Assembly: GCA_003586005.1 (NCBI GenBank) | Contig: NSKI01000020.1 | Location: forward strand, 1 to 40,336 | DNA: 40,336 nt | Source: Haloplasmatales bacterium 4B | GTDB taxonomy: Bacteria; Bacillota_I; Bacilli_A; Haloplasmatales; Haloplasmataceae | Direction of reading: 5' to 3' | Shown here: positions 1-40,336 of the stretch, in pieces | Layout of the letters: each line of letters opens with the position of its first letter | Numbering within the stretch: the stretch's first letter is position 1 | The notes under the pieces: generated by a model | Told to the model about the DNA's origin: nothing | Databases searched by the model: none | The model's input: the letters and a program-made list of their open reading frames with translations, nothing else | Translations under genes and position numbers: made by a program

Positions 1-134
1 AATACTAATATTCAAACACACATTTCAAGTGTCGCTAATCCTCATGTGGTCACCAAAGCACAAGTAGGATTAGGAAGTGTAAATAATTGGGCGCCTGCAA
101 GCCAAGCAGAGGCAGAGGCAGGAACATCATCTAT
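1..134. repeat. Terminal direct repeat (left copy)
   Basis: Bases 1-134 are identical to 40203-40336. The reading frame of the tail fibre continues exactly through the join, so the repeat is best read as assembly overlap of a circular, or circularly permuted, molecule of 40202 bp. It is not a cos end or an element repeat. Confidence 0.95.
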
Positions 135-711
135 CAAATATATGACTCCCTGGCTAACTTCGAAAGCTATTACTGCTTTACACGCTAGCGAAGTAGATAA
201 TCCTCATGCAGTCAGCAAATCGCAAGTAGGATTAGGAAGCGTGGGGAACTACGGAATTGCTACACAAGCAGAGGCAGAGGGGGGCACAAGCGATATTAAA
301 TATATGACACCTCTTAAAACTAAACAAGCGATTAATAGTTTAGTAAGCAATGGGGTTTTACTATACGATGGCAAATATACAGCTGATTATACAAATAATA
401 CTGCTCCAGTTTTTTGCACAGTTCCTCTAAATGTTGGATATGGTTATCTACTAGTAACGTGGGGCTGGGATTCTGGACCTTTTGCTGTTTCTATGATTGC
501 CTTAGATCATTTCGATAGCAATTTAGATGCTTCATATATGCGCGCAGCAACAGGGTCAACAAATTTCTATTCATTATGCATAGCAGCAAAAACCTTTTCT
601 GCTGGCAGCTCTATGGATATAAATGCCTTTGCTGCTAGAAGTCAGACATTAAGTGGGTCAGATACAGCGACTACCCTCTATATCTACAAGGTACTTGCAT
701 ATGAATTTTAG
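1..711 (+). CDS. Tail fibre / receptor-binding protein, C-terminal part (starts at 39198)
   Basis: Open from base 1 in the same frame as the gene starting at 39198. It holds two copies of a ~54-residue unit (NPHxVxKxQVGLGSVxN, then QAEAExGTSxIKYMTP), a shaft repeat common in fibres of Firmicutes phages. The final ~125 residues are a non-repetitive, probably receptor-binding head. An internal ATG at 46 is not the start, since the frame is open upstream across the circular join. The stop at 709-711 is followed 16 bases later by the fibre chaperone gene. Confidence 0.85.
   Translation, partial: NTNIQTHISSVANPHVVTKAQVGLGSVNNWAPASQAEAEAGTSSIKYMTPWLTSKAITALHASEVDNPHAVSKSQVGLGSVGNYGIATQAEAEGGTSDIKYMTPLKTKQAINSLVSNGVLLYDGKYTADYTNNTAPVFCTVPLNVGYGYLLVTWGWDSGPFAVSMIALDHFDSNLDASYMRAATGSTNFYSLCIAAKTFSAGSSMDINAFAARSQTLSGSDTATTLYIYKVLAYEF
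37..330 (+). repeat. Imperfect 162-bp tandem repeat inside the fibre gene
   Basis: The stretch starting AATCCTCATG at 37 recurs at 199, and CAAGTAGGATTAGGAAG occurs in both units, a 162-bp (54-codon) period. The copies have diverged at third positions, so this is an old in-frame duplication of a fibre-shaft unit. Such repeats can recombine and change shaft length. Confidence 0.85.
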
Positions 712-727
712 AAGGTGAGGTTATAAA

Positions 728-1129
728 ATGATAAAATATTTAGTTATTGAGAATGGAGTTTTGTATGGATATTCAAATGATCCTACAGTTAATACGATAG
801 AGTACGACTTTGAACAATCAAACGTATCGTTTGAAGATTTTATACAAAACCCGAAGTTATATAAATTAACTGATGGCCAGTTAGTTTTAGATGAAAACAA
901 TATTCAGGACCAGCTAGAACAAGAAATCCAACGACAGCTGGATGAACTAAAATCAAAGCGTGAATCATTATTTAGAAAATATATTGACCGTAGCCCTATG
1001 TGGTATGATGAGCGAACTCAAGAGGAATTAAATGAACTATCAGCATGGCGCCAAACTTGGTTAAATATGCCTATAGCATTTGACAACAATACATGGGTTG
1101 AACCAGCATTACCAGCATGGCTAGATTAG
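728..1129 (+). CDS. Probable tail-fibre assembly chaperone
   Basis: 133 aa, ATG with GAAGGTGAGG upstream. The first half looks like a small beta domain. The middle (about residues 58-90) is a charged helix rich in Gln, Glu and Lys. The C-terminus has the pattern LSAWRQTWLNMP followed by a Trp/Pro-rich end, which resembles the tail of phage fibre-assembly proteins (an RxW/Y-R-x-x-L motif before an aromatic-proline end). Its place directly after the fibre supports a chaperone role. The family call rests on motif shape and position only. Confidence 0.5.
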   Translation: MIKYLVIENGVLYGYSNDPTVNTIEYDFEQSNVSFEDFIQNPKLYKLTDGQLVLDENNIQDQLEQEIQRQLDELKSKRESLFRKYIDRSPMWYDERTQEELNELSAWRQTWLNMPIAFDNNTWVEPALPAWLD

Positions 1130-1139
1130 AGGTGAAAAC

Positions 1140-1562
1140 ATGCAAACAATAAATATAAAACTAGAAAACCGGAGTGCAATAATCACAAATAAAGAAACGA
1201 TTTATTTGACTGATGAAGAAGTTAAATTTAAGATTGTTAATAGTGATATATCTGCCATAGATAAATTGTTTTATAGTATTGAACAAGGCAAGTCAATTCG
1301 TATTGAAAACAAAGAATTTGTTGTAAAAGTATGTGATTTAAAAGATAATATTAAGTTTACTCTAAAATCTGAGGACATGGGTTTTCCAGATTTTTTTATT
1401 TTAGATTTAAAAGCAAAAGAAATAAAGATAATTGGTGATTTATTAGATGGAAAATATCCGGATGTGATACAACATTTAAGCCAAGAGATTAAGGACTTAA
1501 AAAAAGTTAATATCCTACTAAATGACAGGATAGAAAAAATAGAAACGAAAGGCGTGATATAA
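1140..1562 (+). CDS. Small late protein of unknown function, possible baseplate accessory
   Basis: 140 aa, ATG with GAGGTGAAAAC upstream; its stop overlaps the next start (TAATG). The N-terminal ~90 residues are predicted beta-rich and end in a C-terminal coiled-coil segment (LSQEIKDLKKVNILLNDRIEK). It has the same outline (beta domain plus short C-terminal coiled coil) as the protein at 3340-3780, hinting at two small BppU-N-like baseplate or fibre-base subunits. I do not recognise a named family. Confidence 0.55.
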   Translation: MQTINIKLENRSAIITNKETIYLTDEEVKFKIVNSDISAIDKLFYSIEQGKSIRIENKEFVVKVCDLKDNIKFTLKSEDMGFPDFFILDLKAKEIKIIGDLLDGKYPDVIQHLSQEIKDLKKVNILLNDRIEKIETKGVI

Positions 1563-2038
1563 TGAATGAAGTTTTAAAAGAAATAGAGAATATTTGGAAT
1601 AATTATCCTGCTGTTGGTAATACGTTAAGTTTGATACCGCCATTAATTACAATCATTTTAGCAAAGTTATTATTGAGTGCAAAGAAAAAAATAGCTGAAT
1701 TACTGTTGAACGACAAGAAAAAAGTTCCGGAAGAAAAAATAGATTTATTAATTGACAATCAAATTAAAAGCGATCAGAACGTTCAGAATTTAAATCGCAT
1801 GATACTAACATTTGCTTTAAATACAAATATTGATAGCAAAGTCAAAGAAGAAATCATCAATGCATATCAAAATATAAAACTAAACACGGTTGAGATTACA
1901 GAGAAAACAAAAGAATTTATAAATAACACTATTGAACAATCAAAAGAATTAGTAGAAGATATCAAAGAAAAGGCAGAAACAACTGTTAAGGAAACAAAAT
2001 CAATCATTGATAAATATCGTGAAGAACTAAAAGAGTAG
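1562..2038 (+). CDS. Membrane-anchored coiled-coil protein
   Basis: 158 aa. One hydrophobic segment near residues 20-39 (LSLIPPLITIILAKLLL) is followed by a long, highly charged helical region to the C-terminus, rich in Lys and Glu. This could be a holin-like or spanin-like membrane protein or a membrane-tethered structural helper. It is first of three consecutive membrane-protein genes, in the slot where Firmicutes phages usually carry holin and endolysin. No lytic domain is visible. Confidence 0.6.
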   Translation: MNEVLKEIENIWNNYPAVGNTLSLIPPLITIILAKLLLSAKKKIAELLLNDKKKVPEEKIDLLIDNQIKSDQNVQNLNRMILTFALNTNIDSKVKEEIINAYQNIKLNTVEITEKTKEFINNTIEQSKELVEDIKEKAETTVKETKSIIDKYREELKE

Positions 2039-2046
2039 GTGGTAGT

Positions 2047-2460
2047 ATGAAAAAACTACAATTCTATAGATTCTTTTTTTATTGGGTATATACCTTTTTT
2101 GCTATAGGTGTTCCAATATTGCTTGTCACTGATAAATACGCTCTGGTGGTCGCAGATTCCAAATACAAAGTAACCGGAATGGGGATCATAATGTGTATTG
2201 TGATTCTCTTTTATTTTCGAGGGCAACTAAAAGATATGATAGAGAAAATGGATGAAGGGAACACAAAAACGCTATGCAAAGAGTCATTACGTGTGTTTCC
2301 TATCCTTATTTTATATTTTGCGTTAATGTTTGCCGAAGTACAAATGCATAACTTTAAATTCATTGTTTTGTGGTCTTTTGTATCGAATATGGTAGCTGTA
2401 TTATTCCAGGTGCAACATTATAGGTATTTAAGGCTGGTAAAAGAAAGTAGGGTGAGATAA
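2047..2460 (+). CDS. Multi-pass membrane protein (holin candidate)
   Basis: 137 aa with about four hydrophobic segments (roughly residues 8-27, 45-60, 82-98 and 105-122) and a basic C-terminus. It starts 9 bases after the previous stop with GAGTAGGTGGTAGT upstream and shares its stop base with the next ATG. Size and topology suit a holin, but no family motif is recognised, so lysis is inferred from position only. Confidence 0.55.
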   Translation: MKKLQFYRFFFYWVYTFFAIGVPILLVTDKYALVVADSKYKVTGMGIIMCIVILFYFRGQLKDMIEKMDEGNTKTLCKESLRVFPILILYFALMFAEVQMHNFKFIVLWSFVSNMVAVLFQVQHYRYLRLVKESRVR

Positions 2461-3365
2461 TGGTGAAAAGAGTTAATTTTACATACTTTCCTTTTATTCT
2501 AAATTTTACTCTTTCGTTTATATTTTTAGGACTTATCGAACTTGTTAGAGCAAAATTTAATATAAATAACATTTTTTCATCACAATACGTTTTTAATGTT
2601 GCAGTCCCATCAGTAATCAACTATTCTATTATGATAAATGCAATATTTATGTATAAAGTTTATTTGCTACATAATAATGCTCAAATAAAAAAGAAACAAT
2701 CAAAGATAGATGATATAGTAGATAACGATGTTGACGGTGCAGATTTTGATAAATTCATGTTTGAAGAAAGTATGCAAAAAAAAATTAAAGCATATAAAAA
2801 GCATATTAGAAAGCAAATTCGAAAGCTTGAAAAGAAAGCATCTCATGACGATATAATGATATTTGTATCAGATGATAAAGAACTACAAAGAAACAATAAA
2901 TATAGTATCAAAAGAATGCAGTTAGAAAAATTAATTAACAATGAAGAAAATATTAACAAGAACATCTTTTACGTTGATGTTAAATATAAACCCGTAAAAA
3001 GAAGCCAGTTTATTAACAATTATAAATCTAAAAAAGAAGATGATGATTTTGAAGATGTTAACCTAGATGCACTTAAAGAAACATTCCCATATTGGTTATT
3101 TTCTTTTACGCTTACAGCATTTATATATTCATTTACGCTAGATAAACAAGAATTTGCTTTAATAACTTTACTATATTATTTAATTAGAATAATTACAGCT
3201 ACCTTCAGCTTCTTTGCCGGACGGAACTATATGCTTGATAGCGGGCTTAAGAAGATGCTTAAAAATTTAGATACTATTTATTTAAAACTCAAAAAATATT
3301 TAGCCTGGAGAGTCCATAACAAGAAAGAGGTGAAAGCCCTTGAAACAAATCAATTACAAAATTAA
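2460..3365 (+). CDS. Large membrane protein with cytosolic charged domain
   Basis: 301 aa. Hydrophobic segments lie near residues 9-30 and 47-70, followed by a ~130-residue very charged domain (KAYKKHIRKQIRKLEKK region) and two more hydrophobic stretches at about 212-255. The C-terminus is basic. Neither a phage lysis domain nor an enzyme motif is visible. ATG overlaps the stop of the preceding membrane gene, so the two are translationally coupled. It might form an envelope complex with its two upstream partners. Confidence 0.55.
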   Translation: MVKRVNFTYFPFILNFTLSFIFLGLIELVRAKFNINNIFSSQYVFNVAVPSVINYSIMINAIFMYKVYLLHNNAQIKKKQSKIDDIVDNDVDGADFDKFMFEESMQKKIKAYKKHIRKQIRKLEKKASHDDIMIFVSDDKELQRNNKYSIKRMQLEKLINNEENINKNIFYVDVKYKPVKRSQFINNYKSKKEDDDFEDVNLDALKETFPYWLFSFTLTAFIYSFTLDKQEFALITLLYYLIRIITATFSFFAGRNYMLDSGLKKMLKNLDTIYLKLKKYLAWRVHNKKEVKALETNQLQN

Positions 3366-3780
3366 TACCAGGACCGGAGTAATTACAACCGACTCAAAAA
3401 CTACATTAAACGAGCTAGAAAATTTTTCGACATCACTGTCATTTACATTTGATAAAATAATAAATGATCAGGATAAATTGTTAATTATATTTATTAACAG
3501 CAAAAATGAATCTAAGGTTTATAAACTAGATCGTTTATCATCAAATAAATATAATTTTCTAATGCCTCGAGAAGTTTTAACAAAAGGTAGATTATATTTT
3601 AGTATCCAGCATTATGACAAAGATTTAATTGAGTTGGCTAAATACACTCCCGAGACATATTTATACGTTAGCCAGTCATTAGATATAACAGCTAACACCA
3701 TGGCTGATAGACCGGACATATTCGCCGAGATGTTCTATAGAATACAAAAATTAGAAGAACAAATCAAAAACCAGGGTTAA
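3340..3780 (+). CDS. Small late protein, possible BppU-like baseplate subunit
   Basis: 146 aa from a TTG start at 3340, chosen because AGAAAGAGGTGAAAG lies just upstream; it overlaps the previous gene by 26 bases. The N-terminal ~95 residues have the beta-strand pattern of small upper-baseplate domains; the end is a short coiled coil (IFAEMFYRIQKLEEQIKNQ). It is last in the late operon, and its stop codon sits in the loop of the terminator that follows. Function is inferred from shape and place. Confidence 0.5.
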   Translation: MKQINYKINTRTGVITTDSKTTLNELENFSTSLSFTFDKIINDQDKLLIIFINSKNESKVYKLDRLSSNKYNFLMPREVLTKGRLYFSIQHYDKDLIELAKYTPETYLYVSQSLDITANTMADRPDIFAEMFYRIQKLEEQIKNQG

Positions 3781-3797
3781 TTGCCCTGGTTTTTTTA
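3768..3797 (+). terminator. Intrinsic terminator of the late operon
   Basis: Stem ACCAGGG / CCCTGGT with a short loop containing the TAA of the preceding gene, followed by seven T. It ends the structural-gene transcript. Confidence 0.9.
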
Positions 3798-3816
3798 TTT
3801 ATATGTATAAAAGTTG

Positions 3817-3845
3817 TTGCATTCGATAAATACTGGTAGTAATAT
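3817..3845 (+). promoter_or_regulatory. Promoter of the moron gene
   Basis: TTGCAT, 17-base spacer, TAATAT: a good vegetative-sigma match, placed just after the late-operon terminator and 35 bases before the next ATG. It would let the gene at 3880 be expressed independently of the lytic programme. Confidence 0.65.
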
Positions 3846-3879
3846 TTAAATTAAATAGATAAAAAGGAGAGGCGGTAGT

Positions 3880-4719
3880 ATGAATATAAAGAAAATAGTG
3901 GCTGGTGTAGCGTTTGCAACCATATGTGGTGTTGGTGGGTATACAGCCGTTACATTAACCGAGAGTGAGCCAGAAGCAACTACGACTATCGCAACAACGG
4001 ATACAGCCACAACAACTACAGAGCCTACACAAGAAAAAATAACATTTGAGTATTATGTCATAACTGAGGAAGCAGTAAAAAACGGGTGGACGTGCGGAAC
4101 AATAGATAGGTGCGATAAATTTAGTGAAATCCCAATTTACGTTTATATTTATGATCCGGCATTACTAGGCAAACATAAAATTAACGTAACAACCGGAGCA
4201 GATGTTTTACAAGCAGATATTAATGTTGTATATGTTGATATATACAATAATATTTTAGGAGAGGAAGCATATACTGTTTATAGTAACTCTCTTAGAGGGT
4301 TTGTTTTAGTTATTGAAGACTACCCAGTAGGCACGAAATACGTAAAATTTGCAGATATTACAAATATTGTTTATCCAGATAGAGAGGTAAGTAACGATTG
4401 GGAATGTAACCAAAAAGAATGTGTAAACGAAAACGGTAAAATGCGAGTTGATATTAGTGATATTAATATCGACGATAGAATCATAGCATATTTCTATTAT
4501 GACGTTGTACAGTTTAATTTAGATTTATTGTTTGTGAATGAAAACGGCGAAATAACAGAAAAAACATTAACCGTAAGCGACTATAACGAGAATTTAACAT
4601 TTGATTGGAAGTATAGAAAATATTATGTATTTATTGATTATTTGTTAGGGGATGATTTCCCGGAAGATACCAAATATATAAAATTTAAAGATATTAACAA
4701 TATAATAGAAAAGGACTGA
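3880..4719 (+). CDS. Secreted or membrane-anchored moron protein with duplicated domain
   Basis: 279 aa with AAAAGGAGAGG upstream. An N-terminal hydrophobic segment (about residues 5-25) after MNIKK is a signal or anchor; the Cys near residue 17 is not in a good lipobox. A Thr/Ala/Glu linker (about 27-50) leads to two related ~110-residue domains. Each begins with a W-x-C...C pair (CGTIDRC and CNQKEC) and ends with TKYxKFxDIxNI, so the outer part arose by internal duplication with probable disulphides. Own promoter, own terminator and a place between late and accessory genes are the signs of a lysogenic-conversion gene. It may alter the host surface or block superinfection; no family is recognised. 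Confidence 0.7.
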   Translation: MNIKKIVAGVAFATICGVGGYTAVTLTESEPEATTTIATTDTATTTTEPTQEKITFEYYVITEEAVKNGWTCGTIDRCDKFSEIPIYVYIYDPALLGKHKINVTTGADVLQADINVVYVDIYNNILGEEAYTVYSNSLRGFVLVIEDYPVGTKYVKFADITNIVYPDREVSNDWECNQKECVNENGKMRVDISDINIDDRIIAYFYYDVVQFNLDLLFVNENGEITEKTLTVSDYNENLTFDWKYRKYYVFIDYLLGDDFPEDTKYIKFKDINNIIEKD

Positions 4720-4740
4720 TTAATTTCAGTCCTCTTTTTT
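4712..4740 (+). terminator. Intrinsic terminator of the moron
   Basis: Perfect 8-bp stem AGGACTGA / TCAGTCCT, six-base loop, then CTTTTTT. The stop codon of the preceding gene lies in the left arm. In the reverse direction a shorter T run follows, so it may also stop the operon arriving from 4742. Confidence 0.9.
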
Positions 4741-4741
4741 A

Positions 4742-4936
4742 TTACTTAATAAAAAATATTATTAAACCAACGTTAATTACAAATAATGTATAAATTAACA
4801 TCCATTTCATTTTTAAGTTATTTTCATTATGCGCATCAACAATTTTATCAATTAGCCATAAGTTAAATAGAAAATCAAAGCCTAAACCTAAAATGTATAG
4901 AATAATAACTATATTTATACCATAATCTTGATTCAT
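4742..4936 (-). CDS. Small two-helix membrane protein
   Basis: 64 aa, ATG with AAAAGGGGTGATA upstream. Hydrophobic segments at about residues 7-29 and 44-62 with a short charged loop between. It is the last gene of the reverse-strand accessory operon, 44 bases after the HTH gene, with no terminator between. Function unknown; it could serve the neighbouring toxin-like pair or act at the envelope. Confidence 0.5.
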   Translation of the reverse strand: MNQDYGINIVIILYILGLGFDFLFNLWLIDKIVDAHNENNLKMKWMLIYTLFVINVGLIIFFIK

Positions 4937-4980
4937 AATATATCACCCCTTTTCTATCTCAAACGTTGTAATCTAAAATG

Positions 4981-5478
4981 CTAATCCATAAATCTATTAA
5001 AATACTTTTTTACAAACTCATACGCTGTCATATTAAGACCTTTTGCTATAGCGTTCATCGTCGATAGGGATATATTTTCAAAATCAGCATTATTAGATAT
5101 TACTCTATACAATACTGATTTATCACAATCAGCATTTTTTGCTATTTTGTAAATTGTTGTTTCATTTTCAAGACAAATAATGTCTAACCAGTGGCATTTA
5201 TAAGTTTCTTGTAGTTCTTCCCATTTAGCATTATCAACTATTACCATTTTGCCATCTTCGTAATATGAAATTACTTGCATACCATCATTGATGGCATTTT
5301 CTAACGTTTCGGCATAATCGTCCCATCTGTTAGGACCATCCCAATTACTAAAATCATCATTTTCCTTTTCTGCATTAATAAAATCATACATAACTTTTTC
5401 ATCAACTTCAATCCATGTCCCGTTTGGGAGTAAAATCCCATCATAAGCGTTTGTGTTAATTAAAATTGCATTTTTCAT
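4981..5478 (-). CDS. Protein with C-terminal helix-turn-helix, candidate antitoxin or regulator
   Basis: 165 aa. The ATG at 5478 is preferred over an upstream TTG because AAAAGGAGG precedes it. The N-terminal ~90 residues are acidic with three Trp (DFSNWDGPNRWDDYAETL). The C-terminal ~55 residues (TIYKIAKNADCDKSVLYRVI...LSTMNAIAKGLN) match an XRE-type HTH pattern. It follows the ADP-ribosyltransferase-like gene by 48 bases, an arrangement seen in toxin-antitoxin modules with XRE antitoxins, although there the HTH is usually N-terminal. The pairing is inference. Confidence 0.5.
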   Translation of the reverse strand: MKNAILINTNAYDGILLPNGTWIEVDEKVMYDFINAEKENDDFSNWDGPNRWDDYAETLENAINDGMQVISYYEDGKMVIVDNAKWEELQETYKCHWLDIICLENETTIYKIAKNADCDKSVLYRVISNNADFENISLSTMNAIAKGLNMTAYEFVKKYFNRFMD

Positions 5479-5495
5479 ATTTCCTCCTTTTAGTT

Positions 5496-5516
5496 GCGGT
5501 TTTTTGGATAACCGCA
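5496..5516 (-). promoter_or_regulatory. Intergenic hairpin between the two toxin-antitoxin-like genes
   Basis: GCGGTT and AACCGC form a six-bp stem read on the reverse strand, directly before the AAAGGAGG site of the HTH gene and without a T run. It could tune translation or processing between the two genes. Confidence 0.45.
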
Positions 5517-5526
5517 AACCATATTA

Positions 5527-5832
5527 TTAATCATTATAGACTAAAATTGCTTTAACTAAATCATCAGTTTTAAAAAATCTTGCTTCGCCGTCATATTCAG
5601 GGTCTATAAATGTGTTATTACCATCAGATTCAAATTCAACAACTGCAATCTCCCAACCAGAGGAATTGTCTTTTGCAAAAGATATGGCATCTTTTAAATT
5701 ATCAAACCCAAATATTCCATTAGTTAAAAATCTATCAACTGAATAAGAATGTTTATATGTTGTTTGTGGTATTAACCCATTTTCTAAAATATCCTCTACG
5801 TTCTCTTGTAATGTCCCGTGATATAACTTCAT
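5527..5832 (-). CDS. ADP-ribosyltransferase-like protein (candidate toxin)
   Basis: 101 aa from the ATG at 5832, with GGGGAGAG upstream; a TTG at 5850 would add six residues but has no ribosome site. The start MKLYHGTLQENVEDILENGL is the signature beginning of ART/KptA-like folds (YHGT followed by a helix ending in ENGL); then a small fls-like strand, a KDAISFAKD helix and a short beta end with Asp and Glu residues. Compact ARTs modify nucleic acids or proteins and occur as toxins and phage effectors. The hammerhead ribozyme lies immediately upstream. The fold call is moderate; target and activity are unknown. Confidence 0.45.
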   Translation of the reverse strand: MKLYHGTLQENVEDILENGLIPQTTYKHSYSVDRFLTNGIFGFDNLKDAISFAKDNSSGWEIAVVEFESDGNNTFIDPEYDGEARFFKTDDLVKAILVYND

Positions 5833-5856
5833 TTTGTCTCTCCCCTTCAAATTTTT

Positions 5857-5916
5857 ATTAGCCTATCTCGTCAGTACCTGGTGGCTAATCCAGTGTAGAC
5901 CTCCGAAGAGGTTTCG
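5857..5916 (-). ncRNA. Type II hammerhead ribozyme with loop I pseudoknot
   Basis: Read on the reverse strand every conserved core base is present: C5916 then GAA (5915-5913), A15.1 at 5912; stem III CCUC/GAGG capped by UUCG (5911-5900); U5899 and cleavage base C5898 (a GUC site); stem I UAC-CUGG / CCAG-GUA (5897-5875, one bulged A); CUGACGA (5874-5868); G5867 pairing C5916, then A5866 with U5917. Stem II is otherwise weak, but loop I AUUAGCC (5889-5883) is exactly complementary to GGCUAAU (5863-5857), a seven-bp pseudoknot of the kind known in prokaryotic type II hammerheads. Cleavage is predicted between 5898 and 5897. Confidence 0.85.
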
Positions 5917-5918
5917 AA

Positions 5919-6083
5919 TTATTTAATTAAAGTGTCGTCATTATAAATAGATGTAATTTCATCGCCGTTATCTAATAGTGCTGTATATCCTTTTACAGCC
6001 ACTACTTTTGCTGTAACTTCGCTTTTTTTACCGAACATATAATGTTTCGTATAAGTTATTTTGTCACCTTTGTTTAATTCCAT
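5919..6083 (-). CDS. 54-aa beta-rich protein, first gene of the ribozyme operon
   Basis: ATG at 6083 with AAAAAGGAGATAAAAAA upstream; a promoter lies 38 bases further upstream. The sequence (MELNKGDKITYTKHYMFGKK...VVAVKGYTALLDNGDEITSIY) has the alternating strands of a small SH3/KOW-like barrel. The stop is only two bases from the hammerhead, so ribozyme cleavage would leave this message with a structured 3' end ending in stem III. Function unknown. Confidence 0.6.
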   Translation of the reverse strand: MELNKGDKITYTKHYMFGKKSEVTAKVVAVKGYTALLDNGDEITSIYNDDTLIK

Positions 6084-6120
6084 TTTTTTATCTCCTTTTT
6101 TTGTTTTACCTTATACTTAT

Positions 6121-6149
6121 ATTATATGATATTTAGTGGTAAATTACAA
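6121..6149 (-). promoter_or_regulatory. Promoter of the accessory (ribozyme) operon
   Basis: Reverse strand TTGTAA, 17-base spacer, perfect TATAAT. It reads into the 54-aa gene, ribozyme, ART-like and HTH genes. The remaining bases up to 6300 hold only AT-rich sequence and two copies of AAAACCGACC (6243 and 6274). Confidence 0.7.
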
Positions 6150-6300
6150 CCCTTTTTAATAAAATAATTAAAATAATTGTGTATTTTACCTAAAATAAGC
6201 CTATTTAATGCCTAAATGCTACTAAAAATAGCATATTTGAGCAAAACCGACCTTATTTGTTGTAATTTGTCGAAAAACCGACCATAAGAAAAGACTGGAT

Positions 6301-6329
6301 AAAAAGAAAAGACTAGATAAACTAGTCTT
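6301..6329 (-). terminator. Terminator of the partition operon
   Basis: Reverse strand AAGACTAG / CTAGTCTT (8-bp stem, five-base loop) followed by TTCTTTTT. The stem overlaps the stop codon of the RHH gene. Confidence 0.8.
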
Positions 6330-6609
6330 ACTTGATGAAACTGCTTAACAAACTATCTGCATCGTCGTCAACTATAAAATCATCACTAAAATCGTCTTCC
6401 TTTTTCTTGACTATAGTAGTTGTTCTCTGTTTTGAAAAAGTTATTTCATCCTTTAATTTATCTACTATGTCTTGCACAATGTTTTTGTTGTTTTGATAAA
6501 AATCAAATAAAAACTTTATTGCGGGCTTTGTACCTCTTTTTGAAATAAATTCGTACAATTCTCTTTCTTTGGCTGGGTTAATTCTAATCGGTTTTTGTAC
6601 GCTTTTCAT
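6328..6609 (-). CDS. Ribbon-helix-helix partition partner (ParR-like)
   Basis: 93 aa. The N-terminus (KSVQKPIRINPAKERELYEFI..RGTKPAIKFLFDFY) has the strand-helix-helix pattern of RHH proteins; the C-terminus is acidic (DDFSDDFIVDDDADSLLSSF), a likely filament-binding tail as in ParR proteins. It starts 8 bases after the actin-like gene. In type II plasmid partition ParR binds centromere repeats and couples them to ParM filaments. Assignment rests on fold pattern and pairing. Confidence 0.65.
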   Translation of the reverse strand: MKSVQKPIRINPAKERELYEFISKRGTKPAIKFLFDFYQNNKNIVQDIVDKLKDEITFSKQRTTTIVKKKEDDFSDDFIVDDDADSLLSSFIK

Positions 6610-6617
6610 ATTATCAC

Positions 6618-7643
6618 CTATATTTTATATAACTGTTTTGCGATTATGTAAAATCCGCATGCATTAGCAAGTAATGGGTTATCAACTAAGACTATTCTGT
6701 TATCATTTCCAAATGCTTTTCTAATTGACTTTTCTAAAGTCTTACTTCCTCCGCCAGTCAATATAATTTGATGATAAATCTCAAAATTATAGCCAAATTT
6801 ATCTAATGCGGATTTGATCTCATGAGCCATTTCATTTTGCAATCTTTCTTTAATTGATTTTACATTAAATTTTCCCCTAGGGAGTTCAAGTGTGTCTGTG
6901 TTCACAAGCATTTTGTCAAGCTCGTAAGGATTCTCGATTGCAGCAGACAAGCGACTGTCGGGATATTCTTTTTCAATAGCATTATATAGATTCGCAACAT
7001 AATCACTCATGGCTTTTGGTAAAGTCTTGTTGTTTCCTAATCCTTTAGCTGCTGATAATTCGACCATATCTGTTGTTCCATAACCAATATCTACTATCAA
7101 GAACTTTCGATTTTTTATGTTGCTATCTTCGGATTTCATTGTTCCATCATTATTATAAATAACGCTCCAAAGAGTACCAATCGGTTGACTAACAATAATA
7201 ACATCAGTGATAGAAAAAGATTTTCTTTCTTTCGTTTCTTTACAATATTCAATTTCAACTTCATATTCACCTAATAGATTTTTCTTCATCTTTTTAACCA
7301 ATTCCTCTCGTTCAGATAAACTAGCAGGCACCCCTGTAACTAGCTTAATTTCTTCGTTTTGAGTTGTTACTATATCACTTAATCCTATTGCAGTTTCTTT
7401 TTTAAAATTTTCACTGTAGTATCTTGATTCATCTTTTGATCCACTTCCTATACCTCCAACTAACCCTTTGATATAACGTTTATCTTTGTACGTATAAATT
7501 TTCTGATTTTGTAAAAGATTTGACAAAAGCCCCTCATTTACTTCTTGTAAAGTGTTTAAATAGTATGTAACTTTCCCATTCGCAACAATTTTTACTGAGG
7601 AGTTGCTATCCTCAAAACCCATTGCAGTTTTTTTAATGTTCAT
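6618..7643 (-). CDS. parM: ParM/StbA-like actin ATPase
   Basis: 341 aa, usual length for ParM/Alp proteins. Actin-fold landmarks: phosphate-1 region GFEDSNSSVK (residues 9-18), TGVPASL (103-109), phosphate-2 VDIGYGTTD (184-192) and adenosine motif LTGGG (295-299). Phosphate-1 is unusual, lacking the usual DxG. The start ATG overlaps the TGA of the upstream gene (ATGA). Such proteins polymerise with ATP to push sister plasmids or phage DNA apart. With the RHH gene it forms a plasmid partition pair inside a phage genome. Confidence 0.85.
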   Translation of the reverse strand: MNIKKTAMGFEDSNSSVKIVANGKVTYYLNTLQEVNEGLLSNLLQNQKIYTYKDKRYIKGLVGGIGSGSKDESRYYSENFKKETAIGLSDIVTTQNEEIKLVTGVPASLSEREELVKKMKKNLLGEYEVEIEYCKETKERKSFSITDVIIVSQPIGTLWSVIYNNDGTMKSEDSNIKNRKFLIVDIGYGTTDMVELSAAKGLGNNKTLPKAMSDYVANLYNAIEKEYPDSRLSAAIENPYELDKMLVNTDTLELPRGKFNVKSIKERLQNEMAHEIKSALDKFGYNFEIYHQIILTGGGSKTLEKSIRKAFGNDNRIVLVDNPLLANACGFYIIAKQLYKI

Positions 7644-7915
7644 AATTGCACTCTCCTTTTAGATTTTGAATTATTAAACCGACTTCCGCCTTTAAACATC
7701 CAAGCAGAATCATCCAGTAAAACAGTTTTTAAACCAGCTCTAACTGTAGCGGTTTTCTCTTTTTCTTTTTCATATTCATAATGCCCGTAAGCATATTTGT
7801 CATATTTTCTAGCCAAATTCTTTGTGATATGTTTTTTTAATCCGCCTGATAAATATTCGTAATAATTACCTGAATCGTCTTTAAAATAATAACTCCCCAA
7901 CCCAAATTCATACAT
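7640..7915 (-). CDS. Unknown first gene of the partition operon
   Basis: 91 aa from the ATG at 7915, preceded by AAAGGAGAGGATAGG; a longer frame further upstream lacks a ribosome site and crosses the promoter region. Many Tyr and Gly at the N-terminus (MYEFGLGSYYFKDDSGNYYE) and a basic C-terminus (SRFNNSKSKRRVQL) suggest a small nucleic-acid- or filament-associated protein. Translationally coupled to parM. No family recognised. Confidence 0.6.
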   Translation of the reverse strand: MYEFGLGSYYFKDDSGNYYEYLSGGLKKHITKNLARKYDKYAYGHYEYEKEKEKTATVRAGLKTVLLDDSAWMFKGGSRFNNSKSKRRVQL

Positions 7916-7965
7916 CCTATCCTCTCCTTTGTATATTTGTATATACGTTTTATACACTATATAGT

Positions 7966-7980
7966 ATTCGCGATGTGAAT
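7966..7980. promoter_or_regulatory. Operator, palindromic (ATTCGCGATGTGAAT)
   Basis: One mismatch from the perfect palindrome ATTCAC-N3-GTGAAT found at 8446. It lies between the divergent partition operon and HTH gene, in the leftward promoter zone. Confidence 0.6.
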
Positions 7981-7985
7981 AGATG

Positions 7986-8015
7986 TTGACTAAAAATATA
8001 CACAAAGTGAATAAT
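7986..8015 (+). promoter_or_regulatory. Promoter of the HTH regulator with embedded operator
   Basis: TTGACT, 18-base spacer, AATAAT. Operator ATACACAAAGTGAAT (7998-8012) sits between the two boxes, so the 65-aa HTH protein probably represses itself. Confidence 0.6.
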
Positions 8016-8059
8016 TTTGATAATATTTGCAGATAATAAAAATAAAAAGGAGAATGATC

Positions 8060-8257
8060 ATGCACTGGGTCGATAAAATATGTAGCGATTATGGTATTAG
8101 TATAAACGAACTCGCTAGAAGAGCAGGAATTAGCCCCGGAGCTTTAGGTAATTGCAAAGCTCGAGGGACAAATCTAGAAGATGTAAAATATTCAACAGTA
8201 GTAAAAATAGCAAGTGTATGCAGAACTACAGCTGATAAATTACTTAGAAGATATTAA
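8060..8257 (+). CDS. XRE-family HTH regulator of the partition/translocase region
   Basis: 65 aa from the ATG at 8060 (AAAAAGGAGA upstream at good spacing; an ATG six bases earlier is too close). Almost the whole protein is one HTH domain (YGISINELARRAGISPGALGNCKARG). Similar operators flank it on both sides and overlap its own promoter and that of the FtsK gene, so it most likely controls both operons. No C-terminal oligomerisation domain is present. Confidence 0.75.
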   Translation: MHWVDKICSDYGISINELARRAGISPGALGNCKARGTNLEDVKYSTVVKIASVCRTTADKLLRRY

Positions 8258-8262
8258 TTTGT

Positions 8263-8328
8263 ATAGCAAATGTATAGCACTGAGTTATAAATTAACTTAT
8301 TGTATTTACAAATGCTATACTTTTTTTT
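8263..8328 (+). terminator. Probable terminator after the HTH gene
   Basis: GTATAGCA occurs twice (about 8262 and 8272) and its complement TGCTATAC (8313-8320) is followed by eight T. The two left arms are alternatives for pairing with one right arm; the large loop makes this less certain than a standard terminator. Confidence 0.5.
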
Positions 8329-8336
8329 GTTTTATT

Positions 8337-8408
8337 CACTCACTTTCTTTTTTTATGTCTATTCACAAAGAAAATACACATTTTTGAGTGAGTGGGTGGG
8401 TGGGTGAG
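8337..8408. repeat. Inverted repeat and GTGG/GTGA tract upstream of the translocase gene
   Basis: CACTCACT (8337-8344) is complementary to AGTGAGTG (8387-8394), followed by a GTGGGTGGGTGGGTGAG tract. An imperfect operator (ATTCACAAAGAAAAT, 8361-8375) lies in the loop. This non-coding region could be a centromere-like site or a regulatory platform; the sequence alone does not decide. Confidence 0.45.
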
Positions 8409-8437
8409 TCAACATTTGTCACATTCTTGCATATAAT
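8409..8437 (+). promoter_or_regulatory. Promoter of the FtsK-like operon
   Basis: TCAACA, 17-base spacer, perfect TATAAT. The perfect operator at 8446-8460 covers the expected start site. Confidence 0.6.
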
Positions 8438-8445
8438 TAAGTAAC

Positions 8446-8460
8446 ATTCACAAAGTGAAT
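8446..8460. promoter_or_regulatory. Operator, perfect palindrome ATTCACAAAGTGAAT
   Basis: Six-bp arms around AAA, located just downstream of a TATAAT box and 18 bases before the ATG of the translocase gene. It defines the consensus for the sites at 7966, 7998 and 8361. Confidence 0.75.
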
Positions 8461-8477
8461 ATAAGAAAGGGGATAAA

Positions 8478-9764
8478 ATGAAAAACGTATTAATTAAAAA
8501 AATTAAATATCTTATAACTCAAAACAAATTAAAAGTAAAATTTAAAACCTATATAGAGTCAGAAGCTTATATTAAATTTGAGCTTGAAGGAACAGTAAAT
8601 AAAAATTTTGAAAATGAATTGAGGGGGTTATTGGGCTTTAATGTGTCTGTCACAAATGAAAACGGATATGTCAATATCATTTTTAGGAATCCGAATTTTA
8701 ATGAATTGCAATTATTAGAGTTTTTAAACAGTGATTTTTTTAATAACAGAAAAGAAATATTAAAATTTGCTTTAGGCGAAAATGTTAATGGAGAACGAAT
8801 CATAGGCGATCTAGAAAAAATGATACATTTGTTAGTAGCTGGCGAAACTGGTAGCGGGAAAAGTGTTTGTTTACATAATATTATTAATTCATTAGTTTAT
8901 GGTAATGATACTTCGATTTTAAGGCTTGTTTTAATGGATCTAAAGCGTAATGAATTTGTATGTTATGAATCACTAGGGCATTTGTTACGACCTGTTGTTT
9001 ACACTAAAGAAGTTGCTTTAAAGGTGTTGAAGTTTTTAACAGAAGAAATGAATAAAAGATTTGATTTGTTTAGAGAGAATAAATGCAGGAATATCAAAAC
9101 CTACAATCAGAAAAATGAACCTATACCATACATCGTTGTTATCATTGATGAATTTCAAAATTTAATTTTAAAAACTAAAGAAGCAGAAAATTACATAATC
9201 GATTTAGCAACCATGGCTCGTTCAGCGGGAATACATTTAGTTTTATCTACTCAAAAACCATCTGCCGACGTAGTAACATCGTTGATTAAAGCCAATATTC
9301 CAACACGTATTGCTTTTAATGTTTCAGATCACTATGACAGTCAAGTAATTTTAGGTGTTTCTGGAGCTGAAAAATTAAATAAAAAAGGAGATATGCTATT
9401 AAAGGATGAGGACGGAATTGAGCGCATTCAGTGTTGCTATATATCAGATGAAGATATAGATAATTTTATTCAAGATTATAACAAGAAAATTGATTTTAAT
9501 GAAATTAATATTTTTGAGGAAGAAGATTCATTTATCGACGATGAAAAGTTTGAGGCTGAAGATTATGAAAAATGCGTTGAAGAAGTAAAAAAACAAAATA
9601 GATGCTCGCATTGGATGATTAAAAAATTTTTGAATGTTGGAGACACAAAAGCTGAAAATATCATACAACAATTACAAGATAATAAGATAATAAGTATTGA
9701 GTTTAATGGATCAACAAAATCATATGATATTTTAAACCGTGAGGAGGGAAATTATGGCGATTAG
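8478..9764 (+). CDS. FtsK/SpoIIIE-family DNA translocase
   Basis: 428 aa, ATG with AAGAAAGGGG upstream. An N-terminal ~100-residue domain without membrane segments precedes the motor: Walker A GETGSGKS (122-129), Walker B VVIIDEF (D224, E225), then the LATMARSAGIHLVLSTQ and IPTRIAFNVSD segments typical of FtsK RecA-like motors. The last ~70 residues (SHWMIKKFLNVGDTKAENII) resemble the winged-helix gamma domain that reads DNA polarity. Lacking a membrane anchor, it looks like the soluble translocases of plasmids and integrative elements. It probably moves or resolves the circular phage DNA alongside the partition operon that shares its operators. Confidence 0.85.
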   Translation: MKNVLIKKIKYLITQNKLKVKFKTYIESEAYIKFELEGTVNKNFENELRGLLGFNVSVTNENGYVNIIFRNPNFNELQLLEFLNSDFFNNRKEILKFALGENVNGERIIGDLEKMIHLLVAGETGSGKSVCLHNIINSLVYGNDTSILRLVLMDLKRNEFVCYESLGHLLRPVVYTKEVALKVLKFLTEEMNKRFDLFRENKCRNIKTYNQKNEPIPYIVVIIDEFQNLILKTKEAENYIIDLATMARSAGIHLVLSTQKPSADVVTSLIKANIPTRIAFNVSDHYDSQVILGVSGAEKLNKKGDMLLKDEDGIERIQCCYISDEDIDNFIQDYNKKIDFNEINIFEEEDSFIDDEKFEAEDYEKCVEEVKKQNRCSHWMIKKFLNVGDTKAENIIQQLQDNKIISIEFNGSTKSYDILNREEGNYGD

Positions 9765-10032
9765 GGAAGATTTGAGAGGATACAATGTATCAATGAACGA
9801 CCATGAGTTAATACCACAGCACGCAGATTATGAGATTGTAGAGGATGATATTTATAGCGATTACCAAGATTATTTAAAATTCAAAAAATATCAACAAAAT
9901 AAAAAAAATAGATCGAGTCAGCAACCAGTCACTTTAAATTTGTATATACAAAAAGACGATACGGAACATGCTGGTCCAGGAGCCTTTTTAATAGCTTTAG
10001 GAATTATAATTGCAATAGGGTTAGCGTTATGA
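9754..10032 (+). CDS. Small C-terminally membrane-anchored protein
   Basis: 92 aa from the ATG at 9754, chosen for GAGGAGGGAAATT upstream; overlaps the translocase gene by 11 bases. Acidic/Tyr-rich N-terminal half, a basic linker and a hydrophobic C-terminal segment (AFLIALGIIIAIGLAL). It could tether the soluble translocase or partition complex to the membrane; that role is inference. Confidence 0.65.
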   Translation: MAIREDLRGYNVSMNDHELIPQHADYEIVEDDIYSDYQDYLKFKKYQQNKKNRSSQQPVTLNLYIQKDDTEHAGPGAFLIALGIIIAIGLAL

Positions 10033-10142
10033 AAAAGAAAGTTTTAGGGAAAAAGTTAACTGAGTTAATGGCGGAAAATACAGTAGATATAAAATGGATA
10101 TCTAAATCAAATCATGGAACGAATTTGGCACGAAAAAAGTAA
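10029..10142 (+). CDS. 37-aa basic peptide
   Basis: ATG overlaps the TGA of the previous gene (ATGA), giving MKKKVLGKKLTELMAENTV...HGTNLARKK. Very basic. Its last codons coincide with the left arm-type repeat of attP, so the reading frame may be partly fortuitous. Translational coupling is the main support. Confidence 0.4.
   Translation: MKKKVLGKKLTELMAENTVDIKWISKSNHGTNLARKK
10112..10138 (+). repeat. attP arm-type site, left
   Basis: ATGGAACGAATTTGGCACGA plus an A run; matches 24 of 27 bases of the repeat at 10299-10325 in the same orientation. The two copies bracket the tmRNA-like core, as arm sites of tyrosine integrases do. Confidence 0.6.
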
Positions 10143-10230
10143 AACGGCATAAAATTAAAAATGAAAAAAGAATAAAAAAAAGACATATATGGAACTGTTA
10201 AAATTTAACAATACTAAAAAGACTAATATA

Positions 10231-10252
10231 GGAATTCCCGCCATCTCCACCA
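10231..10252 (+). other. attP: attP core: 3' end of a tmRNA-like gene
   Basis: This 22-base segment ends ...TCCCGCCATCTCCACCA: the T-arm, acceptor and CCA end typical of tmRNA in Firmicutes. No matching 5' part exists in the window, so it is an attachment-site fragment rather than an RNA gene. It lies next to the integrase 3' end and between two direct arm-type repeats. On integration it would restore the 3' end of host ssrA. The region 10143-10339 holds no gene otherwise. Confidence 0.8.
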
Positions 10253-10298
10253 ATAAAAAATAGCCTAGCAACAACTAGATTATTTTAAATAAAAATCA

Positions 10299-10325
10299 TC
10301 ATGGAATGAAGATGGCACGAAAAAA
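10299..10325 (+). repeat. attP arm-type site, right
   Basis: ATGGAATGAAGATGGCACGA plus an A run, the partner of 10112-10138, 15 bases from the integrase stop. Confidence 0.6.
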
Positions 10326-10339
10326 TATAAAAAATATAA

Positions 10340-11428
10340 TTAAACTGCGAGGTTGTCGATTAAATCGATGACCTCTTTTTCTTTGCTTGGGAACATATGA
10401 CTGTAGGTATTAAGTGTTTCGTTAACGTCCTTATGACCAAGTCGTTGAGAGACAATCAAGATCGATGCACCTTGATTTATAAGCAATGATGCATGTGAGT
10501 GTCTTAAGTCATGCACTTTAACTTTTTTGACGTTTGCCACTTGAATATACTTATTAAAATTTCTTGCTATTGTAGTCGTTGGTAAAGGTCTGTATACACC
10601 AAATACAAATGATTTTTCATTAAGACCTTCAAATTTTCTGCAATATTCATAATATTTTTCCATTTGTTTTTGTAATATTTTAGGCATTAAAATATGGCGT
10701 ATGGATTGGGCGTTTTTAGGGGTGGTTATTTCCCAACCACCCTTTTCTGATTTGTCCGCTACTGTTTTTTCAATACTTACAATCCCGGTTTTAAAATTAA
10801 TATCTTCCCAGGCAAGAGCCATTGCTTCGCCTTTTCGAGTTCCCATGTAATATAAAAACATAAAGAATGTGAGCCACTGTATATCGTCCACAACAGTAAT
10901 AAACTTATTAAATTCATCATAAATCCAGAATTGTATTTTTTTAGTTACAGTTGCTGGTTTTTTAAAATTACCTACTTTTTTGCATGGATTATCTCTTAAA
11001 CCAAAATTTTTTACTCCATAGTTTAATATCGCGGAAAGATTAGTATATATCTTAGACAGATACTCGTAAGAATAACCTTTAGTTAACATTTCTTTTTGCC
11101 AATTTTGAATATGTAATGTTGTTATTTTATTAGCACTATAACTTTCAAAAAAAGGTATTATATGTAGATTAATTAAATTTTCTTTTGAATAATAACTTGA
11201 ATATTTAACTTTTGTTTTAGCGTATTCTGAATATTTATTAGCAAGATCCTTAAATTTTATATTCGAGGTAGTTGTTGTCAAATCAATACTTGCTAAATGT
11301 TCTGCGTCCTGAGCCTCTTTTTTTGTTTTAAACCCTCGTTTTTTTAGGGTTTTATATTCGCCTTTAATATTTGTATAGTTAATTTGAAAATACCATGTCC
11401 CGCGCTGTTTGTCTTTGTATGCTGGCAT
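10340..11428 (-). CDS. int: Tyrosine-recombinase integrase
   Basis: 362 aa from the ATG at 11428, which has GAGAGGTG at proper distance; a GTG nine bases earlier overlaps that site. N-terminal AP2-like arm-binding domain (YKDKQRGTWYFQI, GFKTKKEA), central SAM-like core-binding domain, then the catalytic domain: Arg198 (GTRKGEA), His306/Arg309 (HDLRHSH), His332 (LGH) and Tyr342 (TYSHMF). All expected residues are present, so it should be active. It lies last in the lysogeny operon and next to attP. Confidence 0.97.
   Translation of the reverse strand: MPAYKDKQRGTWYFQINYTNIKGEYKTLKKRGFKTKKEAQDAEHLASIDLTTTTSNIKFKDLANKYSEYAKTKVKYSSYYSKENLINLHIIPFFESYSANKITTLHIQNWQKEMLTKGYSYEYLSKIYTNLSAILNYGVKNFGLRDNPCKKVGNFKKPATVTKKIQFWIYDEFNKFITVVDDIQWLTFFMFLYYMGTRKGEAMALAWEDINFKTGIVSIEKTVADKSEKGGWEITTPKNAQSIRHILMPKILQKQMEKYYEYCRKFEGLNEKSFVFGVYRPLPTTTIARNFNKYIQVANVKKVKVHDLRHSHASLLINQGASILIVSQRLGHKDVNETLNTYSHMFPSKEKEVIDLIDNLAV
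10349..10380 (+). terminator. Forward-strand terminator inside the 3' end of the integrase gene
   Basis: GAGGTTGTCGAT and ATCGATGACCTC form a 12-bp stem (two G-T pairs) with a three-base loop, followed by TTTTTCTTT on the plus strand. It would stop transcripts arriving from the translocase operon through attP. The same bases encode the integrase C-terminus on the other strand. Confidence 0.8.
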
Positions 11429-11900
11429 AGTAGTCACCTCTCATGCTGTAAATTCTGCTTTTTATCCCCTCAATTCGTTTTTGAGCTATTTCTTGGCTGA
11501 CATAGAAATAATCAGCTACTTTATTCACGGTTTTTAATCCTTTGAGGATATCAATTAGAAAATAAGGAATAGCTAAATACTGTACTAAATAATTTGCTTT
11601 CATTTCAAAATATTTTAACTGAAAATTGTCTAAATATTGATAGGCTATATGCTCTTGAATATGATGTGAAAGTTCATGCAAGAACTGGCTGTATTGATTT
11701 CTTGCTGACTCTCTATCGTTAATTATAATAACTGTATTTTTGTCATAAAACAATATTGTACTATCTATTGGCAGATATTTTACTTTAACTTCAAAAGCAT
11801 TTGCTAGATCATATATGTTTAAATGCCACAATGATGTTACCCCATGATCCAACAAAATATTTGACGCCATAACTTCAACGTTTGTTGGTACATATAACAT
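11379..11900 (-). CDS. ImmA/IrrE-type metallopeptidase
   Basis: 173 aa. HELSH at residues 75-79 is the zinc-binding HExxH motif, within the QFLHELSHHIQEH segment; a downstream FEMKANYLVQYL helix supplies the third ligand region. This family cleaves phage and ICE repressors after DNA damage. It is placed between the TerB_N gene and integrase, overlapping the integrase start by 50 bases, so it should be co-expressed with the repressor it probably cleaves. Confidence 0.9.
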   Translation of the reverse strand: MLYVPTNVEVMASNILLDHGVTSLWHLNIYDLANAFEVKVKYLPIDSTILFYDKNTVIIINDRESARNQYSQFLHELSHHIQEHIAYQYLDNFQLKYFEMKANYLVQYLAIPYFLIDILKGLKTVNKVADYFYVSQEIAQKRIEGIKSRIYSMRGDYYASIQRQTARDMVFSN

Positions 11901-11927
11901 ATAATTTTACCCCTCTTAAAATTTAAT

Positions 11928-12797
11928 CTACGTTTTAAAACGCCCCTTACGCTTTATTACATTGTGTGTTTCTTCTAGTATTTTGTATAATTTTTTTTGA
12001 ATATCTTGGTTATAAAAGATATTTTCTTTTACGTAATATTGTGGATTGAACGAGTAATTTGCAAATCCTAACATTGATGTTTTCGGTGATTTGTTTAAAT
12101 CGTCCTGAGTGATTGGGAATGTTGCTTGTCCAAATTGTTTAGTTAATACTTCCCCCAAAGTATTAATAAATTTGTCATAGTCTTTTTTTAGATATCGTTT
12201 ATTTTTCCATCCGGTACAATTTATATTTTTTAAAATTGAATTAGGACTCAATTCCTTATTTTGATAACAATACATCAGGTCCAGAAATGATGTATTAGGC
12301 AGCTGCACGATTTTATCTATCATCTCAGCTCTTTTATTTATTAAACACGCCAGCACCATAGCGTTAGCTGAATATTCTTGAAATGAATTACATTTATGCC
12401 AGTTTCTTAACTTGTTAATCATTTTAAATGCTTCATCGAATTTGCCATAAACTAAATGGCGTTCTAATCCATAATAGTATATAAATACATATCCAAAGTC
12501 AACCGGTTTAGTGATATCACACAACCATTTTAAATAATATAGTCTTTGCCCCGGTGTTAGTCCCTCATAGCTTGGCCAGTAAAATAAACTACCATCATCG
12601 ATATATTTTGATACTTCCATGTTAATGGAAATTGCAGAAGGTTCATTGTCGGATACATTTAGATATTTGATGAATGCACCTTCTTTTTTTATTTCATGGA
12701 TGTTTTTTAATGGTCCATCATAGAACCACAATAAGCTAATTACCTCATCTGGTATTTTAGTTAGTGCTTGTCCTAATTCATTTTTTATCGGCATCAT
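11928..12797 (-). CDS. TerB N-terminal-domain protein of the lysogeny module
   Basis: 289 aa. The segment YWPSYEGLTPGQRLYYLKWL (residues about 73-92) followed by DFGYVFIYYYGLERHL matches the TerB_N domain, which occurs in Firmicutes prophage lysogeny regions and in tellurite/stress gene clusters. The rest is helical with no enzyme motif. It overlaps the repressor gene by 20 bases, so they are co-translated. Its exact role in lysogeny is unknown. Confidence 0.75.
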   Translation of the reverse strand: MMPIKNELGQALTKIPDEVISLLWFYDGPLKNIHEIKKEGAFIKYLNVSDNEPSAISINMEVSKYIDDGSLFYWPSYEGLTPGQRLYYLKWLCDITKPVDFGYVFIYYYGLERHLVYGKFDEAFKMINKLRNWHKCNSFQEYSANAMVLACLINKRAEMIDKIVQLPNTSFLDLMYCYQNKELSPNSILKNINCTGWKNKRYLKKDYDKFINTLGEVLTKQFGQATFPITQDDLNKSPKTSMLGFANYSFNPQYYVKENIFYNQDIQKKLYKILEETHNVIKRKGRFKT

Positions 12798-13146
12798 CTT
12801 CTTTCATGGAATCAGCTACAGCTTTAAGTATTTTTAATTGCTCTGGAGTCAGTTTTCTATCATCATAGAATAGCACACCAACATTCCCCAGCTCAGTTTT
12901 TATCATGTCTTTTCTTTGATTGAAATCGTAAGTATCAGATTCCTCTGATACATAATTATTGTCTAGAAGATAATCTAACGAAACGTTGTAGAAGTTAGCT
13001 AATTTTTTTAGAGTATCGACATCAGGCATACTTTTATCGCTTTCATATTGCGAATATGTCGATTTAGCAACTCTTAAAAATTCAACTAGGTCTTTTTGTT
13101 GTAGATTTCGACTTAGTCTTAATCTTTTTAATATAGTTCCTAACAT
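12778..13146 (-). CDS. CI-like phage repressor
   Basis: 122 aa. N-terminal XRE HTH (LRLSRNLQQKDLVEFLRVAKSTYSQYESDKSMPD, residues about 9-43) then a linker and a short C-terminal tail (LTPEQLKILKAVADSM). There is no LexA-type autoprotease domain; inactivation is expected to come from the ImmA-like protease two genes downstream. It is first in the leftward operon and faces the operator cluster. Confidence 0.88.
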   Translation of the reverse strand: MLGTILKRLRLSRNLQQKDLVEFLRVAKSTYSQYESDKSMPDVDTLKKLANFYNVSLDYLLDNNYVSEESDTYDFNQRKDMIKTELGNVGVLFYDDRKLTPEQLKILKAVADSMKEDDADKK

Positions 13147-13188
13147 TTTTCCACCTTAATTTCTATTTTTGTTCAAGTTTTATATACA

Positions 13189-13217
13189 ATTATAATCTAA
13201 AGTTCAAGTATTGTGAC
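13189..13217 (-). promoter_or_regulatory. Leftward repressor promoter
   Basis: Reverse strand GTCACA, 17-base spacer, TATAAT. An operator (13203-13217) overlaps the -35 side, consistent with repressor autoregulation. Confidence 0.6.
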
Positions 13218-13369
13218 ATAAGTTCAAGAAATTTTAACTTTTTTGTTGACAGTTCACGAAATATGAATTATAATGTAATTACTAAGTTCAAGAAACTTGA
13301 ATAGTTCAATGTATATGAATTGCAAAATTGGTTCATAATAATATTGACATGGAGTTCACGTATCACGAA
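13203..13369. promoter_or_regulatory. Lysogeny-switch operator cluster
   Basis: Six sites fit TTCA-N7-TGAA: starts at 13203 (TGAC end), 13223 (TTAA end), 13253, 13287 (TTCAAGAAACTTGAA, perfect), 13305 and 13355 (CGAA end). Sites 13253, 13287 and 13305 have both half-sites perfect. They are spread over both divergent promoters, as CI/Cro operators are. Half-sites also occur at 13172 and 13332. Confidence 0.8.
13246..13274 (+). promoter_or_regulatory. Rightward early promoter
   Basis: Consensus TTGACA, 17-base spacer, consensus TATAAT, with an operator (13253-13267) between the boxes. This is the strongest promoter visible in the window and should drive cro and the early genes. Confidence 0.85.
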
Positions 13370-13391
13370 CAGAGAGAAAGGATGTGAAGAA

Positions 13392-13571
13392 ATGAATGCT
13401 ATTAGAGATGCCCGTGTAACATTAGGATTAACTCAGGAGGATATTGCAAAAGTGTTGAAGGTCAAAAAAAACACCATTTGTAATTGGGAAAAAGGAGTAT
13501 CTAGACCTCGAGGACGTAAAGCAAAAGCTCTCGCAGCAATTTTGAATTTGTCCGTTGAAGCTGTCATTTAA
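13392..13571 (+). CDS. Cro-like HTH regulator
   Basis: 59 aa from the ATG at 13392 (AAAGGATGTGAAG upstream); an in-frame start at 13320 would lie in the operator region. One XRE HTH domain (ARVTLGLTQEDIAKVLKVKKNTICNWEKGVSRP) and nothing else. First gene right of the switch, divergent from the CI-like repressor. Confidence 0.85.
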   Translation: MNAIRDARVTLGLTQEDIAKVLKVKKNTICNWEKGVSRPRGRKAKALAAILNLSVEAVI

Positions 13572-13611
13572 TAGTTTCCCAAATATGAACAAAAATATGC
13601 GAGGTGGGATG

Positions 13612-13893
13612 ATGGAAGTTAATAACATTACAAAGTGGAAGATTGTAACCAAACAGTGGGCAAACGCTAAAGATGTAATGGCTATTACAGGGTTTGCCAA
13701 AAGTAAATCATATCAAATAATAAATGAAATTCAGAATCAAATAGTTGAAGAAGGTAAAAAAAATATAGCTCGTGGTGTTGTCCCAATGAATTGTTTGCTA
13801 AAACATCTTGAAATATCAAAAACCGACATTTATAAGTCGGCTTTGCAAGAAAAAAATATTTTTGGATTAGGAGGGATAAATTGGAAGAATTGA
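13612..13893 (+). CDS. Small HTH protein, putative excisionase
   Basis: 93 aa from the second of two adjacent ATGs (GAGGTGGG is too close to the first). WANAKDVMAITGFAKSKSYQIINEIQNQI is a HTH-like segment similar in layout to DUF3173-type small DNA-binding proteins, followed by VVPMNCLLKHLEIS. Between cro and the antirepressor, excisionase or early regulator is plausible; not proven by sequence. Confidence 0.5.
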   Translation: MEVNNITKWKIVTKQWANAKDVMAITGFAKSKSYQIINEIQNQIVEEGKKNIARGVVPMNCLLKHLEISKTDIYKSALQEKNIFGLGGINWKN

Positions 13894-14597
13894 AAATATT
13901 CAAAAACTCCGAATTTGGCGAAGTAAGAGTTATCGAACAGAACAATGAGCCTTGGTTTGTAGCAAGTGATGTAGCATTGATTTTAGGTTATCGCACATCT
14001 AATGACATGACACGTATTCTTGATGATGATGAAAAGGGTACGCACATTATGAGCACCCCTGGTGGAAAACAAAACATGATTATTATTAACGAAAGCGGAT
14101 TATACTCATGTATTTTAAAAAGTAGGTTAGAAGGTGCTAAACAGTTTAGAAAATGGGTTACATCCGAAGTTTTACCAAGCATTCGTAAAAATGGTGGATA
14201 TATCGCTAATCAAGAAAATCTTAATGAAGATGAACTAATGGCTAGAGCGTTGATAGTTGCTCAAAGCGTAATTGATCGTAAGAGTAAACAAATAGAATTT
14301 ATGCAACCTAAAGCTGATTTTTACGATACAGTAACTCAAAGCGATGACTTAATCGACATCGGACAAGTTGCAAAGATAATCAACGTCAAAGGCATTGGAA
14401 GAAACAAGCTATTTGAAATACTAAGAAACTTAAAAGTTCTCGATCAACATAATAACCCATATCAAAAATACATAGATTCAAAATATTTCAAAGTGGTTGA
14501 AGTACCAAAGTTATCAAAAGGTGTTGTTAAAATATATCTTAAAACTTGTGTTTATCAAAAAGGTTTAAATTACATAAGAAGGTTGGTAGTAAAATGA
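13881..14597 (+). CDS. ant: BRO-N / KilA-C antirepressor
   Basis: 238 aa from a TTG start with TAGGAGGGATAAA upstream, overlapping the previous gene by 13 bases. BRO-N domain at residues ~1-110 (EPWFVASDVALILGY, INESGLYSCILKSRLEGAKQ) and an ANT/KilA-C domain from ~130 on (IDIGQVAKIINVKGIGRNKLFEILR). This domain pair is standard for phage antirepressors that relieve CI repression. It could be the target of the reverse-strand RNA just downstream. Confidence 0.9.
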   Translation: MEELKIFKNSEFGEVRVIEQNNEPWFVASDVALILGYRTSNDMTRILDDDEKGTHIMSTPGGKQNMIIINESGLYSCILKSRLEGAKQFRKWVTSEVLPSIRKNGGYIANQENLNEDELMARALIVAQSVIDRKSKQIEFMQPKADFYDTVTQSDDLIDIGQVAKIINVKGIGRNKLFEILRNLKVLDQHNNPYQKYIDSKYFKVVEVPKLSKGVVKIYLKTCVYQKGLNYIRRLVVK

Positions 14598-14737
14598 AAG
14601 TATATGAATTAATCCAGGTGTTATCTAGATATTCAGCGAACACGAAAGTTAAGTTTATGATTAACGGTGTTGAAATGGATATCGATGATATAAAAGAAAA
14701 TGAAGTTATCGGCAATGTCGAAATCATTGCAAAATAA
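14594..14737 (+). CDS. 47-aa conserved-looking small early protein
   Basis: ATG at 14594 overlaps the TGA of ant (ATGA) and has AGAAGGTTGGTAG upstream. MKVYELIQVLSRYSANTKVKF...VEMDIDDIKE is of the kind seen as small uncharacterised phage proteins. Its stop is followed immediately by the terminator of the opposing small RNA. Confidence 0.6.
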   Translation: MKVYELIQVLSRYSANTKVKFMINGVEMDIDDIKENEVIGNVEIIAK

Positions 14738-14820
14738 AAAAGAACCCTTTGCAGAGGGTCCTTAAGTGAAATAGGTTTGTGACAACCACTATTTCTATAA
14801 GACGTCTTTTTTTGACGCAC
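14736..14820 (-). ncRNA. Candidate reverse-strand small RNA behind the antirepressor operon
   Basis: On the reverse strand an extended -10 box (TGATATAAT, 14825-14833) precedes an ~85-nt stretch that folds into three hairpins: CGUC/GACG with an A7 loop; GAAAUA-GGUU / AACC-UAUUUC with loop GUCACA; and GGACCCU/AGGGUUC followed by six U (14736-14761), a strong intrinsic terminator. The forward strand has no T run after these stems, so the direction is clear. No ORF of note is inside. It could act on a message in trans or oppose forward transcription. Confidence 0.6.
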
Positions 14821-14824
14821 TTAT

Positions 14825-14833
14825 ATTATATCA
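14825..14833 (-). promoter_or_regulatory. Extended -10 promoter of the small RNA
   Basis: TGATATAAT on the reverse strand; the -35 region is poor, as is usual for extended -10 promoters. Confidence 0.55.
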
Positions 14834-14872
14834 TACGCTGTCACAAAAGAAAATATGTAAGGCGGGGATAAA

Positions 14873-15175
14873 ATGTTAAACATAGCGGAAATAATTCAAC
14901 AGATTAAAAAAATTGCACGCGAGAAAAATTTTAAAGCTTGTGGTGACATAAAAAAGTTATTGTTAAAAAACTGCGATTTTATCGCGCAGGAATATGATCC
15001 ATTTATTGGAGAGTTAAAATCGCTATATCTTAAGCAATCTAATTTTATTGTGTTCAGAGAGGAAACTACACACTGCAAAAACAATAGATTACATAATGCC
15101 TTTAAGGTCAAAGTTATTGGTCCATATCACGAACAAATATTTTACTTAAATATATTGGGACCGGTGATAGCATGA
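14873..15175 (+). CDS. Unknown early protein
   Basis: 100 aa, ATG with AAGGCGGGGATAAA upstream; its TGA overlaps the next ATG. N-terminal amphipathic helix (IAEIIQQIKKIAREKNF) and a mixed C-terminal half. No domain recognised. First gene of the tightly packed recombination/replication cluster. Confidence 0.65.
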   Translation: MLNIAEIIQQIKKIAREKNFKACGDIKKLLLKNCDFIAQEYDPFIGELKSLYLKQSNFIVFREETTHCKNNRLHNAFKVKVIGPYHEQIFYLNILGPVIA

Positions 15176-15390
15176 CAGAATATCAAAAACAACTAAAGGA
15201 ACTAGACGTTAAGGATAGAATTAGAAAAAATTTGAGTAAAATCAAGGAATTAATGCTGCGCAAAGCAAAATATAAAAGTTTAACACAGCTAAGAGCAGAC
15301 AAGAAAGATGAGTTCATTGAACTAATCAATGATCAAATCGTAGAAAAAGAAAATGAAATCTTAAAATTATTTGATGAGGTGAAAGAATGA
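15172..15390 (+). CDS. Small helical early protein
   Basis: 72 aa, coupled to both neighbours by ATGA overlaps. Entirely charged helix (KQLKELDVKDRIRKNLSKIKEL...NDQIVEKENEILKLFDEV), a probable coiled coil. Function unknown; it may assist the SbcC-like ATPase encoded two genes on. Confidence 0.65.
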   Translation: MTEYQKQLKELDVKDRIRKNLSKIKELMLRKAKYKSLTQLRADKKDEFIELINDQIVEKENEILKLFDEVKE

Positions 15391-15644
15391 CAACAGCAGA
15401 TTATTTGTCAAAACGTTATCCAACTACATGTCCTCATTGTGGGAAAGAAATTTATGCAACTAGAAATCTTGGTATGCTAGCTGGTTGGTTTGATACAGGA
15501 TTAGGAACATGCCCAAGCTGTGATATGTCATGTGAATTAGAATATGACAGAGAAAAAGATATACTTACTGCAATAGATGGGGAGAGGTCTAAAAAAATTA
15601 ACAGTCTTAAAACTGATCGAATAAAAAATAATGAAATTAATTGA
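15387..15644 (+). CDS. Zinc-ribbon protein
   Basis: 85 aa. Two Cys pairs, CPHC and CPSC, about 26 residues apart form a zinc ribbon, with an extra Cys soon after the second pair. The C-terminus is basic. Small zinc ribbons of this kind often bind nucleic acid or serve as assembly adaptors; the operon position next to the ATPase suggests a recombination or replication role. Confidence 0.65.
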   Translation: MTTADYLSKRYPTTCPHCGKEIYATRNLGMLAGWFDTGLGTCPSCDMSCELEYDREKDILTAIDGERSKKINSLKTDRIKNNEIN

Positions 15645-15653
15645 GGTGAAAGA

Positions 15654-17693
15654 ATGAAATTAACTAAAGTTCATATACAAAATTTCAAAAATCTTAAGAA
15701 CTTTATCCTGGACATTAAGGGCCAGATGAACTTTGAGTTCTTAGCAAAAAATGCATTCGGCAAAACAAGTATCGCTGATGCTATCTTCTGGGTTCTAACC
15801 GGTAAATTACTAAATGGTAGTAGCGATATAATGTCAATCAAACCTAAAGACAATAGTAGCGCTTTAGTATCAGTGGAATTATTGTTTGACACTGGTACAA
15901 GCATCATGAAAACCTATGAGGAAAATTGGGTAAAAACTAGAGGTACTAAAGAAAAACATCTAGAAGGGCACACAACGAGCTGTTTTGTTAATGGTATTAA
16001 TATCCCGGTTACAAAATTTAATGACTCACTTATGGATCAATTCAAAATTAAATTCGATGGTAAATGGAATGGCAACATATTTCAGCTGTTGCTAGACCCA
16101 TTGCTCTTCGGAATGAAGGAAGAATGGCAGAATAGACGTAAACTTGTTATTGATTTAGTTGGTGATGTTACCGATGAAGATGTATTTAATGTAAATAGCA
16201 AATTACTATCGCTTGAAAAATATTTAAATCAAGCAAACGGCAAATTTGAAGATGTTAAAAAGATCTTAAATAAAAACATAAAAAAATATACCGAGGAAGA
16301 AACAAAATTAAACGCACAGATTGAAATATTAAGCAGAGAGCAAACAGTTACAGCTGACGAATACAAATCTACTACACAAAAAATAAATGAAATAGAAGCC
16401 AATATTCAAGCTTTAAACAATAAAAAGTACCAAGAACAAAAAGATATTATTGCTGAGCGAAAAACAGAAATCGCAAATTTAAAAACTGAATTATCAGAAA
16501 TTAAACAAAAGGATCAAGAAAAATATCAAAAATCTATCGAAAAGCAACAAATAGAGTTGCAACAATTACATATTGCAAAAATGAAAACTCAAAAAGAATT
16601 ATCAGAATTAAATAATAGAATCAACAGTTTAAATAATCAGAAATCAAATTTAATTCACGAACGTAAAAACATCTTTCAAGATGTTGAAAACAATGAAGTT
16701 CAAATGCAATCATTAAGAAACAAGTGGGCAGTTGTTGACGGTTCTTCGTTTGTTGCAACTGATAGTCTAATATGTCCGCAGTGTGGGCATGATCTACATA
16801 GCGATTTGGCAGAACAGAAAAGAAAAGAGTTTAACCTTAATAAAACCGAAGAATTAGAGACTATCAAGTCTGAAGGCATAAAATTAAAAGCAACAAACGA
16901 AGAACTATTTAACTTTATAGAAATACTCAAAAAAAATGAAGAAGAACTACAAAATCAAATCGATGAGTTTACACCACAAATTAATAGCTTTAATGCGAAG
17001 ATTATTGAACTAAACAACAAAGAGTTGTCACTCAATAATTCAACGCCTGTATATAAAAAATCAAATGACGTTCTAAACTTGGAACATAAGATTCATGAGT
17101 TAGAAAATAAACCATACGCAGCAGTGGAGGATGAACAAAACATTGAAATTGAAATTAATAAATTACAACAAGAAAAACTTAATTTACAGCAAACAATCGA
17201 TAATTATAACGCTGAACAAATGAATATAAAAACTGCTGAAAGGTTAACGAATGAACTAGATAACGTTCTTACTCTAATCGCTGCGTTTGAAAGTTTACAA
17301 ATGATGTTAACCGACTTTATAAAAACTAAGTTAGACATCTTGAATGAACGTGTTGAATCAGTGTTTGGTGATATCAAATTTCAACTTGTAGAGTCAAATT
17401 TAAAAGAAGGGTCCTGGAACGAAGTTTGCTACGTTATGGATGGTGAAGTACCTTACCATAATACAAATTCAGCTCAAAAAATCCGTATCGGTATTGCAGT
17501 CTGTGAGGCAATCAAGAAGAAATTAACTATCCAAGGGTTATTTTACATCATTGACAATGGTGAACAGATAACGGATAGAGATTTCAGTCAGTTAACCAAT
17601 GACCAAACGATTAGTTTTATTGCTTATGATGTTGACCCTAAGACCACTACAGAGCCTGAGCCAGTAAATTTATTTAGTATAGAAGGTGAATAG
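15654..17693 (+). CDS. SbcC/Rad50-like AAA ATPase
   Basis: 679 aa. N-terminal IQNFKNLKNF start typical of SMC/Rad50 heads; Walker A region AKNAFGKTS (residues 31-39) lacks the first Gly of the usual motif. Long coiled coil from ~180 to ~570 interrupted by one zinc hook CPQC near residue 374. C-terminal head with NTNSAQKIRIGIAVCEAI (ABC signature region) and LFYIIDNGEQI (Walker B type; D-N in place of D-E, as in phage relatives). Phages pair such ATPases with RecT recombinases. It probably tethers or processes DNA ends; no nuclease partner of the SbcD type is evident nearby. Confidence 0.85.
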   Translation: MKLTKVHIQNFKNLKNFILDIKGQMNFEFLAKNAFGKTSIADAIFWVLTGKLLNGSSDIMSIKPKDNSSALVSVELLFDTGTSIMKTYEENWVKTRGTKEKHLEGHTTSCFVNGINIPVTKFNDSLMDQFKIKFDGKWNGNIFQLLLDPLLFGMKEEWQNRRKLVIDLVGDVTDEDVFNVNSKLLSLEKYLNQANGKFEDVKKILNKNIKKYTEEETKLNAQIEILSREQTVTADEYKSTTQKINEIEANIQALNNKKYQEQKDIIAERKTEIANLKTELSEIKQKDQEKYQKSIEKQQIELQQLHIAKMKTQKELSELNNRINSLNNQKSNLIHERKNIFQDVENNEVQMQSLRNKWAVVDGSSFVATDSLICPQCGHDLHSDLAEQKRKEFNLNKTEELETIKSEGIKLKATNEELFNFIEILKKNEEELQNQIDEFTPQINSFNAKIIELNNKELSLNNSTPVYKKSNDVLNLEHKIHELENKPYAAVEDEQNIEIEINKLQQEKLNLQQTIDNYNAEQMNIKTAERLTNELDNVLTLIAAFESLQMMLTDFIKTKLDILNERVESVFGDIKFQLVESNLKEGSWNEVCYVMDGEVPYHNTNSAQKIRIGIAVCEAIKKKLTIQGLFYIIDNGEQITDRDFSQLTNDQTISFIAYDVDPKTTTEPEPVNLFSIEGE

Positions 17694-17825
17694 ATGAGCA
17701 CAGAAAGTCAATATATAATTGCCAATAATTTGAAAATAATAAATGAATTAATAAAAGAAACAAATAACTTATTAAAAATTCAAATTCAGCAAAATGAAGA
17801 AGTTTTACAGTTACTAAAAAATTAA
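17694..17825 (+). CDS. 43-aa helical peptide
   Basis: ATG directly follows the TAG of the ATPase gene; GAAGGTGA serves as ribosome site. The peptide (MSTESQYIIANNLKIINELI...) has a heptad-like pattern to its end, a short coiled coil. Unknown function. Confidence 0.55.
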   Translation: MSTESQYIIANNLKIINELIKETNNLLKIQIQQNEEVLQLLKN

Positions 17826-17849
17826 GAAATCTAAAGGAGAGTGACGTAA

Positions 17850-18029
17850 ATGTCAGAAAATAAAAATCAAATAGTTCAAAATATTATATCAAAAGCAAAA
17901 GACTTAATTATCCAGGTTGAAATGAGTAATTATCATGATATCGAATTAGGTCATAAACTTAATAACAATAAAGCATATCGAGACTTGAGAACTATAATTA
18001 TATGCAATTCAAATTTAGGAGGAAAATAA
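17850..18029 (+). CDS. 59-aa small early protein sharing its start with RecT
   Basis: ATG at 17850 with AAAGGAGAGTGACG upstream. Its first seven residues MSENKNQ echo the MPENKNQ start of the RecT gene that follows one base after the stop, and the DNA is nearly identical there, suggesting a local duplication of the gene start. The rest is helical with no known domain. Confidence 0.55.
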   Translation: MSENKNQIVQNIISKAKDLIIQVEMSNYHDIELGHKLNNNKAYRDLRTIIICNSNLGGK

Positions 18030-18030
18030 T

Positions 18031-18945
18031 ATGCCAGAAAATAAAAATCAAAAACCTAATAAAACTCAATTACAAATTCAAGAAATGAAAAATGCATTAA
18101 CTATATTGGATGAAAATGATATAGCAGATGTAATTTTAAACAAAGTAAATGAAATGCAACATACTGGTAAATTGATGTTTCCGCCAAACTATGCAGTTGG
18201 GAATGCTTTAAAATCTGCATATTTAATTATTCAAAATGTTAAAGACAAAAACGATCAACCAGCTTTAAAGGTATGCGCAAGAGAATCAATTGCATTATCC
18301 TTGCTAGATATGGTTGTTCAGGGTTTAAACCCTGCGAAAACTCAGTGCTATTTTATCGTTAGAGGTAACCAATTAACTCTAAACGTTAGTTATTTCGGAC
18401 AACAAAAAATAGCTAAAGCTGCAATACCAACTATTGGAGATATTTACGCAACAGAGATTTACGAAGGTGATGAAATAGAAATAGAAGTTGTTAATGGAAA
18501 AAAAATAGTTAAAAGTCATAAAACAAAATTTGAGAATCGAGATAATCCAGTAGTTGGAGTTTATTCAATAATTAACAATAACGGGAATTTAGATTATGAA
18601 ATTATGACTATGAAAGAAATTCAAGCAGCTTGGAATAAATCATCAACAAAAACTCAAACTGTTCATAAAGAATTTCCTCAAGAAATGGCAAAAAAATCTG
18701 TTATATACAGACATTGTAAACGCTATATAAGAACTTCTGATGACGCGAATATTTTCGCTCAAGAAGCGTACGAAAGAACAGTGGCTAACGAATACATCCG
18801 TAACGAACCAAACAATCAAATAGAACTCCAAGATGAAGTCGACAACACAGCTAATCAAGAAGAATTGATTATCGAAGGTGAATCTGTAGAAACTCCTGCA
18901 GAGCAACCTCAACAAGAAAATCCTACATCTGGTCCAGGTTTCTAA
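18031..18945 (+). CDS. recT: RecT-family single-strand annealing protein
   Basis: 304 aa with TTAGGAGGAAAAT upstream. Matches RecT throughout: KLMFPPNYAVGNALKSAYLI, an SIALSLLDMVVQGLNPAKTQCYFI segment, then LNVSYFGQQKIAKA and the NPVVGVYSII region; the last ~50 residues are an acidic, Gln/Glu-rich tail that may contact SSB. It anneals single strands for phage recombination, together with the SbcC-like ATPase and the MBL protein. Confidence 0.95.
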   Translation: MPENKNQKPNKTQLQIQEMKNALTILDENDIADVILNKVNEMQHTGKLMFPPNYAVGNALKSAYLIIQNVKDKNDQPALKVCARESIALSLLDMVVQGLNPAKTQCYFIVRGNQLTLNVSYFGQQKIAKAAIPTIGDIYATEIYEGDEIEIEVVNGKKIVKSHKTKFENRDNPVVGVYSIINNNGNLDYEIMTMKEIQAAWNKSSTKTQTVHKEFPQEMAKKSVIYRHCKRYIRTSDDANIFAQEAYERTVANEYIRNEPNNQIELQDEVDNTANQEELIIEGESVETPAEQPQQENPTSGPGF

Positions 18946-18946
18946 A

Positions 18947-19666
18947 ATGAAAATCATATGTTTAGCCTCTTCTAGTAGTGGTAATTGTTACGTCATAGAC
19001 AATGGTCAAGACAAGCTACTGCTAGAAGGGGGTATCCCCTATAAGAAAATTGTATCAAAATTAAACGAGCATAACATGAAATTAACCGATTTTGTAGGTT
19101 GTGTTGTGAGTCATTCGCATAACGATCATTCGGTAGCAATAACGGAATTAAGTAGATTCATAACAATTTATGCTAGTTTAGAAACGATTCAAGCTAAAAA
19201 AATAACGAAAAACTATAAGATTCTAACAAATGCTACTAAAACAGTTATCGGCACATATTCGGTTATTAGTTTTAACACTGAACATGATTGTCCTGGTAGT
19301 TTGGGCTTCATTGTAACCTCAAATAAGACCCGAGAATCGCTTTTATTTCTAACGGACACAAAGTATCTAAGATTCAACTTAAAAGAATTCAGGCTTGATT
19401 ACATAATGATTGAGTGCAATTATGTTCATCAACTGTTAGAAAAACAAGAAATTAATTTTGCATTAAAAAAACGATTGTTAAATAGTCACATGTCATTAAC
19501 AACGTGTATTAAAACTTTGAAGTCATTTGACTTATCAAAGTGTAAAGAAATCTATTTAATGCATCTTAGTGACCAGCGTTCTGATGAACGGCTTATGAAG
19601 AAGACTGTGGCAAGTGAGTTTGGGATTGTGACTAATATTTGCAATAAATATGGTGGAATTAAATAG
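18947..19666 (+). CDS. Metallo-beta-lactamase-fold protein (putative nuclease)
   Basis: 239 aa, starting one base after the RecT stop. Motif HSHNDH (residues 56-61) is the metal site HxHxDH; NTEHDCPGSLGF and LLFLTDTKYL provide further ligands, and a late NSHMSL/LMHLSD pair completes the fold. MBL proteins next to RecT are frequent in Firmicutes phages and may process DNA ends like an exonuclease. Substrate not shown by sequence. Confidence 0.88.
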   Translation: MKIICLASSSSGNCYVIDNGQDKLLLEGGIPYKKIVSKLNEHNMKLTDFVGCVVSHSHNDHSVAITELSRFITIYASLETIQAKKITKNYKILTNATKTVIGTYSVISFNTEHDCPGSLGFIVTSNKTRESLLFLTDTKYLRFNLKEFRLDYIMIECNYVHQLLEKQEINFALKKRLLNSHMSLTTCIKTLKSFDLSKCKEIYLMHLSDQRSDERLMKKTVASEFGIVTNICNKYGGIK

Positions 19667-19682
19667 GGAGGTAGGTGATAGG

Positions 19683-20516
19683 ATGGCGATATATAGACAG
19701 ATTCATATAAGTTTTTGGCAAGATGAATTTGTTTTAAATTTAACACCTGAAGAAAAGTATTTTTATATTTATCTTATGACAAACAGTAAAACTTCTCAAT
19801 GTGGAGTATATCAAATACCTAAAAAGGTTATGGAGTTAGAAACCGGTTATAATCGTGAAACAATTGATAAATTGCTTAATCGTTTTATCGAATATAAAAA
19901 GATTGAATATAACGAAGAAACAAGCGAAGTCAATTTAGTTAATTGGTTAAAGTACAATTCATCTAAAAGCCCTAAAGTTATTTCGTGTATTAAAAAAGAA
20001 TTAGATATAATTAAATTTTTGCCATTTAAACAATACATTATAGATAGTCTATCTATAGACTATGAAAAGACTATAGGGAAGAATAAGAATAATAACAAGA
20101 ATAATAAAAATAAAAATAATAATAAAAATAACGAAATCACAATCGAAAACATTATTGATGTTATTCAAAAAGAAATTAATCCTAACATTAATTCATTTGA
20201 ATTACAAATGATCGAAACTTGGTTTAATGAATGGAACAATAAAGAAATCATATTAGAAGCAATAAAAGAAACAGCGTTAAACAAAGCTACTTCATTAAAA
20301 TATACAGATACAATTTTAAGAAATTGGGAAAATCAAAATGTTAATTCAATTGAAAATGTAAATCGGATCAAGGCAAACTATTCTAATTTCAAAGGCAAAA
20401 AAGAAAGAGTTGTCGAGACGCCAAGTTGGATGTTAAAACACCAGCAACAAAATAAACAACAATCAGATGAGGAAGTTAACCAAGAAGAGTTAAAGACATT
20501 ATTAAATAGTTTTTAG
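19683..20516 (+). CDS. DnaD-like replication initiator
   Basis: 277 aa from the ATG at 19683 (GGGAGGTAGGTGATAGG upstream). N-terminal ~120 residues are winged-helix (QIHISFWQDEFVLNLTPEEKYFYIYL, CGVYQIPKKVMELETGYNRETI). An Asn/Lys low-complexity linker follows, then a DnaD/DnaB_2-type C-terminal domain (FELQMIETWFNEWNNKEIILEAIKETALNK...YTDTILRNW). Such proteins load helicase at the phage origin. The linker-encoding DNA carries a candidate origin. Confidence 0.88.
   Translation: MAIYRQIHISFWQDEFVLNLTPEEKYFYIYLMTNSKTSQCGVYQIPKKVMELETGYNRETIDKLLNRFIEYKKIEYNEETSEVNLVNWLKYNSSKSPKVISCIKKELDIIKFLPFKQYIIDSLSIDYEKTIGKNKNNNKNNKNKNNNKNNEITIENIIDVIQKEINPNINSFELQMIETWFNEWNNKEIILEAIKETALNKATSLKYTDTILRNWENQNVNSIENVNRIKANYSNFKGKKERVVETPSWMLKHQQQNKQQSDEEVNQEELKTLLNSF
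20044..20135. other. Candidate replication origin inside the initiator gene
   Basis: A near-perfect palindrome, ATAGTCTAT-CT-ATAGACTAT (20044-20063), is followed by another AGACTATAG (20068-20076) and then ~55 bases of almost pure A/T with no T-rich strand bias breaks. Repeats plus an easily melted tract within the initiator gene are the usual phage origin layout. Evidence is pattern only. Confidence 0.5.
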
Positions 20517-20524
20517 GAGGAATT

Positions 20525-20614
20525 ATGATACACACAATTTTAAATATAATCATAGCAATTTTAGTTTTATATATATTCATTTCAATTATTTATAATTTTA
20601 GGAGGGATGATTAA
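20525..20614 (+). CDS. 29-aa single-helix membrane peptide
   Basis: ATG with TTAGGAGGAATT upstream, a strong site. The peptide is one hydrophobic helix (ILNIIIAILVLYIFISIIY) with a basic-acidic tail (NFRRDD). Its stop abuts the next ATG, and its last codons form the next ribosome site. Function unknown. Confidence 0.6.
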   Translation: MIHTILNIIIAILVLYIFISIIYNFRRDD

Positions 20615-20752
20615 ATGCTAGAAAAACTAAAAGAACTTAAAGAAATATTAGAACATTTATCATTTACGAATATTGAGGATAAAAACAATATTGAAAAGGC
20701 ACATAATCTAGCTATTGAATTGATTGAAGAAGTCAAGGAGGAAGATGAATAA
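20615..20752 (+). CDS. 45-aa acidic helical protein
   Basis: Starts one base after the previous stop with TTAGGAGGGATGA upstream. Leu/Glu/Lys-rich amphipathic helices (MLEKLKELKEILEHL). No family recognised. Confidence 0.55.
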   Translation: MLEKLKELKEILEHLSFTNIEDKNNIEKAHNLAIELIEEVKEEDE

Positions 20753-20753
20753 A

Positions 20754-21047
20754 ATGTTTGAACAAACATCAATAACATGGTTATTATTCTTTCTGATTTT
20801 AGTAATGGGGATATTGATTGGTTATGTATTGTGCAAAATTAGGGGTGCAACCCTATTTATGATCAACAACAACCTAGCTAAAAAATTAAAGAAAGAACAT
20901 CAAGAAAAAATTGAAGCTTTAGAAGAAAATGCAATAACTAACTTAGTTTGTAAAACGCAAGCCATGGTAATAAAAGAGCAAGAAAGACAATTAAAACTAG
21001 AGAGGGAAGGGATATTTAAATGTCAAAATATAAAAAAGGATTTGTAA
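20754..21047 (+). CDS. Membrane-anchored coiled-coil protein
   Basis: 97 aa from the ATG at 20754; the AAGGAGG site lies 12 bases upstream, rather far. Hydrophobic segment at residues ~8-27 (WLLFFLILVMGILIGYVL), then a Lys/Glu-rich coiled coil. Function unknown; overlaps the next gene by 28 bases. Confidence 0.55.
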   Translation: MFEQTSITWLLFFLILVMGILIGYVLCKIRGATLFMINNNLAKKLKKEHQEKIEALEENAITNLVCKTQAMVIKEQERQLKLEREGIFKCQNIKKDL

Positions 21048-21238
21048 AAGAAATATCTAATAATCACGTGATAGTTGAGTGTCCTAATCTTAAATATAAT
21101 AATAAGGAAATATGTGGCGAATTAAACGAATTTAAACGATGTCATAACGATGAAGGCACATATGTACAACAATGTAAAAAATGTGGGAATAAATTTATGT
21201 ATGAGGTCGATTTATCGCAAATTTATAAGGGGGAATAA
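21020..21238 (+). CDS. Small Cys-containing protein, possible zinc finger
   Basis: 72 aa with GAGAGGGAAGGGA upstream. Cys residues sit at CPNLKYNNKEIC and as QQCKKCGNKF; with a nearby Cys-His they could bind one zinc. Unknown function, early operon. Confidence 0.55.
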   Translation: MSKYKKGFVKEISNNHVIVECPNLKYNNKEICGELNEFKRCHNDEGTYVQQCKKCGNKFMYEVDLSQIYKGE

Positions 21239-21240
21239 AC

Positions 21241-21462
21241 ATGATGTCAATAGAATTCATTCACAAAGGACAAGTACTAATATATCGAGATGGCGATAAA
21301 AATGAGGCTTTAGTAAAAATTCGAAGTGTAAGGACTGACGGAGATAAAAAGTGTTTTCTAGTTAACCTATTGCAAATACGTAAGGGGCTATTTCCGAAAC
21401 GTGTATTTCAAGTGGTGATAACAGACTACAACGCTTTAAAGCAAGGGTTTTATGAGGTGTGA
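21241..21462 (+). CDS. Small beta-rich early protein
   Basis: 73 aa, ATG-ATG start with AAGGGGGAATAAAC upstream. FIHKGQVLIYRDGDKNEALVKI... alternates strands like a small barrel. No family recognised. Confidence 0.55.
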   Translation: MMSIEFIHKGQVLIYRDGDKNEALVKIRSVRTDGDKKCFLVNLLQIRKGLFPKRVFQVVITDYNALKQGFYEV

Positions 21463-21476
21463 AATAGGAGGTAAAT

Positions 21477-21905
21477 ATGATAAATAAAATTAAAGAAAAA
21501 CTTAAATCAAATGCAAAACAAATTCAAATGATATGTGATTATTTGATAAAAGAATGCGAGCATGATAGTAATTTAGCTGATCGTATCATGCTAGAAAATA
21601 AAACAGTTGATGATATGTATAAATATATTCTTACAGCAGTAAAACACAAATATAAGGACCAAATTGTTAATCAAGGTGTATATGTTGCTCCAGAAGATGT
21701 TTATAGCATGGCAATCCATTATTTTATAGAAGATGATGAAACATTAAAAGCTGAGTTTCCTAATGAAGTATCAAAAGCAGAAGTTAAAGCGAATACAACA
21801 CCAGCTAAAGAGCAAAAAGAAACTGTTGAAAAAACTGTGAAACTTAAAAGAGAAAAAGTTATAGTACAACAACTATCACTATTTGACCTAGGGGATGAGC
21901 GGTAA
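21477..21905 (+). CDS. PcfK-like protein
   Basis: 142 aa, TAGGAGGTAAAT upstream. The segment KQIQMICDYLIKECEHDSNLADRIM...KTVDDMYKYIL and APEDVYSMAIHYFIED match PcfK-like proteins, first known from conjugative plasmid pCF10 and widespread in phages and ICEs. The tail is Lys/Glu-rich. It shares its stop region with the PcfJ-like gene, the usual pairing. Confidence 0.75.
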   Translation: MINKIKEKLKSNAKQIQMICDYLIKECEHDSNLADRIMLENKTVDDMYKYILTAVKHKYKDQIVNQGVYVAPEDVYSMAIHYFIEDDETLKAEFPNEVSKAEVKANTTPAKEQKETVEKTVKLKREKVIVQQLSLFDLGDER

Positions 21906-23014
21906 TGCCATGGTATGAAGTATATGGAAGAGATGAAGAATTTGAAAAATATTATGAACATAAACCACATTTGTATAAACGACATGAAAAGTATTTTAAA
22001 GAATGTAATGATGAATATTTAGAATTAGCAAATAGCTTTCATCCAAGCGATTATGAAGAATGGTTAAAATCTCTAGGGAAGTTATACAAATATGAAAAAG
22101 AACTATACGCTAAAGTTGATAGATACAAGCATTTAATAATAGTGTCCTATTACGATATAGACAATGCTAACACTTATTATAATTACATAAATAATTGTTA
22201 CTGTAAATATAACACCTTATACATGCGATTTATTTATGATACTAAAACAACTGCAATGTACCACTACCGAATGAAAAGATTTAGATACGTAACTCATGTA
22301 TTAAACAGATGCGACGGTAGTTATCAAATGGGTGGGTGGACTGATTTTGATAAATTTTACACGCAATATCAAAAGTCTTTAGATGATAAATCAATCGAAG
22401 TTTTAAAATCAATAGAGCAATTTAAGTATTTGCCAATTGAACTATTTAAAAAAATAAGTGTTTATAATTTGTTCCAAGTCAACGAAGATACGATTTATCA
22501 ATACGAGATACTACTTAAAAACGGTTTAGTAAAATTAGCTACTGATATGTTACTAGATAAAGCATTCATTACGCCGGATAACTTTAAAAGATATAAAAAA
22601 ACAATTATGGGGGGCATAAGGTTAAAAGATTTGCGTTGGCTAATTCATTGCGATGAACAAAAAGAACAAGAACGGATTAGGAAACTAGAAAAAAAAGAAA
22701 AGATTGAACGATTTGCCAAATTACTAAAAAGAGAGTTTGACCTGGGCGATTATATCTTAAGACATCCAAAAGATGTTAAAGAATTAGAACATGAAGGACG
22801 TGAGCTGCAGCATTGTGTAGCAACTTACCTGGATAGAATTATTAGCAAAGATACAGATGTAATGTTCTTGCGAAAAAAATCAGAACCGGACAAACCATTT
22901 TTTACAGTAGAAATTCAAAATAAAAGGATCGTGCAAGTTAGAACATTTAAAAACCAGACTGATCCGGATATAACAGAAATTGTTGAACGAAGAATTAAGG
23001 AGGCTCAAATATGA
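21905..23014 (+). CDS. PcfJ-like protein
   Basis: 369 aa. The C-terminal segment LEHEGRELQHCVATYLDRI followed by RKKSEPDKPFFTVEIQNKRIVQVR is the PcfJ signature. The N-terminal ~230 residues are Tyr- and Lys-rich helices. PcfJ-like proteins accompany PcfK in plasmids and phages; their molecular function is not established. The stop overlaps the next start (ATGA). Confidence 0.85.
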   Translation: MPWYEVYGRDEEFEKYYEHKPHLYKRHEKYFKECNDEYLELANSFHPSDYEEWLKSLGKLYKYEKELYAKVDRYKHLIIVSYYDIDNANTYYNYINNCYCKYNTLYMRFIYDTKTTAMYHYRMKRFRYVTHVLNRCDGSYQMGGWTDFDKFYTQYQKSLDDKSIEVLKSIEQFKYLPIELFKKISVYNLFQVNEDTIYQYEILLKNGLVKLATDMLLDKAFITPDNFKRYKKTIMGGIRLKDLRWLIHCDEQKEQERIRKLEKKEKIERFAKLLKREFDLGDYILRHPKDVKELEHEGRELQHCVATYLDRIISKDTDVMFLRKKSEPDKPFFTVEIQNKRIVQVRTFKNQTDPDITEIVERRIKEAQI

Positions 23015-23169
23015 TTAAATGGATAATTAGCGGTTTAATAATGTTTGGTTTAATGTGTTATGTAGCAATAAAAGGCGAGGATAAATCGTCTGTTTGGGAA
23101 GATAAATTACAACAAGAGTACTTGGATTACCTAAAAGAAAAACATAGAATAAGACAAGGCGATAAATAA
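23011..23169 (+). CDS. 52-aa membrane-anchored peptide
   Basis: Coupled to the PcfJ gene by ATGA, with TAAGGAGGCTC upstream. N-terminal hydrophobic helix (MIKWIISGLIMFGLMCYVAI) and a charged tail. Last gene before a gap of 137 bases that holds only the reverse-strand terminator. Confidence 0.6.
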   Translation: MIKWIISGLIMFGLMCYVAIKGEDKSSVWEDKLQQEYLDYLKEKHRIRQGDK

Positions 23170-23267
23170 GTGTGGTGAACTTTACAATTCATAGTGGTAA
23201 TTTATAAATAGGCAGAACTGATAAAAGAAATTTGTAAGTATTTGCGTAGCTTAATAATCAAGAAGAA

Positions 23268-23296
23268 TAAAAAAACTAGGCTTGTTTGCCTAGTTT
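23268..23296 (-). terminator. Terminator of the reverse-strand membrane gene
   Basis: Reverse strand AAACTAGGC / GCCTAGTTT with a six-base loop and seven consecutive T. It also could weaken forward transcription. Confidence 0.8.
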
Positions 23297-23306
23297 AGGG
23301 AATAAC

Positions 23307-23963
23307 TCATTCTTTTTCATTATTGTTTATTATTTCACCGCCTAGCATAAGTGTTATACATTTTGCTTGTTCCTGCATTTCTTCTGCTGTCATTTGTTTT
23401 TTTGGATTATTATTAGATACAGTTTTAGAAATAGCAGATATACTAGATTTAATATTTCCAATATTTATCGATATCTCATGTAATGGCGATTTAATAAATG
23501 CTGTATTAACATATGACTTAAAATCTAATGAGAAAGAATCTGTATACTTTTTACCTTTATAATCTCTGTAAGTAATAGTGCCGGTTGTATCAATATTCTT
23601 ATTACTTGACGTTAATAAAGTCTGTATATTTTGGTTTGGAGCTAAAAATTTAAATTTTGTTTTAAACTTACTACAATAATTATTACAGTAATATTCTATT
23701 TCTTTATCTATTTGAACATCATAAGCTCCAGTTTTACCTATATTTTCTAAGCATAAATTAATGTAACTGTTTTGAAGATCATATCGATAGACATAAAAAA
23801 TGACATATGGTCTAGTATTTTCTTTTTGGACTTTAAAATAGTGTAATAGGGTTAATAAAGCAATAATTAATAAAGCAAAATTTACTATTAAAATTATTAA
23901 ACCTGAAACGTAATAAGTGTTTTCCCAATTAATATTGTCTGAAATAGATAGAATAATATTCAT
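23307..23963 (-). CDS. Reverse-strand membrane-anchored protein (moron candidate)
   Basis: 218 aa, ATG with AGAAGGGTGATTA upstream. Strong hydrophobic segment at residues ~19-43 and then a mostly soluble domain with four clustered Cys/Tyr (EIEYYCNNYCSKF). It faces against the early operon, has its own terminator and an upstream TTGGTT-17-TAAAAT promoter (23986-24014), so it can be expressed in the lysogen. Such genes often affect host phenotype or exclude other phages; no family is recognised. Confidence 0.6.
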   Translation of the reverse strand: MNIILSISDNINWENTYYVSGLIILIVNFALLIIALLTLLHYFKVQKENTRPYVIFYVYRYDLQNSYINLCLENIGKTGAYDVQIDKEIEYYCNNYCSKFKTKFKFLAPNQNIQTLLTSSNKNIDTTGTITYRDYKGKKYTDSFSLDFKSYVNTAFIKSPLHEISINIGNIKSSISAISKTVSNNNPKKQMTAEEMQEQAKCITLMLGGEIINNNEKE

Positions 23964-23983
23964 AATTAATCACCCTTCTAAAT

Positions 23984-24001
23984 CCATTTTACAACATATA
24001 T
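23984..24001. repeat. 18-bp repeat at the start of a reverse-strand gene (copy 1)
   Basis: CCATTTTACAACATATAT, identical to 25396-25413; both copies lie 20-40 bases upstream of reverse-strand genes. A 12-bp part (TTTACAACATAT) recurs at 38915. Confidence 0.75.
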
Positions 24002-24014
24002 ATGCAAAAACCAA
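23986..24014 (-). promoter_or_regulatory. Promoter of the reverse-strand membrane gene
   Basis: Reverse strand TTGGTT, 17-base spacer, TAAAAT; the -10 lies in the 18-bp repeat. Confidence 0.5.
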
Positions 24015-24058
24015 TAGAAAACAGCAAAATATTTTTATATAAAGGAGAAGGTGTAAAA

Positions 24059-24250
24059 ATGTCAAAGGTCTTAACTAAGCAAGAAAAGATAAATAGATGT
24101 AGGTACAGATACATTGAATTTTTAACCGAAACAGAAGCGGTGCAAATAAGTGAAGATGAGTGTATACCTTGCGAAGTATGCATAGGTGAATGTTGCCACA
24201 AGATCAAGGAATATAATCCAGAATGTGAGGAGTGTGGATATTGTGACTAG
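24059..24250 (+). CDS. Small Cys-rich protein
   Basis: 63 aa from the ATG at 24059 (AAAGGAGAAGGTG upstream). The C-terminal third packs ten Cys (CIPCEVCIGECC ... CEECGYC) in a pattern suited to two zinc or metal clusters. The N-terminal part is helical. No named family is recognised; overlaps the next gene by eight bases. Confidence 0.6.
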   Translation: MSKVLTKQEKINRCRYRYIEFLTETEAVQISEDECIPCEVCIGECCHKIKEYNPECEECGYCD

Positions 24251-24404
24251 AGAAGAAAAGATAAGTTTCTTACAAAATTTATTGAAAGTTGAAAAAACTA
24301 CAATAGATTTATCAGAAAATGAATTTGAAAGAGCAAAATCAGAAATAACAATACAAGCCCACGAATTGCTTTTGCGGAAGTTAGAGAAAGGGGAAGTAAG
24401 GTGA
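24243..24404 (+). CDS. 53-aa helical early protein
   Basis: Starts at GTG 24243, overlapping the Cys-rich gene, with GAGGAG about ten bases upstream. MTREEKISFLQNLLKVEKTT... then a Glu/Lys-rich helix. An in-frame ATG further upstream lies deep in the previous gene and is unlikely. Unknown function. Confidence 0.5.
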   Translation: MTREEKISFLQNLLKVEKTTIDLSENEFERAKSEITIQAHELLLRKLEKGEVR

Positions 24405-24408
24405 ATAA

Positions 24409-24732
24409 ATGAAGATCTGTGAGTTGAAAATAGACCGTAAATTCTTTGGATTGTTAAAAGAAGGCAAGAAAATTTATGAAGTTAGAAAAATGAATAAATA
24501 TTATATCGAAGATAATGACGTTATAAGATATTTAGATTTAGAGACAAAAGAAGTATTAGGATATTTTAAAGTTAATTTTACTGTGTTATCATGCCCTAAA
24601 AGGCTATTACTAAGTGGTCTGTTTATCGATAAAATGACAAGAGAATTTATCGAAGAAAACTATATGAATGAAGAAGATATAATTTTGTTTAATGTTAGTG
24701 AGTTGGAGGAAATCAAATGTATAACAAAGTAA
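24409..24732 (+). CDS. ASCH/DUF3850-like protein
   Basis: 107 aa. ICELKIDRKFFGLLKEGKKIYEVRKMN...DNDVIRYLDLETKEVLGYF matches the small ASCH/PUA-like fold of DUF3850 proteins, thought to bind RNA or nucleotides. It overlaps the SSB gene start by 16 bases. Common early phage gene, biological role unsettled. Confidence 0.7.
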   Translation: MKICELKIDRKFFGLLKEGKKIYEVRKMNKYYIEDNDVIRYLDLETKEVLGYFKVNFTVLSCPKRLLLSGLFIDKMTREFIEENYMNEEDIILFNVSELEEIKCITK

Positions 24733-25115
24733 TCCTAATTGGGAGACTCACCAAAGACCCGGATGTTAGAGTAACAAGCACAGGTACACCAGTTGCTACC
24801 TTCACCTTAGCAGTAAATCGGACTTACAACAAAGAGGAAACTGATTTTATAAATTGTGTGACATGGCGGAAGACCGCTGAAATAGTCGGACAGTACCTAA
24901 GTAAAGGCTCGTTGATTAGTGTTGAAGGGCGTATACAAAATAGATCGTATGACACTGACAATGGCAAAAGATATATAACCGAGGTAATATGCGATAATGT
25001 TGTATTTTTAGATACGAAGGGTAACGATCATCAAACAGTAAAACCTGCACAAGTTGCTGATGTAAAATTTGATGATAAGAATATGGATATATCAAGTGAT
25101 GACTTGCCATTTTAG
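24717..25115 (+). CDS. ssb: Single-stranded DNA-binding protein
   Basis: 132 aa. OB-fold start MYNKVILIGRLTKDPDVR, then TPVATFTLAVNRTY, INCVTWRKTAEIVGQYLSKG and VEGRIQNRSY, and the acidic C-terminal tip SSDDLPF that recruits partner proteins. All hallmarks of bacterial-type SSB. Works with RecT and the replication initiator. Confidence 0.97.
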   Translation: MYNKVILIGRLTKDPDVRVTSTGTPVATFTLAVNRTYNKEETDFINCVTWRKTAEIVGQYLSKGSLISVEGRIQNRSYDTDNGKRYITEVICDNVVFLDTKGNDHQTVKPAQVADVKFDDKNMDISSDDLPF

Positions 25116-25121
25116 AACAAA

Positions 25122-25151
25122 GTAAAACACCCCAAATTTTACTGGGGTGTT
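25122..25151 (-). terminator. Terminator between ssb and the reverse-strand gene
   Basis: AACACCCCA / TGGGGTGTT with an eight-base loop. The reverse reading ends GTGTTTTAC; the forward reading has no T run. Best seen as the end of the reverse-strand gene, possibly also for ssb. Confidence 0.65.
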
Positions 25152-25159
25152 AGGATTAA

Positions 25160-25357
25160 TTAATATCCTCTTAGTTTAATTTCTCTTCCAAGGTTTTCAG
25201 CAATAATCTTTGTTAGCTCGCGACTGTTAAGTATTTCATCTAGAGACTCTGATAAAGTATCAACAATCATTTTTTCGTAGTTAGCTTCTAAAGAAATATC
25301 ATTAACTATTGCATTCCTTTGAAGATTTCTAGTTATTATATCTTTAACATTTATCAT
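25160..25357 (-). CDS. Small reverse-strand protein
   Basis: 65 aa, ATG with GTGGGGTGAGGTAGG upstream. Helical (IITRNLQRNAIVNDISLEANYEKMIV...ELTKIIAENLG). It faces against the early operon, just like the membrane gene at 23307, and shares with it the 18-bp upstream repeat. Function unknown. Confidence 0.55.
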   Translation of the reverse strand: MINVKDIITRNLQRNAIVNDISLEANYEKMIVDTLSESLDEILNSRELTKIIAENLGREIKLRGY

Positions 25358-25395
25358 CCTACCTCACCCCACTTTCTAAAATATTTTCTTTAATC

Positions 25396-25413
25396 CCATT
25401 TTACAACATATAT
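25396..25413. repeat. 18-bp repeat at the start of a reverse-strand gene (copy 2)
   Basis: CCATTTTACAACATATAT, identical to 23984-24001. It lies between the divergent genes at 25357 (-) and 25467 (+); TTTACA inside it followed 17 bases later by TATATA could serve as a forward promoter. Confidence 0.7.
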
Positions 25414-25466
25414 TAACAAAAATATATAGAATCAATAAATTAATTAATTAGAAAGGAGTTGGTTTA

Positions 25467-25778
25467 ATGCCACGATCAATCGAAGGTAAAATTACCGAAA
25501 AATTAGAAACAAATGTTATTTATGGCGCAGACCAAGAAGATAAGTATAGAGCGTTACCTGCACACAAAACAGCTACTGGGATTGCAGCGTTTGCTTTTGA
25601 ATTATCCGATGAAGAAGTTAAACAAGTAATTAAAAACAAAAAAATCTATGTTAGCCTATTAACATTTAATAATCCATTACAACCAATTTGTGTATGTGTA
25701 GCTCCAGAATATTTAGACGAAAACGTTGAATTTAACGATAATATGATAAAAAGCATTTTAAATAAAAAGGGGGAATAG
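25467..25778 (+). CDS. Unknown early protein
   Basis: 103 aa, ATG with AGAAAGGAGTTGG upstream. Mixed alpha/beta, e.g. KKIYVSLLTFNNPLQPICVCV. Similar small proteins occur before phage packaging genes, but I cannot name the family. Confidence 0.6.
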   Translation: MPRSIEGKITEKLETNVIYGADQEDKYRALPAHKTATGIAAFAFELSDEEVKQVIKNKKIYVSLLTFNNPLQPICVCVAPEYLDENVEFNDNMIKSILNKKGE

Positions 25779-25781
25779 AAT

Positions 25782-25931
25782 ATGAAAACTAACTTAGAAA
25801 CTAATGCTGGGAAGTGTCTAACTGACCGAGAACTTAGTAAACGTTTAGCTCGGTTAAAGGGCAAGACAAAAGGTATTAGCAAAGAATTAAAAATAAACTA
25901 TGGAGCTGATAAAGATGGAAAACGGATATAA
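25782..25931 (+). CDS. 49-aa basic protein
   Basis: ATG with AAGGGGGAATAGA upstream. MKTNLETNAGKCLTDRELSKRLARLKGKTKG... is rich in Lys and Arg. It overlaps the ArpU-like gene by 17 bases. Unknown function. Confidence 0.55.
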   Translation: MKTNLETNAGKCLTDRELSKRLARLKGKTKGISKELKINYGADKDGKRI

Positions 25932-26418
25932 TGCTCACACAATTGTTGCTGATGAGTTGCATAACCATGATGAAATAATATCAGATGAGCAGTTATTCCG
26001 ATACAAGGTAAAACTAAAAATCAAAAAGACTATGAGAGTGTATAATGATATGCTGGACAAATCCACAACATCTGTAGTTGATAAAATGTTGGGTAATAAA
26101 GGCTTTAGTTCAGTCCCAATCAAAAGTAATCTAGCAAGTAAAACTCTAGAAAATGAAGTAATTAATAAAGCTTCAGCCGATGAGTATATTGATATCATAG
26201 ATGACATAGTGTATAAACAATTAACTGGTTTAAATAGAGTTATAATTGATTCCAGATACATGGAAGAATTATCAATAAATGAAACATACAGCGCAGTAAG
26301 AAATTATCTTAAAATCAAAGATTCAAATAAATATGTGAGAAGGACATTTTATAGAGATAAATTTAAAGCTGAAATAGCTTTTTATAAAAAAATTATAAAA
26401 AATATAAAAAATTTTTAA
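25915..26418 (+). CDS. ArpU-like late transcription regulator
   Basis: 167 aa from the ATG at 25915 (GGAG nine bases upstream). The end (GLNRVIIDSRYMEELSINETYSAVRNYLKI...VRRTFYRDKFKAEIAFY) looks like the sigma-like DNA-binding half of ArpU/RinA-type regulators. It is last in the early operon, directly before the late control region, the standard place for the activator of packaging and structural genes. Confidence 0.7.
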   Translation: MENGYNAHTIVADELHNHDEIISDEQLFRYKVKLKIKKTMRVYNDMLDKSTTSVVDKMLGNKGFSSVPIKSNLASKTLENEVINKASADEYIDIIDDIVYKQLTGLNRVIIDSRYMEELSINETYSAVRNYLKIKDSNKYVRRTFYRDKFKAEIAFYKKIIKNIKNF

Positions 26419-26446
26419 TATTTGTCACTAAACCTGTCAGTATATT

Positions 26447-26475
26447 CTGAAAAAGGGGGGCATCTATTATATAAT
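26447..26475 (+). promoter_or_regulatory. Probable late promoter with G6 spacer
   Basis: CTGAAA, 17-base spacer containing GGGGGG, perfect TATAAT. Its expected start is just before GAGAGAG. A weak -35 fits a promoter needing an activator such as the ArpU-like protein. Confidence 0.5.
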
Positions 26476-26482
26476 AATCTTT

Positions 26483-26511
26483 GAGAGAGTATGTAAATCT
26501 CTCCCCCCCCC
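26483..26511 (+). promoter_or_regulatory. 5' leader hairpin with C9 tract
   Basis: GAGAGA / TCTCTC (9-base loop) followed directly by nine C. The tract could also pair with the G6 at 26455. It would form the very 5' end of the late transcript. Confidence 0.5.
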
Positions 26512-26559
26512 TATTTCATATGTCCTCTCACTCACATTATCCCCCTAGATAATTAAAGA

Positions 26560-26591
26560 AAACATCTTTACTATTTGGTAGAGGTGTTTTT
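26560..26591 (+). terminator. Terminator in the leader before the methyltransferase gene
   Basis: AAACATCTTTAC / GTAGAGGTGTTT, 12-bp stem (two G-T pairs), loop TATTTG, then TTTTTG. It lies downstream of the presumed late promoter and upstream of the late genes, so late expression must pass it or start beyond it. Confidence 0.75.
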
Positions 26592-26652
26592 GATTTAAAT
26601 GTTGAAAAAGCATAAAACAAAGCAAAAGAAGAAAAACAAGAAGGTGAAGTAA

Positions 26653-27585
26653 TTGAAATTGAATAATATATATAATATGGATTGTTTTGTTGGAATGAAG
26701 AAAATGATTAAACAAGGAATGAAAGTAGATGCAATTATAACTGATCCACCTTACGGGACAATAAAAGGTATTGAATCACATTTATGGAATGGGGATAAAA
26801 GTAAGACATATTGGGACAATGCATTCGAACCAAAAAGAATTTACGATTTAGCAAATAAATTATTACGTCAAAACGGTACAATGATTTTGTTTTCACAAGA
26901 GCCTTATACATCAAAATTAAGAACTTCAACAATTCCTAATTTACCATGCACGCAAAGTGCTATTTGGGAAAAGGAACATTTCGGGAATCCATTAAGTGCT
27001 AACAAAGCACTTTTAAATTATCACGAGGATATTAGCATTTTTAGGAAAAAATATGATTATAACTCAAATAAAGAGTTGAGAGAATATGCTAAGAAGATAA
27101 GAGAACATTTAGTATTAAGACCTAAAGAAATTAATAAGGTATTAGGTCACGCTAGAGCTCAACATTTTTTAATCTATGATGGGTTACAATTTAGAATCCC
27201 TACTGAAAAGACGTATAATGAGTTGATAACAAAATTTAGAATAGATGAACTTGATTTTTTTATGTCTTATTCTAAATTAAAAGGGAAATTTTTGGGGACG
27301 CAAATATTCAATTTGCCAACAGGGAAGAAACATAAAGGATCAATTTTTAAATATAAAAAAGATAAAAGCAAATTACATCCAACACAAAAGCCGTTAGCAT
27401 TAATGGAAGATTTAATATTGACATATACAAATCAAAATGATAATGTTTTAGATTTTACAATTGGTAGTGGGACAACTTGTGTAGCGTGTATTAACACAAA
27501 AAGAAATTATATCGGGTTTGAGTTAGACAAAAAATATTGCAATATAGCAAATAAAAGAATTGAAGAAGCTAAAAACTTTAGATAA
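26653..27585 (+). CDS. Beta-class DNA adenine/cytosine-N4 methyltransferase
   Basis: 310 aa from a TTG start with AAGAAGGTGAAG upstream; needed for the usual NIYNMDCFVGMK start. DPPYG (residues 31-35) is catalytic motif IV; the AdoMet motif DFTIGSGTT (267-275) comes near the C-terminus, followed by GFELDKKY. This order defines the beta class. The HPTQKP motif is present. A stand-alone methyltransferase next to terminase probably protects phage DNA from host restriction or marks packaging DNA. No restriction gene is adjacent. Confidence 0.92.
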   Translation: MKLNNIYNMDCFVGMKKMIKQGMKVDAIITDPPYGTIKGIESHLWNGDKSKTYWDNAFEPKRIYDLANKLLRQNGTMILFSQEPYTSKLRTSTIPNLPCTQSAIWEKEHFGNPLSANKALLNYHEDISIFRKKYDYNSNKELREYAKKIREHLVLRPKEINKVLGHARAQHFLIYDGLQFRIPTEKTYNELITKFRIDELDFFMSYSKLKGKFLGTQIFNLPTGKKHKGSIFKYKKDKSKLHPTQKPLALMEDLILTYTNQNDNVLDFTIGSGTTCVACINTKRNYIGFELDKKYCNIANKRIEEAKNFR

Positions 27586-27612
27586 AAGAATTCTTATAAA
27601 GGTGGTGAGGTT

Positions 27613-28074
27613 ATGCCTAGAAAATCCAAATATGAAACGTCAATTAGACATAAATTAATATTAGTTGAAGGGTGGGCTAGAAATGGCCTTACTGACGACC
27701 AAATAGCAAAAAATCTTGGCATTCATCCCTCTACTCTTTACGATTACAAGAATAAATACCCCAAGTTTTCCGAGTCCCTTAAAAAGGGCAAAGAAGTAAT
27801 TGACTTTGAAGTAGAAAATGCTCTGTTGAAATCGGCTCTAGGATACGAATATAAAGAACAAACAGTAACCAGGGATGGCGACATTGTTACAATCAAGAAG
27901 CAGCAAGCCCCAAATACAACAGCTCAAATTTTTTGGTTAAAGAATCGTAAACCTAAAGATTGGCGAGATAAACAAGATATGGAATTGTCGGGTGGTGTTG
28001 AAGTTAATAATCCAATGTCTAAGTTATCCGTTAACGATCTAGAACGATTAGCTAAATTGAGTGATGGGGAATGA
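27613..28074 (+). CDS. terS: Terminase small subunit
   Basis: 153 aa, AAAGGTGGTGAGG upstream. N-terminal HTH (LTDDQIAKNLGIHPSTLYDYKNKYPKFSESL) and the FEVENALLKSALGYEYKEQ and APNTTAQIFWLKNRKPKDWRDK segments are typical of TerS in Firmicutes siphophages. It recognises the packaging start site and hands DNA to TerL, whose gene it overlaps. Confidence 0.93.
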   Translation: MPRKSKYETSIRHKLILVEGWARNGLTDDQIAKNLGIHPSTLYDYKNKYPKFSESLKKGKEVIDFEVENALLKSALGYEYKEQTVTRDGDIVTIKKQQAPNTTAQIFWLKNRKPKDWRDKQDMELSGGVEVNNPMSKLSVNDLERLAKLSDGE

Positions 28075-29549
28075 AAGTCTTTGATAAAAATTTAATAGCG
28101 TTGGAAGCAAAAAAGGAACTTGCAAGACGTGAGTTCTTTTCTTTTTGCAAAGCACTTGCCTCGGATTTTTACCAGGATGATATGCACTATTTAGTGGAAC
28201 TTGCTAATACACTTCAAGCACTATATGAAGGGCGAATCATTCGATTTGTGCCTACAACTGATTGGAAAATTGTTGATGATGTATCGATATATTCAAATTA
28301 CCAAGAATGTAAGAAACTAATGATGAACATGCCACCTCAGCATGGGAAATCAAGAACATTAATAAATTTCTGTTGTTGGGTATTTGGCAAGAATCCCACT
28401 GAAAAGATAATAACTTGCTCATATGGTGATGATCCTGCAAGCGACTTTTCTAGATATACTCGTGACGAAATTGCAATGGTGAAAAAACAACCTGATGAAA
28501 TAGTCTATTCTGATATATTCCCAAAAACCAGAATTAAGCGTGGGAACTCTAGTTTTGAAAAATGGGCGCTTGAGAATCAACACTTTTCTTACATGGGCAA
28601 AGGCGTAGGTGGAGCTATTACGGGGAAAGGTGGAACAATTCTAATTGTTGATGACCCAGTGAAAGGTGTGGAAGAGGCAATGAACGAAAACCATCTTGAA
28701 AAGCTTTGGAATTGGTATACAAATACCTTTCGTTCTCGTGTAAGTGCAAAAGACGGAGAGCCATTTGAAATTGTGAATATGACTCGTTGGGCTGATGGAG
28801 ATATATGCGGGAAGTTGTTAGAATCTTCAGAAGCTAGAGAATGGTATGTTTTGAAATTTGAAGCTTATGACGAAAAAACTAACAAAATGCTTTGTGAAAG
28901 GCTTTTAAGCAAGAAAAGGTATCATGAACAAAAGAACATATTAGACATATCTATTTTTATGGCTAATTATCATCAACAACCAATAAATCAATTAGGCAAA
29001 TTGTATTCGGCATTTAAAACTTATGAGCAAGTCCCTGCTGATAATAATGGGAATCCTCTATTCACAGGCATTTATGCTTATACCGATACTGCGGATGAAG
29101 GATCAGATTATCTTGCTACATTCATTTGGGGGGACTACAACAAAGAGGCATATATCCTCGATGTTTTATACACTCAAAAACCGAATGAGGTGACAGAACC
29201 AATCCTTGCACAAATGCTACGCGATAATGAGGTGGATTTATCACGCATTGAATCCAATAATGGTGGTAAAGCATTCGCTCGTAATGTCAAAAGGATATTA
29301 GAAGATGATTTAGGCTATAACTTTACAGACATTACTTGGTTCCATCAATCTAAAAACAAAAATTCAAGAATATTATCTAATTCTACATGGGTAATCAACC
29401 ATGTTTATTTCCCTATTAATTGGCGTGATAGATGGCCACAATTATATCGTGATTTAAATAAATACCAACGTGAAGGTAAGAACGCACATGATGATGCTCC
29501 AGATGCTGTAACCGGTGTTGCAGAAACAATGTATTTAAAACATAGATAA
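28071..29549 (+). CDS. terL: Terminase large subunit
   Basis: 492 aa. ATPase: Walker A PPQHGKSR (88-95), Walker B ILIVDD (190-195), then VNMTRWADGD. Nuclease (RNase H-like): YTDTADEGSD (Asp339), IESNNGG (Glu394) and AHDDAPDAV (Asp474, Asp478). All catalytic sites are present. Drives DNA packaging into the procapsid through the portal. Circularly permuted assembly of the genome fits a headful (pac) mechanism but does not prove it. Confidence 0.97.
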   Translation: MKVFDKNLIALEAKKELARREFFSFCKALASDFYQDDMHYLVELANTLQALYEGRIIRFVPTTDWKIVDDVSIYSNYQECKKLMMNMPPQHGKSRTLINFCCWVFGKNPTEKIITCSYGDDPASDFSRYTRDEIAMVKKQPDEIVYSDIFPKTRIKRGNSSFEKWALENQHFSYMGKGVGGAITGKGGTILIVDDPVKGVEEAMNENHLEKLWNWYTNTFRSRVSAKDGEPFEIVNMTRWADGDICGKLLESSEAREWYVLKFEAYDEKTNKMLCERLLSKKRYHEQKNILDISIFMANYHQQPINQLGKLYSAFKTYEQVPADNNGNPLFTGIYAYTDTADEGSDYLATFIWGDYNKEAYILDVLYTQKPNEVTEPILAQMLRDNEVDLSRIESNNGGKAFARNVKRILEDDLGYNFTDITWFHQSKNKNSRILSNSTWVINHVYFPINWRDRWPQLYRDLNKYQREGKNAHDDAPDAVTGVAETMYLKHR

Positions 29550-29562
29550 AAGAGGTGATAAC

Positions 29563-31125
29563 TTGGGTATTATTAATTATGCTAAGAACAAGATTCAAAA
29601 ATGGCTTGGAATAATTCCAGCACAACCAAGAAATATGGTAATACGAGAATCATTTACTCATGAAGATTATGTACTCATGAATCGTATTTGGTATCGAGCT
29701 GATCCAAGTGAATTAAGTCAGTTTTACAAGCATTTAGGTATGTGGGGAACTAACGCTTCAAGATTTTGGTATATAGTTCCACCACAGGGAAAAACAATTA
29801 GAAAAATTCACACAGGACTACCAGCATTAATGATTAATATGCTAACGGATATTACAATTGACGATTCTTTAGGCGTAGAACTAGATGAAGAAACTCATAC
29901 ACTAGAACAAATCGACTTGTGGGAAGAAATTAAAAAAGATAATTCATTATCAAAGATTATAAAAGATGCAACACGAGATGTTTTAGTTGATGGCGATGGT
30001 GCTTTCAAGATGAGTATTGACACTGATATTAGCAAATATCCAATTGTAGAATTTTACTCTGGGTCTAATGTCGATTATGTATATAAACGTGGTCGATTGA
30101 TTGAAATTCAGTTTAGAACAAACTATTATGATGAAAAGAACAAGGAATACATTCTGGTTGAAAAATATAGCAAGGGTTATATCAAGTACGAGCTACAGGA
30201 TGATAAAGGAAACCAAGTAGATTTGGAATTATTAGAAGAAACGAAAGATCTAGAAGACGTGCAATTTTCAGGTGATTTCATGATGGCAGTACCGCTTATG
30301 TTCTTTGAATCAAGCAAATACAAAAATAGAGGTCAATCAATCATTGATGGCAAATACGATGATTTTGATGCATTGGATGAAATCATTAGCCAATGGCTTG
30401 ATGCTATAAGACTCGGGAGAGCCGAGAAGTTTGTTCCAGAAGATTTAATTCCAAGAGATGCCGAAGGGAACAAACTTCCTTTCAACCCTATAACAAATCA
30501 ATTTTATAAATTAAATAAATCAATGGATGAGGACAAAGAGCAAACTCCAATGACAGTACAGCCAACAATTGAATCCGAGAGGTTCTTGCTATCATACACA
30601 CAGTTCTTAGATCTATGTCTTATGGGGTTTATGGCTCCATCGACTTTGGGTATTGACGTTAAAAAACTTGACAATGGTGAAGCTCAACGCGAAAAAGAAA
30701 AAACTACAATGTATACGCGTAACAAATTAATTACAGCATTAGGAAAGGTCATTCCTATAGTAGTTGACGCTATTATGAAAACTTATGATACTATGCAAGG
30801 TAATAAACCTAGCGAGTATGAAGCATCAATAGAATTTGGCGAATATAATAACCCAAGTTTTGAGGCTGTTGTTGAAACGGTAGGTAAAGCTAAAACATAT
30901 AGAATCATGTCTACTGAAGAAGCGGTTGAGCAAATGTATGGCGATACTAAAACAGAAAAAGAAAAAGAAGTGGAAGTACAACGTATTAAAGATGAAAGTA
31001 GTATCGCTCAAGATAATGGTCAGTTTGGTGGAATGGATCAGTTCTTTGATGAAAATGAGGATGATGAAGAAGATAAGGAAAAGGATAAAAAGAAAGAAGA
31101 AGAGGAACCAGGAGCTGATAAATAA
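29563..31125 (+). CDS. Portal protein (SPP1 gp6-like)
   Basis: 520 aa from a TTG start with AAAAGAGGTGATAAC upstream. Body typical for SPP1-type portals: FWYIVPPQGKTIRKIHTGLPALMI, RDVLVDGDGAFKM, a long helix with KKLDNGEAQREKEK, and an acidic C-terminal tail rich in Asp, Glu and Lys. The dodecameric portal forms the DNA entry and tail joining vertex. Stop and next start overlap (TAATG). Confidence 0.95.
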   Translation: MGIINYAKNKIQKWLGIIPAQPRNMVIRESFTHEDYVLMNRIWYRADPSELSQFYKHLGMWGTNASRFWYIVPPQGKTIRKIHTGLPALMINMLTDITIDDSLGVELDEETHTLEQIDLWEEIKKDNSLSKIIKDATRDVLVDGDGAFKMSIDTDISKYPIVEFYSGSNVDYVYKRGRLIEIQFRTNYYDEKNKEYILVEKYSKGYIKYELQDDKGNQVDLELLEETKDLEDVQFSGDFMMAVPLMFFESSKYKNRGQSIIDGKYDDFDALDEIISQWLDAIRLGRAEKFVPEDLIPRDAEGNKLPFNPITNQFYKLNKSMDEDKEQTPMTVQPTIESERFLLSYTQFLDLCLMGFMAPSTLGIDVKKLDNGEAQREKEKTTMYTRNKLITALGKVIPIVVDAIMKTYDTMQGNKPSEYEASIEFGEYNNPSFEAVVETVGKAKTYRIMSTEEAVEQMYGDTKTEKEKEVEVQRIKDESSIAQDNGQFGGMDQFFDENEDDEEDKEKDKKKEEEEPGADK

Positions 31126-32333
31126 TGATTGATGCTCAAGGAATCAGTACTGGTGAAGAAGTAAGACGAATCTTAGAGCAAATGGAATCTGGTCTCATTG
31201 TCAACTATCGTAATTTCTTTGATGCTAAAAAAGACAAACCTGTAAGTCAAGTTGATTTCAACAAATGGCAACGAGAACAGTTATCTAAGTTTCCAACGTA
31301 TCAAAGAAGGAATCAATTAATTATAAAATCATATGTAAAGCCACTTAATAAAGCCATTCTAGACGATTTAAAAGCATCTTATGAGTTTGGTATGAATTAT
31401 GTTACCAAACAAGTTAGTAAGGCTAAAAAGAAAGGGAAATTACTTCAAAAAGTAGGTTACACTATATCTTCATTTGGTAAGAACAGACGAGTTCAATCTC
31501 AAATTAAAGACATCCAGAATAAACTCAATTATGCCTTTCATAACGCGATAAAGGACTTAGATAGACAGTATTTAGAAACAGTATCAACAACAAAAACTAT
31601 AGCGAATGTTTCTTCTACTCTTCATAGTGCAATTGATATGGCCGGAAAGACATTACTTGCTGGTGGTGTTACTGCAGGGGTAACCTCGAACGGTAGAAGG
31701 ATGAATATTGTCAATCAATTAGAGTTACAAACTGTAGAAGGTAGTCAAGAGATCATGTTCATTGGTGAAGGTGAAAAAGCATCTGAAGTTGGGAACTATC
31801 TAGTGTATATCACAATTCATGCATCAAGTTGCAAGTTGTGTACGCCTTGGCAAAACAAGGTGCTAGTAGATGACGTATATCAAAATGGCAAAACAGACGG
31901 TAAACATCAATTATTATCTAAAGCAATTGAGCAAGGATTGTTTCATTACAATTGTCGCCATAATAGGCTTACATTTATTGAGGGTGTTGACAAAATACCA
32001 AAAGTTCCGGGGTACGTTCCGCACCTAGACACAGGCAAACAAAGACATCCACAAGTGGGTAAACAACACGCATTATATGATAAAGAACAAATACAAAGGA
32101 AAATGGAACGACAGATTCGTAAATGGAAACGAGTTGAGTTTGGCTCATTATCAGACAAACAACAGAAAAAAGCAAGGCTTAAAGTTAGGCAGTGGCAGGC
32201 TCGTAGAAATCATTTAGTTAAATCAACTGAAGGACTATATAGACCTCAGTACTGGCGAGAAAAACCAGGCTACAAACTTAATAAAGATACTCGTTGGCAA
32301 GACTTGAAGTATAATAAAAATTTAGTTAATTAA
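31125..32333 (+). CDS. Minor head protein (Phage_min_cap2-like)
   Basis: 402 aa. The middle contains the characteristic CKLCTPWQNKVL and GLFHYNCRHNRLTF segments (Cys pair, Trp, then H-x-N-C-R-H), followed by a Lys/Arg/Gln-rich helical tail (RKMERQIRKWKRVEFGSLSDKQ). In Firmicutes phages this protein follows portal and enters the procapsid in a few copies. Confidence 0.88.
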   Translation: MIDAQGISTGEEVRRILEQMESGLIVNYRNFFDAKKDKPVSQVDFNKWQREQLSKFPTYQRRNQLIIKSYVKPLNKAILDDLKASYEFGMNYVTKQVSKAKKKGKLLQKVGYTISSFGKNRRVQSQIKDIQNKLNYAFHNAIKDLDRQYLETVSTTKTIANVSSTLHSAIDMAGKTLLAGGVTAGVTSNGRRMNIVNQLELQTVEGSQEIMFIGEGEKASEVGNYLVYITIHASSCKLCTPWQNKVLVDDVYQNGKTDGKHQLLSKAIEQGLFHYNCRHNRLTFIEGVDKIPKVPGYVPHLDTGKQRHPQVGKQHALYDKEQIQRKMERQIRKWKRVEFGSLSDKQQKKARLKVRQWQARRNHLVKSTEGLYRPQYWREKPGYKLNKDTRWQDLKYNKNLVN

Positions 32334-32352
32334 GCATTTGAGTGCTTTTTTA
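32332..32352 (+). terminator. Weak terminator between minor head and scaffold genes
   Basis: AAGCA / TGCTT with six-base loop, then TTTTTTAT. The short stem suggests partial termination that lowers or separates transcription in the head operon. Confidence 0.6.
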
Positions 32353-32354
32353 TA

Positions 32355-32425
32355 TATCCCGTCTTTTTGGTATTGAAGACGAAAAAGAACAAGACAAATC
32401 CGTGGACGATACCCACGTAAAAAAG
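32355..32425 (+). promoter_or_regulatory. Leader with two hairpins before the scaffold gene
   Basis: CGTCTT/AAGACG and then CGTGG/CCACG occur in the ~100 bases between the weak terminator and the scaffold ATG. The frame is open but there is no ribosome site at its upstream starts. It may regulate scaffold synthesis or stabilise the message. Confidence 0.4.
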
Positions 32426-32452
32426 CGTAATTTGAAAGGAATGGTAAACACC

Positions 32453-33040
32453 ATGAAAAAAGAAGAATTGATAAAATTGGGACTCGATGATGCTACAGCA
32501 GAAAAAGTCGCTACTGCATCAAGCGAAGAGTTAAAAACATATATTCCTAAAGCTCGTTTCGACGAGGTAAACACAGCTAAAAACGATTTTGAAAAACAAG
32601 TTAAGGAATATAATCAAAAGGTCATAGACCTCACAAAGAGTGCAAAATCAACTGAAGAATTAAACTCTCAAATGGTGACTCTAAAAGCAGATTTTGAAAA
32701 GAAAGAATTAGATTACCAAGCTAAAATAAAAGAAACTGCTACTAATTCCGCTATTAAATTGGCACTCACCGGAAAGGTGCATGATGTAGATATTGCATCA
32801 AATCTAGTTGATAAAACAAAACTTGAATTTGATGAACATGGCAATATAACTAAAGGTCTAGATGACCAATTAAAGGCTTTGAAAGAATCGAAGTCTTTTT
32901 TATTTGTACCAGATAAAGAAAAAACCAACCAATTTGGATTTAAAAAAATTGGTGGCGATCCTAATCAAAATCCGCCCAAGAATCAAGAAAGAACTGACAT
33001 TCGTTCAGCGTTGTTTTCTTCGATTCAAGGAGGGCAATAA
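32453..33040 (+). CDS. Scaffold protein
   Basis: 195 aa from the ATG at 32453 (GAAAGGA 12 bases upstream; an ATG at 32441 would lie on the site). MKKEELIKLGLDDATAEKV..., a central coiled coil (ELNSQMVTLKADFEKKELDY) and a disordered Asn/Pro end (GGDPNQNPPKNQERTD) match GpO/DUF4355-like scaffolds preceding capsid genes. It guides shell assembly and is not expected in virions. Confidence 0.9.
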   Translation: MKKEELIKLGLDDATAEKVATASSEELKTYIPKARFDEVNTAKNDFEKQVKEYNQKVIDLTKSAKSTEELNSQMVTLKADFEKKELDYQAKIKETATNSAIKLALTGKVHDVDIASNLVDKTKLEFDEHGNITKGLDDQLKALKESKSFLFVPDKEKTNQFGFKKIGGDPNQNPPKNQERTDIRSALFSSIQGGQ

Positions 33041-33062
33041 AAAATAAAGGAGGGCATATAAT

Positions 33063-34034
33063 ATGCCAGTAACATTAGCTCAAGTACGGACAAGAGTCCA
33101 AGATAAGTTATACGGTTCCATCATAGATGAGTTTCGTAAGGATCCTTTGCTAGATATTATGTTATTCGATGACGTTTTTTCACCCCAGGGGAAGGGTTCA
33201 TCACTTAGTTACTTGTACGACCGTGTAACGACATACGGGTCAGCATCATTCCGTGCGATAAATTCAGAGTACACACCAAGCGAAGCTGAGACATCTCAAA
33301 TTGTTTCAAGTTTAGGAATTTTTGGTGGATCATTCCAAATTGACCGTGTTATTCAGTTAGAAACCGAAGGTCTTGTTAATGAATTAGCATTCCAAATGGA
33401 ACAAGGCATCACAGCAGCGCGTGCTTTATTTGGTGAAACTTTTATTAATGGCGATACTGCAAGCGATGCTAATTCATTCGATGGATTAGACAAAGCTTTG
33501 ACAGGCTCATCTACTGAAGTCATTCCATCTGCTGTTATCGACCTTTCAACTGCCGCTGCACTTGATACAAACTACAAAACTTTCCTCGACGGATTACGTA
33601 GATGGAGAGCTAAACTAGATAGTTCACCAGATGTAATGTTAATGGACCGTGAAATGTTCGCAGTATTCCAATCAATTGCGGATAGATCAACACAGTTCAT
33701 GCAAACAAAAAATGAATTGGGTACAGAAATAATCAAATGGGGGAATACAACTCTTATGGAATTAGGTGACAAACCTGGGTCATCTGATCCTATCATCCCG
33801 ATTGGTCTTGGGACTGATGCAGTAACCACTGGTTGTACATCTATATACGCAGCAAGAATCGCTCTTGATGGTGTACATTGTATCTCGCCAAAAGGTGGTA
33901 ATATAATCAACCAATACATGCCTAATTGGTTATTACCAGACGCAGTTAAAAAAGGGGAATACGAAATGGTTGCAGGTATGGTCTTGAAAGCAACGCGTGC
34001 TGCTGGAGTATTCCGTGATATTAAAATTGATTAA
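33063..34034 (+). CDS. Major capsid protein (HK97 fold)
   Basis: 323 aa, AAAGGAGGGCATATAA upstream. N-terminal arm (MPVTLAQVRTRVQDKLYGSI), spine helix with LVNELAFQMEQGITAARALF, A-domain VMLMDREMFAVFQSIADR, and an end MVLKATRAAGVFRDIKID. Position after scaffold and codon use (more G/C than neighbours, common for highly expressed proteins) agree with main shell protein. Confidence 0.95.
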   Translation: MPVTLAQVRTRVQDKLYGSIIDEFRKDPLLDIMLFDDVFSPQGKGSSLSYLYDRVTTYGSASFRAINSEYTPSEAETSQIVSSLGIFGGSFQIDRVIQLETEGLVNELAFQMEQGITAARALFGETFINGDTASDANSFDGLDKALTGSSTEVIPSAVIDLSTAAALDTNYKTFLDGLRRWRAKLDSSPDVMLMDREMFAVFQSIADRSTQFMQTKNELGTEIIKWGNTTLMELGDKPGSSDPIIPIGLGTDAVTTGCTSIYAARIALDGVHCISPKGGNIINQYMPNWLLPDAVKKGEYEMVAGMVLKATRAAGVFRDIKID

Positions 34035-34045
34035 GGAGGCTTAGT

Positions 34046-34255
34046 ATGGCTACTACAAAAATAAAAATATATTCTAAAAATAAAAAGTACACTGGCATTT
34101 CAGCCGGTGTGTCTTTTAACAAAGGTGTCGGAGAAACAGAGAGTGTAAACAAGCGAGCAATTGCATGGTTTAAGCAACACAAAGAAACATACTCAATATC
34201 AAAACCATTTGGTGAAACAGAAGTTAAAGAAGAAAAATCTGAAGATAAGAAATAA
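34046..34255 (+). CDS. Small head-associated protein
   Basis: 69 aa, TAAGGAGGCTTAG upstream. KIKIYSKNKKYTGISAGVSFNKGVGETESV followed by AIAWFKQHKETYSI and a charged tail. Small proteins of this shape between capsid and connector genes are frequent in Firmicutes phages and may be decoration or head-completion factors. Confidence 0.6.
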   Translation: MATTKIKIYSKNKKYTGISAGVSFNKGVGETESVNKRAIAWFKQHKETYSISKPFGETEVKEEKSEDKK

Positions 34256-34266
34256 GGTGATAACAA

Positions 34267-34716
34267 ATGTATGTTATCGACAATGATTACATGATAAACG
34301 AGCGGGCGCTTGATGTCCGCTCTTCTTTAAAAATTAAGGATAATGCAAGTAATATTGCTGAAGTATTTTTAAAGCAGCTATCGTTCCGCGTTTATGACTA
34401 TGTAATTAAAAATAGTGCAAACTTTAGTAAAAGGATTGAAATCGATAATTATTTAGAGACTGATTTAGACCGAGTAGATGATTTCAAACGAGCAATAGCT
34501 GAACAAACAATTTATGTGCTATCCAATGGTGATTTAACTTTAATGCTGCCAGACGGCAATTTTAACTATAATGATTGGTTAAAAATGCGAATGAGTCCTG
34601 CGACAATTGATATCTTAAAAAACATGGGTCTGTTACGCTCATCAGTGTCTGACGATGAATTGTTTTATGATCGTGATTCAATAAGTAGGTTATTTGACCC
34701 GACTAGAAATTGGTAG
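34267..34716 (+). CDS. Head-tail connector (adaptor)
   Basis: 149 aa. Helical protein (IAEVFLKQLSFRVYDYVIKNSANFSKRIE...DFKRAIAEQTIYVL) with the size and place of the first head-tail adaptor (SPP1 gp15/HK97 gp6 type). It would dock under the portal. The C-terminal LRSS..DRDSISRLFDPTRN could be the portal- or tail-facing tail. Confidence 0.7.
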   Translation: MYVIDNDYMINERALDVRSSLKIKDNASNIAEVFLKQLSFRVYDYVIKNSANFSKRIEIDNYLETDLDRVDDFKRAIAEQTIYVLSNGDLTLMLPDGNFNYNDWLKMRMSPATIDILKNMGLLRSSVSDDELFYDRDSISRLFDPTRNW

Positions 34717-34726
34717 GTGATATTAT

Positions 34727-35056
34727 ATGTTGCTACAATTAAATGATAATGTCTCAAAAGAATATGGGGATGCTAAATTAATTAGAAAAAATAGTATTGT
34801 TAATTTTAAATATGAGCCTATAGATGCGCGTAAATATGTTAGGAATGATCCCCATCAAGGATTTATTACGTTAAAAGCTTCTCAGAGCATTAAGACTCAT
34901 GAGGAGCTTAATTTTGTTTATGGTGATAAAATTAAATTAGATGCATTCGACAAAGAATTGACTGTAGTTAATACTTCGAAAGATATTAAAAATAAGCCAC
35001 AAATGATGTTTATGCAGAATAGTTTTAGTGTCGAATATATCCTGGACTTGGCGTGA
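34727..35056 (+). CDS. Head-closure-like protein
   Basis: 109 aa with TAGGTGATATT upstream. Beta-rich (HEELNFVYGDKIKLDAFDKELTVVN) and placed between adaptor and gp10-like protein, the head-closure (SPP1 gp16) slot. No firm family motif. Confidence 0.55.
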   Translation: MLLQLNDNVSKEYGDAKLIRKNSIVNFKYEPIDARKYVRNDPHQGFITLKASQSIKTHEELNFVYGDKIKLDAFDKELTVVNTSKDIKNKPQMMFMQNSFSVEYILDLA

Positions 35057-35060
35057 TAGT

Positions 35061-35354
35061 ATGACGATGACATTATTTGAGATGACAAACATACTCCATA
35101 AACATTTATATAACTTTTCGCCAGTTGATACCGGCAATTTACATGACAGAGGTTTAATTAAGCAACAAGTTAGTAATAATTCAATGGGGGTTGTTCTAGG
35201 CGGTCGTGATGCGCCATATGGCCCAATAACTACTTTGCCCTGGATATCACCACGCTGGAATGGCAAACGTAACCCTAACGAAGGCTGGGCTAAACTTGCA
35301 ACAAATGTTGCAGCTCAAGAAATAGCTAGCAAGATTGGAGGAAAGATCGAATGA
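35061..35354 (+). CDS. HK97 gp10-like tail-joining protein
   Basis: 97 aa from the ATG at 35061, four bases after the previous stop. NFSPVDTGNLHDRGL is the typical start of HK97-gp10 proteins (PVDTGNLR-like), and the segment GRDAPYGPITTLPW leads to the helical end. Expected to join tail to head or start tube assembly. Overlaps the next gene by ATGA. Confidence 0.75.
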   Translation: MTMTLFEMTNILHKHLYNFSPVDTGNLHDRGLIKQQVSNNSMGVVLGGRDAPYGPITTLPWISPRWNGKRNPNEGWAKLATNVAAQEIASKIGGKIE

Positions 35355-36163
35355 GAAACGATATTGTAATTGATATAAATACAATCTTAGGAGATAAGTA
35401 CAAAATTTATTTAGACAACAATGCCGGTAGTTATATTGACATAGAACAGAATAAAACAATAAATTCCCAGATGATAGAAATAGAGAAATACGTTGTAGGG
35501 ATTTTTAGAACATCTCACGGCGAAATTGTAGCATTAAAAGACTTATTTACTACATCATTTGGATATACAATTGATTTTCTAGTGCCACAAGGAACAGATA
35601 TTTACAATGATTTAAAAACGCTTAGAGAAAATCTAAATGGGGATTTGCAAGACAGAACAGAATACAGATATATAATGACTTTTAGTGAGCCATTCGCTGT
35701 GGGCAGTCCAGAAGTACTAAATGGTAAACAGTATCAAACTATCAATCTATCTGGCAATATTGCAGTTACTGACAATTCTATTTTTGGCAATGAATATAAA
35801 ATCTATATTGATGATATTGAAGTTAAAGGATTGATGACAGCATCTATTGGATTAAATTCTCAACCCGATTCTAGGCAAACAGAAAATAAATTGCTACCGT
35901 TAAAAAAATATATAAGTATCGATAACACAATGTCGATGATGATACATTGTAGAAAAGATGATCCTATTTTTTTGTACATGTTAAATTATATTGAGGATGT
36001 AGAACAATTTGAGATAAACAACAAAGAGACATTTGCAATTAAAAGAACTTTCAATGGAATTGATAGAACGTGGTATTGTTTATTATCTTCAGCAAATATT
36101 GATATATCCATAGGCGGGTACCTAATCATATCGCTTACATTTGAGAGAACGGTGGTGTTATAG
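35351..36163 (+). CDS. Probable tail tube / tail structural protein
   Basis: 270 aa, beta-rich. Two similar halves each contain N-EYKIYIDD/N-type strands (KYKIYLDNNAGSYI and NEYKIYIDDIEVKG) and each ends in an antiparallel strand pair, as in duplicated tail-tube folds. It follows the gp10-like gene, where the major tail protein is expected. Alternatively it is a distal tail or connector subunit. Function from fold pattern and order. Confidence 0.5.
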   Translation: MRNDIVIDINTILGDKYKIYLDNNAGSYIDIEQNKTINSQMIEIEKYVVGIFRTSHGEIVALKDLFTTSFGYTIDFLVPQGTDIYNDLKTLRENLNGDLQDRTEYRYIMTFSEPFAVGSPEVLNGKQYQTINLSGNIAVTDNSIFGNEYKIYIDDIEVKGLMTASIGLNSQPDSRQTENKLLPLKKYISIDNTMSMMIHCRKDDPIFLYMLNYIEDVEQFEINNKETFAIKRTFNGIDRTWYCLLSSANIDISIGGYLIISLTFERTVVL

Positions 36164-36601
36164 ATGGATAATGAAATAAGAATTGTTATAGATGATAATA
36201 CCTCTAATTCTAAGTTTAGTAATGCAGATATTGAAAAGAAAGTTCAATCGGCAGCTACTCAACCAAAAACAGATATTACAAAGAAAATCGGCGGCGGTGG
36301 TGGAACAAGTAAAGCTCTTGGAATGACAGTGGCTAATAGAGCAACAGCTGGAATGGCTGGTAAATACGCTTCATTAGGTAGTGTGGTTACTAGCCCAATC
36401 GCAGTAGCCACTTTGGCTTTAACTATGGCAAATAAAATTTATAAAGAATGGCAAGAACGTAATAGGCATGACGTAGAATATCAAGCAACAATGCTACGAG
36501 CCGGTGGAGTTAATCGAGGGCAAGGGAATCTTTGGAATGCTAGAACAAATATGATCACCGGAAAATCAAAAGGGAAAGAAACAGTTTATGGGGGTAGATA
36601 A
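36164..36601 (+). CDS. 145-aa protein in the tape-measure slot
   Basis: Begins MDNEIRIVIDDNTSNSKF, like the starts of many tape measure proteins, then a Gly-rich turn (KKIGGGGGTSK), a hydrophobic helix (VTSPIAVATLALTMA) and a basic, polar end. No typical long tape measure (600-2000 aa) or frameshifted tail chaperone pair exists anywhere in the window. If it is the tape measure, the tail is extremely short (about 1.5 angstrom per residue gives roughly 20 nm). Alternatively a membrane-entry or tail-completion protein. Confidence 0.5.
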   Translation: MDNEIRIVIDDNTSNSKFSNADIEKKVQSAATQPKTDITKKIGGGGGTSKALGMTVANRATAGMAGKYASLGSVVTSPIAVATLALTMANKIYKEWQERNRHDVEYQATMLRAGGVNRGQGNLWNARTNMITGKSKGKETVYGGR

Positions 36602-38914
36602 ATGTTAAAAATAGAAATTGACGGGCAATGGATAGAATATGATAATTTATTACCGTTAAAAAACAATTTAAAATTAGACGAATCTCTTGATCATTGCGTT
36701 GTCGAAAGAATAGTAAATTCTAAAGACCCTTTGCCTGTGCTTACAAAAGTTATTCTAGTTGACAATAGCAAAGAATTTGAGTATTTAGTAAAAAATTCAC
36801 CTACTAATAGAACTGGTTACAAACATTACATTCAAACATTAGAATTGGTTGAACCATTAGAGATGACAAAAGGAATCGAGGTTGATACTCTCATGATTAC
36901 ACAACCTCTTGAACCTGATGCCCTACATCCCAAAATGATGTTAGATGATGTAATTGATAAAATACTTGAGGTTACCCCGTCCACAACTTTAGTTAGGGAA
37001 AATGAAACATTGAAATTTAAGTTTGAATTAGATTCTGGAATTAGAGCTGTATTTAGTGAAATTGAATCACCAGACTTTCCTTTTTCTGAACGAATGTTAT
37101 TTGATGTTTTAGTGGATGTTGGAGCATTTGTTGATATGTTCCCAAGAATAAAATTTGGGAATTATATGACTAATGGTAAGTTAATGATTACCTTTGATGA
37201 ATTAGATATTAAAGATAAAAATAGTTACGCAATTTCAGAGACAACAGCTATTGAAACGCAACAACCTTTAGAAAATTATGCAAATGAGGTCATATCAAAC
37301 GTCAAAAATTTATCAGTTGATAGTATCGTTACTTATCCCTCTGAAGGGATGGGGGTTTACGTTAATGCTCCGTATGGGACAATAGATATAACTGATACAA
37401 ATGCTGTTATTACGCTACCAGATCGAATTAAAAAAGTTATTAAATTCGAAGTATTTTTTGGCGAATTAATTAGTAGCGAATATTTAGAATATGAATGTCC
37501 CGAGTATGGTGAATGGCAAACAAGACATCCAGATAGTTGGGGGGCATTAGTCCCTTATTATAAATATAATGATTATAATATTTATAATTTAAAATCATGG
37601 TGTGATGCATTACCTGGCGGCGGAGAAACGCCAAAACCAGTTCTTAGAAATTCATTGTTCAGAATAACTTATATACCATATATAGACACGGAAATTTCCG
37701 AGAAGAATAACAGTGTTGTAGATTATGCTGTAATCTATAATCAAAATAGCAATATTGTTGAAAAAAGTAGCTTTTCAAAACATTTAAGAAACTATGTTAA
37801 AAGAATGGAAAATGGAGATGAAGTAATAAGTTGCATTTATGATAATATTAATGATTTTCCAAAACTTGGGCATTGTGTAAACGGGATTGTTCTAACAAAT
37901 TTAAGCTATACAAAATATTATAACTATTATGATGTAACAATGCAGTTATCTAAAAATTATACTCGTAGGGCAGAATTTATTCGCGCAAAAAATGAGATGA
38001 GAACGTGGGAAATTCCAGCTGATGGCAAAATCGAAGATCGATTAGTTGTTTTTAGTGAATTAATAAACATTAGTGCTGGTAACTCAAATGTTGGTGATAA
38101 ACTAAATAGTTTAATTGATCCTACCAGAATTTTCTATTATTTTATGCAAGATAAGTTATCTGATGGTACTATGGCTGTATTAAATTTTAAAACCAGAGAT
38201 GGGACTACAATACCAACTATGTTAGTACCCTACACAACTTGCTTTAATAATAAAATATTAATTGAATTTGCATCAATCGATAATACCCTATTAGGCTATA
38301 ATAAATCCCTAGACTGGGCCGATGAAGTCAATAAACAAGTTGGCGTAACATACACGGATGAATTCGGTAACTTTGAAACTGTCGATATAGGGTTTACAGA
38401 TAATTATTCGTTGATTATTGATCCTGAGCTATTTGCGCGTAACTATCCAACTTCGACAGAATCACAAAACTCAGATTTATATGCTAACTGCTATTTTAAA
38501 ATCGTTGATTTAAACGTAAGAAAGGATACGAGAGAACAATTTAGATTTAGTTATCAATTAAGTGTGAATGGGTTAAATAATACGATAGTTCATGAAAATT
38601 ATGTTAAAAATGCTCTTAAAAACGTTGATGGTTTTACATATAAAATTTGGTTACTAAGCGAAGAAATATCAGCAACAGATTTAATTGATGGGAATATTTT
38701 AGGAGTGTATGATGTAACATCTACCTCAATAATTACTATATCACCACCAATAACTATTATTGATTATAATTTTGCTAACAGTACATTTGATACTAATGCA
38801 AAATCAATCGTATTAGCATATGATGATAAACCATTATTAATTATCAACAATCCAACAGTAGACCAAATTAACCAATTAAAAAACGATGGAATATTTAAGG
38901 TTTATTTTAGCTAG
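36602..38914 (+). CDS. Large tail hub / baseplate protein
   Basis: 770 aa. N-terminal ~330 residues contain hub-like segments (TGYKHYIQTLELVEPLEMTK, DTLMITQPLEPD, MLDDVIDKILEVT, a LFDVLVDVGAFVDMFPRIKF stretch), similar in layout to the first domains of Firmicutes tail hub/Tal proteins. The rest is beta-rich and lacks any recognisable peptidase or lysozyme motif. Starts one base after the previous stop; ends at 38914 followed by a 48-bp gap with a promoter-like box. It probably closes the tail and carries the fibre. Confidence 0.65.
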   Translation: MLKIEIDGQWIEYDNLLPLKNNLKLDESLDHCVVERIVNSKDPLPVLTKVILVDNSKEFEYLVKNSPTNRTGYKHYIQTLELVEPLEMTKGIEVDTLMITQPLEPDALHPKMMLDDVIDKILEVTPSTTLVRENETLKFKFELDSGIRAVFSEIESPDFPFSERMLFDVLVDVGAFVDMFPRIKFGNYMTNGKLMITFDELDIKDKNSYAISETTAIETQQPLENYANEVISNVKNLSVDSIVTYPSEGMGVYVNAPYGTIDITDTNAVITLPDRIKKVIKFEVFFGELISSEYLEYECPEYGEWQTRHPDSWGALVPYYKYNDYNIYNLKSWCDALPGGGETPKPVLRNSLFRITYIPYIDTEISEKNNSVVDYAVIYNQNSNIVEKSSFSKHLRNYVKRMENGDEVISCIYDNINDFPKLGHCVNGIVLTNLSYTKYYNYYDVTMQLSKNYTRRAEFIRAKNEMRTWEIPADGKIEDRLVVFSELINISAGNSNVGDKLNSLIDPTRIFYYFMQDKLSDGTMAVLNFKTRDGTTIPTMLVPYTTCFNNKILIEFASIDNTLLGYNKSLDWADEVNKQVGVTYTDEFGNFETVDIGFTDNYSLIIDPELFARNYPTSTESQNSDLYANCYFKIVDLNVRKDTREQFRFSYQLSVNGLNNTIVHENYVKNALKNVDGFTYKIWLLSEEISATDLIDGNILGVYDVTSTSIITISPPITIIDYNFANSTFDTNAKSIVLAYDDKPLLIINNPTVDQINQLKNDGIFKVYFS

Positions 38915-38962
38915 TTTACAACATATGATATAATATAATAAAAAAAGAGGGAGTTGATTTGA
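38915..38962 (+). promoter_or_regulatory. Gap with TTTACAACATAT repeat and TATAAT box
   Basis: TTTACAACATAT (38915-38926) matches the 18-bp repeats at 23984 and 25396, followed by TATAAT (38929-38934). The -35 is poor, so a promoter is possible but not certain. Confidence 0.4.
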
Positions 38963-39196
38963 GTGGATAAAGATCAATTAGCTAAAGATTGGTTAAAAAC
39001 TAAAAATTCAAGAGTATTCTTTCCATTTAGGTTGTCTTTATTAGGTTGTTTTTTTATTTTATTTATTGAATTTAATTTATTATTATTAGTGATTTATATC
39101 GTTATAGTTATAATGCTTAATATGTATGGACGATACAGAAAAAAAGAAAATGAGAAACTATATCAAACTTTAATCACCAAGGAGAGTGATTTATAA
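38963..39196 (+). CDS. Small membrane protein before the fibre
   Basis: 77 aa from GTG at 38963, with AGAGGGAGTTGATTTGA upstream. Charged N-terminus, hydrophobic stretch of about 33 residues (LLGCFFILFIEFNLLLLVIY and on; two short helices) and charged C-terminus (RYRKKENEKLYQTL). Holin or infection-related membrane protein are possible. It lies directly before the fibre gene. Confidence 0.55.
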   Translation: MDKDQLAKDWLKTKNSRVFFPFRLSLLGCFFILFIEFNLLLLVIYIVIVIMLNMYGRYRKKENEKLYQTLITKESDL

Positions 39197-39197
39197 A

Positions 39198-40336
39198 ATG
39201 TTTATACATTTAAATAGTGATGGAACAATAGCAAAAGTTATTGGGAGTCGAGCTTTTAAAAAGAGTAATGGAGTAAATACCATCGCTCTTTTTGCGCCTT
39301 TTTCAAAAGAATCTAGTGTATTAATTAACTTTTTAAAACCAGATGGAATTATATATACAGGAATAACTCGGTGGCAAGAATTTGTTCTAACTGAAGGACT
39401 TAATTTGTGGACTTGTCAAGTTAATTCTAACGTCACCGAGATTGCAGGACGAGTAGACATCGCAATAGAAATTAGGTCAACAACAGATGACGGAATAGAA
39501 GTAACAACATCAGCGTTGACATACATTACAGTAGAAGAATCAATTGGTAGTGGGTTAGACACAGAGCCGATCGATGAATATTTAGATTTAGCGAATGCTG
39601 CGTTATCAACAGCACAAACAGCAACAATAAAAAACACTGAACAAGATGTAAGATTAGATGTTGCTGAAACTACAATAGACGGTTTAATTAGTACAGTTAC
39701 TTACACAGCTGCTACTGGAGTTTTGGCATTCGCCAAATCAGACGGAACTATGGTGAATATAGATTTGCCTTTGGAATTAATTATTGAAACTGGAACATAT
39801 GATTCAGCTAACAGAGATTTGGTTTTGAATTTAGCGAACGGTCAAATAATTACAATCCCAGTTGATGACATATTTAGTCCGGTCGAAGCGTTAGAAACCA
39901 GAGTAGATAATATTGAAATAAAAAATACTGAACAGGATAACACTATTTTAATAAATCAAAACAACATGTTAAAAAAAGATGGCTCAGTTCCTTTAGATGA
40001 AGGGTATGAACCATATTTACCTAAACATATAGCGGATGTTAAATTTGTTCAAGACGCCATCCTGGGAGTAACGGGACAAGATTTATCTAATATAGTAACT
40101 CCAACGCAATTAGCAGCTGCAGTTGATCCCGTCATAGCAGACTTGAGCACACTCGAGGGTGAATTCGACATTCATAATCACGATATGTCGTATGAGCCTA
40201 AAAATACTAATATTCAAACACACATTTCAAGTGTCGCTAATCCTCATGTGGTCACCAAAGCACAAGTAGGATTAGGAAGTGTAAATAATTGGGCGCCTGC
40301 AAGCCAAGCAGAGGCAGAGGCAGGAACATCATCTAT
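39198..40336 (+). CDS. Tail fibre / receptor-binding protein, N-terminal part (continues at base 1)
   Basis: ATG at 39198 follows a GGAGAG site. The frame stays open to the window end and continues in phase at base 1 to the stop at 711, giving a circular-map protein of about 571 aa. The first ~110 residues look like the BppU N-terminal domain that anchors fibres to Gram-positive phage baseplates. Then come heptad-like stretches in which the motif IKNTEQD occurs at two places, suggesting trimeric coiled coils, and a shaft leading into the NPH-V repeats. It follows a small membrane protein gene in the late operon. The receptor-binding role is inferred from order and repeat type. Confidence is high for a structural fibre, moderate for the BppU assignment. 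Confidence 0.85.
   Translation, partial: MFIHLNSDGTIAKVIGSRAFKKSNGVNTIALFAPFSKESSVLINFLKPDGIIYTGITRWQEFVLTEGLNLWTCQVNSNVTEIAGRVDIAIEIRSTTDDGIEVTTSALTYITVEESIGSGLDTEPIDEYLDLANAALSTAQTATIKNTEQDVRLDVAETTIDGLISTVTYTAATGVLAFAKSDGTMVNIDLPLELIIETGTYDSANRDLVLNLANGQIITIPVDDIFSPVEALETRVDNIEIKNTEQDNTILINQNNMLKKDGSVPLDEGYEPYLPKHIADVKFVQDAILGVTGQDLSNIVTPTQLAAAVDPVIADLSTLEGEFDIHNHDMSYEPKNTNIQTHISSVANPHVVTKAQVGLGSVNNWAPASQAEAEAGTSS
40203..40336. repeat. Terminal direct repeat (right copy)
   Basis: Second copy of bases 1-134. A circular map excludes one copy. The exact identity over 134 bases contrasts with the diverged 162-bp internal fibre repeats nearby, so the overlap is not explained by those repeats. 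Confidence 0.95.

Follow-up and report, generated by a model that had tools for sequence, protein, structure and literature searches.

Described type II hammerheads and related systems

Type II hammerhead ribozymes (Rfam family RF02276) are known from prokaryotes and phages, as the earlier note on this DNA had stated. Perreault et al. (2011; PMC3088659) reported a pseudoknot between loop I and the tail, with loss of activity and rescue upon mutation, a stem II with just one or two pairs, and single prophage genes with hammerheads at their flanks. The element analyzed here lies in a window of 40,336 nucleotides (the whole stretch of DNA that was analyzed) and shares with these ribozymes the common core, the stem order, the loop I-tail pseudoknot, the short stem II, the prophage setting and the gene-flanking position. 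It differs in scoring below the Rfam threshold (28 versus 37 bits), in having a seven-pair pseudoknot at the long end of the range and in having neighbors without close homologues, but it is the same in kind. Clustered prophage hammerheads (A. tumefaciens ardA, Clostridium scindens and Azorhizobium; PMC3088659) are likewise situated between small accessory prophage genes on one transcript, whereas the genome of the window has a single copy and no cluster.

The theta ribozymes of gut phages, which are HDV-like (PMC10879173), are likewise small self-cleaving RNAs that process phage transcripts. Unlike the window element, they have another fold and are associated with tRNAs rather than with mRNA junctions. 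In synthetic biology, 5' UTR insulators of the RiboJ type consist of an engineered satellite-virus hammerhead with an added hairpin; placed before a ribosome binding site, they give the downstream mRNA a defined hairpin and a 5'-OH at its start, independent of the upstream sequence. RiboJ works alike by analogy; its permutation differs from that of the window element and the two are not homologous.

A 2017 review (PMC6155905) states the phage association and calls the role of prokaryotic hammerheads open. The architecture, the pseudoknot and the prophage context of the window copy were already published in 2011 (PMC3088659), and the copy alone adds little. A literature search found no paper on phage hammerheads that abut a stop codon, which does not prove that there is none. 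What is added here is a quantified position and a quantified exchange between stem II and the pseudoknot, either of which may have been published elsewhere; the survey puts numbers on the phrase 'often near prophage genes'.

The hammerhead element

Direct reading of the minus strand from 5919 to 5857 gave AUUCGAAACCUCUUCGGAGGUCUACACUGGAUUAGCCACCAGGUACUGACGAGAUAGGCUAAU, the parts of which are listed in Table 1. The whole invariant hammerhead core is present (CUGANGA, GAA, A15.1-U16.1, G10.1-C11.1 and a cleavage base H17), and the segments follow each other in the order stem II - GAAA - stem III - UC - stem I - CUGACGA - stem II, with stems I and III closed by loops and stem II open. Stem III has an A-U pair plus four pairs and a UUCG loop, and stem I has seven pairs and one bulged A. 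Stem II consists of two clean pairs (G10.1-C11.1 and A10.2-U11.2), or three if one U is bulged, and the GGCUAAU tail is directly 3' of it. The predicted loop I-tail pseudoknot comprises seven Watson-Crick pairs in the register of the covarying family. The chemistry of hammerhead cleavage is well established and was used to place the predicted cut.

The ribozyme is in the sense orientation, with a stop codon before it and the next ribosome binding site after it. The stop codon of the 54-aa ORF ends two bases before C11.1; the downstream ATG (5832-5830), preceded by GGGGAG, lies 24 nt past the pseudoknot. The earlier note had claimed the complete core in the type II permutation, both closed stems, a GUC site cut at 5898|5897, perfect complementarity of AUUAGCC and GGCUAAU, a stop two bases upstream and a start some 25 bases downstream, all in a phage setting; the reading of the sequence agrees with it on each of these. 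Judged from its sequence, the element is confirmed as a type II hammerhead with a pseudoknot, located in a prophage between two small genes on the same strand.

Table 1. Positions in the window of the hammerhead element, its parts and the neighboring features.
Feature	Position	Strand	Basis
Promoter-like site (TTGTAA, 17 nt, TATAAT), 37 nt before 54-aa ORF; tentative	6121..6149	-	consensus scan, 10/12
Upstream ORF, 54 aa (MELNKGDKITYT...), stop UAA 5921-5919	5919..6083	-	translation
Type II hammerhead ribozyme including pseudoknot tail	5857..5919	-	RF02276 28.0 bits; R1 58.5 bits at 5857-5922
C11.1	5916	-	sequence
GAA-A	5915-5912	-	sequence
Stem III hairpin, A-CCUC(UUCG)GAGG-U	5899..5912	-	sequence
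U16.1-C17	5899-5898	-	sequence
Predicted cleavage site GUC|U, C17 (5898) / U1.1 (5897)	5897..5898	-	hammerhead chemistry applied to sequence
Stem I hairpin, UAC-A-CUGG/CCAG-GUA	5875..5897	-	sequence; 99.7% paired in 104 relatives
Loop I strand of pseudoknot, AUUAGCC	5883..5889	-	seven Watson-Crick pairs with 5863-5857
Core strand CUGACGA (C3 to A9)	5868..5874	-	sequence
G10.1	5867	-	sequence
Pseudoknot tail strand, GGCUAAU	5857..5863	-	register as in 104 covarying relatives
Downstream ORF, 101 aa (MKLYHGTLQENVEDILENGL...), tentatively ADP-ribosyltransferase-like	5527..5832	-	PF00644 17 bits (cut-off 26.7)
Next ORF, 165 aa, HTH-like C-terminus	4981..5478	-	PF13443 18.7 bits (cut-off 22)

Flanking genes

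Pfam and PHROG searches with the 54-aa ORF gave no match worth naming. The number of promoter-like sites found in the region by the consensus scan was near that expected by chance, so the site ahead of this ORF is tentative. The earlier note had called the downstream gene a putative ADP-ribosyltransferase; its start is where the note placed it, but the label is weak, as the match to the PARP profile PF00644 is below the cut-off (Table 1). The 101-aa ORF matched PHROGs weakly, in phage families without known function, and a structure model made from the single sequence reached a pLDDT of 44, too poor for a structure search. Comparison of the 101-aa sequence with the PDB yielded nothing useful, and no relatives were found in viral contigs, the 395 genomes of the class, phages or plasmids; the same gene context could therefore not be compared across phages. 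The 165-aa HTH ORF is probably in one operon with the 101-aa ORF.

Elsewhere, the window encodes an integrase, RecT, terminase, portal and head proteins; the terminase is nearest to those of phages of Geobacillus and Clostridioides, and no DNA relatives of the locus were found in phage records.

Significance of the match

At the Rfam gathering scores no match was reported anywhere in the window. In an E-value search, RF02276 was the best match in the region (28.0 bits; gathering score 37). The search with the type II model, proposed in the earlier note as a check, thus fell short of the database threshold, but on the element's own 2.26-Mb genome it returned this locus as the sole match at E≤1 (E = 0.00136), and none of 14 control genomes was matched at E≤0.01. 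The threshold of 37 bits is a database cut-off and no defining property of type II hammerheads; about half of the type II matches in 20 phage loci (10 of 21) score below it.

A second covariance model (R1) was built from 31 other hammerheads, with the present element excluded. It gave 58.5 bits for the element (filters off) against 13.4 for the runner-up in the window, and an E-value across the genome of about 1e-11, for which the calibration is rough; the 31 members had been found with patterns derived from the present element and its relatives, so the core letters do not count as independent in these scores, whereas the stem pairing and the pseudoknot do.

Plain folding without pseudoknots did not give the hammerhead as the minimum-energy fold (z of -0.87), because the pseudoknot is not modeled. 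With the pseudoknot ignored, stems I and III amount to -12.8 kcal/mol versus -14.7 kcal/mol for a competing fold; the pseudoknot duplex is worth about -7.5 kcal/mol. Stem III (-5.8 kcal/mol) is weaker than the family median of -10.3 kcal/mol, and the stem I hairpin is likewise weaker than in most of the family.

Position in the phage family

Viral contigs yielded at least 200 stretches matching one of two sequence patterns, and bacterial genomes a further 17. The matches listed comprised 238 distinct viral and bacterial copies, 219 of them with enough flanking sequence on both sides. The copies retrieved are skewed toward sub-patterns, gene calling followed simple rules, and relatedness was not corrected for in the following figures. 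An ORF of at least 40 codons stops 1-8 nt before C11.1 in 157 of the 219 listed copies (72%; random positions, 4.3%), and a Shine-Dalgarno sequence with a start codon is present 10-50 nt after G10.1 in 163 (74%; random, 10%). Both features occur together in 118 listed copies (54%), compared with 0.4% at random. Similar proportions were seen in the 19 copies found solely by the model and not by a pattern: stop in 13, Shine-Dalgarno and start in 14, both in 9. As a family, the type II hammerheads occupy the gap from a stop codon to the ribosome binding site that follows it, and the window copy is an ordinary member of this large phage family.

The proteins encoded downstream of the listed copies have a median length of 97 aa and are mutually unrelated; even the most frequent PHROG accounted for 3 of 146 proteins, and the most frequent Pfam family for 4. 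A gene-specific role for the ribozyme was rejected on account of this heterogeneity. The YHGT-like start of the downstream protein was absent from all other downstream proteins of the listed copies.

Several contigs carry 3-5 type II copies, all on the same strand and about 280-810 bases (one small gene) apart; such arrays, observed on contigs L019, L067, L084 and L050, would excise single-gene mRNAs. Two copies (L084:1572-1638, plus strand, and L039:2273-2352, minus strand) carry GUA rather than GUC as their cleavage triplet, with ordinary copies on the same contigs. On phage contig L192 a type III hammerhead (1786-1844, minus strand; 41 bits, just under the gathering score) is flanked by two type II copies, making this an array of mixed hammerhead permutations.

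Covariation and exchange of stem II for the pseudoknot

For 104 relatives whose stem I is equally long, 99.7% of the alignment cells of stem I were paired and 86% of those of the pseudoknot. Two-sided changes were found in 325 cells, compared with 82 in shuffles. Pairing over stem I and the pseudoknot together was 93.4%, and fell to 27-44% when the partners were slid by 1-3 columns. Among the copies listed, a pseudoknot of at least four pairs was present in 103 of 157 with a stem II of up to three pairs and in 13 of 81 with a longer stem II (Fisher p of about 1e-13, relatedness not corrected). Taken from the alignments, the pseudoknots covary and substitute for a long stem II across the family. 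The window copy, with its two-pair stem II and a pseudoknot among the longest of the family, fits this exchange, in line with the earlier suggestion that the extra pairing offsets a weak stem II. That the pairing is unlikely to arise by chance, also suggested earlier, agrees with a swapping control: when loop I of one family member is set against the tail of another, about 0.7% of the combinations form at least seven Watson-Crick pairs.

Proposed mechanism and alternative explanations

We consider it quite probable that the element is an intercistronic type II hammerhead of a Firmicutes-type prophage, predicted to cleave and thereby to split the transcript into two complete mRNAs. One transcript probably spans the 54-aa ORF, the ribozyme, the 101-aa ORF and the HTH ORF. 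Stems III and I would fold co-transcriptionally, after which loop I would pair with the tail over 7 bp, the pseudoknot replacing a long stem II in holding the core. Self-cleavage after C5898 would leave both ORFs whole. The upstream mRNA would retain its stop codon and carry a 2',3'-cyclic phosphate at its 3' end, which is formed by the stem III hairpin. The downstream mRNA would open immediately with the stem I hairpin, bearing a 5'-OH, and its own ribosome binding site would follow. The likely outcome would be separate mRNAs, uncoupled in stability and translation. The data show the ribozyme motif, its pseudoknot and the positional rule, whereas we infer that the RNA cuts, what becomes of its products and how it is of benefit; the hairpin ends would follow from the type II topology, in which the cut falls between two closed hairpins. 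Both hairpins of the window copy fall short of the family median in stability, so end protection may be modest there. The earlier note had taken the position to point to mRNA processing, and such a role gains support because the intercistronic position is the rule for the family. Cutting into separate mRNAs is close to the proposal of Perreault et al. (2011), and for similar hammerhead arrays cleavage occurs both in vitro and within E. coli (PMC3088659). Points against are the sub-gathering Rfam score, the two-pair stem II, the weak hairpins, the competing fold that is slightly more stable without the pseudoknot, and a promoter that is a mere consensus match.

A broader idea, which we regard as unlikely though not far-fetched, is that phages favor type II between genes because it alone leaves both products hairpin-capped and because a stop codon at or inside stem II lets the terminating ribosome delay the cut, upstream translation thus gating cleavage. 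Its two components, end protection of both mRNAs and gating by the terminating ribosome, are made testable by the survey. An improbable rival explanation is that the active ribozyme serves as a switch: ribosomes terminating next to stem II would block folding, and the cut would occur only when the upstream ORF is poorly translated. A ribosome on a stop codon in this position must, from its established footprint, lie over stem II and the first part of the core, and should delay folding. The commonest stop distance is 2 or 3 nt before C11.1 (93 of the 219 listed copies), and in 63 listed copies the last base of the stop codon is inside the stem II strand. However, gene pairs without a ribozyme on the same contigs are also compact (median gap 9 nt), so compactness alone explains the spacing; tight spacing as proof of ribosome gating was rejected for this reason. 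Moreover, irreversible cleavage means that most transcripts would finally be cut anyway.

It is very improbable that the products of an active ribozyme are rejoined or circularized, or that the element is selfish or a relic without a role for the flanking genes. The mutually unrelated downstream genes would fit such a reading, and the 5'-OH and 2',3'-cyclic phosphate ends left by hammerheads can be joined by RNA ligases. Yet Perreault et al. sought spliced or circular products and found none (PMC3088659), a single copy in the genome leaves no circle that could be excised here, and the strict position and the covariation argue for selection. It is exceedingly improbable that the element is no ribozyme and matches by chance, or that stem III is a terminator-type hairpin lying beside an unrelated one between the genes. 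The sub-gathering Rfam score, the unremarkable plain folding and the terminator-like appearance of stem III on the plus strand are in favor of such a reading; against it are the E-values obtained per genome with both models and the agreement of pseudoknot register, stop distance and start distance with the family. The terminator reading was rejected for the transcribed strand, where stem III runs into UCUACACUGG and not into a U run. The preferred reading remains that of an intercistronic ribozyme.

A copy in a related genus and further features of the prophage

Among the 8 genomes (6 genera) of the host's family, a clear copy was found in one besides that of the window, at G006:C2:1766-1838, with a score of 48.3 bits under R1; in the class as a whole, copies above threshold are present in 2 of 395 genomes. 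The G006:C2 copy shares the core plus the AAUUCGAAAC and GAGAUAG flanks with the window element, and differs in stem III and in the loop I/tail pair (AUGG with CUAU, one G-U). It is also placed between a stop codon and a start codon, and an HTH ORF related to that of the window lies two genes after it. FtsK-like, ParM, ParR/CopG-like and HTH proteins on this contig are related to those of the window (the two long ones at 51% and 38% identity), and coupling-protein-, relaxase- and topoisomerase-like genes were recognized by reading translations; because of these genes the contig looks like a conjugative plasmid.

In the window, a ParM-like actin, a small ParR/CopG-like ORF and an FtsK-like ATPase are encoded at 6328-7643 and 8478-9764, in a prophage with integrase and head genes, and the same set is found on the plasmid-like contig. 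The window prophage is possibly a phage-plasmid or a recombinant. A strong two-way terminator-like hairpin is located at 4709-4736, between convergent ORFs ending at 4719 (plus strand) and 4742 (minus strand).

Follow-up and report, generated by a model that had tools for sequence, protein, structure and literature searches.

An actin-like partition cassette and a divergent FtsK/tail-anchor operon in a temperate phage with an integrase and a probable plasmid mode

Phage-plasmids typically, although not absolutely, lack an integrase (PMC12977533). The closest described systems include the Bacillus cereus group phages B83 and IEBH, temperate and tailed, whose prophages are circular plasmids and whose ParM-like and RHH genes adjoin; several have Xer-type recombinases, and FtsK is unmentioned in the reports (PMC8026635, PMC6669507). 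Staphylococcus aureus episomal prophages are integrase-bearing and occur both integrated and as extrachromosomal circles, with no mention of ParM or partition in their description (PMC6036120). In type II ParMRC systems (pSK41, pCBH) the gene for an actin-like ATPase is followed directly by a small gene, and the FtsK, SpoIIIE and SftA translocases share a Walker-motif motor domain and a gamma winged helix.

The window, the whole stretch of DNA analyzed here, is a contig of 40,336 nt with an exact 134-bp terminal repeat, corresponding to a closed phage circle of 40,202 bp; a 579-aa tail reading frame runs uninterrupted over the join. The host is a wall-less-type marine bacterium, a relative of Haloplasma. 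The phage resembles the B. cereus group prophages in being temperate and tailed with adjoining ParM and RHH-like genes on a circle, but differs in its integrase, whose attP matches a tmRNA gene, and in the FtsK/tail-anchor arm that points away from parM. It shares the integrase and the circular form with the S. aureus prophages, from which the presence of a partition cassette sets it apart. Phages with ParM and RHH genes are already known, and what is new is the conserved FtsK/tail-anchor arm together with an integrase.

The module contains six genes in two divergent groups, with the RHH-like, ParM and small ORF genes on one strand and the HTH, FtsK/SpoIIIE motor and C-tail-anchored protein genes on the other (Table 1). 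The original prediction had named a ParM-like actin with an RHH partner, a divergent HTH regulator, and an FtsK/SpoIIIE motor with a membrane-tethered neighbor in the region 6328–10142, and all of these parts are located there; the small ORF had been overlooked. Relative to type II ParMRC the module has this additional ORF and the divergent operon, and its repeat arrays lie between the HTH and ftsK genes.

Table 1. Features of the module and of the adjacent integration region (coordinates are those of the window).
Feature	Position	Strand	Evidence or remark
RHH-like protein, 93 aa, candidate ParR-like adaptor	6328–6609	-	directly downstream of parM; position kept in other elements
ParM-type actin-like ATPase, 341 aa	6618–7643	-	Pfam, PHROG and NCBIfam matches; fold match
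91-aa ORF opening the parM operon	7640–7915	-	lies ahead of parM
Divergent promoter region	7916–8059		two near-palindromic operator-like sites
Operator-like near-palindrome TTCGCGATGTGAA	7967–7979		inside divergent promoter region
Operator-like near-palindrome TACACAAAGTGAA	7999–8011		inside divergent promoter region
Small HTH regulator, 65 aa	8060–8257	+	HTH_26, 4e-5; homologue at equivalent place in other elements
Candidate cis site, inverted tetramer-box arrays	8334–8409		TCACTCAC (8336–8343) facing GAGTGAGTGGGTGGGTGGGTGAGT (8386–8409)
Perfect operator-like palindrome TTCACAAAGTGAA	8447–8459		upstream of ftsK
FtsK/SpoIIIE-family motor, gamma-like winged helix, 428 aa	8478–9764	+	FtsK/SpoIIIE match, 2e-39; without TM segment
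C-tail-anchored membrane protein, 92 aa	9754–10032	+	start overlaps ftsK stop; one predicted TM at extreme C-terminus
Arm-type integrase site, P' side	10111–10138		one of a repeat pair flanking the core
attP core TCCCGCCATCTCCACCA, 17 nt	10236–10252		identical to host tmRNA gene 3' end
Arm-type integrase site, P side	10298–10325		one of a repeat pair flanking the core
Tyrosine integrase	10340–11437	-	phrog_1, 6.4e-75; Phage_integrase, 1.2e-22

The ParM assignment is based on matches to Pfam ALP_N (7e-11) and MreB-like_C (2e-8) and to phrog_691 'partition protein' (3.9e-43), and the nucleotide-binding motifs VDIGYGTTD and TGGGS are retained. The AlphaFold model (pLDDT 81.5) has as its best structural match the pSK41 ParM (3js6; Z 27.6, 2.8 Å, 297 residues aligned), and the nearest kin of the protein are the ParMs of pSK41, pCBH and other plasmids. 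The small gene downstream is conserved, its product having 63–66% identity to the homologues in two other elements (L040 and L041, see below) and 42% to that of plasmid CP074574.1. An N-terminal strand followed by two helices, judged by eye, gives it an RHH pattern; because there is no convincing Pfam, PHROG or PDB profile match and AlphaFold gave only a low-confidence model (pLDDT 53), the RHH fold is graded as likely rather than proven. The slot of the 91-aa ORF is filled in L040 and L041 by a charged 96-aa protein; neither the longer frame at 7640–8065 nor its L040 counterpart has a family match.

The motor has Walker A (GETGSGKS) and Walker B (VVIIDEF) motifs and a C-terminal FtsK_gamma match in the right place (5.7e-6, with 5.4e-7 in L041 and 0.094 in L040), although all three fall below the Pfam curated cut-off, and the motor does not share the GYNRAAR stretch present in the gamma domain of the host protein. 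No TM segment is predicted in the three element FtsKs examined, whose chains do not begin with a membrane domain as those of FtsK and SpoIIIE do. Unlike FtsK, SpoIIIE and SftA, the phage motor has neither this domain nor a long linker, and the membrane segment is on a separate protein; we assign it no further than to the FtsK/SpoIIIE family. The tail-anchored gene abuts or overlaps ftsK across elements, and a C-terminal TM is predicted in all four homologues. The only clear FtsK of the host is soluble and SftA-like; it has alpha, beta and gamma domains, and outside the motor no TM segment is predicted.

Two types of candidate cis-acting sites are present. With up to one mismatch permitted, the operator-like motif occurs at only three sites in the genome (7967, 7999 and 8447), where shuffling predicts 1.5 per whole genome, and at two mismatches it is no commoner than chance; the clustering of the one-mismatch sites is the sole operator signal that stands out. 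All four elements have a comparable inverted array with 4-bp periodicity in the interval from the HTH gene to ftsK, with a score reached by none of 200 shuffles in each; that of the phage is possibly a centromere or a motor-loading site. Plasmid CP074574.1 also has direct repeats immediately upstream of parM.

The head-to-head order recurs in a related phage (L040, G005:C37+C17), a decayed prophage (L041, G005:C63), and the plasmid CP074574.1 (zrk4), a complete 98-kb circle in which an 8-kb conjugation block separates the parM and FtsK arms. The repetition of gene order and layout in three elements whose ParMs are only 39–40% identical to that of the phage places the module above chance. An alternative in which the partition genes and the FtsK arm are independent cargo, adjoining by chance, could draw on the separated plasmid arms and on the direct repeats at its parM; both G005 copies, however, keep the same order and orientation with similar spacing despite FtsKs that are only 39–48% identical to that of the window, and we regard such a loose neighborhood as very improbable. 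Equally improbable is a transfer role, in which the FtsK-like protein and a membrane partner would serve mobilization, the former as a TcpA/TraB-type coupling protein for dsDNA. The motor does match a 'DNA translocase coupling protein' in the PDB (6o1w–6o1z, about 1e-33) and the plasmid copy adjoins conjugation genes, but the PDB profile match to true FtsK is better (8e-84), the C-terminus matches a gamma-like winged helix, if below the cut-off, family and profile searches of the phage proteins found no relaxase, and CP074574.1 encodes its own conjugative DNA-transfer protein.

The predicted integrase and clean attP hold up, with the 17-nt core found only in the phage and the host tmRNA gene (C77:77736–78085), and with two flanking arm-type repeats that are 89% identical to each other. 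In the host assembly (G000) this tmRNA attB is intact and empty, no attL or attR was found, and the assembly runs unbroken through both attB and attP, where that of G005 branches; all of these are observations on the assembly. G005 contains related elements with integrated junctions, one of which also breaks exactly at the position expected for an excised circle. The arms on both sides of an attP-like region in L041 had suggested an episome, but this was rejected, as G005:C70 has an integrase C-terminus that adjoins the tmRNA gene with the core as the junction, and an IS interrupts the integrase. Both C63 and C37/C17 bear the module yet are integrated, so the module does not confine its carrier to an episomal state.

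Since the phage was recovered as a free circle while its integration site stood empty, it probably spends some or all of its time as a plasmid, although it is also able to integrate. This agrees with the phage-plasmid interpretation in the original prediction, as does the presence of the module on a true circular plasmid; because of its integrase and attP we refer to a phage with a plasmid mode rather than to a standard phage-plasmid. The other proposed role, in resolution of circular DNA before integration or in packaging, is not specifically supported: terminase, portal and head/capsid genes are all encoded by the phage itself, and the module is missing from a related prophage that is fixed in the chromosome of zrk4, has a serine recombinase and shares 73–87% identity in capsid, portal and terminase. 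That prophage and the occurrence of the module on CP074574.1, a plasmid with conjugation genes, also count against an ordinary integrating phage, whose induced or infecting DNA would form the circle in the sample and whose ParM and FtsK would serve the lytic cycle in positioning or disentangling replicating DNA, as do the unbroken attB and attP. The complete attP with its integrase, the module in integrated relatives, the ParM-like protein of the very large Bacillus phage G, and the possibility that free virion DNA accounts for the G000 circle all fit such a phage, as does replication of phage type only (the sole initiator detected is DnaB_2/DnaD-like, and no classical plasmid Rep was found in the phage); on balance we consider it unlikely.

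The gene content and its divergent layout, the recurrence of the module in other phages and on a plasmid, the closed circle and the empty attB are established, and the explanation that fits them best, with a fair degree of probability, is an integrase-bearing temperate phage with a plasmid mode, whose actin partition cassette is coupled to a split, membrane-tethered FtsK. The phage would be inherited either by integration at the tmRNA gene or as a free circle, the state in the sequenced host, with the module maintaining the circle in dividing cells. The RHH-like protein may bind a centromere inside the module and couple it to ParM filaments, which would push sister circles apart in the manner of type II ParMRC, and the HTH protein could repress both arms through the palindromes before each. 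The motor would dock to the membrane via the tail-anchored protein and either pump phage DNA from the closing division site or help to separate multimers. More tentatively, ParM partition and the two-chain FtsK might form one segregation machine that arose in the mobile elements of wall-less-type bacteria with a soluble FtsK of their own, serving a phage able to alternate between the chromosome and a plasmid state. The conservation of FtsK together with the tail-anchored protein points to a two-chain membrane-tethered DNA motor that is testable and, if real, would tie filament-driven partition to septum clearance within one mobile cassette. A phage family that has an integrase as well as a full plasmid partition cassette, and whose att sites are in use in relatives, offers a direct route to when and why such elements reside in the chromosome or as plasmids.

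Several arrangements elsewhere are only partly similar. The Paenibacillus larvae element API480/plasmid NZ_CP019718.1, which contains phage genes, has a ParM 28% identical to that of the phage and a small downstream gene, but no adjoining FtsK arm. FtsK matches on Anoxybacillus and Latilactobacillus plasmids are full-length chromosomal-type FtsKs and not the module, Enterococcus faecium pELF has a ParM with no annotated FtsK nearby, and B. carboniphilus has a different arrangement, with about 7 kb between ParM and an FtsK that neighbors a replication-relaxation protein. Scans of IMG/VR with ParM, RHH and FtsK, both as individual sequences and as alignments, revealed no relatives, and the nearest ParM was not found in a class-wide sample of about 390 other genomes; all four module-bearing elements are within one family, the Haloplasma relatives.

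The window is the complete contig C17 of the host genome (G000; 2.26 Mb, 77 contigs). Its opening 134 bases recur exactly at its end in sequence comparison and a tail-type reading frame of 579 aa is uninterrupted over the end-to-start join, so the phage is, on these grounds, a closed 40,202-bp circle opened at an arbitrary point. It codes for terminase, portal, head, scaffold, RecT, anti-repressor and CI-like genes, and has the predicted gene content of a complete-looking temperate tailed phage. Three 18-bp tandem repeats within a DnaB_2/DnaD-type replication gene are a candidate phage origin. Same-family genomes include G005 (recorded as Haloplasma contractile MAG B5_bin.1) and G006 (cold-seep strain zrk4). 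The block containing the integrase and CI-like, TerB_N and IrrE-like genes is kept in G005:C37 and C63, and the TerB_N protein is an unusual member for a lysogeny block.

Features of the window phage and its predicted partition module
Feature	Position	Strand	Remark
Two adjoining small genes	4981–5850	-	beside module; one with weak PARP/ADP-ribosyltransferase-type match, one with C-terminal HTH
91-aa ORF, then ParM, then RHH-like gene	from 7915	-	one arm of module
HTH gene, then FtsK-family motor, then 92-aa protein	from 8060	+	other arm of module
Palindrome TTCACnnnGTGAA	7967, 7999, 8447		ahead of both module operons; candidate cis sites
Inverted tetramer-box arrays	8334–8409		between HTH and ftsK; candidate cis site
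Basic 37-aa ORF	10029–10142		overlaps integrase arm site
CI-like repressor, TerB_N-domain protein, IrrE-like metalloprotease	11379–13146	-	one block with integrase
18-bp tandem repeats	20079–20132

The actin-like gene product matches Pfam ALP_N (7e-11) and phrog_691 (3.9e-43), and its model (pLDDT 81.5) has pSK41 ParM as the nearest structure (Z 27.6, 2.8 Å, 297 residues); its predicted identity as ParM is secure. The motor, also assigned securely by sequence profile, matches the FtsK family at 2e-39 and has a candidate gamma-like winged helix (5.7e-6), and the sole predicted membrane segment of the 92-aa protein is its final ~20 residues. Neither profile searches nor an AlphaFold model (pLDDT 53) placed the RHH-like protein decisively, and it is a candidate RHH protein by sequence pattern and position beside parM only.

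The gene order and head-to-head layout are found again in G005:C17 (copy L040), G005:C63 (copy L041) and CP074574.1, the complete circular 98-kb plasmid of zrk4, in which an 8-kb block with conjugation genes separates HTH and parM. Identities to the window copy are 39–40% for ParM, 42–66% for RHH, 39–51% for FtsK and 29–32% for the tail-anchored protein, whose predicted membrane segment forms the very C-terminal end in each of the four copies. In the window, L040 and L041 the gene for this protein begins within or directly next to the stop of ftsK. The plasmid ftsK runs over the origin of the record (L042:1–974, L043:13479–13904) and is one base out of frame there, probably through a circularisation error in the record. 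By sequence, the module is a conserved unit in this small sample of four copies, two of them from one MAG (G005). Window-type ParM occurs in 3 of 395 genomes sampled over the class and 2 of 392 over the phylum (overlapping, non-exhaustive samples), every one in the Haloplasma-relative family. Phage-plasmids with ParM and RHH are already established in Bacillus (PMC8026635, PMC6669507), known S. aureus prophages have been observed in integrated as well as episomal state (PMC6036120), and integrases are said to be typically missing from phage-plasmids (PMC12977533). The module and phage, with their predicted function, would be a variant on the known ParM and RHH theme; no description of an FtsK arm as a component of a ParM cassette was found in the literature, as incompletely covered here.

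ParM filaments would push sister circles apart via the RHH-like adaptor, and the HTH protein would repress both arms through the palindromes. The latter is consistent with palindromes fronting both operons and differing between the window and L040, which has another type, CTACTCATTGCGTAG, at the same places. Inverted tetramer-box arrays are present in all four elements (0/200 shuffles for each). Because L040 and L041 have similar boxes, RHH (80% identity) and ParM (93%) while their FtsKs diverge (41%), this single contrast favours the RHH protein as the box binder. Against this, the zrk4 plasmid has separate repeats immediately upstream of parM. These are related ~20-bp direct repeats of the TGTAGTTAATTTGTATTG type (L042:9406–9587) that come after an RHH-like 126-aa ORF, and are possibly a separate centromere.

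In the host a single protein is clearly related to FtsK; it is 787 aa long and comprises alpha, beta and gamma domains. Hydropathy revealed no N-terminal membrane segments in this G000 chromosomal FtsK and none were apparent in two other family genomes read; it is SftA-like by sequence. Chromosomal FtsKs of family hosts, including G000:C58:103073–104152, are about 770–930 aa and SftA-like. The host gamma domain has a GYNRAAR stretch whereas the mobile FtsK lacks it, and the latter therefore probably reads DNA signals other than the host's, if any.

Two arm-type repeats flank the attP core, whose 17 nt are also found at the 3′ end of the tmRNA gene of the host. In G000 the core is limited to the phage and the tmRNA gene, which is intact (C77:77736–78085; ARAGORN-confirmed), and no phage-chromosome join was found in the assembly. 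The 37-aa ORF is probably not a gene, with an excisionase the lesser possibility. The relatives include integrated forms. The G005:C63 element has a relative of the window integrase, interrupted by an IS, and in G005:C70 an integrase C-terminus is connected through the core to the tmRNA gene. The sister phage (G005:C37+C17) has the module in the same place, a different integrase and a core adjoining tpiA. The final 55 nt of C37 are exactly common to chromosomal contig C7 and the first 55 nt of C17 to C57, which by sequence are two integrated junctions. Despite these junctions the contigs break exactly at the core edges, assembly behaviour suggesting that a second path, most simply excised attP, is probably also present in the G005 sample. 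A third related prophage, on the zrk4 chromosome (about 2,740,320–2,779,034; identity 87% capsid, 85% portal, 73% terminase), carries a serine recombinase and lacks the module.

At G000:C37:29494–31464 (L094), two tpiA-side att cores 1.95 kb apart surround a decayed piece of the gene for the tail-anchored protein (86% identical at the DNA level), which is what remains of an element that formerly occupied this site in that host. Two tpiA cores also bound a 9.25-kb element on the zrk4 chromosome (L093; 3126315–3135585) that retains integrase, IrrE and late tail-end genes, without phage structural genes or module. L041 is a similar reduced element, and that comparable genes have been retained more than once may be due to more than mere decay. 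Beside the integrated element remnant in L041, an AAA ATPase and a weakly RloB-like gene (367–2215) are a possible defence pair. The two small genes next to the window module are a possible toxin-antitoxin or addiction pair; the PARP/ADP-ribosyltransferase-type match is weak (1.9e-4), and the HTH part is also present in the sister phage (G005:C37).
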